DNA from: Acidobacteriota bacterium
GTDB lineage: Bacteria; Acidobacteriota; Terriglobia; Terriglobales; Acidobacteriaceae
Assembly: GCA_021826695.1 (NCBI GenBank)
Contig: JAKAYS010000008.1
Location: forward strand, 1-42,610
Direction: 5' to 3'
DNA: 42,610 nt
Shown here: positions 1 to 42,610 of the stretch, one piece after another
How positions within the stretch are numbered: position 1 is the first letter of the stretch
How the letters are laid out: every line of letters starts with the position of its first letter
Notes under the pieces: generated by a model
What the model was told of the DNA's origin: nothing
Seen by the model: the letters and a program-made list of their open reading frames with translations, nothing else
Database searches by the model: none
Translations under genes and position numbers: made by a program

Positions 1-1
1 C

Positions 2-499
2 TATCGGTTGAGTACGTTTGTTCTGCATATTCCTCCGCTTCGCGAACGTCGTGAAGAAATTCCCTACGTGCTTACGCAACTCTCGCAGCAGATGGCTGCC
101 ACTCACTGCCTGGATCCGGTGCAGTTCTCTCCGCAAATGATTGGGGCGTGCATTGCCTATCACTGGCCTGGAAATCTGCGCGAACTTGGTAATTTCGTCA
201 AGCGTTACCTGGTCATGCGCGATGAACCGGCAGCAATTGCGGAATTGGAATCTAAAATTCCCGGATACTTTGTTCCGACGCCAACGCCCCTGAGCGCTGT
301 TACTGCGACGACCAGTCCAGATCTGAAATCCATGGTCCGCGAATTGAAAGACCATGCAGAAATGCAGGCAATTCGTGAAACCCTGGCCGAGACCAAATGG
401 AACCGCCGTATCGCGGCAACGCGACTCAACATCAGCTACAAGGCACTTTTGTATAAAATTCGTCAATACAATCTGGCGGCGCCTATCCAGTCCGCATAG
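2..499 (+). CDS. sigma-54-dependent transcriptional activator, C-terminal part (5' end outside window)
   Basis: The reading frame is already open at the left edge, so this is the C-terminal 165 or so residues of an NtrC-type activator. Visible landmarks are the IPPLRER segment of the AAA+ ATPase, the WPGNLREL sensor-2 segment, a variable linker, and a C-terminal Fis-type helix-turn-helix (roughly the last 45 residues, including NRRIAATRLNISYKALLYKI). Such proteins bind upstream of -24/-12 promoters and use ATP to open sigma-54 RNA polymerase. A strong -24/-12 match lies about 780 bp downstream, in front of an exosortase-type EPS operon. That fits a PrsR-like role controlling the locus, which is an inference from position. 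The receiver domain, if there is one, lies outside the window. An internal TTG at 8 is not the true start, because the codons before it continue the conserved domain. Confidence 0.93.
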   Translation, partial: YRLSTFVLHIPPLRERREEIPYVLTQLSQQMAATHCLDPVQFSPQMIGACIAYHWPGNLRELGNFVKRYLVMRDEPAAIAELESKIPGYFVPTPTPLSAVTATTSPDLKSMVRELKDHAEMQAIRETLAETKWNRRIAATRLNISYKALLYKIRQYNLAAPIQSA

Positions 500-538
500 A
501 AGCTGCATTGCACATTGCTACATCTGAGAGGTACATTG

Positions 539-1006
539 ATGCTACATACAGTAGTTGTAAACCTGAAAAATTCTTCTGTACTCCATGGGTACTATCGAAC
601 CGATGATTCGATCGACAGTGTCGGCTCTGTACCAGTGAATCTGCCTCGCACCATGACGATCGAACCGGAGGATGGCAGCGCGGCTGTCACGATTGATCTG
701 CAGAACGCAAAGGCAGTTTTTTTTGTTCGCAGTTTCGCCGGTAGCCCGACCCAGCAGGATGTTAGATTTTTCGATTCCCTTTCTATTCATCCCTATCTTT
801 GGGTGCGCCTGACATTTAAGGATGGAGAAGTGATGGAAGGACGCGTATTGAACGGAATCGATTTGCTTGCACAAAATGCTTTTCAGCTTTTCCCTGTAGA
901 CGAGCTCACCAACAATCGTTGTCTGTTTGTCCCAAAACAATCTCTGCGCAGCTTTCAGATTATTGGCCTGCTCGAAGCGCAAATCCAGCATTGCGACGTC
1001 GCATAA
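539..1006 (+). CDS. small conserved protein with two similar beta-rich halves (DUF6982-like)
   Basis: A 155-aa soluble protein without signal peptide or membrane segment. The start is placed at ATG 539, which has a GAGAGG ribosome-binding site 7 nt upstream; an in-frame start at 515 has none. Residues about 3-68 and 90-150 look like two copies of one small beta-barrel-like unit. Each opens with a hydrophobic-basic strand (VVVNLKN and VRLTFKDG) followed by a glycine turn (LHGYY and MEGRV), and each ends in a strand carrying a hydrophobic or aromatic run (AVFFVRSF and RSFQIIG). Similar units are common in acidobacterial proteins, often annotated DUF6982 and sometimes fused to PilZ; that link is from memory. 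The gene follows the activator by 39 nt and may be co-transcribed with it. Its function is unknown. Confidence 0.8.
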   Translation: MLHTVVVNLKNSSVLHGYYRTDDSIDSVGSVPVNLPRTMTIEPEDGSAAVTIDLQNAKAVFFVRSFAGSPTQQDVRFFDSLSIHPYLWVRLTFKDGEVMEGRVLNGIDLLAQNAFQLFPVDELTNNRCLFVPKQSLRSFQIIGLLEAQIQHCDVA

Positions 1007-1326
1007 TGTCCGCGCCCAGCACAGCGCTGTCCGCATATTTCATGATGATTCCGGTGAGTTTTTCCAGCATATTTCTTTAGAAATACCTTTCTGCTCCGCC
1101 CAGCTTGAACTATTGTTTATAACACGCCATCCAGGTGGGTAAACCCTGCGCCATCTGCGCTGTTACAGATGCAAATCGCTGCACACCGTACTCCTCGCAA
1201 CCCTCTCGCAATTCTCGTTGTATCGCCGCAAAGGCTTGGATCGCCAGTTTTTTGATGAGCGAGTTTGGCCTCGCACTTGCATAGGTGTGAACAGAGAAGT
1301 TCGTGTTCTCTATGCGAGAGGGAGTC
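1007..1326. other. intergenic control region between the activator unit and the EPS operon
   Basis: This 320-bp stretch holds no convincing gene. It contains a perfect 10-bp palindrome at 1021-1030 (ACAGCGCTGT) and a 7-bp inverted repeat with a 2-nt loop at 1070-1085 (TATTTCT-TT-AGAAATA). It also has a CTCGCAA direct repeat at 1194-1200 and 1205-1211, 11 bp apart and so on the same helix face, and a sigma-54 promoter near its right end. The repeats sit 55-90 bp upstream of that promoter, within the usual range for an NtrC-type enhancer. Whether they are binding sites is inference. Confidence 0.6.
1266..1281 (+). promoter_or_regulatory. candidate sigma-54 (-24/-12) promoter of the EPS operon
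   Basis: TGGCCTCGCACTTGCA carries the invariant GG (1267-1268) and GC (1279-1280) separated by exactly 10 bp, with TGGC on the left and TTGCA on the right as in the consensus. Transcription would start near 1292, some 35 nt before the deacetylase ATG. A sigma-54 activator gene ends about 770 bp upstream. Confidence 0.7.
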
Positions 1327-2292
1327 ATGGGTAACGACATAGCATCCGCAAAGAGCAAGTTGGAAGTTGCTCTTATGCCGGAACCAATGGATCGCCCTTG
1401 CCATGCGCTCACGGTCGATTTGGAAGACTACTTCCATACCGAAACTGCTGCACAGGGAGTTTCGCGCGCAGAGTGGGAAACCCAGCCATCGCGAATCGAG
1501 TCCAGTACCAGCCGCCTGCTCGATCTACTGGATCGTAACGCAGTGCATGCCACATTTTTTGTTCTTGGATGGGTGGCAAAACGTTTTCCGGCGCTTATCG
1601 AAGAAATTCATCAACGAGGGCATGAAGTAGGTTGTCACAGTCTCAATCATCAACTGGTGTGTCGAATATCGCCACGTGAATTTCATGAAACTACGCGAGA
1701 AGCGAAAGACCTTATCGAATCCATCATCGAAGAACCGATCCAGGGTTATCGCGCGCCCAACTTCTCCATTCTTCCTGGATATGAGTGGGCATTTGAAACG
1801 TTGGCAGATCTCGGATTTCTTTATGACTCCAGCGTGCATCCAATTCGTCACCCTCTCTACAGCAACCCCGATGCGCCGCGGGGCCCATACTGCGTAGCCG
1901 GTGGGCGGCTGATGGAGCTTCCTATTGCGACATGGAGGTTGGCGGGACACAATCTCTCGGCAGGAGGGGGCGCTTATTTGCGTCTACTACCTTACCAATA
2001 CATTCAACGCGGGCTGAAAGCATGGGAAAAGCACATGCAGACACCAGCAATGGTCTATTTGCATCCCTGGGAGCTCGATCCAAATCCGCCTCGTATTCCT
2101 CTCTCTTTCAAATCCACCATTCGCCAGACATGGGGAACGTCTGCGATGGAAGCTAAGCTGCAGCGCTTGTTCGAGCAATTTCATTTTGCCCCGGTTCGGG
2201 ATGCATATAAAAGCCTGCTAGGTGACAAAGAATTTCTTCCACGCAAAACCCCCTTTCAACTAACAGAACAAGTGAAACAGGTGGCAGGATGA
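1327..2292 (+). CDS. XrtA-type polysaccharide deacetylase (DUF3473)
   Basis: A 321-aa NodB-fold carbohydrate esterase of the type found in exosortase A/EPS loci. It should remove N-acetyl groups from the nascent or exported polysaccharide. Visible motifs are the LTVDLEDYF segment with the catalytic/metal aspartates (D31, D34), the metal-binding pair in CHSLNH (H104, H108), the GYRAPNFSI segment near residue 140, and a C-terminal MVYLHPWELDP segment typical of the DUF3473 extension. No signal peptide is seen, as is usual in this subfamily. ATG 1327 is chosen because GAGAGGGAG lies directly upstream; an upstream GTG at 1303 lacks a site. It is the first gene behind the sigma-54 promoter, and its stop overlaps the next start (ATGA), so translation is coupled. 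Confidence 0.93.
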   Translation: MGNDIASAKSKLEVALMPEPMDRPCHALTVDLEDYFHTETAAQGVSRAEWETQPSRIESSTSRLLDLLDRNAVHATFFVLGWVAKRFPALIEEIHQRGHEVGCHSLNHQLVCRISPREFHETTREAKDLIESIIEEPIQGYRAPNFSILPGYEWAFETLADLGFLYDSSVHPIRHPLYSNPDAPRGPYCVAGGRLMELPIATWRLAGHNLSAGGGAYLRLLPYQYIQRGLKAWEKHMQTPAMVYLHPWELDPNPPRIPLSFKSTIRQTWGTSAMEAKLQRLFEQFHFAPVRDAYKSLLGDKEFLPRKTPFQLTEQVKQVAG

Positions 2293-3704
2293 AAGAAATA
2301 ACTCAGAAAACCCCTCCTCAATTTAAGTCAGATCCCACCGCTGAGATCATCCGCCGAATTGTCCATCCCCTTTGGGCCAGACGAACACATCCGACCTACG
2401 CCCGGTACCTACATGAATTCGAAGGGAACCAGTATCTTCATCCCGACGAGTTACAGAAGTTACAGATGCAGCGCCTTCGACAGCAACTGGTCCATGCATA
2501 CAAATACGTACCCTTCTATCGGCTCCGCATGGCTGAAGCAGGAATGACTCCGCTAGATGTACAGACACACAAGGATTTAGCACAGCTTCCTGTGCTGACG
2601 AAGCGCGACATACAAGACCATGGCGATCTCCTGGTGTCGAGCAATATTCCAGCATCGAAGCGGGTGCAGAACCAGACCGGAGGGTCTACAGGAAGCCCGC
2701 TCCAGTTCTACGTGGACAAAGAACGCTGTGATTCGCGCATGGCCAGCACAGAACGACATAATTCCTGGGCAGGACTGCGCGCGGGGGATTGGTATGCGCA
2801 CCTGTGGGGTTCTCGCTTTGATGTTGGCGACAAGCCCAATCCGAATCCAGCATGGCGACAAAAGCTTTTGTATCGTGATTTGACACTACACACCGCCTGC
2901 GTCAGCGAAGAAGCAATGCTGGAATACGTTGGGGTACTACGCCGCTATCGCCCCCGGTACATGCTTGCCTACGCGCAGTCAGCCGTGCTCTTTGCTGAAT
3001 TTTGCCGCAATAACAACATATCCGATATAGCCTTTGAATCCATGATCGTTTCAGCGGAAATGTTGCTGCCAGGAAAACGTGCCTTGCTGGAAAAAACGTT
3101 TGGAGGGAGGGTCTTCAACCGCTACGGGTGCAGAGAAGTCAGCGTCATTGCAAGTGAATGTGAATTCCACACTGGCCTTCACGTCAATGCAGATGCTCTG
3201 TTGGTCGAGGTGGAACCAGTTCCGAACCTACCCTCGGGAATGGGTCGAGTGCTTATCACGGACCTCCTGAATCGATCGATGCCCCTCATTCGTTATGAAA
3301 TTGGCGATCTGGCGAGCCTCAATACTCCATTGCATTGCCAGTGCGGACGCTCGTTACCTTTGATTGGAAACATTGAGGGTCGAACCTCCGATTTCCTGGA
3401 ACTTCCGAACGGACGCATGATTGCTGGCCCTTCGCTGGCCTTACTCGCCGCTGATATGCGCGAAGTTCGTCAGGTCCAGTTTATTCAACCTGATCCACAA
3501 CATGTGACGCTGAAAGTTGTTGCCGGTACCGGATACAGCGCACTTACAGAGCAGGAGTTGCGTCGACGTATGCAGCCCTATCTTGAAGGACATACGAGCC
3601 TAACGATTGTTACATCCGACTCGATTCCTTCCGAACCTTCCGGTAAATACAGATTTGTAAAAAAGGGTGATAATGCGGTCGCAATCGACACTGTGGCGCA
3701 ATAG
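2289..3704 (+). CDS. CapK/PaaK-like adenylate-forming enzyme, copy 1
   Basis: A 471-aa cytosolic protein of the phenylacetate-CoA-ligase-like (CapK) branch of the ANL superfamily, which activates carboxylates as acyl-adenylates. It shows the phosphate-binding loop TGGSTGSP (residues 130-137), the YGCRE motif, RYEIGD, the hinge motif GRTSD, a Cys-x-Cys-Gly-Arg element, and the C-terminal PSGK with the expected catalytic lysine. All expected motifs are present, so it is probably active. Relatives occur in many capsule and exosortase-EPS loci, but their acyl substrate and acceptor are generally unknown. The gene starts inside the stop codon of the deacetylase gene. It is the most divergent of the four CapK-like genes in this operon. 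Confidence 0.9.
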   Translation: MKEITQKTPPQFKSDPTAEIIRRIVHPLWARRTHPTYARYLHEFEGNQYLHPDELQKLQMQRLRQQLVHAYKYVPFYRLRMAEAGMTPLDVQTHKDLAQLPVLTKRDIQDHGDLLVSSNIPASKRVQNQTGGSTGSPLQFYVDKERCDSRMASTERHNSWAGLRAGDWYAHLWGSRFDVGDKPNPNPAWRQKLLYRDLTLHTACVSEEAMLEYVGVLRRYRPRYMLAYAQSAVLFAEFCRNNNISDIAFESMIVSAEMLLPGKRALLEKTFGGRVFNRYGCREVSVIASECEFHTGLHVNADALLVEVEPVPNLPSGMGRVLITDLLNRSMPLIRYEIGDLASLNTPLHCQCGRSLPLIGNIEGRTSDFLELPNGRMIAGPSLALLAADMREVRQVQFIQPDPQHVTLKVVAGTGYSALTEQELRRRMQPYLEGHTSLTIVTSDSIPSEPSGKYRFVKKGDNAVAIDTVAQ

Positions 3705-3714
3705 GAGAACAACG

Positions 3715-3924
3715 ATGAAAAACTTTCACTTTCACCCCGCTCTGCATGTAACTCAACCGGAATTTGTGGCTGGGCCCCATACTCATCTTCCGACGCTACT
3801 TGGACAGTCCAGAAGTCCATCCATAAATGCGCATCGTGTGATGGTCGCCGCTGCAAACCTATTTATCGAACAAGATCACTACCAGCAATTGTGTACCAAA
3901 CAAAGTGTAGAGGCTGGATTATGA
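3715..3924 (+). CDS. small hypothetical protein coupled to the polyprenyl-P transferase gene
   Basis: A 69-residue protein I do not recognise. It is rich in histidine near its start (FHFHPALH, PHTHLP) and has no membrane segment or signal peptide. Coding support comes from a ribosome-binding site (AGGAGA, 3703-3708) ahead of ATG 3715, a gap of only 10 nt from the CapK gene, and an ATGA overlap (3921-3924) with the next gene. The same four-base coupling joins the two genes upstream. An alternative in-frame start at 3667 lies inside the CapK gene and is less likely. Confidence 0.6.
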   Translation: MKNFHFHPALHVTQPEFVAGPHTHLPTLLGQSRSPSINAHRVMVAAANLFIEQDHYQQLCTKQSVEAGL

Positions 3925-5024
3925 TTTTTCAGGTCGAACTCATTGGAGTCTTGACTGTTGGGCTCCTGTCTTCATGGGCTGTCGCCAGCTATTTTCATTC
4001 ATTTGCTTTAAATCACAAGATTATTGACGTTCCGAATGAGAGAAGCCTGCATGTCGCTCCTAAACCACGCGCTGGCGGCGTTTCTTTCTTTCTCGTGTTC
4101 ACGCTGGCTGTTTTTATTTTACTGTCATCGCATTTTATATCGATTTCGGAAGCGTCTGCCTTGTCATGCGGAATTCTAGTTGCTGTCGTCGGCTACTGGG
4201 ATGATCGTGTAGGACTGTCAGCAGCATTTCGAATTGTCGTGCACGTCGCAGCAGCGATACTGGCTGTGTCCTTCTTAGGCGGAATTGTTCCGATTCAGGT
4301 TGGATTCGCCATCTATCTGCCTCGTGTCACAGTGGCGGTCATTGCAGTCAGTGGCCTGGTATGGCTCACCAATCTTACTAACTTCATGGACGGAGTTGAC
4401 GGCATTGCCAGTGTTGAGGCAATTACGACCGCAGGTATCTGTAGCCTCTTGGTTATCCATAGATCTGGATTCAACGGGTTGGCGATTCTATTCTGCGTAC
4501 TTGCTGCTGCCGTGGCCGGATTTCTTGTCTGGAATTGGCCGCCAGCATCTATTTATATGGGAGACATTGGAAGTGGTTTCTTAGGTTTCACTCTAGGAGT
4601 GATGGTTTACATCGCTGTTGTTCGACATCAATTATCGATTTGGCCTCCGTTGATTCTTTTTGGAGTGTTCGTGGTTGATGCTACATGGACATTAGTTTGG
4701 CGAATGCTTCGGGCTGAACGCTGGTATACACCACATCGCACGCACGCTTATCAACATGCAGCCACTCTTTGGGGACATCGAAATACCACCCTCAGTGTTG
4801 CCTGCATTGACCTCTTTTGGCTGGCTCCATGGGCATTCTTTGCCGATAGACAACCCTCACTAGCACCGCTTCTGCTCGTATGCGCATGGATACCACTTTT
4901 AGGATTGGTTTATTGGCTTCGGGCCGGAGAGGCTTCATCCCACGGTAAGACTGTCCAGTCTCAGATTCCTTTAAGGTCTGCAAACTTGGTGCCAACTTTT
5001 CCACATAACTCCCAAACCGGCTGA
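3921..5024 (+). CDS. polyprenyl-phosphate sugar-1-phosphate transferase (WecA/WbpL-like, MraY family)
   Basis: A 367-aa integral membrane enzyme with about ten or eleven hydrophobic segments. It transfers a sugar-1-phosphate, commonly an N-acetylhexosamine phosphate, from a UDP-sugar to undecaprenyl phosphate and so starts repeat-unit assembly on the inner face of the membrane. Family motifs are clear: DVPNERSLH with AGG near the N-terminus, the metal/substrate aspartates in GYWDDRVGLS, NFMDGVDGI, YMGDIGSGF, and a histidine-containing cytoplasmic loop HRTHAYQH. ATG 3921 is preferred to an upstream ATG (3891): AGAGG lies about 7 nt before it and it overlaps the preceding stop. The adjacent WbpM-like dehydratase suggests a 6-deoxy-N-acetylhexosamine as the first sugar, which is inference. 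Confidence 0.93.
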   Translation: MIFQVELIGVLTVGLLSSWAVASYFHSFALNHKIIDVPNERSLHVAPKPRAGGVSFFLVFTLAVFILLSSHFISISEASALSCGILVAVVGYWDDRVGLSAAFRIVVHVAAAILAVSFLGGIVPIQVGFAIYLPRVTVAVIAVSGLVWLTNLTNFMDGVDGIASVEAITTAGICSLLVIHRSGFNGLAILFCVLAAAVAGFLVWNWPPASIYMGDIGSGFLGFTLGVMVYIAVVRHQLSIWPPLILFGVFVVDATWTLVWRMLRAERWYTPHRTHAYQHAATLWGHRNTTLSVACIDLFWLAPWAFFADRQPSLAPLLLVCAWIPLLGLVYWLRAGEASSHGKTVQSQIPLRSANLVPTFPHNSQTG

Positions 5025-5042
5025 TGAGAGGAATGATCGATT

Positions 5043-6998
5043 ATGGGCAATAGGTCTTCACTTGTAAGATGGATGATTTGTTACGCTGGCACACTTCGAC
5101 TGTTGCTGCTCGGCAATGTTCTAGTTTTAAGCGTCTATTTTGCTTTCGTAACGCTTTTTAACGGAAGCATCCCGCAAAACTGGCTTCCTTATCTGCCGTT
5201 TATAGCGATGATTTGGGCCCTTTCTCAATGCACCATTCTAGTCGCTTTTGGCATACACAAGAGCCTGTGGAGTTTTACTTCTATCGACGAAATGCTTCAT
5301 CTTGTTGGCATCGGCTTGATCGCCTCAATCTTTAGTTCAGTTGTGATTGCAGGTGTGTTGAGCCGTCCAGTCCCGCTATCAATTTATCTTCTATGTGCAA
5401 TCTATTCTATCTGTGGAATCGCTGGAGCTAGATTGGGATTCCGCTGGATTGCATCCCGTCTTCGCCAAACGCAGTTCTCCTCCGAACAAAAAACAGCACT
5501 GATCTACGGCGCGGACGCGGCCGGCGTCGGAATACTTTCAGATTTGAAACGAGACTGCCCAGAGTTCCGCGTAATAGGCTTCGTGGATGACCGCCCGGAA
5601 TGCCAGTGCAATTCAGTTGCGGGTCTTCGTGTTTTAGGGCAAAGCGATGAATTGGAGATGCTGGCCGGCAAGTATGGAGTCAGCATGATATTTACTTCCT
5701 CCATGGCCAATTCAGAAGTACTCAGGCTCGCAATGGCTGAAACCAGCCTGAAAAACAAGCTAGACATACGAGTAGTCACTTCCTTTGCGAATGAAGTTCG
5801 TCATGGGGCAAGGTGCATCCCTCGCGAAGTTCCTGTGGAGCAATTGCTAGGTCGTTCTCCAGTTGAAATGAATCTTAGTCTTATCCAAGGTAAAGTAAGC
5901 GGACGTATCGTGATGGTCACTGGAGCTGCTGGTTCTATCGGTTCCGAACTGTGCCGACAGCTAGCAGTATTTCGACCTAGCACCATTGTTGCGTATGAGA
6001 TCAATGAGACCGCACTTTTTTTCATAGAGCGGGAGATGCAGGAGAAATTTAAAGACGTGCAGTTTGTCCCCTGTATCGGAAGTGTGCAAAATGCACAGAG
6101 ACTTTCTGAAGTTTTGAAAACCTATGCACCTTCTGTGGTCTATCACGCAGCTGCATATAAACACGTTCCGTTAATGGAGCGGCATTTATTTGAGGTCATT
6201 GAAAATAACGTGTTCGGCACCGATATTCTGCTGCAATGTTGCCGCGAGTACGGGGTCAAGACATTTGCCATGATTTCAAGCGACAAGGCCGTGCGCCCAA
6301 CAAGCATCATGGGCGTGAGTAAGCGCATTGCAGAACTGATCGTTCGTTCTTCTTCGGCACGTTCTACCAATTGCGTCTCGGTGCGCTTCGGCAACGTACT
6401 CGGCAGCAATGGAAGTGTCATACCCATTTTTCGCAAACAAATAGAAATGGGCGGCCCGGTAACCGTGACTCACCCCGAAATGGTTCGATATTTCATGACT
6501 ATTACCGAGGCATCCCAACTGGTTCTCCAGGCCTCAAGCCTCGGATCAAGCGATGAGATTTTTGTGTTGGACATGGGACTTCCCATCAAAATAGTTGATT
6601 TGGCTGAAAGGCTGATCAGACTGATGGGTTACATCCCTGGCAAAGATATCGAAATCAGATTCTCAGGCATGAGACCAGGTGAAAAGTTGTTTGAAGAACT
6701 GAGTACAACCGGACAAGACACCCGACCGACTCTCCACGAAAAAATTGCAGTCCTTAACGAGCCTGGGCCTCCCCCGCACTACTTGCGGGAGCAACTTCAT
6801 CACCTGCAAGCTGCCTGTCAGAACCGCGACGCTCACAGGACCCTCACAATTCTTCAACGGCTAGTTCCAGAATACACACCCAGTCGAGAGTTACTGATGA
6901 CTGTAAGGGAAAGCAAAAACCAAGTAAACCGTTCTGAGATAAGTCGCCCAGAGATTAACCACTCTGAAACAAGCAGGCCTGAGTGGATCGCTTCATGA
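5043..6998 (+). CDS. membrane-anchored nucleotide-sugar 4,6-dehydratase (FlaA1/WbpM/CapD type)
   Basis: A 651-aa protein, the usual length for the large WbpM-type form. Four hydrophobic segments lie in about residues 15-125, followed by a CoA-binding-like Rossmann domain (about 150-260) and a C-terminal short-chain dehydrogenase domain. The latter begins with the NAD(P) loop TGAAGSIGSE near residue 294. The catalytic region reads SSDKAVRPTSIMGVSK (S412/S413, M423, K427). It has the Ser-Met-Lys arrangement of this family, where most short-chain dehydrogenases have Ser-Tyr-Lys. Members convert UDP-GlcNAc to a UDP-4-keto-6-deoxy sugar. The gene follows the initiating transferase by 18 nt, so both probably act on the first sugar of the repeat. 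Confidence 0.93.
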   Translation: MGNRSSLVRWMICYAGTLRLLLLGNVLVLSVYFAFVTLFNGSIPQNWLPYLPFIAMIWALSQCTILVAFGIHKSLWSFTSIDEMLHLVGIGLIASIFSSVVIAGVLSRPVPLSIYLLCAIYSICGIAGARLGFRWIASRLRQTQFSSEQKTALIYGADAAGVGILSDLKRDCPEFRVIGFVDDRPECQCNSVAGLRVLGQSDELEMLAGKYGVSMIFTSSMANSEVLRLAMAETSLKNKLDIRVVTSFANEVRHGARCIPREVPVEQLLGRSPVEMNLSLIQGKVSGRIVMVTGAAGSIGSELCRQLAVFRPSTIVAYEINETALFFIEREMQEKFKDVQFVPCIGSVQNAQRLSEVLKTYAPSVVYHAAAYKHVPLMERHLFEVIENNVFGTDILLQCCREYGVKTFAMISSDKAVRPTSIMGVSKRIAELIVRSSSARSTNCVSVRFGNVLGSNGSVIPIFRKQIEMGGPVTVTHPEMVRYFMTITEASQLVLQASSLGSSDEIFVLDMGLPIKIVDLAERLIRLMGYIPGKDIEIRFSGMRPGEKLFEELSTTGQDTRPTLHEKIAVLNEPGPPPHYLREQLHHLQAACQNRDAHRTLTILQRLVPEYTPSRELLMTVRESKNQVNRSEISRPEINHSETSRPEWIAS

Positions 6999-7110
6999 AA
7001 TAGAAATTGCGGATGTGCTAGATAAATGTCTTTCGACTACTTCAGCGGTGTATATTCACTGGCCCAAGATGTCTGCAAAGGCAAGAAACATGGCTTCACG
7101 GAGGATATTT

Positions 7111-8502
7111 ATGAGCTGGCCAAATAAAAAATCATTTCTGCCTTTGTCTAACAGAAGACCCCAGCGAGATCTAACTATCAGGGTAAGTCAGATCCGCGCA
7201 TTTGAGCGGATGCCCGAGCACCAACAACGCGATATGCATCAACTGAGTCTACGGAAATTGCTTGTCCATGCATACGCAACCACTCCCTATTACAAGAAAC
7301 GATTCGATGATGCTGGATTCGATCCTTCTCAGGCACGCACGGATTGTCCGCTGCCTTTGCCGCCTTTAACACGCAATAAACTGCGCTCCGAAGGACACAA
7401 CCAGCTTTCCAATGCATTCTTACCATCTGATCTACGGTTGTATACGACAGGTACTTCGAATGCACCCGTGAAGTTTCAGTGTGACTTGAATGGTCTCAAG
7501 AATAAAATGGCACTGAATCATCAACTAAATTCCTGGGCCGGATTTCAGATGGGAGATCCCGTTATGGCGCTTTGGGGAGCACATACATATCTCACGATGG
7601 AACCAGACTGGCGGCTACGACTCGATAAGAAAAGTTCATTGCACCGTATTCCTTCATCAAACGGAATTATCAATGAAGAAATTCTTGAACGCTTTCGTAT
7701 TCGATATGAAAAAACACGACCTAGGGTCCTATTTGGCTATTCCACTGTACTCGTAGCCTTCGCACTCTATCTGCAAGCCCATGGTCTGCGTCATCGCCCA
7801 AAATCTGTGATTGCTACAGCAGAAGCGCTAAGTCCAGAAAATAGAAAGATCGTTGAAACTGCTTTTGGATGCTCCATTTACTTGCAAAATAGCAGCCGTG
7901 ATATTGGAATGGTCGCAGCGGAGTGTTCGAAACATGAAGGATTGCACTACCATCCTTGGGGATCGTACGTCACGTTTGACCCAATTGGCGACACGCCGCA
8001 AGGTCCAGCGTATCGCCTGTTTATCACCGATCTACTGAACTATGGTCAGCCCCTCGTACATTATGATGCTGGCGATTGTGTGATTTTAGACAATCAGAGA
8101 TGTAGTTGTGGAAGTTGGTTTCCTCTTGTGCGCAGTTTTCTTGATAGCGCGGCGAGTAGTTATGCTTTCGCTGACGGCAGGCTCCAGCCAGGTCACCGCC
8201 TGAGTTTCGCCGTTAAAGATGATTTTCGAGCTCTCCTGAACGTTGAATTCATACAAAAAAGCAGAAATCATCTTCACTTACGCTATAGGGTCAGGAAGCA
8301 CGAAACCGCTGTAGATGGAGAACTTGATTCCGTCCGTGAAACGATCGACGCGATGATGGGCGAGCACATGCAGTGGACTATGGAAAAGCTTGCAGACATT
8401 CCAAGTGAGAGGTCTGGAAAGCTGAGCGTTTGTCTCTTAGAAGTAAACACGCCAAACGACAGGAATGCAAAACAATCACTTGGCTACCATCAACCTTTTT
8501 AA
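7111..8502 (+). CDS. CapK/PaaK-like protein, copy 2, with altered active-site motifs
   Basis: A 463-aa relative of the two genes that follow, alignable without large gaps. ATG 7111 is chosen for the GGAGGA site just upstream and because MSW plus the next 60 residues match copy 3; an open frame reaches back to GTG 7015. The fold is clearly kept (FERMPE, TDLLNYGQP, the CSCGSWFP cysteines, ERSGK with its lysine). Several adenylation motifs are changed relative to copies 3 and 4: YG becomes NS at residues 260-261, RYDTGD becomes HYDAGD (H317, A320), and the hinge GRxxD becomes DSxxS (345-349). The phosphate loop is TTGTSNAP in place of the SGTTSTP type. It may be an inactive or re-purposed paralogue rather than a working ligase. 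Confidence 0.87.
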   Translation: MSWPNKKSFLPLSNRRPQRDLTIRVSQIRAFERMPEHQQRDMHQLSLRKLLVHAYATTPYYKKRFDDAGFDPSQARTDCPLPLPPLTRNKLRSEGHNQLSNAFLPSDLRLYTTGTSNAPVKFQCDLNGLKNKMALNHQLNSWAGFQMGDPVMALWGAHTYLTMEPDWRLRLDKKSSLHRIPSSNGIINEEILERFRIRYEKTRPRVLFGYSTVLVAFALYLQAHGLRHRPKSVIATAEALSPENRKIVETAFGCSIYLQNSSRDIGMVAAECSKHEGLHYHPWGSYVTFDPIGDTPQGPAYRLFITDLLNYGQPLVHYDAGDCVILDNQRCSCGSWFPLVRSFLDSAASSYAFADGRLQPGHRLSFAVKDDFRALLNVEFIQKSRNHLHLRYRVRKHETAVDGELDSVRETIDAMMGEHMQWTMEKLADIPSERSGKLSVCLLEVNTPNDRNAKQSLGYHQPF

Positions 8503-8582
8503 AAGAAAGAAAAAATGCGGTTCGCGCAACCAGTAGAGCGCGTTTCTCAAGACTGATAACACAGGCCCCAACAGAGGATCCT

Positions 8583-9992
8583 ATGAGTTGGTTCCATACT
8601 AATTTCGTTCTTCCAGTTGCTGAACCTCAACGCTACGTTGGCCTTTCTAGACGCCTAGGCGAAATCCGGAAGTTTGAGCGCATGCCCGAGCAGCAACAGC
8701 GTACTGCACAGCAACAGCGATTACGAACATTGCTGGAGCACGCATACAACACCGTTCCCTACTACCGAAAACAATTTGACGATGCCGGATTTCACCCTTC
8801 TCAGGCTCGTATCGATCAACCAATTCCCCTTCCGGTAATGACGCGCGACGTATTGCGCGATAAGTCCGATTTGTTACTATCGACTGCCTTCAAACCAGAA
8901 GAGCTGAAGATAGCTGCGAGCAGTGGTACCACCAGCACGCCTGTCACCTTCCGCCGTGACGTGGAAGGTCTTCGCAATAAGGTTGCACTGAACTTCCAAT
9001 TGAATACATGGGCTGGGTATGAACCTGGGGATTCCGTCATGATGTTGTGGGGCGCCCATCGCGATCTCACAATGGAACCAAGTTGGCGCTGGCGCCTATA
9101 TGAAGAAGTCCTGATGCACCGGACCTCTGCTCCCAGCGGTTTGATCAACGACGAAATCCTGGAGAGGTTCCGGCTGCGCTACGAAAAGCAGCGCCCTAAA
9201 GTCCTCTATGGATACTCTACCGTTCTGGCCGTCTTCGCTTCCTATTTGCGGCAGTGCGGCATGCGACATAAACCAAGCATCGTGATTGCTACCGCGGAAG
9301 TACTCAACGAACAAAACAGGAAGCTTATTGAATCCGTCTTCGACATTCCTGTGTTTGTTCACTACGGAAGCCGAGATACTGGCATGATCAGCGCCGAGTG
9401 TTCTGAGCACGAGGGATTGCACTTCCATCCGTGGGGATCCTACGTCGAGTTCGACCGGATAGGAGATACTCCCGACGGCCCCTCGTATCGCATTCTAGTC
9501 ACCGACCTGTTGAACTATGGACAGCCTTTCATTCGCTATGACACTGGCGACTGCGTGACGCTTGCCATACAGCGCTGTAGCTGTGGCCGGTGGTTCCCGC
9601 TCGCCAGTCAGATTCTTGGCCGCGTCGCGGACGGAATCCTTCTCGCCAACGGTGGCATCGTTCCCGGAGTCACAATCGGATGTCAGATGACCAGTTTGCA
9701 ACAGAATTTTCAGGCGATTTTACAAGTTCAGGTTGTCCAAAAAAGTCATCAGCACCTGCATTTGCGTTACGTGGTAAGAGACCAAAGCACAGCCGAATTT
9801 CAGGAACTGGAATCTATTTGCAATGGAATTGACTCACTTATCCATCAGAAAATGCGCTGGACGCTGGAAAAAGTGTCCGCCTTACCGAGAGAGCGATCTG
9901 GAAAAATTCGCTTGTGCCTTTCCGAAATCAAAACTCCAAGATCTACCTTCGCCGCGCCATTCCAGGCGGAGCAGACGTTAGTGCAACTTTAG
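8583..9992 (+). CDS. CapK/PaaK-like adenylate-forming enzyme, copy 3
   Basis: A 469-aa member of the same family with all motifs intact: SSGTTSTP (113-120), YGSRD (261-265), RYDTGD (318-323), the hinge GRVAD (346-350), the pair ECSEHEGLHFHPW and CSCGRWFP that may bind a metal, and the terminal RERSGK. The predicted reaction is ATP-dependent activation of a carboxylic acid; whether it continues to CoA, a carrier protein or a sugar cannot be read from the sequence. ATG 8583 is preceded by AGAGGA and begins MSWFH, parallel to copy 4 (MSKFH). The frame stays open upstream into copy 2, but that extension has no homology to the paralogues. An 80-nt gap separates it from copy 2. Confidence 0.9.
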   Translation: MSWFHTNFVLPVAEPQRYVGLSRRLGEIRKFERMPEQQQRTAQQQRLRTLLEHAYNTVPYYRKQFDDAGFHPSQARIDQPIPLPVMTRDVLRDKSDLLLSTAFKPEELKIAASSGTTSTPVTFRRDVEGLRNKVALNFQLNTWAGYEPGDSVMMLWGAHRDLTMEPSWRWRLYEEVLMHRTSAPSGLINDEILERFRLRYEKQRPKVLYGYSTVLAVFASYLRQCGMRHKPSIVIATAEVLNEQNRKLIESVFDIPVFVHYGSRDTGMISAECSEHEGLHFHPWGSYVEFDRIGDTPDGPSYRILVTDLLNYGQPFIRYDTGDCVTLAIQRCSCGRWFPLASQILGRVADGILLANGGIVPGVTIGCQMTSLQQNFQAILQVQVVQKSHQHLHLRYVVRDQSTAEFQELESICNGIDSLIHQKMRWTLEKVSALPRERSGKIRLCLSEIKTPRSTFAAPFQAEQTLVQL

Positions 9993-10087
9993 GGAGTATC
10001 GAATGCATATGCACAGATAAGTACACAGCTCCGTTAAAAAAGATTGTTGCGCTGGATGCCAACCCGGCCAGCGCCTAGAAGGAAATT
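9993..10087 (+). promoter_or_regulatory. inter-paralogue spacer with hairpin close to the start site
   Basis: The 95-nt spacer between copies 3 and 4 contains a perfect 7-bp stem, GCGCTGG at 10049-10055 and CCAGCGC at 10068-10074, with a 12-nt loop. It ends only a few nucleotides before the AGAAGGA ribosome-binding site of copy 4. No U-run follows, so it is a poor terminator. It could be an mRNA processing or stabilising structure; this is inference from base pairing alone. Confidence 0.35.
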
Positions 10088-11527
10088 ATGAGCAAGTTTC
10101 ACACTCACTTTTTATTGCCTTTTGCTGTACCAGAACGGCACGCTGGACTACCTGGCCGTTTGCGTGAAATCCAGAAGTTTGAGCGCATGTCTGAGCAGCA
10201 ACAGCGCGAAGTACAGCAGCAACGATTGAGCAGGATACTCGAGCACTCATATCGTACTGTTCCTTATTATCGCAAGCAGTTTGACGCAGCCGATTTTCAC
10301 CCATCCCATGGAAGAGTGGACCAGCCGTTACCACTGCCCATACTGACACGTGATGATTTGCGTCAACGAACGGAGGAGCTTCTTTCCAACTCATACAAAC
10401 AAGCTGACCTGCGAACTTCGGCCACAGGAGGTACCACCAGTACACCCGTGCGATTCTGTCGTGACCTGGAAGGTTTGCGAAATAAAACAGCTCTCCAACT
10501 TCAACTGAATTCCTGGGCTGGGTACGAAGCTGGCGATTCTGTCATGACGCTTTGGGGAGCGCATCGTGACCTCTTAATGGCACCGAGCTGGCGCTGGCGT
10601 CTGTACGAAGAAGTGCTCATGCGATGTGTCTCGGCGCCCAGCGGTTTCATCAACGAAGAAATTCTGGAGCGGTTCCGTCAACGATATGAGAAACACCGCC
10701 CAAAAGTTCTCTACGCATATACCAATGTGCTTGTGGCATTTGCCTCCTACCTTAAAAAACACGGACTTCAACACAGGCCCAAAGTGTTGATAGTAACAGC
10801 GGAACTACTCAGCGAACCGAGTCGAAAGTTGATTGAATCTGTATTCGATGTGCCTGTCTTTAATCATTACGGAAGCCGCGACGTTGGTATGATCAGCTCG
10901 GAGTGCTCTTACCATACAGGGCTGCACTTCCATCCCTGGGGATGTTATGTCGAGTTCGATCGAATCGGCGATACGCCGGACGGGCCAGCTTATCGCCTTC
11001 TAGTTACCGATCTGCTCAACTACGGGCAGCCATTTATCCGCTACGATACAGGGGATTGCGTTACCCTGAACAATCGGGACTGTAGCTGTGGTCGATGGTT
11101 CCCACAGGTCGGCCAAATCCTGGGCCGGGTTGCCGATGGGCTCGAACTCGCAGATGGTGGTATTGTGCCTGGCGTCAGCGTCGGCAATCATATGTCCCAG
11201 ATGGGACAAACATTCCGTGCCATTTCACAAGTTCAATTTGTGCAAAAGTCTCACGAACATCTCCACCTGCGCTACGTTGTAAAGGATGAACACCCTTCGG
11301 CGCGAGAGGAACTCAAATCTATCTGCAGCGCCATCGATTCGCTGGCCAACCATCCATTCAACTGGACACTCGAAAAGGTAGCTAATATTCCGCGGGAACG
11401 CTCCGGTAAAATTAGACTTTGCATGTCGGAGTTGCACACCCCGGACTCAAGTTTGGCGAAGCCCTTGCAGTCGCAGAACTTGCGGGAGGGGATCACCTGC
11501 TCTAGCTTTGTTGATCTGCCATCGTGA
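10088..11527 (+). CDS. CapK/PaaK-like adenylate-forming enzyme, copy 4
   Basis: A 479-aa protein closest to copy 3 over its whole length, which implies a recent tandem duplication. All ANL motifs are kept: ATGGTTSTP (112-120), YGSRD, RYDTGD, GRVADG, CSCGRWFP and RERSGK. AAGGA lies 5 nt before ATG 10088. The last 20 or so residues after the conserved region are unlike copy 3. It ends the co-directional operon; the next gene is convergent. Two intact, closely similar copies beside one another suggest gene dosage or two related acyl substrates. No acyl-carrier protein or obvious acyltransferase lies next to them. Confidence 0.9.
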   Translation: MSKFHTHFLLPFAVPERHAGLPGRLREIQKFERMSEQQQREVQQQRLSRILEHSYRTVPYYRKQFDAADFHPSHGRVDQPLPLPILTRDDLRQRTEELLSNSYKQADLRTSATGGTTSTPVRFCRDLEGLRNKTALQLQLNSWAGYEAGDSVMTLWGAHRDLLMAPSWRWRLYEEVLMRCVSAPSGFINEEILERFRQRYEKHRPKVLYAYTNVLVAFASYLKKHGLQHRPKVLIVTAELLSEPSRKLIESVFDVPVFNHYGSRDVGMISSECSYHTGLHFHPWGCYVEFDRIGDTPDGPAYRLLVTDLLNYGQPFIRYDTGDCVTLNNRDCSCGRWFPQVGQILGRVADGLELADGGIVPGVSVGNHMSQMGQTFRAISQVQFVQKSHEHLHLRYVVKDEHPSAREELKSICSAIDSLANHPFNWTLEKVANIPRERSGKIRLCMSELHTPDSSLAKPLQSQNLREGITCSSFVDLPS

Positions 11528-11642
11528 CCGCACTATAGATCGAGTTATGTATTCAACCAGTTAGTATTTTTCAAACATCCATCATCGGGAAGTCCAGTGG
11601 TTGAGTATGGCAAGAGGTTTAAAAGTACTTATTATGTACTCC

Positions 11643-14270
11643 TTATGGGCACTTCAACACCGCTCCGTTCCAGGTAGCCACCAATGGGGACGCACCGTTC
11701 CAGCAAGTCATTGTAGGGGTCCCAGTTCCACTAAAAGTCGCGGATGCATCCGAATTCTGCTGGTTTACGACAGTTGAGACCCCAAAATCGAAGATAACCG
11801 GTGAAACCAAGTCAGGAAGGACCCAATTCACGCCACCGTCGTACGAGATTGTGGCTGAGAATGCGTCCGCTGCATCGGCCCCGGTAATATTGTAATGATT
11901 GCCTGAATATGTCCAACCGGTCATATTCGAGCCGTCGATAGAGTAGACACCCGAACTGGCATTGTAATTTACAATTCCGCCGGCGCTGTAGGGGTTGGTT
12001 GGGACATTCAAAACAAGTGTGTTGAAATTCGACTGTCCGGAATCTGCATATACCTGTGTCCATCTCAGAGCTTGTGCCGGACATGCTCCAGTGGAAACTG
12101 TGATCCAGTTATTATCGATGGTCGTGTTAGTAATGCTTCCGCCGGTTTTTCCACCATTGGCTATTTGGAAGTCTTTGACACGCACTCCGTAGTTTCCGTC
12201 GATCTCGCACCCAATAGCATTATGATTTGGGTCATGCACCCTTCCGGAATCGACGGTATTTCCAACGTTGTAATTCAGAGTCACGTTAGAAGCTTCAATC
12301 TCATAGCCACGAGTGTTCCCCGCGCAATAGTTTCCACGTATATTGGTTCCGGAAGCTACGGCAAATGCACAATAGCCACCAACATACTGTGTCGGGCCGC
12401 CAACCACGTAGTTATTAATAATGTTGGTTGTCTCAGCTGCCAGGATGCCTCCCTGTGGAGAACTATTGATTACATTATCGTGGATCAAACTCGAAGGGCT
12501 AGTAGCTGCGGAACGATTCCCATTGGCAAGCTTTATTGGGAACCCGGAAAGCGCGTCTCGATTGAACATCGACGTTGAAGTATCATTTATTTTATTGAAT
12601 TGCACAATGTTTCCAAAGTGCCCGTAATGGGTTGAGATGCCCATGACCTCAATCCCGGAGACATTCACAGTAACGTCGGAAATCAAGCTATTTCCATTGT
12701 CGCCATCATCTTGCGGAGATCCAATCGAAATGGCTCCCGAATGCGGAGAACTATTGGCGCTCTGGGTAATCGTCCCATTATAAATAGACAGGTTGAAACA
12801 GGAACCGCTGTTGCTATATGGGTTGCATGCGATCCCATAGTGGGGCTGTGCAGGCCAGACGGTGTAGTTCCCGTTCCCTGCCGACGTGAATGGTGGCGCA
12901 TTTGCTACTGTAACCGTCGTGGGACTTACATAGCCGGTGATCGTGGTTTCCCGGGTCATGTATGTGTTATTTGTAAGTCCGATGAAATCCCCGACCATGC
13001 TGGACTTAAACGGTGTACCAGAAGCCACGGAGATCGTAGCGCTGCCATTGGTGGCGTTCAAGTTGTTTCCTGTGGCTAGCGGAGAATCTCCGGTGCCATA
13101 GGTAATGGTGTGGCCGTTCAAATTGATTGCGACATTGCTGGCTGATACCAAAATCCCCGTGCCGGGACAGCTAATGTCCGTCGAAAGATAGTAAGTCTTG
13201 CTGGCCGTGGAAAGTGTGGAGCACGATGCAATTGGCGTCCCGGTAGCCGGCTTCAATGTGTACGCATAGGACGCCACTGTGGAGTCCAGCATGCCGGCCT
13301 TTGCAGCAAGTGCCTTGAACGTCTTCGCACCATAAAGGCTGAAATTCGGCACATCCGCCGGACGATATTCCATCGTCGTGCCAGTGGGATACATGGTGCC
13401 GTTCACAGTCGTATAGGTTGGTGTCGTCCCATCCCACGTATAGAAGATGGTCGCTCCGCTAGTTGCGTCGCTAGGTGTAGTAACGGTTCCCGGAGCTACA
13501 CTACCTGCCGCTTGCGAAAACACCGGTGTTGCTACTGTCCCTGTTGGGATGGGAGTGGGGGCTGGCACAGGTGCAGGTGTTGGGATAGGAGTGGGTGGTG
13601 GCACGGGTGCAGGTGTAGGAACGGGGGCCGGCGAGGGGGTTGGAATCGGTGCTGGGGTGCTGCTGTTCGATGTCACCACTAAGGTCAGAGCACCTGTTAC
13701 GTTATTCTTCAGCGCATCGGACACAATCACATTGAACGCGTAGTTTCCTGCTACGGACGGTGTACCCGATAGATCTCCACTGGAACTGAGAGAAAAACTT
13801 GACGGCAAGGACGACTGGCCGAAGCTCCAAGTGTAGGGGGGCTGCCCACCGGAGGCAGCGAGAGCGACGCTATAACTCTTGCCAGCGACGGCCGACGGGA
13901 CACTGCTTGTGGTCAGACTGAGCGCGGGGTAGCAACGTGTTGGCCCTTGATCAGCCAGTGGGCTTGCTTCCATTTCCAATTCCGCGATCATGTAAGTGCC
14001 GCCCTTTTTGCCGTCGCCCTGGCCAATCTGAGGTACCCGCAGACCTGTGGTAGCCAGGATGCCTTGACCGATGAAGCTGGATATCCCTCCGATCGGCGTC
14101 TCTTTAGAGAGAGCTTGTAAAGGCACTCCGTTTAGTTCCCCTTGTCGCACGGAAATGTTGCATTGGGCCTCAACCGATCTGGATGAGGTAGCGGTGGCGT
14201 TGGAACTGTTGGCGACTGACGCGCTGACCAGAAAGGTCATGATGGTTAAAGAGAGAAATGGCTTATGCAA
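11643..14270 (-). CDS. secreted Ig-like and right-handed beta-helix protein
   Basis: A protein of about 875 aa with an N-terminal signal peptide (hydrophobic FLSLTIMTFLVSASVA). The order of parts is: a short unique region; a putative Ig domain (about 120-200, ending in GTPSVAGNYAFNVIVSD); a Pro/Ala/Thr-rich linker of repeated P-x-P units (about 208-242); a chitobiase/beta-hexosaminidase C-terminal-like domain (about 245-340); and a long region with LNGHTI and many asparagine-rich short strands, typical of a parallel beta-helix (about 370-740). It should act outside the cytoplasm, perhaps as a polysaccharide-binding, lyase or epimerase protein; no catalytic residues could be assigned. A TTG start at 14270 has GGAGG 7 nt upstream and is preferred; GTG at 14273 is the alternative. 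No PEP-CTERM sorting tail is present. Confidence 0.85.
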   Translation of the reverse strand: MHKPFLSLTIMTFLVSASVANSSNATATSSRSVEAQCNISVRQGELNGVPLQALSKETPIGGISSFIGQGILATTGLRVPQIGQGDGKKGGTYMIAELEMEASPLADQGPTRCYPALSLTTSSVPSAVAGKSYSVALAASGGQPPYTWSFGQSSLPSSFSLSSSGDLSGTPSVAGNYAFNVIVSDALKNNVTGALTLVVTSNSSTPAPIPTPSPAPVPTPAPVPPPTPIPTPAPVPAPTPIPTGTVATPVFSQAAGSVAPGTVTTPSDATSGATIFYTWDGTTPTYTTVNGTMYPTGTTMEYRPADVPNFSLYGAKTFKALAAKAGMLDSTVASYAYTLKPATGTPIASCSTLSTASKTYYLSTDISCPGTGILVSASNVAINLNGHTITYGTGDSPLATGNNLNATNGSATISVASGTPFKSSMVGDFIGLTNNTYMTRETTITGYVSPTTVTVANAPPFTSAGNGNYTVWPAQPHYGIACNPYSNSGSCFNLSIYNGTITQSANSSPHSGAISIGSPQDDGDNGNSLISDVTVNVSGIEVMGISTHYGHFGNIVQFNKINDTSTSMFNRDALSGFPIKLANGNRSAATSPSSLIHDNVINSSPQGGILAAETTNIINNYVVGGPTQYVGGYCAFAVASGTNIRGNYCAGNTRGYEIEASNVTLNYNVGNTVDSGRVHDPNHNAIGCEIDGNYGVRVKDFQIANGGKTGGSITNTTIDNNWITVSTGACPAQALRWTQVYADSGQSNFNTLVLNVPTNPYSAGGIVNYNASSGVYSIDGSNMTGWTYSGNHYNITGADAADAFSATISYDGGVNWVLPDLVSPVIFDFGVSTVVNQQNSDASATFSGTGTPTMTCWNGASPLVATWNGAVLKCP
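13541..13670 (-). repeat. proline-rich linker repeats
   Basis: Within the beta-helix gene the DNA repeats short units encoding P-T-P-A-P-V/I on the minus strand, giving about 36 residues of alternating proline. Such linkers keep domains apart on the cell surface. The repetition makes this stretch prone to length change by slippage. Confidence 0.75.
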
Positions 14271-14273
14271 CAC

Positions 14274-14603
14274 TCGGCCTCCATTCGGCTGAATTCCTGC
14301 CCATTGTCGTCAACCGCATTTTTCAGCGAGTTTGCGACGGATTTTAAGTGGTAGTTGGCGCCTATCTGGAAAACGCCACACCACCCCAGAAAATGACAGC
14401 AAAGATACAGGCAGGAAATAGAATTGCAGCAACAGCCATCATGCTCCTCTCTCCATCGCTATGTAAAAACCGAAAGTAGCGCCTGTCGCGAACTGACAGA
14501 AATGAGCGGACGAGTGAAGCACTGTGGAGATGTTCTCTCCTTCATGTCAGCCACTGCAATGAATGTTTGACCTGCGATCTATCTTAATGCACATAGGATA
14601 ATT
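14274..14603. other. 330-bp gap between the beta-helix gene and the polymerase/ligase gene
   Basis: On the minus strand this gap carries one possible 26-residue membrane peptide gene (14362-14442), listed separately. Apart from the ribosome-binding site of the beta-helix gene near 14278, I see no other gene, repeat or clear terminator. Confidence 0.5.
14362..14442 (-). CDS. possible 26-aa single-span membrane peptide
   Basis: A short frame starting with two ATG codons (MMAVAAIL...) and ending ...FSR before a TAG. Nearly the whole peptide is one hydrophobic segment, with a single arginine at the end. It has a purine-rich GGAGAGAGGAG site immediately upstream, better than that of many real genes here. 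It lies between the polymerase/ligase gene and the beta-helix gene on the same strand. The length alone gives no statistical support, so the call rests on the ribosome-binding site and the membrane-span composition. The function is unknown. Confidence 0.4.
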   Translation of the reverse strand: MMAVAAILFPACIFAVIFWGGVAFSR

Positions 14604-15986
14604 TTATCCGCGCGGCCCATCGACTGGAACCTGCTTGCGCAATACTGGCAATAGCGAACCCGACCATTCGTGCGTGGCTCCGGTTGGCGAGAGCGTACCC
14701 GGTGGGTGCAGAGTGCTCTGACCGGCTGATTCCTCCACGGCAATGTTCTGAGAAAAAGCGGGCAACAAACTGAGAGAAGCTGCCATTGCGCCAACAGTAA
14801 ACCATTGGATCCTATACAGGTCGTGGGCCGCATAACCCGCAAATAATAGCTGGCAAAGTATGACACTCAGCATGCTGGGAAGTATTTTTAGAAAGCTGGA
14901 TGAGTTCTCTTTGAGAAATTCTTTTCGTAATCGCCAATTCAACCGGAAAAGGCAGATCAGGTAACCGCCAAACGTGAAGATTCCCACCAGGCCCAACTCA
15001 CCTAGCAGCTTGAAATACAGCGAATGGGCATCCAGCCAGATTTTATGACCCGTTCCCGGCCAGTATTTTTCGCCGTTGGCGGTCGCGTAGTTCCCCGCGC
15101 CCACACCGGTAATGGGGTTGCTTTCAAACATCGCAACCCCCCCCTGCCAACTCAACTTGCGAAGTTGAAAAGATTCATCGGCTTTCAGGTTGTCGACTGT
15201 TTCATACCGGGCTTTGTATTGTTGCGGAACCATCATCCAAACGACTGGACTGAGCGCTATCAGGAACGGGAGATAGATGAAACTCTTGGGTTTGCGGGCC
15301 ATGAGAAGAAGCACCAGAAAAACGAGTCCAAATGCCGAAGCACGCGATCCTGTATCCACGATGGTTGCCACCCCAAATACAATCGACGCGATGCCGATGC
15401 ATCTCACCCAGAGAGCATTGGAACGCACCAGCAACGCTATTGAGAGGGGGATCGCCGACAGCACCGTGAGTGCAAGCGTATTGGGATCGCCCGCCGAACT
15501 TGTAATTCCAATGGCACGCTCTATGTGCTGACGGTACTGCCAAATGCCATGGTGGTAATTGTATAAAGCGCTTCCACCCAGCCAATCGAACAGCAGTACG
15601 GAGATCAGAACAAACGAGCGGATTCTGTTCTCCGTGGTGAGCAAAGCCGTCGCCAACAAGCATAAGACGAGAATTTCCAGAAAGGAAATGCAGGACACAA
15701 GGGAGTTGGTGCGCCAGTACGCCAGTGGTATCGAAACAATCATCGCGCCATAGAATGCCAGGAACCATCGGGTCGGGGCTGGAAACCTCCATTTTGCCCC
15801 ATGCATGACGAACGCCACCAGCACAAGTCCAGCGATGATCCGTTCCAAATGGAATGGAAGCAGCGACGGATACAGTTCACCCGGCTGCAACTCCATAACG
15901 ATGAGCAGTGCAAGAAAACCAATATAGGGACGAACAAATCCCACAATCGTCAACACAAACAAGATCGCTACCAGCACCAACGCCAT
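14604..15986 (-). CDS. O-antigen ligase/polymerase family membrane protein (exosortase-A-system type)
   Basis: A 460-aa protein with about eleven membrane spans and a large periplasmic loop in its second half. The loop contains the GVGAGNY and DAHSLYFKLLGELGLVG segments that mark the Wzy_C/O-antigen-ligase family. These enzymes join lipid-linked glycan units, either by polymerising repeats (Wzy) or by ligating them to an acceptor (WaaL). The overall layout resembles the putative O-glycosylation ligase of exosortase-A loci. ATG 15986 follows GAGGCGGG. The last 50 residues are polar and variable. Together with the flippase transcribed divergently from it and the initiating transferase upstream it could complete a Wzx/Wzy pathway. 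Confidence 0.87.
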   Translation of the reverse strand: MALVLVAILFVLTIVGFVRPYIGFLALLIVMELQPGELYPSLLPFHLERIIAGLVLVAFVMHGAKWRFPAPTRWFLAFYGAMIVSIPLAYWRTNSLVSCISFLEILVLCLLATALLTTENRIRSFVLISVLLFDWLGGSALYNYHHGIWQYRQHIERAIGITSSAGDPNTLALTVLSAIPLSIALLVRSNALWVRCIGIASIVFGVATIVDTGSRASAFGLVFLVLLLMARKPKSFIYLPFLIALSPVVWMMVPQQYKARYETVDNLKADESFQLRKLSWQGGVAMFESNPITGVGAGNYATANGEKYWPGTGHKIWLDAHSLYFKLLGELGLVGIFTFGGYLICLFRLNWRLRKEFLKENSSSFLKILPSMLSVILCQLLFAGYAAHDLYRIQWFTVGAMAASLSLLPAFSQNIAVEESAGQSTLHPPGTLSPTGATHEWSGSLLPVLRKQVPVDGPRG

Positions 15987-16361
15987 CCGTAACCCGCCTC
16001 ATCGACCCAGTAAGGGCACATAGACCTATTGCATGCGGCGTGCCATCTCTAGACACCAGTAGCTTCCCATGTCGTCCTCGGCAACGACATTGCCGGAAAT
16101 GCAGAGCGCGGCAATTTGCTCGACCCTCAGGCAGCCTGTTTTGAATGGTGCGGCAGCGAATTTTGATAGAGCAGGATGTCTTTTTACTCGTCAACTGCAA
16201 AACTTTGCACATGTGCAGTGGGTGGTCATACGTCCCTCTAACTTGCCGACTCACGCGGGCCGCTCTCAGATGCTATGCCTGCAACCCGACTTTGGTAAGT
16301 CAAATGCATTGGATTCTGTGCCTCCGTATATCTACGCGTGGGTAAGGAGAACTCCTCATCT
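15987..16361. promoter_or_regulatory. divergent promoter region between polymerase/ligase and flippase genes
   Basis: No gene is supported here. A weak sigma-54-like match on the plus strand has GG at 16294-16295 and GC at 16306-16307 with the correct 10-bp spacing (TTTGGTAAGTCAAATGCAT), but it lacks the consensus C after GG and one of the two T residues before GC. If used, it would start transcription near 16319, just before the flippase gene. No strong sigma-70 promoter was recognised by eye. Confidence 0.35.
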
Positions 16362-17915
16362 GTGGCATCTACTGTTTCTACCTCCGAGCCTCGCAATCTG
16401 TATTCAGTTAAAAAGCTGATCCGTGGCTCGGGAAGCCGAATTTTGCGAATGGTCCTTCTGGCAGGCATCGGCTTTTTGCTCATGCCATTTACGCTCCATA
16501 AATTGGGGCCCGAGCAGTACGGCATATGGGCGATAGCGATGGCATTCATCGGCTATTACAGCTTTTTAGATCTGGGCCTGTCCGAGGCGGTCTTTACCCA
16601 CATGGCCTACGCCTTTGGCAGAGAAGATCACGAAGAAGCGCGCAATATCTACGGCACAAGCCTAAGAATATTTGGCGCCGTAGGTCTGGTCTTGATGAGT
16701 GCCACGGTTGTACTCGCCGCAGGCGTATATAAACTGAATCACACCCACGGAACCTTACTGGCCGCAGTCCTATTGATCGTTGGCTTCAATACTGCGATCA
16801 ACTTCTCCATGCGCGTTCCCTTTGGCGTGATGAATGCCGGACAACATTTCGACATCACAGCCTGGGTGCTGATACTTTCCGCCATTCTGCGCGCGGTTGG
16901 AACCGTTTTGGTCCTCGACGCCCACCATGGCGTGGTCGGTCTCGCATGGCTTAGCGTATTTACCTCCATACCCGCAAACACGATCGTTTTACGTTGCGTG
17001 CATCGCAAATTCCCCTTTCTTCACATTTTTTCCTGGCCGCGATGGAACCGCCAAACAGCGAGCAAGCTCTTCAATTTTGGCGGCCCCGTTTTAATAGGAC
17101 AGATCGCTGACCGCATCCGCTTTCAGACCGACACTCTTACCGTCTCATTTTTTATAGGCCTGACGGCGGTGGCCCATTACAGCATTGGCACCACGCTGGT
17201 GCTGTACTACGTCGATGCTATTGCAGCCATCATCGGCGTCTTGGTTCCCGTGCTTAGCATGCAGCAAAGCATCAGCGATCAGGCGGGCTTTCGACGCAGC
17301 TTCTTCGCCGGGACACGGATCGCGTTGGTCGGTTCGGCTTTTATGGTATTCGGCATGATCGCCTGGTCACGGGATTTCGTGGTCCGCTGGATGGGCCGTT
17401 CTTTCACCGATATATACCCGGTCATCGTGATTCTGGCGCTGGCGGTTTTTCTTGAAACTTCACAGGCCACCTCAGTCAACGCCCTTTATGCGAGCCTGCA
17501 TCAAAAGGCCTACGCGACAATCAATATCGGTGAGGCGATTGCGAACCTGATTCTTAGCATTGCGTTGGCGCGACCCTATGGCATGATTGGGGTCGCACTG
17601 GGAACGTTGGTTCCCAGCATCATTTTTCGCGGGATTATTCAACCCATGGTGGTAGAACGCCTCCTCCACATCAGCATGCGTGAAACTGCCACTGTCTACT
17701 TGCACACTGGTCTCCGCTGTTCCGCATTTCTGGTCGTGCCCCTGCTCCTTACGCGATTCTGTCTTGCACCAGATTATCCTCACCTTCTTTTCGTCGCTAT
17801 TCTGTCTGCTGTCGCGTATGGACTGCCTATGTGGTGGCTCGAATTTGACGCCATTGGCGCCCAACGCATACTTACTTCACTTCGAACAGCGCGCCGAATC
17901 TTATTCGCTCGCTGA
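16362..17915 (+). CDS. polysaccharide flippase (Wzx/MATE-like)
   Basis: A protein of about 517 aa with twelve to fourteen hydrophobic segments, of the oligosaccharide flippase family. Typical features are the N-terminal GIGFLLMPFTLHKLGPEQYGIW segment and the FLDLGLSEA loop that follows it. It moves undecaprenyl-linked glycan units across the inner membrane. GTG 16362 is preferred because AAGGAGA lies upstream (spacing about 11-12 nt); GTG 16338 in the same frame has no site. The gene is divergent from the ligase/polymerase, its natural functional partner. A polysaccharide exporter of other specificity remains possible. Confidence 0.9.
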   Translation: MASTVSTSEPRNLYSVKKLIRGSGSRILRMVLLAGIGFLLMPFTLHKLGPEQYGIWAIAMAFIGYYSFLDLGLSEAVFTHMAYAFGREDHEEARNIYGTSLRIFGAVGLVLMSATVVLAAGVYKLNHTHGTLLAAVLLIVGFNTAINFSMRVPFGVMNAGQHFDITAWVLILSAILRAVGTVLVLDAHHGVVGLAWLSVFTSIPANTIVLRCVHRKFPFLHIFSWPRWNRQTASKLFNFGGPVLIGQIADRIRFQTDTLTVSFFIGLTAVAHYSIGTTLVLYYVDAIAAIIGVLVPVLSMQQSISDQAGFRRSFFAGTRIALVGSAFMVFGMIAWSRDFVVRWMGRSFTDIYPVIVILALAVFLETSQATSVNALYASLHQKAYATINIGEAIANLILSIALARPYGMIGVALGTLVPSIIFRGIIQPMVVERLLHISMRETATVYLHTGLRCSAFLVVPLLLTRFCLAPDYPHLLFVAILSAVAYGLPMWWLEFDAIGAQRILTSLRTARRILFAR

Positions 17916-17962
17916 ATCTCAATCGAGCGCGAAACTTTAGTATTGTGATACAGTTCGGCATC

Positions 17963-19837
17963 ATGATGGATCGCCGACACTTCCTTACTGTCTGCTCGCA
18001 ATTCGGTTTTGCCTCCACTTTGCTGCCTGGAACTCTTTACACGATTGCGGCGCAAGCACAAGCCGCCTCGTCTAGCGCCGACACAACTTCGTCGCCGAAG
18101 GAGTTGCCGAAAATCACGCCCGAAATGCTGGAACAGGCCGCCGCGCTTGCTGGCGTCTCCATCGCTCCGGATCAAGTCCCGATGATGCTGGACGGACTCA
18201 ATCGGCAGCGAACCGGATATCAGAAAGTTCGCGCGCTCCACATGCCAAACAGTGTGGCTCCCGCGTACATCTTCGACCCTTTACCACCTGGCGCAATCCT
18301 CCACACGAACCGAGAGCTTCCGAATTACGGGAGTGCTCCCGCCGTAGGGAGCACTCCGAAAAACCTTGAGGCGCTTGCCTTTGACCGAGTGCCGCAGCTC
18401 GCAGAGTATGTCCGCACGAAGAAAGTGTCGTCTGTCGCGCTCACGGAAATGTACATCGAGCGTATCCGCCGCTATGATCCGGAATTGCATTTCCTGATCA
18501 CGCTTACCGAGGAACGCGCAATGGCCCAGGCCAAAGCTGCGGACGCGGAGATAGCCGCCGGAAAATATCGCGGCCCCCTGCATGGTCTGCCCTGGGGGGC
18601 CAAGGACTTGCTGGCCGTGAAGGGCTATCCAACCACATGGGGTGCGGGCGGATTTCAGCACCAGATGATTGATGAGGATGCGACCGTGGTGCAGCGTCTG
18701 GACGCAGCAGGCGCCGTGTTGGTTGCAAAACTTACACTCGGCGCGCTGGCCAATGGCGATAAATGGTTCGGCGGGCGCACGCGCAATCCATGGAACAAGC
18801 AGCAAGGCTCCAGTGGTTCCTCTGCCGGACCGGCTTCAGCCACTGCCGCGGGATGCGTGGCCTTTTCCATTGGCTCGGAAACGCTTGGCTCAATCTCTTC
18901 GCCTTCCACGCGCTGCGGCACGACAGGGCTGCGGCCCACCTTCGGCTTCGTTCCACGTACCGGAGCGATGGCACTTTCCTGGACGATGGACAAACTTGGG
19001 CCAATCTGTCGTGCAGTCGATGACTGCGCCATCGTTATGAGCAGTATTTACGGCCCGGATGGGAAAGACCTTAGCGTAAAGAACGCCGCGTTCAACTGGG
19101 ATACGGACTTTGACTGGCGCAGACTGCGGATCGGCTACCTGAAATCCGCTTTCGACATGCCAAAACCTCTGGATGAAAAAATGCCTGCCGCTATGACGCC
19201 GGAAGAAGAGAAGAAATGGCAAGAGCGGTTAGGCCATCGCCGTGCCTATCGCGCTCGTACGGTGTATGACAGGAAGTTTGACCTGGCGGCACTCGATAAG
19301 CTGAAGAATATGGGGGTGGACCTGGTTCCCGTCGAGTTGCCCAAGCTGCCTTACGAAGCGATGGCCAATCTGCTGAGCGCGGAAGCGGCCGCAGCCTTTG
19401 ACGAACTGACAATGACAGGACGCGACAAGCTGTTGACCGGGCAAGGACCGGAGGACTGGCCCAATCTTTTTCGTATTGCGCGCTTCTATCCCGCAGTGGA
19501 GTACATTCAGGCCAATCGCGCACGCACGCTTGCTATTCATCAGATGGCAAATATCTTTGAAACCGTCGACATCCTGGTTACGCCCAGCGGTGGGGAGCAA
19601 CTAGTCGTGACAAACCTGACCGGACATCCCGCCGTCATCCAGCCCAATGGGATTCGCGGAAAGGATGCGCCCAAGCCACCGATCGCAGACGCAGGAGATG
19701 ACGACAACATCGGAGGCCCGGGAACTCCAGTAAGTATCACTTTTCTTGGGGGACTGTATCAGGATGCGAAACTTTGCGCCTTCGCGCGGGCGTATCAGCA
19801 GGCCACCGACTTTTACAAGATGCATCCCGGACTGTAA
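17963..19837 (+). CDS. exported amidase-signature hydrolase
   Basis: A 624-aa protein of the amidase signature family with an intact Ser-cisSer-Lys triad: K214 in PWGAKD, cis-Ser S287 in GSSGSSAG, and nucleophile S310 in ETLGSIS. The N-terminus (DRRHFL, then a hydrophobic stretch ending AAQAQA) looks like a twin-arginine signal peptide, so the enzyme is probably exported folded. About 100 residues precede the usual amidase start. Members hydrolyse amides or acylated amines; the substrate here is unknown. The start is uncertain: ATG 17963 or 17966 fits the signal peptide best, no ribosome-binding site is evident, and GTG 17945 is also possible. It lies 47 nt after the flippase gene and may share its transcript. 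Confidence 0.87.
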   Translation: MMDRRHFLTVCSQFGFASTLLPGTLYTIAAQAQAASSSADTTSSPKELPKITPEMLEQAAALAGVSIAPDQVPMMLDGLNRQRTGYQKVRALHMPNSVAPAYIFDPLPPGAILHTNRELPNYGSAPAVGSTPKNLEALAFDRVPQLAEYVRTKKVSSVALTEMYIERIRRYDPELHFLITLTEERAMAQAKAADAEIAAGKYRGPLHGLPWGAKDLLAVKGYPTTWGAGGFQHQMIDEDATVVQRLDAAGAVLVAKLTLGALANGDKWFGGRTRNPWNKQQGSSGSSAGPASATAAGCVAFSIGSETLGSISSPSTRCGTTGLRPTFGFVPRTGAMALSWTMDKLGPICRAVDDCAIVMSSIYGPDGKDLSVKNAAFNWDTDFDWRRLRIGYLKSAFDMPKPLDEKMPAAMTPEEEKKWQERLGHRRAYRARTVYDRKFDLAALDKLKNMGVDLVPVELPKLPYEAMANLLSAEAAAAFDELTMTGRDKLLTGQGPEDWPNLFRIARFYPAVEYIQANRARTLAIHQMANIFETVDILVTPSGGEQLVVTNLTGHPAVIQPNGIRGKDAPKPPIADAGDDDNIGGPGTPVSITFLGGLYQDAKLCAFARAYQQATDFYKMHPGL

Positions 19838-19881
19838 AGTCAGTCGTTCGTACTGTTTCTCCCGTTGATGCAATACAAATG

Positions 19882-19931
19882 AAATGAAGACAATCTAAAG
19901 TCGTCGTGGCGACCTTGGATTGTCTTCATTT
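19882..19931. terminator. bidirectional terminator hairpin
   Basis: A perfect 14-bp inverted repeat, AAATGAAGACAATC (19882-19895) and GATTGTCTTCATTT (19918-19931), continues inward with further near-complementary bases (GTCG/CGAC). It lies between the convergent ends of the amidase gene and the S53 peptidase gene. Each arm supplies a T-rich 3' side for the transcript entering it. Confidence 0.75.
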
Positions 19932-19959
19932 GCCTTGAATACGCAAGTACGAACGCAGC

Positions 19960-22674
19960 TTACGAGATCGTCAATTGAATTTGTGTCGATGCCGTCGAAG
20001 AGCCTGAGGTTGCTGTTGAAGTTCCGGTCACTGTAATGGTGGATGTCGTGGAACTTCCTCCACCGCCCCCACCGGTCCCGCTTCCACCTGTCGAGCTGCT
20101 TCCAGAACTGCACGCAGTCAAAGCTGTTGCTGCCACCAGGCCGAATAGAAGGATGAAACCAGCCAACATCTTTGCAGGAAAAAAGAGACGTTTGCGACCC
20201 GCGCCCAGGAGAAATACTCCCAAGACACTGGCAAACGCTGTTTCCATGGGCCAGCTTCGTTGGAACGGCTTCATTGGCGCGAACAGACCAGCCGTGCTGG
20301 TATTGGCAACGGTCAGCGTTACATTCGTAGCGACTCCGGAAGTAAGAACGACTGACCCGCTGGGAGCAAAGCTACACGTTGTATTCGCGGGAAGATTTGA
20401 ACAGGTCAGAGTGACTGTCCCTGTGAATCCAGTGCTCGGCGAGAGTACCAGCTTCGTTGTTCCAGACCCGCCGTGTGGAATCGTCAGCGAGGCGGGGTTG
20501 GCGAGCAGAGTGAAATTTGTATTGGTTGCCGTGACAGTCGGCCATATTGCTGCAAGCGCAGCAGCGTCCACAGACCCAAGACCCGTGGCCTGATCGTACC
20601 CGCTTCCAGCGTTGCAACAGGACATCACATACCCACCTGAACCGCTAGCAACACAGTCTGGGCTGCCTTGCTGACAGACGACAGCATTGCTGCCTGTAGT
20701 GGTATCGTGAAATGCGCCAGGCGTATTTTGGGCGTTCAGATAAAAGATCGGGTTCGCATTCCCCACACCGCTCGTGTTCCCAGCCTTCTGGTTCCACAGG
20801 GTAATCATGGCAGCCAGTTGTGGAGCAACAATCGACGTGCCTCCGTAAAGGTAGCCATTGCCCGTTGCGTCAAAGTAGGCCACCTCACCTGATCCCACAG
20901 GGTATGCGCAACTGCTTGTGCCTGTCAGTGCGGTTCCCGCCGAATTGGTCTCTTCCGTGCAAAGCACATACCCGTCATGGTTGGGATCTGCGGCAAGAGA
21001 AACGTCTGGGACGTCACGTTTGCTATCTTTGGGAACTCCATTGCCTGCCTGCCAGGATGGCTTCGAGAACAGCGTACTAGCTCCCCCACCGCCAGCGCTC
21101 AAACTACCTATGTTGCTCAAATCAGTAAGGTTAGGGGTGTCATTCCATGTTGTTTCTGGAATATAACTGAGGGCCGAACCGTTATTTGCATTGTTGGTCG
21201 AAGACCAGTACTGCGACTGGTTCGTCACATCCCCGCTGAAGGAAGTTCCTCCTGCAGCAGTCACGTACTGGCTGCTGCCGGGGTAATCGACGGCGAGTCC
21301 CTTCACGGCGCCCACATACGTACCACTGGAGTTTTGCCCTGTGACGTCGCAGTCTGCCGACCCGCTGTCCCCTGCGGCAGCGACTACAGTTTGCCCTTGT
21401 GAGTTGGCCTGCTGCAGGTAGCCCTCCATGGTCTGCACATCCGTACTGCCTGCAAATGCCTGTTCGCAGTTCCCATAGCTGATGCTGATGACGGGAACGA
21501 ACTGTGTGTTATTGTTCACAAGCGCTGTCTGGACGGCGTATTGCAGCGAATCAAACACCCCAAAATTCGTATTGTTGCCGACCGTGATGTAAAGAATGGA
21601 CGCGTCTTTCGCGACCGCACCCGACCACTCCACATCAATGTCCGCCTCCTCCAGATCTGCCGGCGAAACGGCGGCAGATCCCGTATTGGGTACGAGGATT
21701 TGCGTAGGCAGATTGGATGCATTCAGGCCGCTGAGCGAGCGGAAGTGTGCAATATCGCTCTGATAGGTCGTAATGTCGGTCTGCCCCATCACCGCCATCG
21801 TTTGTCCCTTGCCGGTAATTGTGCCGTTGTATAACGCGTCAAGATCGTAAATAGTATGAATGTCCGAAGGCGCCAGAAAATTGACTGTGGCTGTATCGCC
21901 GCTGGGACATGGCGTCGTGTTCACCGTGCAAACCTGCACTGTGTAGTGCGGATGTAAAGCGTCTGTAGCAGGCTGCTGCACCACATGGGCCGGACGCCTG
22001 ACGAAATGAGGCTGCGGACGGAAGGTATTCAGATGCGCGATACCCAAAGTCATCCCGGCGATCGCCTGCGGAACGCTAATGTCCGTCGCGTTGGCCCATC
22101 CCGGTACTCCATGAAGAAGATAGCGGTGCAACTGAGTGTGAAACGCCACCTCGACCTGCGACGCTGTGCCGTTGAAATCGATTCGGTCTGCACTGGCTGG
22201 AATGGCGCTGACCTGAAAGCCCTGGGATTGCAACCACGCTGCGACTTGTGAAAGATCGTGCTGGCTGACGCCATAGCGGGCCGCGAACTGCCCCGGGCGT
22301 AGCCACTGGTGATACATCGGCGAGCCCTTGGTCCGCTGCTCAATCAAAAGGTTTTTCAGGTCAGCCTGTTGTGCCGGAGAGCGAAGAAAAACCAGCGACA
22401 TTCCCTGTATTGGTGTAGACCCGCTCAATTGTCCCTCATCTTGGGCCATGGCAACCAGAGGGTGGACGGTGCCTTTGATCACCTGCATCTGGTCCGAGCG
22501 AATTGGCGCGCTGATTCGATTCTGCACGAGTGCCTGGGCGCGTAAGCCGGGCGCACGGAAACACAGCAATAGTCCCAGGAAAAATACACTGGCATCCCAG
22601 GCTGCTCTTGTGACCCACCGAGAATCTCTTGACTCGCAACTACTCATCTGCTTGACCATCCCTCTATCAGCCAT
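19960..22674 (-). CDS. secreted S53 (sedolisin/kumamolisin-type) serine-carboxyl peptidase
   Basis: A 904-aa protease precursor: a signal/anchor segment (about 28-47), a pro-kumamolisin activation domain (about 60-225), the S53 catalytic domain (about 245-712), an Ig-like domain (about 718-790), and a tail with two hydrophobic segments around GRKR and a Gly/Ser/Thr-rich end. The triad is visible as E343 and D347 in LEEADID and S614 in GGTSIVAP. D436 in AAAGDSG is the expected oxyanion aspartate. Such enzymes are acid-active endopeptidases, in keeping with acid-soil acidobacteria. ATG 22674 is kept, though its GAGG site is about 11 nt away; ATG codons at 22659 and 22647 would shorten the pre-signal part. 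It stands alone between a terminator and a divergent exporter gene. Confidence 0.93.
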   Translation of the reverse strand: MADRGMVKQMSSCESRDSRWVTRAAWDASVFFLGLLLCFRAPGLRAQALVQNRISAPIRSDQMQVIKGTVHPLVAMAQDEGQLSGSTPIQGMSLVFLRSPAQQADLKNLLIEQRTKGSPMYHQWLRPGQFAARYGVSQHDLSQVAAWLQSQGFQVSAIPASADRIDFNGTASQVEVAFHTQLHRYLLHGVPGWANATDISVPQAIAGMTLGIAHLNTFRPQPHFVRRPAHVVQQPATDALHPHYTVQVCTVNTTPCPSGDTATVNFLAPSDIHTIYDLDALYNGTITGKGQTMAVMGQTDITTYQSDIAHFRSLSGLNASNLPTQILVPNTGSAAVSPADLEEADIDVEWSGAVAKDASILYITVGNNTNFGVFDSLQYAVQTALVNNNTQFVPVISISYGNCEQAFAGSTDVQTMEGYLQQANSQGQTVVAAAGDSGSADCDVTGQNSSGTYVGAVKGLAVDYPGSSQYVTAAGGTSFSGDVTNQSQYWSSTNNANNGSALSYIPETTWNDTPNLTDLSNIGSLSAGGGGASTLFSKPSWQAGNGVPKDSKRDVPDVSLAADPNHDGYVLCTEETNSAGTALTGTSSCAYPVGSGEVAYFDATGNGYLYGGTSIVAPQLAAMITLWNQKAGNTSGVGNANPIFYLNAQNTPGAFHDTTTGSNAVVCQQGSPDCVASGSGGYVMSCCNAGSGYDQATGLGSVDAAALAAIWPTVTATNTNFTLLANPASLTIPHGGSGTTKLVLSPSTGFTGTVTLTCSNLPANTTCSFAPSGSVVLTSGVATNVTLTVANTSTAGLFAPMKPFQRSWPMETAFASVLGVFLLGAGRKRLFFPAKMLAGFILLFGLVAATALTACSSGSSSTGGSGTGGGGGGSSTTSTITVTGTSTATSGSSTASTQIQLTIS

Positions 22675-22926
22675 ATAAAAATTTACCTCTTTTACGAATA
22701 AATTGTTGTTTCCGTCAGAGAACGACGAAAATGGCCCAAACCATCATTTCTAATAGACCCAGACCAAACAATTAAGTTACGAAGGAATGATGTGTTTGGA
22801 TGTCATTTTAGGCTGGCTGGATGCATTCGCCAAGTTCCGATTCAGAAATGCAGCTAGCTGTACGTCGGCAGAAAACTAAAAAATCATCGACATTGATAAT
22901 CGCTCCGGAGATGATAAAGTTTTTTA

Positions 22927-23760
22927 ATGCATCAATTGGTATTTTCTTTGGTCATTCTGGGTGGATCCCTCCTGGCTGGGCTGCTCGGCTCTATGACTGG
23001 GTTGGGTGGCGGCGTCGTGCTGGTTCCCATGCTGGCCCTCCTATTCAAGGTGGACCTTCATTACGCAATTGGCGCCTCCCTCATCTCCGTCATTGCCACC
23101 TCTTCCGGCTCAGCAGCGGCCTACGTGCGAGAAGGGTTCTCGAACATTCGCATCGGCATGTTTCTGGAAATGGCGACGACGGTCGGCGCCATGGCCGGAG
23201 CATGGCTGGCAACGCGAACGCCAACCCGCGGCATTGCCATCATCTTTGGCCTGGTCCTGCTTTACTCCGTATACCTTTCCTACAAAGGACACGATGATCA
23301 GATCATTCCTGGAAATAAGTGGTCGGATCGCTTCAAAATGAATGGGACGTTCCCTGGGCCAGATGGCAAAGAACAGAAGTATGCGGTGAAAAATATCTCC
23401 GGCGGTTTTGCCACCATGTTTGGCGCAGGCACACTTTCGGGCCTGCTGGGAATCGGCTCTGGCGCCGTCAAGGTATTGGCCATGGACCATATCATGCGAA
23501 TACCTTTTAAAGTCTCCACCACCACCAGCAATTTCATGATCGGCGTGACTGCCGCAGCCAGTGCTGGGATCTATTTGCGCCGAGGCTACATTGATCCAAC
23601 ACTTGCAGCGCCTGTCATGATCGGAGTGCTCATTGGCTCCCTGGTGGGCGCGAAACTTCTGATCAAATCGAACGTCAAATCCCTGCGAATCATTTTTTCG
23701 GTGGTCATTTTCTTTCTGGCCATTGAGATGATTTACAACGGCTGGGTGGGCAAGGTATAA
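22927..23760 (+). CDS. TauE/SafE family membrane exporter/permease
   Basis: A 277-aa membrane protein with about eight spans and the glycine-rich GSMTGLGGGVVLVP motif in its first repeat, echoed by GLLGIGSGAVKV in the second. The family transports small anions such as sulfite, sulfoacetate or related organosulfur compounds. A conserved loop of about 60 residues (about 118-155) carries an acidic and basic stretch on the cytoplasmic side. It is coupled to a DUF1634 gene 2 nt downstream, a common pairing. Both have no evident link to glycan synthesis. No strong ribosome-binding site precedes ATG 22927, though a purine-rich stretch lies about 15-20 nt upstream. Confidence 0.92.
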   Translation: MHQLVFSLVILGGSLLAGLLGSMTGLGGGVVLVPMLALLFKVDLHYAIGASLISVIATSSGSAAAYVREGFSNIRIGMFLEMATTVGAMAGAWLATRTPTRGIAIIFGLVLLYSVYLSYKGHDDQIIPGNKWSDRFKMNGTFPGPDGKEQKYAVKNISGGFATMFGAGTLSGLLGIGSGAVKVLAMDHIMRIPFKVSTTTSNFMIGVTAAASAGIYLRRGYIDPTLAAPVMIGVLIGSLVGAKLLIKSNVKSLRIIFSVVIFFLAIEMIYNGWVGKV

Positions 23761-23762
23761 CG

Positions 23763-24137
23763 ATGAACAAACCAAGCGATCAACAGGTTGATATTTTAAT
23801 CGGGAACGTGCTACGGGCCGGCGTGCTGTTGTCCTCTGCTGTAACGTTTATCGGCTTGCTTCTTTATCTTGTTCATCACTACTCCGCAACGCCGAACTAT
23901 CATCAGTTCCACTCCATCAGTGGAAAACTTCGGCATTTACGGGAGCTTTTCCCGGACGCGTTTCACGGTGATCCAGTTGCAATCATCCAGGTAGGCGTAC
24001 TATTGCTGATCGCTACGCCAGTAGCGAGGGTAGCTTTTCTGGTGGGAGCCTTCGCTCTTGAAAAAGACAGGATGTATGTCGTGGTAAGCGGCTTTGTATT
24101 GGCGGTGCTGATCTACTCCATCGTATTCTTCAAATAA
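23763..24137 (+). CDS. DUF1634 membrane protein, partner of TauE/SafE
   Basis: A 124-aa protein with three predicted membrane spans (about 17-38, 68-92 and 101-122) and a conserved VLRAGVLLSS start. DUF1634 proteins are usually encoded next to TauE/SafE permeases and are thought to be accessory subunits. Here the start lies 2 nt after the permease stop, so the two are surely co-translated. A hairpin terminator follows 30 nt after the stop. Confidence 0.9.
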   Translation: MNKPSDQQVDILIGNVLRAGVLLSSAVTFIGLLLYLVHHYSATPNYHQFHSISGKLRHLRELFPDAFHGDPVAIIQVGVLLLIATPVARVAFLVGAFALEKDRMYVVVSGFVLAVLIYSIVFFK

Positions 24138-24166
24138 TTCCAGATTCATTTCCGGTGATAAATCAA

Positions 24167-24198
24167 GAAGCCCATTTGTAAGATCGCAAATGGGCTTC
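24167..24198. terminator. bidirectional terminator hairpin
   Basis: A perfect 12-bp stem, GAAGCCCATTTG (24167-24178) and CAAATGGGCTTC (24187-24198), with an 8-nt loop sits between the convergent DUF1634 gene and the small Gly/Asn-rich gene. U-runs are weak on both sides. Confidence 0.65.
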
Positions 24199-24219
24199 GA
24201 GTCATCCGGCATCCCAAAT

Positions 24220-24618
24220 CTAGTGAGGATTGGATGTGCTCCCGCTGTTCGGATTGTTAGATCCGTTCCCCATACCCCCGCTACCGTTGTTTCTGGGATG
24301 GCGATGATGTTTGTTCTTACGGTTGCGATGGTGATGATGCCCCATAGAGTCCTGGGGTCTGGTTCTCATGCTCCCATCACCCATACTTCCGTTTTGTCCC
24401 TGGTTTCCATGGTTCATGGAACCGTTGTTCATGGCGCCATTCTGCCCTTGGGCTCCGTTCTGATTCTGCGTCCCGTTTCCCATCGACCCGTTGCCGGGAG
24501 CGCCGTTACCCTGCTGCATTCCGCCACCGGGCGCGCCGCCGCTCTGTTGCCCGGTCGCTGCGACCCCCGACATTGCCAGAGCTGCCGCGAACACCATAAC
24601 CAACCTTTGATTTTTCAT
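24220..24618 (-). CDS. small secreted Gly/Asn/Met/His-rich low-complexity protein
   Basis: A 132-aa protein with a clear signal peptide (MKNQRLVMVFAAALAMSG, cleavage near VAATG). The mature part is built from loose repeats of N-G-x and G-Q/N-G units (NGSMGNG, NQNGAQGQNGAMNNG). It ends in a histidine- and arginine-rich block (GHHHHRNRKNKHHRHPRNN) followed by another Gly/Asn run. It should be disordered outside the cytoplasm. The histidines and methionines could bind metal ions, which is inference only. ATG 24618 is chosen for the signal peptide and the AGGAG site upstream; the frame stays open further upstream (to 24777) without homology. I do not recognise a family. Confidence 0.75.
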   Translation of the reverse strand: MKNQRLVMVFAAALAMSGVAATGQQSGGAPGGGMQQGNGAPGNGSMGNGTQNQNGAQGQNGAMNNGSMNHGNQGQNGSMGDGSMRTRPQDSMGHHHHRNRKNKHHRHPRNNGSGGMGNGSNNPNSGSTSNPH

Positions 24619-25012
24619 CTTTGAAATATCTCCTAATAAAATATGACGCTGTTGCACGCAATCCCCATAATTGTTTAGATGGCATGGATGCGCTCCGAAG
24701 ATAAGTATTTTTGTTTTAGATTTAAATCCTGAACGCTCCAAAAGTAATATTCCTTTTGCAAATAGCTTCTTAACCAATCGATTCGGCTGGCTTCGGAGAG
24801 GAGCATGGACAACGCGCGAGCGACTTCGTTGAAAATTCAGACCATTTGCCGACCGTGATCCTCAAGAAAACTCACGTCGGCGCTTCAGGAGATGGTCAAG
24901 GAAGGTGTCGTCATCTGCTCGAATGTGGAGGCAATCCGCTACGACAGGGGCGCGCGCGTTGCCCACCGCGGTTAGGCAGATTATGTTCATCTGGCTATAT
25001 TAGGATGAAAGA
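24619..25012. other. 394-bp divergent intergenic region
   Basis: The region separates the small secreted protein gene from the CDP-sugar operon. A frame at 24859-24975 encodes SSRKLTSALQEMVKEGVV..., which resembles the recognition-helix part of a winged-helix regulator. It has a stop immediately upstream and no partner sequence, so it is at most a remnant. A sigma-70-like promoter near the right end is listed separately. Nothing else was recognised. Confidence 0.4.
24959..24987 (+). promoter_or_regulatory. candidate sigma-70 promoter of the CDP-dideoxyhexose operon
   Basis: TTGCCC (24959-24964) and TATGTT (24982-24987) are separated by exactly 17 bp and each match the consensus at four of six positions. 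Transcription would begin near 24994, about 20 nt before the rfbH start. The match is by eye and moderate. Confidence 0.35.
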
Positions 25013-26335
25013 ATGAGCGACAGCAGCCTCGAACTCCGCGAACAGATTCTTCAACTCGCGGAGCGTTATTTTGAGCAGAAATTCAGCCCGCAAACTTTCG
25101 TAGCGGGCGAGTCGAGCGTGCCCGTTGCCGGCAAGGTACTGGACGCTGCCGATTTGCGCAACCTGATCGACGCATCGCTGGACTGTTGGCTCACTACAGG
25201 ACGATTCGCAGCGCAGTTTGAAAAACAGTTTGCGCGATACTTTGACATCCGCGGCGCGTCGCTGGTCAATTCAGGATCTTCAGCAAATCTGCTCGCATTT
25301 TCCTGCCTCACATCTCCCAAATTAGGAGATCGACGATTGCTTCCCGGGGATGAAGTCATTACGGTCGCTGCGGGATTCCCAACCACCGTAAATCCGATCG
25401 TCCAAAATCGTTGCGTTCCGGTTTTCATTGACATTACAGTGCCGACGTACCAAGCCGATACCACGCAACTTGAAGCGGCATTGAGCGACCGCACCCGCGC
25501 AATTATGATCGCGCACACACTGGGCAACCCTTACGATCTCGATCAAGTTGCGAAGTTCGCAAAGCAACATAAATTATGGCTGATTGAAGACAGTTGCGAT
25601 GCACTTGGCGCCACTTTCCAAGGTAAAAAAGTCGGAACGTTCGGTGACCTGGCAACAGTCAGCTTTTATCCCGCGCACCACATCACGATGGGGGAAGGCG
25701 GCGCGGTTCTCACCAATTCACCGCTACTGAAAACTATCGTCGAGTCTTTCCGCGACTGGGGTCGTGACTGCTGGTGCGAGCCGGGAAAAGAGAATACCTG
25801 CGGCAAGCGCTTTGACTGGCAACTAGGAGAGTTACCCTGCGGATACGACCACAAATACACATATTCGCACATTGGCTACAACCTGAAAATGACCGACATG
25901 CAGGCAGCAATTGGATTGTCTCAGTTGCAAAAGCTGCCTGGTTTCATCGAAGCCCGCAGACGGAACTTCCAGTATCTTTATCGAGGCTTGAAACCGCTCG
26001 AAAACTTGCTGACGCTGCCGAAAAGCACGCCAGACGCCGAACCGAGCTGGTTCGGATTTCCTATCGCAGTTCGCGAAGATGCCCCATTCGACCGTAACGC
26101 GATGATTCGCGAACTTGAGTCGAAGCATATCGCTACGCGACTACTCTTCGGCGGCAATCTCACTCGCCAGCCTGCCTACAAAGAGGTCGAGTATCGTGTA
26201 ATTGGCGGCTTAAAGAACACCGATTTCGTAATGCGCAACGTATTCTGGATTGGTCTGTACCCTGGGTTAACGGATGAAATGCTGGACTACGTAATCGACA
26301 CAATTTCACATTTCTCCGAAAAGAACAGCGCTTAG
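25013..26335 (+). CDS. rfbH: CDP-4-keto-6-deoxy-glucose 3-dehydrase (E1, RfbH/AscC/DdhC type)
   Basis: A 440-aa PLP-fold enzyme of the DegT family. It is the unusual iron-sulfur member that removes the C3 hydroxyl of CDP-4-keto-6-deoxyglucose on the way to CDP-3,6-dideoxyhexoses. The residue that is lysine in aminotransferases is histidine here (H222 in [13 protein letters not shown]), as expected for a PMP-dependent dehydrase. Cysteines C195, C253, C255 and C263 match the C-x57-C-x-C-x7-C spacing of the 2Fe-2S cluster exactly. It opens an operon with a GT39-like gene, rfbF and rfbG. The usual reductase partner E3 is not in the window. Confidence 0.95.
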
Positions 26336-26381
26336 CGAAGTCTACATTTAGCGGCTTTATATTGAGAGGGTTTAACTTCTA

Positions 26382-27998
26382 ATGGCGGCGACCCAGCATC
26401 CAATCTCAGGTTCGAACTTCCAGCAGCTTGCGAAAACATATTTCTCTCGCTCTCTGGAAAAGATTGCAGCAGTTCTTGAGCGTCACCCAACTCCCATTCT
26501 TGCCCTTTTATTTTTACTATATTTATGGATATTGAAAAGCGAACGGACCAAGCCACTGTGGCATGATGAGCTTTTTACTTATTACATTGCACAGGCTCCT
26601 ACGTTTCATAAGATGATCGAATGGACCCAGACGATCGATCTCAACCCACCTTTGTATTACATTGCAGCACGACTTACTTTTCATGTAATTCATCCTGGTA
26701 TTTTTTCTGTTCGATTTCCATCCATGGTTGCATATTTTGTTGCTACATTATGTCTGTACATATTTGTCCGGCGACGCCTTACTCCACTTTACGGATGCTT
26801 AGCAGCTCTCGTTATGCTCTCGAGTGAGTTTAATATTTATTCCTATGAAGCCAGACCTTACGCTATGGTTTTAGGCTTCGCAGGAATTCTTGCTCTTTCT
26901 TGGCAGCGCGCAATCGATGACGATAAGTCTCGCAGTTGGGTCGCTTTACTGTTTGTGGCAATTGGCGGCTTTGGTATGCTGTTGAGCCACATACTGGCTT
27001 CCGTTGCCTATGCTGCTTTTTTAGTCACGGAAGCTATACGGTTTGCAATACGTCGCAAACCTAGCTGGTTGCTCTGGATTTGCCTGGCTATACCTTTGTC
27101 TGCTTGCATTACTTATTTTCACCCTATGCAAAACCATGACGCAGGCACATTTCCGCAGCAGTTCCAGGCGTCTATTTTGCAGCTACTCGCTGCGTATTCT
27201 GATCTTTGGATAGGGATTTCGTCTCTGATAGGAGTTGCAATTATTGTGATTGTACTTCTGACGGAAAAGCAGGAACCATCGAACGTTAAAACACCACACC
27301 ATTCGTTCATCTGGCCAGAAATCATTCTGGCTTTGGGGTTGTGTTGTGTTCCGCTCGTCGTCATCATGGTTTTTATGCATTCGCACAGTGCCTATTTTCC
27401 GCGTTATGGCATACCTGCAATCTTTGGCGCCAGCATATTGGTGCCTTGGTTTATAGCACGATGGACCGGAACAAGTAGTCGTGCTGCCTTGATTTGTTGT
27501 TTGGTCTTTATTTTCGGAGTCGTTACTCCTTCTTCACTTGCCCGACATCTTCAAAACTTGGTACAAAGAGAAAAACCAAAACCCGCCAGTTTGACAGGAG
27601 AATCAAATGTTTCTTTATCAAAGGTTATGGTGGATCTTCCTCTAGTTGATGCGAGTGGATTGACGTTTCTTGAGATGAATAGCCGCGAGAACACTGCGTT
27701 TCTTTCTCGCGTGTATTACCTGAATGACATGGAGGCGGCAATTCAATATTCGAATGCCACCATCTTTGAAGGTTTCCCCTATTTAAAGAATAAGTTTCCT
27801 ATTCGCGCCCATATCGAGCCATATCGGCAGTTCATTCAGCAACATTCAAAATTTCTTGTTTTAGGGACCTATAACTACCCTGAGGATTGGATATTGCGGA
27901 AACTGCTTGCAGATCATGCGACTCTTCGCTTTTTAGGAGATTATTCATCAGGCTACAAAGATGAGCAGCTCTATGAAGTTACACTCGATCATCGTTGA
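26382..27998 (+). CDS. GT39/ArnT-like polyprenyl-phosphate-dependent membrane glycosyltransferase
   Basis: A 538-aa GT-C-fold membrane protein with about eleven spans in the first 400 residues and a soluble C-terminal part. The catalytic loop shows WHDELFTYYIA, with the Asp-Glu pair (about D63, E64), and a following DLNPPLYYI motif, both typical of GT39/PMT-like enzymes. These use a polyprenyl-phosphate sugar on the outer face of the membrane and transfer it to lipid A, protein or a glycan. The GtrA and GtrB-like genes 3-5 kb away could provide that donor. The coding sequence is more AT-rich than the neighbouring rfb genes, a possible sign of different origin. It lies between rfbH and rfbF on the same strand. 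Confidence 0.85.
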   Translation: MAATQHPISGSNFQQLAKTYFSRSLEKIAAVLERHPTPILALLFLLYLWILKSERTKPLWHDELFTYYIAQAPTFHKMIEWTQTIDLNPPLYYIAARLTFHVIHPGIFSVRFPSMVAYFVATLCLYIFVRRRLTPLYGCLAALVMLSSEFNIYSYEARPYAMVLGFAGILALSWQRAIDDDKSRSWVALLFVAIGGFGMLLSHILASVAYAAFLVTEAIRFAIRRKPSWLLWICLAIPLSACITYFHPMQNHDAGTFPQQFQASILQLLAAYSDLWIGISSLIGVAIIVIVLLTEKQEPSNVKTPHHSFIWPEIILALGLCCVPLVVIMVFMHSHSAYFPRYGIPAIFGASILVPWFIARWTGTSSRAALICCLVFIFGVVTPSSLARHLQNLVQREKPKPASLTGESNVSLSKVMVDLPLVDASGLTFLEMNSRENTAFLSRVYYLNDMEAAIQYSNATIFEGFPYLKNKFPIRAHIEPYRQFIQQHSKFLVLGTYNYPEDWILRKLLADHATLRFLGDYSSGYKDEQLYEVTLDHR

Positions 27999-28063
27999 TA
28001 CATCGAATTATCGAACTAAGTTCAATCTATTCCTGATTATTTTGAGACGTGACGGAGACAATT

Positions 28064-28837
28064 ATGAAGGTAATCATTCTTGCGGGTGGTCTCGGTAGTC
28101 GATTGGCGGAAGAGACTTCGCTGCGGCCCAAGCCGATGGTGGAGATAGGCGGGCGACCCATCCTGTGGCACATCATGAAGATCTATTCCCACTACGGCAT
28201 CAACGACTTCATCGTGTGTCTGGGCTACAAGGGCTACATGATCAAGGAATTTTTTGCCAATTATTTCCTTCACTCCGCGGACGTCACCATCGATCTAAAG
28301 CAGAACAAGATTGAAACACATAACACACATTGCGAACCTTGGAGGATCACGCTGATCGATACCGGAGCGACCACGATGACGGGTGGACGTCTGAAGCGCG
28401 CTCTTCCCTACCTAGGCGGCGATGAAGAGTTTTGTCTCACCTATGGCGATGGGCTAGCTGATATCAACATTTCTAACTTACTCAAGTTTCATCGCAGCAA
28501 CAAAAAACTTGTGACGGTGACTGCAACGCAGTCGGTAGGGAAGTTTGGCGCGCTTGAAATCGCCGATGACGCCCAAGTCACTTCCTTCTCAGAAAAGCCT
28601 AGAGGCGATGGTCGATGGGTAAGCGGTGGCTTTTTTGTACTCTCCTCTAAGATCGCACCCTACATCAAAGGCGACTCCACGATTTGGGAGCGCGATCCGC
28701 TGGAGACATTGAGTCGCGAAGGACAAGTGTCCGCATATAAACATCGCGGTTTCTGGCAACCGATGGACACAGTCCACGACAAAAGCCTTCTGGAAGAACT
28801 TTGGGCGAAGGACGCTGCCCCCTGGAAGACCTGGTAG
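28064..28837 (+). CDS. rfbF: glucose-1-phosphate cytidylyltransferase
   Basis: A 257-aa nucleotidyltransferase, exactly the usual length. It makes CDP-glucose from CTP and glucose-1-phosphate. The N-terminal signature GGLGSRLAEETSLRPKPMVEIGGRP and the following LWHIMKIYSHYGINDF segment are diagnostic. ATG 28064 is chosen because CGGAGA lies about 6 nt upstream and homologues begin MKVIILAGG; a frame extending to 28049 adds five residues only. The gene is followed after 10 nt by rfbG, the next enzyme of the pathway. Confidence 0.96.
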   Translation: MKVIILAGGLGSRLAEETSLRPKPMVEIGGRPILWHIMKIYSHYGINDFIVCLGYKGYMIKEFFANYFLHSADVTIDLKQNKIETHNTHCEPWRITLIDTGATTMTGGRLKRALPYLGGDEEFCLTYGDGLADINISNLLKFHRSNKKLVTVTATQSVGKFGALEIADDAQVTSFSEKPRGDGRWVSGGFFVLSSKIAPYIKGDSTIWERDPLETLSREGQVSAYKHRGFWQPMDTVHDKSLLEELWAKDAAPWKTW

Positions 28838-28847
28838 GACTAATCCG

Positions 28848-29933
28848 ATGAAGACATTCTGGGACGGCCGCAAAGTCTTTTTGACCGGACACACCGGCTT
28901 CAAGGGCAGTTGGCTGGCACTCTGGCTGCAACAGCTCGGTGCAGACGTCCTGGGCTATGCGCTTGCCCCGCACACCACTCCCAACTTGTTCACTGCGGCC
29001 CACGTTGCGGAGGGCATGACATCTGTGTTTGGCGATCTCAGCGATCTGCCTCGCTTGAAGGATACGCTCCTAAGACATCGCCCGGAAATCGTCATCCACA
29101 TGGCCGCGCAGGCGCTGGTGCGCGCTTCCTATCAAGACCCAGTCGGCACCTATGAAACAAATGTACTTGGCACGGCAAAATTATTGGAAGCCGTGCGCTC
29201 GTGCGACTCCGTGCATGCCGTCGTCGTGGTCACGACAGACAAATGCTATGAGAACCAGGAATGGCTTTGGGCCTATCGAGAGAATGACGCGCTTGGCGGA
29301 TTCGATCCGTACAGCAACAGCAAGGCCTGCGCGGAAATGGTCCTCAGCGCGTACCGCAATTCTTTTTTTCATCCCGCGCTCTATGCCGAGCATGGCGTCG
29401 CGCTGGCCTCCGCGCGCGCTGGCAATGTTATCGGCGGTGGAGACTGGTCCTCCGACCGACTCATCGCCGACATCGTCCGCGCCTTCACCTCCGGCGAGAC
29501 GCTGCAAATCCGCAGTCCCCATGCAATCCGACCGTGGCAGCACGTACTGGAACCGCTGCGCGGCTATCTAACCTTGGCGGAAAAGTTATGTGCGAATGGC
29601 ACTCAGTTTTCCGGCGCGTGGAATTTTGGCCCGCGATACACAGACACCAAATCTGTAGAGTGGATTGTGGAGTATCTCGCATCGCGTTGGGGATCAACTC
29701 CCTCAGATGTGCCTCCCCGCTGGGAAATCGATCGCGCAAGCCATCCCCACGAAGCGCAAATGTTAAAGCTGGACTGGACCAAGGCATCGCTGGAACTTGG
29801 CTGGCGCCCAACACTATCACTAGCGGAAACATTGGACATGACGTTGGACTGGTACAAGGGCGTCCACGCAGGGGAAGACGCGCGCCAGAAATGTCTTACT
29901 CAGTTGGATGCGTATCGTCAGTGTTTGTCGTAG
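28848..29933 (+). CDS. rfbG: CDP-glucose 4,6-dehydratase
   Basis: A 361-aa extended short-chain dehydrogenase that converts CDP-glucose to CDP-4-keto-6-deoxyglucose, the substrate of the RfbH dehydrase. The NAD loop GHTGFKGSW near residue 14, the VVVTTDKCYEN segment, and the Tyr-x3-Lys pair in DPYSNSKACAE are all present, along with GNVIGGGDW. It is the last gene of the rfbH-GT39-rfbF-rfbG run. Its final 38 bases overlap the 3' end of the convergent acyltransferase gene, so the two transcripts are antisense to each other there. Confidence 0.96.
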   Translation: MKTFWDGRKVFLTGHTGFKGSWLALWLQQLGADVLGYALAPHTTPNLFTAAHVAEGMTSVFGDLSDLPRLKDTLLRHRPEIVIHMAAQALVRASYQDPVGTYETNVLGTAKLLEAVRSCDSVHAVVVVTTDKCYENQEWLWAYRENDALGGFDPYSNSKACAEMVLSAYRNSFFHPALYAEHGVALASARAGNVIGGGDWSSDRLIADIVRAFTSGETLQIRSPHAIRPWQHVLEPLRGYLTLAEKLCANGTQFSGAWNFGPRYTDTKSVEWIVEYLASRWGSTPSDVPPRWEIDRASHPHEAQMLKLDWTKASLELGWRPTLSLAETLDMTLDWYKGVHAGEDARQKCLTQLDAYRQCLS

Positions 29934-31086
29934 ATATTTTTGAGAACCACTCCCAACTCTTGAGCCTCAAAAATGGGCTTTCCAGATAACGCCACGAGAG
30001 CCATGCCATCCCGTAGGTTATTAGGCCGATCATCAAGATGACAAGTAGTGCTAATGGAACTCTCAAAGGAAGCAACCGCATATTTGCAAGCAATTTATAG
30101 AATGCATACAGCGGTACGAGATGAAAGACATACATGGCGTAACTGCGCTTGCTGATGGCCCGTAAAAATGATCCGCTGAGCAGGGCCGAAGCAATTTTCC
30201 CGCTCCCTCTTGCACACAGACCCACGACACCGCCATACAATAGAGCAAAGAATGTCAGCCCCACCGTATACATTCTGATCTCATAGCCCGGGCTACCCAC
30301 CCTCCCAACGAAATACAGCCCAATGCCTCCAATAATGGTTGCCGACCAGCAAAGCTTATTCAGGAAGACCGGACGCACATTATGCCGAATGAGTACAGCG
30401 AGAGCTGCACCCGCCACAAGGTCGTCCATCCTGCAATACGTAAGCCGATAGATAAGATAGGTGTCTGTGTGATGGGAAAGCAAATAAGTTCTCAAAAAAA
30501 GGGCCGCAAAAAAAAGCACGAAGATTAACGGCATCCGAAGTTGCTTCGGGCAAAAATAAATTATTAAGGGCCATACCAGATAGAACTGCTCTTCAACGCA
30601 AAGACTCCAAAACTGACCAAAATAAATATCGGATGCGAAGTCTCCACCTAAAAAATTCCGATAATAGAGCGCGAACGGCGCAAATCCGATTCTCGATAAG
30701 CTTCGATGATGCAAAATTAGTGCCGAGCAAAGAAATACGTAGTATACAGGCCAGATTCTGAGAGCTCTCCTCCAATAAAAGCGAGGGAAATAGTACATTC
30801 TCTGTTTTGTATCGAGAAGTATTCCTGTAATCAAAAATCCTGATAGAACAAAAAAGAGATCTACTCCGCTTCTGCCATTCAAGACAAAACTATTCAACAA
30901 AGCGCTTGAGGACTCGTCGCGAAGCAAGAAATATCCCCCAGTATGAACCCAAAGTACCATCATGATGGCAATTGCTCGTAGACCATCTAGTTGGTTGATG
31001 TGCCCAGAGATGACCTTTGGTTGGTCTGCTGGGCTGACATGAGGATTCAGGAAATTGTTCGATATCATCCGTCGTCTCAACGGCAT
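29896..31086 (-). CDS. acyltransferase-3 (OafA-like) membrane O-acyltransferase
   Basis: A 396-aa membrane protein with about ten spans. Near the N-terminus it has the family motif LDGLRAIAIMMVLWVHTGG, with the conserved Arg and His separated by ten residues (R-x10-H). Later comes LFFVLSGFLITGILL. It should add acetyl or another acyl group to a surface glycan. The start overlaps the stop of the preceding GT2 gene by 10 nt; ATG 31068 is an equally possible start six codons later. It completes a minus-strand gtrA-GT2-acyltransferase unit. Confidence 0.92.
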   Translation of the reverse strand: MPLRRRMISNNFLNPHVSPADQPKVISGHINQLDGLRAIAIMMVLWVHTGGYFLLRDESSSALLNSFVLNGRSGVDLFFVLSGFLITGILLDTKQRMYYFPRFYWRRALRIWPVYYVFLCSALILHHRSLSRIGFAPFALYYRNFLGGDFASDIYFGQFWSLCVEEQFYLVWPLIIYFCPKQLRMPLIFVLFFAALFLRTYLLSHHTDTYLIYRLTYCRMDDLVAGAALAVLIRHNVRPVFLNKLCWSATIIGGIGLYFVGRVGSPGYEIRMYTVGLTFFALLYGGVVGLCARGSGKIASALLSGSFLRAISKRSYAMYVFHLVPLYAFYKLLANMRLLPLRVPLALLVILMIGLITYGMAWLSWRYLESPFLRLKSWEWFSKISTTNTDDTHPTE

Positions 31087-32048
31087 GCATCCGATCCCAT
31101 AGGCACTTGGGGTGGGTACTCGAAATTCACGCGCTCGCGTTCCACGGCAAACGGCCTCTTTTGGATTTGGGTGTGGATGGCGCCGATATACTCGCCCATC
31201 ACGCCCATAAACACCAGCAGGATGGAGCTGACGAAGAACATGCCGATGACCAGCGGCGCCACGCCCACGGAGAAGCTGCGCCAGAACAATAGCTTGTACA
31301 CCAGATAGCTTAGCCCGATGAGGAACGACAGCAATGCGCCGCCGAAGCCGGTGAAAGTCATCAGGCGCAGCGGCACTTTGGAATGGTTGATGATGCCCAA
31401 CATGCCGTAGTCGTAGAGCGTGTAGAAATTGTTTTTTGTGATTCCGCGCGACCTGCCCGGCTGGTCATAGTACAGCTTTTTATGCGGCAGGCCGATCTCG
31501 GCGATCATGCCGCGAAAATAGGGGTATGGGTCGCCAAAGGACTTGACCAGATCGACCACGCGACGGTCATACAGGCCGAAACCGGTAAAGTTCTCGAAGG
31601 TCTCAATCGACGACAGCCGGTTTACCAGCGCGTAGTATCGTTTACGCGCCCAGAACATCAGCGAGTTCTCCTGGCTGCTGCGCTTGATGGCCAGCACCAT
31701 GGAATAACCTTCCTCCCATCCCTGCACCAGGTCGGCGATCATCTCGGGCGGGTCCTGCATGTCGGCGACGATGCCGATGACAGCGTCCCCCTGCGCCTGC
31801 CAGAAGGCGTGCATGGGCGAGCGGACATGGCCGAAGTTGCGCGAGTTCACGATGATCTTGACGTTTGGATCGGCGGCCGCCAGTTCCTTCAATACCGCGA
31901 CGGTGCGGTCCTCGGAAGCATTGTCGATGAAGATGTGCTCGTACTTATAGCGACCCAGGGACGCGATGACGGCACGCACGCGTGTGTATAGCTCAACCAC
32001 ATTGTCTTGCTCGTTATAACAAGGGGTGATGATACTGATGGTCTTCAC
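31077..32048 (-). CDS. GT2 polyprenyl-phosphate glycosyltransferase (GtrB/DPM1-like)
   Basis: A 323-aa protein with an N-terminal GT-A domain and two C-terminal membrane spans (about 232-255 and 265-290). Motifs are SIITPCYNEQDNV, IDNASEDRT, NSRNFGHVRSP and VADMQDPPEM, the pattern of dolichol-phosphate-mannose-synthase and GtrB enzymes. They transfer a sugar from an NDP-sugar to undecaprenyl phosphate at the cytoplasmic face. GTG 32048 follows GAGGCGAC at good spacing. The gtrA-like gene directly upstream is the expected flippase partner. Confidence 0.93.
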   Translation of the reverse strand: MKTISIITPCYNEQDNVVELYTRVRAVIASLGRYKYEHIFIDNASEDRTVAVLKELAAADPNVKIIVNSRNFGHVRSPMHAFWQAQGDAVIGIVADMQDPPEMIADLVQGWEEGYSMVLAIKRSSQENSLMFWARKRYYALVNRLSSIETFENFTGFGLYDRRVVDLVKSFGDPYPYFRGMIAEIGLPHKKLYYDQPGRSRGITKNNFYTLYDYGMLGIINHSKVPLRLMTFTGFGGALLSFLIGLSYLVYKLLFWRSFSVGVAPLVIGMFFVSSILLVFMGVMGEYIGAIHTQIQKRPFAVERERVNFEYPPQVPMGSDACR

Positions 32049-32110
32049 GTCGCCTCGCGATAGGGTATGAAAACTATAGTAACGGTCTGAGAGGAGTTCG
32101 AGTTTGCAAT

Positions 32111-32752
32111 TCAGTCAAGCTTTTGTGTTTCTTCCAGGGCGTCGTTCGCCAGGTTTTCGACCATGCCCGACGTCACCCTCTGCATCGGCTCCGGATTTTC
32201 CGCGGCGGCATCGCGCGCCGCATCGTCGGGAACGCGGAACGAGAAATGCTTATGCCCGAAGAAGCTGTAGATCACGCCGAATCCCATCACCAGAGCGCCC
32301 GCTACATACGGCCCGCCGCGTTGCAGGTGAAACGCATAATGCAACCCCTCCACCAGCAGCGGCAGCAGCACCAGCCCCGGCAACATCCCGCTACCGTAAA
32401 CCAGGAGGCAGCGCAGCCACTCCACCAGATAGTTCCCTTTTGTGTGGAAGACCAAAAACTTGTAGCCAAAATAGGCGACGGTGATGCTCAAAAAATTGGA
32501 GAAGACAGCGGCGTAGATGTATCCGTATCGCACCCGCGGCATCAGCAGCGCAGTGAACAGAGCATACAGACTGTATCCGAAAAACGTATTCCATGTACCC
32601 ACCAGCAAATAGCGAAAAAATTGTCCCGGCGGAATGTGACTGATGAGCTGGCGCAGAAGTCCATGATGGTTCGACCGCTTGGGGGCCTGTCGATCGTGGG
32701 TCCTCTGCTGCGCCAATAGCGGGTCCATTTCTCTAAAAATGAGTGCGGACAT
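32111..32752 (-). CDS. GtrA family membrane protein
   Basis: A 213-aa protein with four hydrophobic segments between about residues 45 and 170 and the GtrA landmarks FFRYLLVGTWNTFFGY and FLSITVAYFGYKFLVF, with FFGHKHFSF at the end of the domain. GtrA proteins are thought to move undecaprenyl-phosphate sugars across the membrane. The N-terminal 40 residues and C-terminal 35 residues are polar extensions. ATG 32728 is a possible alternative start. The gene heads the minus-strand unit with the GtrB-like and acyltransferase genes. Confidence 0.92.
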   Translation of the reverse strand: MSALIFREMDPLLAQQRTHDRQAPKRSNHHGLLRQLISHIPPGQFFRYLLVGTWNTFFGYSLYALFTALLMPRVRYGYIYAAVFSNFLSITVAYFGYKFLVFHTKGNYLVEWLRCLLVYGSGMLPGLVLLPLLVEGLHYAFHLQRGGPYVAGALVMGFGVIYSFFGHKHFSFRVPDDAARDAAAENPEPMQRVTSGMVENLANDALEETQKLD

Positions 32753-32857
32753 AGCTGTTTGAGATGCATACGCTACGCCAGAGGTAACTTTTTGCCTTCG
32801 GGACGCGATATGACATCATGATAGACAGAGCCAGCGAAGGCTTCCAGCATACCAACG

Positions 32858-33844
32858 ATGACAGTTCCGGGACGAGTTACCATCGGAATTCCGACCATCA
32901 ACCGCAGCCAGTTGGCCATGCGCGCCATTCGCAGCGCCCTGGCGCAAACTTACTCCGACATAGAAGTGATTGTATCGGACGACGCCTCCACCGACGACAC
33001 CGTGGAGCGCGTTCGCGAGATTGAGGATCCGCGCCTGGTGCTGTTCGAGCAAAAGCAGCGGCTCGGCCTCGTCGGCAACTTCGATTTTTGTCTGCGGCAC
33101 GCCAGCGGAGAATTTTTTCTCTTGCTCGGCGATGACGATGTTTTACTACCAAAGGCCATTGAGCGGCTTACGGAACCATTTTTACGTCAGATCGCGGATT
33201 TCCATCCAAGTGCGGTAGGTGCAGTTTGGTCCCCATGCCAAATAGCCGATACCGAGGGAAGACGGCTATGGATTACAGATAGCGGCCCTCTTTTTGAAAC
33301 CTCGGCCTCTATGATCGCAGAACTTCTTGCTGGCAATCGGGGTTCACGGTTCAGCAGTATTCTTGTGCGAACCGCCGATGCAATTGCGGTGGGAGGATAC
33401 CAGAAGAGCCACGGAGACCACTGTGACCTGGGGAACTGGGGCCGCGCCGCGCTATTGCACGATTACATGGTTTGCATCCATGAGCCATTGGTGCAATATA
33501 CCCAACATCATGGAAGCACTACCAGCCAATCCTCTGTTAAGGAATGGCAAGACTGGGCCAGCGTCATGCATGCCGATCTGCTTGCAAGCGCCCGCGCGAG
33601 CCGCGATCCGAATGCAGAAAAACAAATAAAATCGTCCAGGAATAATTTGATCAGCGGCGTTACCTTAACCATCCTGATCCAGACCATCGGCAAGCCTGGC
33701 TGGATTCGGAACGCATTGCTGCAATCGCTGCGTACACCGGGGGCAATATTCACTCCGTATATGCTCCGCAGGCTGCTGAAGGATGGCCGGAAAGTCCTCA
33801 CGCTGCGCCAGAACTCGAAACGCGCGCATCGTGCTGCGTCCTAA
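32858..33844 (+). CDS. GT2 family cytoplasmic glycosyltransferase
   Basis: A 328-aa soluble glycosyltransferase with a GT-A fold: TIGIPTINRSQLAMRAIRSAL at the start, VIVSDDASTDDT (nucleotide-binding aspartates), and LLGDDDVLLP carrying the DxD metal motif near residue 91. No membrane span is seen. It probably adds one sugar to the lipid-linked repeat. The gene is transcribed alone on the plus strand between two minus-strand units; 105 bp separate it from the divergent gtrA-like gene and 37 bp from the convergent FkbM gene. No strong ribosome-binding site precedes ATG 32858. Confidence 0.9.
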   Translation: MTVPGRVTIGIPTINRSQLAMRAIRSALAQTYSDIEVIVSDDASTDDTVERVREIEDPRLVLFEQKQRLGLVGNFDFCLRHASGEFFLLLGDDDVLLPKAIERLTEPFLRQIADFHPSAVGAVWSPCQIADTEGRRLWITDSGPLFETSASMIAELLAGNRGSRFSSILVRTADAIAVGGYQKSHGDHCDLGNWGRAALLHDYMVCIHEPLVQYTQHHGSTTSQSSVKEWQDWASVMHADLLASARASRDPNAEKQIKSSRNNLISGVTLTILIQTIGKPGWIRNALLQSLRTPGAIFTPYMLRRLLKDGRKVLTLRQNSKRAHRAAS

Positions 33845-33881
33845 CTGTGCGCGAGAGTTCCTACAGCGCATACCGGCAACA

Positions 33882-35096
33882 TCATGCTCGCAGCACCCGC
33901 TCCGGCGGGACCGCATAGGCGACCGTCTGTAGACCATCTCCGGAGTAAGTTTTCAAGTACATCCGATATTCAGGGACCATGGCACGCATCAATAGCGGAA
34001 GCCGCCACAGATCATCCTGCCGATGGTACACACAAATGGCGAGAATGGGGCGGTCGCGTTGGATCACTTGCCGCGCGCCGAGTAGTGCATCGAATTCCGC
34101 TCCTTCAATGTCCATCTTGATGATGGACAAAGTTTTCGAAGCGAACATGACATCGAGCGGCACCATATCGACCACCGCCGCTCCAAGATCGGAGACCTTG
34201 GAGTCCACCCTGCCCGTATCTTCAAAGTGCACCGTGCCACGACGCGCGCCAATCGCACATTTGTGCAAACGAATTTTGCCGCGCTGCTCCGGCTCCAGCG
34301 TCGCAACGTAGGCCGCCAAACGCGCAAACGAATGCGAGTCCGCTTCCACGGCTTCAATCTTGCCAAACTCCGGCTGGCGAGCGATCCAGTTTCGAATCGT
34401 ATCGCCATCGAAGGCCCCGCAATCTACTAAAACGTCCTCCGGTTCGACATTGAAGACCCCGTCGAGAATATAAGACTCCCGCATGGGCTGTACAAGGCCG
34501 GAGGGATCGCCAAGGGCACGCAACCGGACCTGCGCGATATATTCGGCCCGCGAGGGTTCGTCGGCCCAAATTTCCTCTGCCTGCAATACCCGATCGGCTT
34601 GTTCATAGACTCTATGGGGAAGGTCATACAGTAGAAAAGGAAGAAACTCATGCGGGAAGCGCCATGTAATTGGGTCGGCGCTGGAAATATGGGCGCAGCT
34701 TAGGCGCTTGAGTTGTTCAAAACTTTCGCGATACCAGTGGGCCTCGTTGCGGACCGTGAGGAAAAATAGCGCATCCTGCCCGAAGCGCTTGGCAGCCGCA
34801 TCAGGGGACAAGACCAGTATGTCATCGACAACTGTCCCCCAAAGTTCGGGGTTGTTGTCGCAGTAGCCAAGCGGCTGGACGCCGTGACTGCGTAGTGCAG
34901 ACATAGAGCGTCGGCCCATGCTGCCTGCGCCAAACAGCACGCATCGGTTGTTATGTTGGACCAATAGTCGGTCGAGCGCAGTATGCTCGCGCTCTTTTAC
35001 GCGCGCAACTGGTTCGGAAAGAATTTCTTGCAGTTTTGACTCCAGACTGTCGGCAGAACAGGCCAGAGGTATAGCAAGCGCGGACGGGGATTCCAT
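33882..35096 (-). CDS. FkbM family methyltransferase with N-terminal Rossmann-like domain
   Basis: A 404-aa protein. The first 150 residues contain a nucleotide-binding-like loop VLFGAGSMG (about 53-61) and GYCDNNP, resembling the NDP-sugar-binding part of PglD-type proteins. Residues about 220-400 are the FkbM methyltransferase domain, with VLVDCGAFDGDT as the S-adenosylmethionine loop and IKMDIEGAEFDAL as the family signature. It likely O-methylates a sugar. ATG 35096 has AGGAG 12 nt upstream; a TTG at 35141 in frame would overlap the upstream gene. It is the last gene of the neuB-like operon. Confidence 0.9.
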   Translation of the reverse strand: MESPSALAIPLACSADSLESKLQEILSEPVARVKEREHTALDRLLVQHNNRCVLFGAGSMGRRSMSALRSHGVQPLGYCDNNPELWGTVVDDILVLSPDAAAKRFGQDALFFLTVRNEAHWYRESFEQLKRLSCAHISSADPITWRFPHEFLPFLLYDLPHRVYEQADRVLQAEEIWADEPSRAEYIAQVRLRALGDPSGLVQPMRESYILDGVFNVEPEDVLVDCGAFDGDTIRNWIARQPEFGKIEAVEADSHSFARLAAYVATLEPEQRGKIRLHKCAIGARRGTVHFEDTGRVDSKVSDLGAAVVDMVPLDVMFASKTLSIIKMDIEGAEFDALLGARQVIQRDRPILAICVYHRQDDLWRLPLLMRAMVPEYRMYLKTYSGDGLQTVAYAVPPERVLRA

Positions 35097-35118
35097 GCTT
35101 TGCTTTCTCCTAAATCCT

Positions 35119-36942
35119 TCAGTCTTGCAAAGGTGTAACAATCATATTCGATAAAAACTCTTCTCGCTCAAGAAACGGCCATAAATCTTCGAGCGGCTTG
35201 GAAACAAAGGATCCATCTGGACGTTGCGCGGACGAAAGTCTCGGTGCGCGGGTCTCATCGGGGACCACATGCACGTCGCAAAGGACAGGCCCCGGCGTAT
35301 CGAGAACGCGGCGGACATCGCGGCGCAAATTACGCTGGTCCGGGATGATGGCAGACTGGATGCCGTATGCGGCGGCGAGCTTTTCAAGGCTCGGCACGGT
35401 CAACCCGGTGCGATCGTCGCAACCGATGCTGGCCTGTCCAAAGTAATTTTTCTGCGAGGCGCGGATCGAAGCATAGCCGTCATTATTCAGCACGAAAAAT
35501 TTGATCGGCAGGTTCAGCCGGGCGACGGTTTCAAGTTCCTGAATATTGAATTGGAATCCACCGTCGCCATCGACGCAGATGGTCTGCCTGCGCCCGGCTG
35601 CCAGACATACTGCAATCGACATGGGAAGCCCAAAGCCCATGCTGCCCAGGCCAGCCGTATGATAAATGCGCTGCCCGGTGCGTGTCGGACAGGCCAGCAG
35701 AAAAATCTCAATGCCGCTGCCGGAGCTGCCGGAAACAAGCTGGTCTTCGGCAGCAGTTTCCGTCCCAATGACCTCCGCGAGGTGATAAATACTGACCTGG
35801 CCCTGCGGCTGACGATGCTCTTCCGTCACAATCGGGTAGCGGTGTTTCCACGCCGCGCACCGGCCATCCCAGTAGGAACGATCGCGAGGACGAATGTCGC
35901 CGCGCTGGCGCAGCATTTCCGTCAGGAATGCGCGTGCATCCGCCTGCACCGGCTGCTCCACATGCGGATGCAGCTTGGCCAGTTCCGCGGCGTCAATATC
36001 CACGACGACCTTGTGCGCTTCGCGGGCCAGATTTTCCGGCGCATAGCCGGTGATGGCGAAATCCAACCGAACGCCGATTGTCAAAAGAAAATCGCAATTC
36101 TGTAGCGCGAAATTGGCGCCACGCGCCGCCACGGAACCTGGTCGGCCAACATAAAGCCGCTCATCGCTGGGTACCAGGTCGGCAGCACACCATGTCGCGG
36201 CAATAGGAATGTTCAGCAACTGGCGCAGCGCATGAAATTCCTTTTCCGCCTGCGCCAGTCGAATCCCATTTCCAGCGAACAGCAGCGGACGCTCGGCCTG
36301 GTTGAACGCGGCGATTGTCTTCCGCACTTGCTCCTCTAAGTCAGTACTCTTCGCTGCGTCGTTCAACTCCCCCGGATCGAAGCCCTGCAACGCGGCAATG
36401 TCATCGATCGGCGACGCCTGCACATCCAGCGGCACGTCAATCCACACCGGCCCCGGCCTTCCAGAGCGGGCCAGATAGACGGCCTTTTCCAGGTGATAGC
36501 GGATCGTCTGAGGATCGAGAATTGTCACAGCATATTTGGTGATTGGGCGCACGATGGAGACAATGTCAACCTCCTGCACGCCGAGTTGGCGCATCCCAAG
36601 CGGCTTGCCGTCGGCATCGAACATGCGGTCTGGCCGCTTCACCTGGCCGGAAATGAACAGCACCGGCGTCGAGTCCAGCCACGCGCCTGCCACGCCGGTG
36701 ACGGCGTTGGTGCCGCCGGGGCCGGTCGTCACCATCGCAGCGCCCAGGCCGTTCGTCGCCTTGGCGTAGGCTTCCGCGCAAATTGCACTGGCCTGCTCGT
36801 GCGAATTGCAGACCGGCTCAATCGCGTGGCACCGGGAAAGCGATTCGTTCAGATGCATCGCCCCGCCGCCAGTCACGAGGAACATATGTTTGACGCCTTG
36901 GTCCGCGACAAACTGGACAAGATAATCCGAAAGCTTGGGCAT
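35119..36942 (-). CDS. acetolactate-synthase-like ThDP-dependent enzyme (YerE-like candidate)
   Basis: A 607-aa enzyme with the full three-domain layout of the ThDP/FAD acetolactate synthase family. The cofactor-activating glutamate is E49 in CNSHEQAS, the loop TTGPGGTNAV follows near residue 72, and the ThDP/Mg motif GDGG...NN spans about 459-487. In place of an amino-acid operon it sits among sugar genes and starts with LVTGGGAMHLN, common in glycan-locus members. Known sugar-locus relatives include YerE of Yersinia, which adds a two-carbon unit from pyruvate to a CDP-3,6-dideoxy-4-keto sugar. The presence of rfbF, rfbG and rfbH nearby makes that role attractive, but it is inference. Confidence 0.9.
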   Translation of the reverse strand: MPKLSDYLVQFVADQGVKHMFLVTGGGAMHLNESLSRCHAIEPVCNSHEQASAICAEAYAKATNGLGAAMVTTGPGGTNAVTGVAGAWLDSTPVLFISGQVKRPDRMFDADGKPLGMRQLGVQEVDIVSIVRPITKYAVTILDPQTIRYHLEKAVYLARSGRPGPVWIDVPLDVQASPIDDIAALQGFDPGELNDAAKSTDLEEQVRKTIAAFNQAERPLLFAGNGIRLAQAEKEFHALRQLLNIPIAATWCAADLVPSDERLYVGRPGSVAARGANFALQNCDFLLTIGVRLDFAITGYAPENLAREAHKVVVDIDAAELAKLHPHVEQPVQADARAFLTEMLRQRGDIRPRDRSYWDGRCAAWKHRYPIVTEEHRQPQGQVSIYHLAEVIGTETAAEDQLVSGSSGSGIEIFLLACPTRTGQRIYHTAGLGSMGFGLPMSIAVCLAAGRRQTICVDGDGGFQFNIQELETVARLNLPIKFFVLNNDGYASIRASQKNYFGQASIGCDDRTGLTVPSLEKLAAAYGIQSAIIPDQRNLRRDVRRVLDTPGPVLCDVHVVPDETRAPRLSSAQRPDGSFVSKPLEDLWPFLEREEFLSNMIVTPLQD

Positions 36943-37000
36943 AGGTATTTTCGTTGTTCCTTGCAGGTGAGCTTACGATGCACGTTGGACTGGCCTTGGG

Positions 37001-37471
37001 TCAAGTGCGGGCAGCAAGAATTGCATCGACCAGTTCGCGGACCGCACCGTTGCCGCCCTTGTTTTTTGCGATGAAAGATACCTTTGCCAGCACAGCAGGG
37101 CGCGCATCTGCGGGAGCAGCCGATAGACCCGCAATCATGAATGCTGGAAGATCGTTGACATCATCTCCCATGAAGCAAATGGCCTGCAATGGAAGCTGGT
37201 GGCGCTCGGCAAATGCGCGCAACGCAGTCGCTTTGTCTTGACAGCCCTTGGCAATGTCGTCGAGCTTCAACTTTGCAGCGAACCTGTCTACTAGAGGACT
37301 ATCTTCTCCAGAAATGAGCGTCACGAGCAGGCCCGCTTTGCGCGCCAGCGAAACTCCCATCACGTCCGCAAAGCAAAAACGCTTCCACTCCTCACCGTTC
37401 GGCCCCCACCAGATGCCGCCATCCGTCAGAACTCCATCCACATCGAGTGCGATCGCCAGGATTCCTTTCAT
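37001..37471 (-). CDS. KdsC-like HAD phosphatase (acylneuraminate/Kdo-type)
   Basis: A 156-aa HAD hydrolase of the small C0 subclass, with the nucleophile/acid pair in LDVDGVLTDG (D10, D12), the LISGEDS segment and GDDVNDLP. Such phosphatases remove phosphate from Kdo-8-phosphate or from 9-phosphorylated nonulosonic acids. Its ATG directly follows the stop of the NeuB-like gene with no gap. The pair therefore probably acts in sequence, with the synthase using a 6-phosphorylated sugar and this enzyme dephosphorylating the product, as in KDN synthesis. No CMP-sugar synthetase is nearby. Confidence 0.92.
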   Translation of the reverse strand: MKGILAIALDVDGVLTDGGIWWGPNGEEWKRFCFADVMGVSLARKAGLLVTLISGEDSPLVDRFAAKLKLDDIAKGCQDKATALRAFAERHQLPLQAICFMGDDVNDLPAFMIAGLSAAPADARPAVLAKVSFIAKNKGGNGAVRELVDAILAART

Positions 37472-38359
37472 TTATACTGCGGCCCCAACGCGGCGCAGTT
37501 TTTTGATGATGGGCAGTTCGCGCTCATACACGCGCTTCACGCCGTCGCCCATAGACTGCTCTACCAGGCGTATGTCGCGAATCAGCCGCGTGATACCATT
37601 CGGTTCGAGCGAGGCCGCCTGATCGCTGCCCCACATCGAGCGGTCCAGGGTAATATGCCGCTCCACAGCACATGCGCCCAGCACCGCCGCCGCGACGCTG
37701 GAAGCAATGCCAGTCTCGTGGCCAGAGTATCCGATGGGCAGCCCATAGCGTTCTCTCATGGTGGGTATTGCGCGGAGATTCAATTCCTCATAATAGGCCG
37801 GGTAGGTGCTGCAACTATGCATGACGACCAGGTCTTTCTTGCCCAATACCTCAATCGCATGATCGATCTCTTCATACGTGCTCATGCCCGTCGAAAGAAT
37901 GACGGGTTTCCCTTTCGAGCGCGTGTGTCGCAGCAGATGGTCGTCCGTCAGCGAAGCCGAGGCAATTTTGAAGCACGGTACGTCGAATTCATCGATCAAG
38001 TCCACAGAGCCCTCATCCCAGCAGGAGACGAACCAGGGCATGTTGACCGCTTTGCAATATGCATCGATCTCCTCAAAATCATCGACATCGAATTCGAGCG
38101 CGTGCTTCAAATCTCCATTGGTTGCGCCGAAAGGGGTTTCGCGCGGCTTTGCAAGTTCCTCCGCGGAATAGACCACCTCCACGGTTCGCTTTTGAAATTT
38201 GACGGCATCGCACCCGGCCGCCACCGCAACGCTGATCAGGCGCTTGGCAATATCCAGATTGCCGTTGTGGTTGATACCGATTTCAGCGATCACGTAGCAA
38301 GGTTGATGGTCGCCAACGAGTTTTTTACCGATCTTAACAACGCCGTGTTCAGGTGTCAT
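37472..38359 (-). CDS. NeuB-like nonulosonic acid synthase, short form
   Basis: A 295-aa TIM-barrel enzyme that condenses phosphoenolpyruvate with a hexosamine-type sugar. Motifs are YVIAEIGINHNGN, DAVKFQKR, ILSTGMST, GYSGHETG and VERHITLD. The C-terminal SAF (antifreeze-like) domain of full-length NeuB (about 345 aa) is absent; the protein ends soon after the barrel. ATG 38359 is chosen because the conserved region begins just after it and AAAGG lies upstream. The open frame reaches back to 38527 without any conserved sequence. It is the first gene of a four-gene minus-strand operon. Confidence 0.92.
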   Translation of the reverse strand: MTPEHGVVKIGKKLVGDHQPCYVIAEIGINHNGNLDIAKRLISVAVAAGCDAVKFQKRTVEVVYSAEELAKPRETPFGATNGDLKHALEFDVDDFEEIDAYCKAVNMPWFVSCWDEGSVDLIDEFDVPCFKIASASLTDDHLLRHTRSKGKPVILSTGMSTYEEIDHAIEVLGKKDLVVMHSCSTYPAYYEELNLRAIPTMRERYGLPIGYSGHETGIASSVAAAVLGACAVERHITLDRSMWGSDQAASLEPNGITRLIRDIRLVEQSMGDGVKRVYERELPIIKKLRRVGAAV

Positions 38360-38574
38360 ATCGCTAACCTTTAGTACAGATATGTATTGGATCGTCGATT
38401 CAGAACTAAAGTTATCTGTACATAGATGCAAACTTAAGATATTTCGTTCCTCCGATTGAAGGCAAGCGGAGTATACACTTTCTAAAACAGGAAAGCGCAT
38501 ATCCGGCGAACGTTGGGGGAATTGCAATCTGCCACTCTCAGGGCGTGATTTCCGGTCACATTATCCTTAAGATT
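38360..38574. promoter_or_regulatory. divergent promoter region with a 9-bp inverted repeat
   Basis: Between the NeuB-like operon and the epimerase gene, GTACAGATA (38374-38382) and TATCTGTAC (38413-38421) form a perfect 9-bp inverted repeat with 30 bp between the arms. The left arm begins 15 bp from the NeuB-like start codon. The spacing suits a looped or two-site operator better than a hairpin. This is inference. Confidence 0.35.
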
Positions 38575-39630
38575 ATGACAATCATCCCCACTAAAACGCC
38601 GCCTGTTTCACCTCACGATCTGCATTACATTTTGGAAAAAACTGAGCACTTGTGGGCGGAGTTGCGCGGTCGTCGGATTTTTATCACTGGGGGAACGGGC
38701 TTTTTTGGGTGCTGGCTCCTGGAAAGTTTTCTCGCAGCCAATCAGGCCTTCGATCTAAAGGCACAGGCGATTGTTTTGACCCGCGCCCCGAGCCAGTTCC
38801 GTGAGCGTTGCCCTCATCTGGCCATCAGCCCCTCAATTGAATTGCTTGAAGGAGATGTGCGCGATTTTTCGTTCCCTTCTGGCGAATTTCCCTTTGTCAT
38901 CCATGCGGCGACAGAATCCGTCCCAAAACATACGCCAACTCAACCTGAGGAAATGCTCTCAACCATTATCGGTGGCACCAGACGATGCCTGGAATTTGCG
39001 GAGGCGCGGCGCACGAAGAAATTTCTTCTCACCAGTTCTGGCGCGGTGTACGGCCCACAACCATCCGCGATGCCCCACATTCCCGAGGAATATCGCGGCG
39101 CGCCCAATGCTTGCGATGCAGGTTCGGTATACGGAGAAGGAAAACGCATGGCGGAATTACTCTGTGCGATCTCTGGCGCGCGCACCGGCATGGAGTGCAA
39201 AATTGCCCGCTGCTTTGCATTTGTAGGGCCGCACCTTGCTTTGGATGCCCACTTTGCCATTGGGAATTTCATCCGCGACGCCATGCGCGGCGGGCCCATT
39301 CTGATCCATGGCGACGGCACGCCGATGCGTTCTTATATGTATGCCGCCGACCTTGCCGTATGGTTGTGGACCATCCTCTTCCTAGCACCCTCGATGCATC
39401 CTTTCAATGTCGGCTCGGACCACGATTTGACCATACGCAGCCTAGCCGAAGAGGTCGCCTCAGCGATCCAGCCAGGGATTGAAATTCATGTCGCGCGCCA
39501 TCCCGAGGCCGATGCGCCACTTCAGCGCTATGTGCCTTCGATCCATGCAGCCAGGAAGCATCTGCGCCTGTCGGAGGGGATATCCTTGCGCGATGCGATT
39601 CAGCGCACAGCTTCCTGGCACCGGTACTGA
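38575..39630 (+). CDS. NAD-dependent sugar epimerase/dehydratase
   Basis: An extended short-chain dehydrogenase of about 351 aa with the cofactor loop FITGGTGFFGCW, DVRDF, HAATESVP, the SSGAVYG strand with the catalytic serine, and Tyr-x3-Lys in VYGEGKR. It follows the general 4,6-dehydratase/epimerase pattern. The exact reaction cannot be read from the sequence; reduction or epimerisation of a 4-keto sugar made by the neighbouring CDP or NeuB pathways is plausible. ATG 38575 lacks a clear ribosome-binding site and GTG 38545, in frame, is the alternative. It is divergent from the NeuB-like operon. Confidence 0.88.
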   Translation: MTIIPTKTPPVSPHDLHYILEKTEHLWAELRGRRIFITGGTGFFGCWLLESFLAANQAFDLKAQAIVLTRAPSQFRERCPHLAISPSIELLEGDVRDFSFPSGEFPFVIHAATESVPKHTPTQPEEMLSTIIGGTRRCLEFAEARRTKKFLLTSSGAVYGPQPSAMPHIPEEYRGAPNACDAGSVYGEGKRMAELLCAISGARTGMECKIARCFAFVGPHLALDAHFAIGNFIRDAMRGGPILIHGDGTPMRSYMYAADLAVWLWTILFLAPSMHPFNVGSDHDLTIRSLAEEVASAIQPGIEIHVARHPEADAPLQRYVPSIHAARKHLRLSEGISLRDAIQRTASWHRY

Positions 39631-39754
39631 CTCCTATCGGCGGAATATGTTAGCCATCGAGTTTGATGCGATCCAACTATAAAGTTCTTGGTAAACCCAG
39701 AAATTAATATTAACTTTACCCATACATACTAATATTCTTCCGTATGGAGGGATT

Positions 39755-42610
39755 ATGTTTTTTCGAGGCCGATTTGCGTTTTTTTTCTTAGCGTTGTTCA
39801 CAGGCAGCATGATTGCACAAAACGCTGTATCCACAGGCGCCATCAGCGGCATCGTGACCGATAGCGTCGGCGCCGTCGTTCCAAACGCGCAAGTCCAGTT
39901 GACCAATACCGAAACTGGCATCACGCTATCGGGCAAAACGAATGGCACGGGCCTTTATTCATTCCCAACGCTGGACGTCGGCGTGTACTCAGTCCGCTTT
40001 ACCGCGCCGGGCTTTAAGACTGGGTTCATCCCTACCGTGCCTGTCAGCATCGGACGCACGTCTTCTGCAAGCATCCAGTTACAGGTGGGGGCAGCGAGTC
40101 AGCAGGTAACAGTGACAACAAGCTCATCTCCATTGCTCGACACCAGCGACTCCAGCGTCAGCACCACCGTAGATCGCAAACTCATCCGCGATCTACCCTC
40201 CAACGGACGGAACTACACAAATTTTGTCCTGCTGACGCCGAACGTCAATCAGGATGGCGATTTCGGCGATGTGAGTTTCGCCGGCCAGCAGGGTAGCGGC
40301 AGCTCTGGATTGGCCAACGGAAACGGGACGAATTCCTTCACCGTGGATGGCGCCGCAGCCAGCAGCAGTTTTTACGGGGGCGCTAGGGGCCGGACGCGCG
40401 TACCATACGTGTTCGGTGAGGAATCGATCCAGGAATTTCAGGTCTCCGACAACCCTTATTCCGCCGCATACGGAGGCGCAGGCTCCGGCTTCATCAATAC
40501 AGTCACCAAATCCGGCACCAACCGTATGCACGGTGAGGCTTTTTACTTCAATCGCAATTCCGCCTTCGCGAATAACGACGCTCTCGATAAGGCGGCTGGT
40601 CGTCCTACCCCGTATAACGTGCTCCAGCAGTTCGGCGCGAATGCTGGCGGCCCAATCAAAACGAACAAGCTCTTCTATTTCTTCGACTACGAACAATCGC
40701 GAGATAACATGCCCATGTCGATCATCAACACGGGCATGGCAAGCCTGAACGTAACCAGCTTCGGTTTACCCGCAGGCACAGTGCTGCCAGCCCCAAATGC
40801 CGCATTTCCGGCGGCCAGCCCCAACAGCACCAGCGCCAATGCCAATGCGAGCAACCCCATTTACCTGCAGCAGGTGGCCAACGCGTTGCATGTCATTCAA
40901 TCGAACCTCGGCACTGTCGCGCGCAGGCAAAATGACCTGTTGTTTTTCCCCAAGGTGGACTGGCAGGCGTCTCCGAAAGACCACCTGACCTTCCACTTCA
41001 ACTACAACAAGTTCGATGGGCCTGGAGATGTGGTGACTTATAACCCGGTGTCGTTCGGCGGAATCGAAACAATGGCCAATAATTATGTGCGCGACTACGA
41101 TACCGGAGTTCACTGGACCCACACCTTCAGCGCCAGTCTACTGAACGACACATACCTGAGTTATACGCACGACATCCAGAGCGATACCCCCAGCGGTCTT
41201 GCGCCTTCGCCAACGTTCCCCACCGTCATGCTTTTTTCTCCACAGTTTTTTATGCTGGGCAATCCGGGTTTTGCCGATAGCAATACGCCGGAAACCGAGT
41301 ATCAGTTCAACGATCATGTGACCTACGTGCGCGGCCGTCATACGATCAGCACCGGCTTTGACTTCAATCATGACAGCGTGAACGACTTCGAGTATGGCAA
41401 CTTCCGCGGCACCTACGCCTTTACCAGCCCGGAAAACTTCGCCCTGATGCATGAGTTGTTCTATAGCCAGAGCGGCGGAAATCCTACCTATTCCTTCAGC
41501 GTGCCGTACTTCGGCTTTTATGTGGATGACAAATATCAGATTGCGAAGAATGTGACGCTCGACCTTGGCTTGCGCGAGGATTTCCAGGTCTTTCCGCAGC
41601 CGGCTGAAAACCCTGCTTTCCCGCAGACAGGCAAGTTCCCGAACGAGTACCGGCGCTTCGCGCCCCGCTTCGGATTTGCCTGGTCGCCCTTTGCAAAGAC
41701 GGTCGTACGCGGCGGCTATGGGGTGTTCTATACGGACCTGAACGGACTGAATTACGAGGGCTCGGCGATCTCCAATGGGTTGGCAAGCCAACAGTCCAGC
41801 GTCTTCCTGTTTCAGCCGCCGATCAATAACCCGACGTTTCCAAACCAGATCAGCAATTCGAGCCTATTCGCGGCCTCGCCCAACATATCCGTCTTCTCAT
41901 CCAGCGTAGTTCCACCCACTATCCTGGAAAGCAACCTGCAGATCGAGCAGGCGATCGACGATCAAACCACTTTCAGTCTTGGGACCGTCTGGTCGCACGC
42001 GAACCACCTTATTTCGTCGAGCGCCTACGACATGAATCTGATTAAGCCAACCGGAACGACTACCTATATCGTTTGCCCGAAAGATACACCGGAAACGGCC
42101 AGTTCCTGCACTGGATCGACCTACATTGGGCCGAATCTGGACAGCGGTATGTTGACCGAGGGAGCCATCAATCCAAATCTGGGGCAAATCAACGCCCTCA
42201 TCAGCCCTGGCCACAACAATTACATCTCCCTGATTTCGCAACTGACACGGCGCTCGCGAAATGGCCTTTCGCTGCTCACTTCCTTTACCTTGGCCAAAAA
42301 TATCAACTCCAATGGAGTTGACTTCAATAACCAGTTCGACTTTTCGAACACTCATGGGCCGTCCAACCTCGACCAGCGCTACCGCTTGTCCATAGCGGCT
42401 GTATACCAGCCAGTGACGACCAACATCGACAACCAGACCCTGCGCAGGCTGGCCGAGAACTGGACCATCAGCACGGTGACGCAGTTTAACTCCGGACGCC
42501 CGTATACAGGTACGCTCAACGCTGCTTGTACCGGCCCCAATCTACAGAACTGCAACGGCGCGGGAGACAACCTGAATGACAGCGCCTTCAATGAATCGAC
42601 GAGCAATACG
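39755..42610 (+). CDS. Oar-type TonB-dependent receptor (3' end outside window)
   Basis: The frame runs 952 codons to the window edge without a stop. ATG 39755 follows GGAGGG at good spacing. The N-terminus has a signal peptide (FFFLALFTGSMIAQ), then a carboxypeptidase-regulatory-like domain (GAISGIVTDSVGAVVPNA, about 28-110), a plug-like domain (RDLPSNGRNYTN, then NSFTVDG and INTVTKSGTN), and beta-barrel strands rich in aromatic ends. Such receptors are abundant in Acidobacteriota and are thought to import or bind large carbohydrate- or peptide-derived ligands. It follows a second glycan locus with 124 bp between. Confidence 0.93.
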   Translation, partial: MFFRGRFAFFFLALFTGSMIAQNAVSTGAISGIVTDSVGAVVPNAQVQLTNTETGITLSGKTNGTGLYSFPTLDVGVYSVRFTAPGFKTGFIPTVPVSIGRTSSASIQLQVGAASQQVTVTTSSSPLLDTSDSSVSTTVDRKLIRDLPSNGRNYTNFVLLTPNVNQDGDFGDVSFAGQQGSGSSGLANGNGTNSFTVDGAAASSSFYGGARGRTRVPYVFGEESIQEFQVSDNPYSAAYGGAGSGFINTVTKSGTNRMHGEAFYFNRNSAFANNDALDKAAGRPTPYNVLQQFGANAGGPIKTNKLFYFFDYEQSRDNMPMSIINTGMASLNVTSFGLPAGTVLPAPNAAFPAASPNSTSANANASNPIYLQQVANALHVIQSNLGTVARRQNDLLFFPKVDWQASPKDHLTFHFNYNKFDGPGDVVTYNPVSFGGIETMANNYVRDYDTGVHWTHTFSASLLNDTYLSYTHDIQSDTPSGLAPSPTFPTVMLFSPQFFMLGNPGFADSNTPETEYQFNDHVTYVRGRHTISTGFDFNHDSVNDFEYGNFRGTYAFTSPENFALMHELFYSQSGGNPTYSFSVPYFGFYVDDKYQIAKNVTLDLGLREDFQVFPQPAENPAFPQTGKFPNEYRRFAPRFGFAWSPFAKTVVRGGYGVFYTDLNGLNYEGSAISNGLASQQSSVFLFQPPINNPTFPNQISNSSLFAASPNISVFSSSVVPPTILESNLQIEQAIDDQTTFSLGTVWSHANHLISSSAYDMNLIKPTGTTTYIVCPKDTPETASSCTGSTYIGPNLDSGMLTEGAINPNLGQINALISPGHNNYISLISQLTRRSRNGLSLLTSFTLAKNINSNGVDFNNQFDFSNTHGPSNLDQRYRLSIAAVYQPVTTNIDNQTLRRLAENWTISTVTQFNSGRPYTGTLNAACTGPNLQNCNGAGDNLNDSAFNESTSNT

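Follow-up and report, generated by a model that had tools for sequence, protein, structure and literature searches.

A candidate pseudoenzyme with lost adenosine-side motifs in a CapK/PaaK-like ligase array of an Acidobacteriota polysaccharide locus

The window, that is, the whole stretch of 42,610 nucleotides that was analyzed, carries four CapK/PaaK-like genes on its forward strand. It raises the question of why one of them has kept an open reading frame while losing residues central to adenylation. Copy 1 (2289..3704) is a-type, and copies 2 (7111..8502), 3 (8583..9992), and 4 (10088..11527) are b-type. The motifs of copies 1, 3, and 4 are intact. Copy 2, which encodes 463 amino acids, is the pseudoenzyme candidate, based on its open frame, its identity to copies 3 and 4 (54 and 52%, respectively), and a predicted PaaK fold. 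The window makes up a single contig of a draft genome in 227 contigs (G000).

The setting of the array is shared with related bacteria. Upstream lies an XrtA-system polysaccharide deacetylase (1303..2292, forward strand; TIGR03006 above the cut-off), a neighbor that is kept across genomes. The order of deacetylase, a-type CapK, and one or more b-type CapKs is found repeatedly in the genus and family, and the pair of a- and b-type genes can be traced up to the order level. Genes of the Wzy_C and Wzx types are located downstream of the array. Between copies 1 and 2 are genes, also on the forward strand, for a WecA/MraY-like glycosyl transferase of family 4 (3918..5024) and a WbpM/PglF-like nucleotide-sugar dehydratase (5043..6998). 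Among the genomes compared, the glycosyl transferase gene separates copies 1 and 2 only in G000. These two genes look inserted, as the CapK genes are adjacent in other genomes, and like copy 2 they have a low GC3. Despite the XrtA-type deacetylase, an exosortase (PF09721) was not found in the draft genome, and a search of seven genomes located one in G007 only. Adjoining the array on the reverse strand (11643-14273) is a gene for a secreted-looking protein of 876 amino acids with a match to CHB_HEX_C_1, and stretches homologous to it occur near the arrays of several relatives (L037, L134, and L137). A scan of the array for promoters and terminators returned no more signals than were found in shuffled sequences.

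When compared with copies 3 and 4, copy 2 is altered at three motifs, as the preliminary description had reported. Specifically, N260-S261 (7888..7893) replaces the A5 Tyr-Gly, HYDAGD at residues 317-322 (8059..8076) replaces RYDTGD, and DSAAS at residues 345-349 (8143..8157) replaces the A8 hinge GRVAD. In the second of these the Arg has become His317 and the A7 aspartate D322 is kept. The altered positions fall in columns that are at least 90% conserved among 58 relatives. In a set of 142 aligned homologs, which contains copy 2 twice as two overlapping loci, the Arg of RYxxGD is missing in copy 2 alone, and the A5 Tyr is missing only in copy 2 and one distant homolog. The features earlier described as intact were likewise confirmed. 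They include the open frame of 463 codons, a GGAGG ribosome-binding site (7100..7104) six bases ahead of the ATG, and the A10 lysine K437 within RSGK (8419..8421), together with two pairs of zinc-type ligands, C272...H279 (7924..7947) and C331-x-C333 (8101..8109), the same ligand set as in NatL2 (PMC7204872). In addition, the A3 phosphate loop TTGTSNAP (residues 112-119; 7444..7467) is nearly intact, the only change being a conservative T to S, and the A5 acidic residue D264 is retained.

By alignment, the functional residues of solved relatives correspond to Y261, R318, and G346-R347 of copy 3. The A5 Tyr is Tyr236 of NatL2, which stacks on the adenine (PMC7204872). For the A8 Arg, which makes contact with the ribose, replacement in a related ligase is reported to cause an approximately 100-fold loss (PMC8388817). 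Because the lost positions map onto NatL2 Tyr236 and A8, the adenosine side of the predicted active site is lost in copy 2, while the phosphate and lysine side is kept. Copy 2 probably adenylates very weakly, if at all. Some residual activity is possible because the A5 acidic residue, the A7 Asp, the phosphate loop, and the A10 Lys remain. The same residues would be expected if copy 2 were still an enzyme with an altered use of substrate or nucleotide, its adenosine and acyl pockets having been remodeled together. A loop between the core strands has changed as well (D161Y and W170L, copy 3 numbering), and a new function can go with fast evolution. However, the aligned homologs with solved structures retain the A5 Gly, the A8 Gly-Arg, and the Arg preceding A7; most of the 142 homologs, which are of diverse origin, preserve the A5, A7, and A8 columns; and copy 2 offers no visible alternative nucleotide site. 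An enzyme of altered specificity seems unlikely.

The preliminary description had also held that the loss was restricted to the active-site motifs, and this part was not sustained. Among 174 columns that are invariant in ten close intact b-type paralogs, 42 (24%) are changed in copy 2, as against 1-11 when each intact paralog is left out in turn. The changes affect 11 of the 30 invariant columns in motifs and 31 of the 144 outside them, so the enrichment in motifs is weak (Fisher p = 0.067). Similarly, 24% of the sites in the most conserved quartile are changed in copy 2, versus 1-4% in the intact copies. The terminal branch of copy 2 measures 0.65-0.70 per site, about 300 replacements, whereas those of copies 3 and 4 measure 0.16-0.22, and relative-rate tests with outgroups found copy 2 to be faster than copies 3, 4, and G002_d (p = 0.011 to 0.0001). 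Copy 2 shows acceleration throughout the protein, together with the loss of its putative catalytic motifs.

This pattern is compatible with a redundant duplicate under relaxed selection that is heading toward a pseudogene, its frame being open since the loss of constraint was recent or partial. The long branch, the proportion of invariant columns changed, and the weak focus on motifs are in line with such a history, as are the presence of two intact copies next door and the failure to find an ortholog of copy 2 in 398 genomes of the family. No ortholog was detected in viral contigs either. In contrast, full neutrality predicts many more lesions in the frame. When copy 3 was evolved neutrally to 54% identity, a mean of 17.7 nonsense hits accumulated (about 16-18), and none of 400 runs had zero. 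Even with only 20% replacement, just 0.25% of runs were free of nonsense hits. Copy 2 has no stop or frameshift across its replacements, and it is very unlikely that the frame is open by chance. Moreover, the replacements favor variable sites (AUC 0.68, p = 4e-9), with values of 0.75-0.81 for the intact copies, and the ribosome-binding site, zinc ligands, and K437 are kept. Because nonsense hits are absent against the neutral expectation and the changes still avoid conserved sites, the frame and the site pattern together suggest that selection kept the protein over most of its branch, under weaker constraint, and copy 2 may have been released from constraint recently. Synonymous sites between copy 2 and its paralogs are saturated (pS 0.80), hence they yield no usable dN/dS for copy 2. 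Codon decay was considered as a source of the low GC3 of copy 2 (0.43) and was set aside, given values almost as low (0.44 and 0.49) in the pair of genes immediately upstream. The draft state of the genome, with its many contigs, might also suggest that the altered residues are artifacts of assembly or binning. Errors of this kind would give frameshifts and stops, whereas the changes extend along the entire gene, are in frame throughout, and leave a coherent identity to both neighboring copies, which makes an artifact extremely improbable.

Further evidence on the fate of such copies comes from related genomes. Outside the window, eight of them (G003, G005-G009, G025, and the genome of L056) carry a b-type gene of 402-422 amino acids in the slot that follows copy 1, and this gene lacks the C-terminal domain and the A10 lysine. 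These genes, here called clade B, are located in L035 (6623-7831), L036, L037 (361-1569), L039, L040 (3267-4475), L041 (1140-2348), L042 (7650-8918), and L056 (8840-10108). Their phosphate loop is altered, A5 and A7 are intact, and A8 is mostly intact. The tail behind the core looks disordered in the models, where its confidence is very low, and in the two cases read, no remnant of a C-terminal domain was present in the DNA past the stop. Between close genomes, the dN/dS of clade B is 0.06-0.25 and about 0.1 in most pairs, compared with 0.04-0.18 for a-type and 0.08-0.14 for intact b-type genes. The highest value, 0.25 for G005/G007, comes from an alignment in which some codons precede the likely start. 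The truncated gene is the only b-type gene found in G007, a genome that is 98% complete. Clade B is a retained paralog under purifying selection that is predicted to be catalytically incomplete, and this conserved truncated paralog is a better-evidenced finding than the proposed pseudoenzyme in the window.

Clade B and copy 2 are alike in their position in the first b-type slot after copy 1, their subfamily, their missing catalytic features, and their open frames. Their lesions differ. In clade B the adenosine motifs are kept, the C-terminal domain and A10 Lys are gone, and the phosphate loop is altered, while in copy 2 the reverse is found. Likewise, clade B has orthologs and evidence of purifying selection, whereas copy 2 has no ortholog in the genomes searched. 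Phylogenetically, clade B has a full-length and intact sister, G002_b. Placement of copy 2 in clade B alone, excluding G002_b, was rejected (AU p = 0.021), and copy 2 also possesses the C-terminal domain. A group of copy 2, clade B, and G002_b was not rejected (AU p = 0.36). The tree tests do not separate placements of copy 2 as the sister of clade B plus G002_b, of copy 3, or of G001_b, and signature residues give no decision among them.

The array of G001 (L033, 767-3624) shows another pattern of damage. Both of its CapK genes are accelerated and have damaged motifs in open frames, with YV for YG in the a-type gene and loss of the RD and the hinge in the b-type gene. This locus may be decaying. 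Because its genes are damaged yet open, a locus in decay may retain open frames for some time, and the loosening of this whole array adds to the case for copy 2 as a redundant duplicate on its way to a pseudogene. Weighed against the retained frame and site pattern, that history for copy 2 seems rather unlikely, though it deserves serious consideration. Because the lesions differ among copy 2, clade B, and G001_b, catalytic features have probably been lost more than once in these CapK arrays.

The reading preferred here is that copy 2 is an adenylation-impaired pseudoenzyme candidate maintained by selection, perhaps as a partner subunit of its paralogs, and it has about an even chance of being correct. 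Under this proposal, a b-type CapK/PaaK-like ligase was duplicated to give rise to copy 2, which would then have lost the half of the site that holds adenosine, namely the A5 Tyr-Gly, the Arg preceding A7, and the A8 Gly-Arg with the hinge Asp. The C-terminal domain, including its A10 lysine, would have survived, along with the fold, the phosphate loop, and the zinc site. Adenylation would be abolished or severely reduced, little or no ATP would be bound, and the protein would be retained as a non-catalytic partner. By analogy, the likeliest mechanism would be a heteromer of copy 2 with an intact copy. PaaK-type enzymes are dimers with mutually dependent subunits (PMC8388817; PMC7204872), and PaaK1 requires dimerization because its phosphate loop is isolated by the N-terminal microdomain. 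In NatL2, the contact with the alpha phosphate is made by Lys418 of the opposite subunit (PMC7204872). Because the subunits depend on each other and this catalytic lysine is supplied in trans, an inactive copy would have a place to act. It could complete, stabilize, or tune the site of its partner at a locus that would make or modify a surface polysaccharide. A scaffold or regulatory role, as suggested in the preliminary description, may at most be inferred. For the view of copy 2 as a pseudoenzyme kept in frame, the retained frame, the site pattern, the predicted fold, and the precedent of clade B in the same array slot for a kept but catalytically incomplete copy are all favorable, while the supposed confinement to motifs has fallen away and constraint is visibly relaxed. 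A broader hypothesis makes the first b-type slot a pseudoenzyme slot. Losses after duplication would have recurred there, by deletion of the C-terminal domain in clade B, by loss of the adenosine site in copy 2, and by a third pattern in G001, and the reason would be that a heteromeric ligase for polysaccharide synthesis requires an inactive subunit, which completes or controls it. This generalization is speculative and appears unlikely.

In the papers found, the role of CapK/PaaK ligases in polysaccharide loci is not established, and the literature searched yielded no paper on a catalytically dead CapK/PaaK ligase paralog or on a relevant ANL pseudoenzyme. With intact and inactivated copies side by side and a truncated version in eight genomes, the question of a heteromeric ligase is testable with few expressed genes. 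It may be that the 'dead' copies serve some function in these polysaccharide clusters.

By homology and predicted fold, copy 2 fits the CapK/PaaK-like adenylate-forming ligases of the ANL superfamily (COG1541 type). Its AlphaFold model, which like the others is a monomer, has a pLDDT of 80.6 and a pTM of 0.78 and matches PaaK1 and BT_0428 with a Z of 28. Among the family features, the A3 loop and the A10 lysine in the C-terminal domain are present, and the A5 Tyr-Gly, A8 Gly-Arg, and hinge Asp are absent. The best NCBIfam matches of copy 2 do not reach the curated cut-offs set for named subfamilies, and it is assigned to none of them; a Pfam search at E 0.001 returned no match for any of the four copies. 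The closest known systems are the PaaK-type ANL ligases PaaK1/PaaK2 (2Y27, 2Y4N, 2Y4O), BT_0428 (4R1L), NatL2 (6SIW), and HCL (6HDW). Like these, copy 2 has a predicted fold that includes the N-terminal helical microdomain and the C-terminal domain, and it keeps the A3 loop, A7 Asp, A10 Lys, and the zinc ligand pattern of NatL2. Unlike the aligned members, it has substitutions at the A5 Gly, at the Arg preceding A7, and at the A8 Gly-Arg, and the A5 Tyr is replaced too. EhpF of phenazine biosynthesis (3HGU, 3L2K; about 350 amino acids), which was compared by fold only, gave a Z of 16. Like clade B, EhpF is an ANL-fold protein without a C-terminal domain. Copy 2, in contrast, has this domain, and the pathway is different. 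Finally, the tyrosine pseudokinase EcpK of Myxococcus xanthus, although unrelated to copy 2 in fold and in the step concerned, is reported to act in exopolysaccharide synthesis (PMC12004946), and it is a precedent for a catalytically dead enzyme homolog in a polysaccharide pathway.
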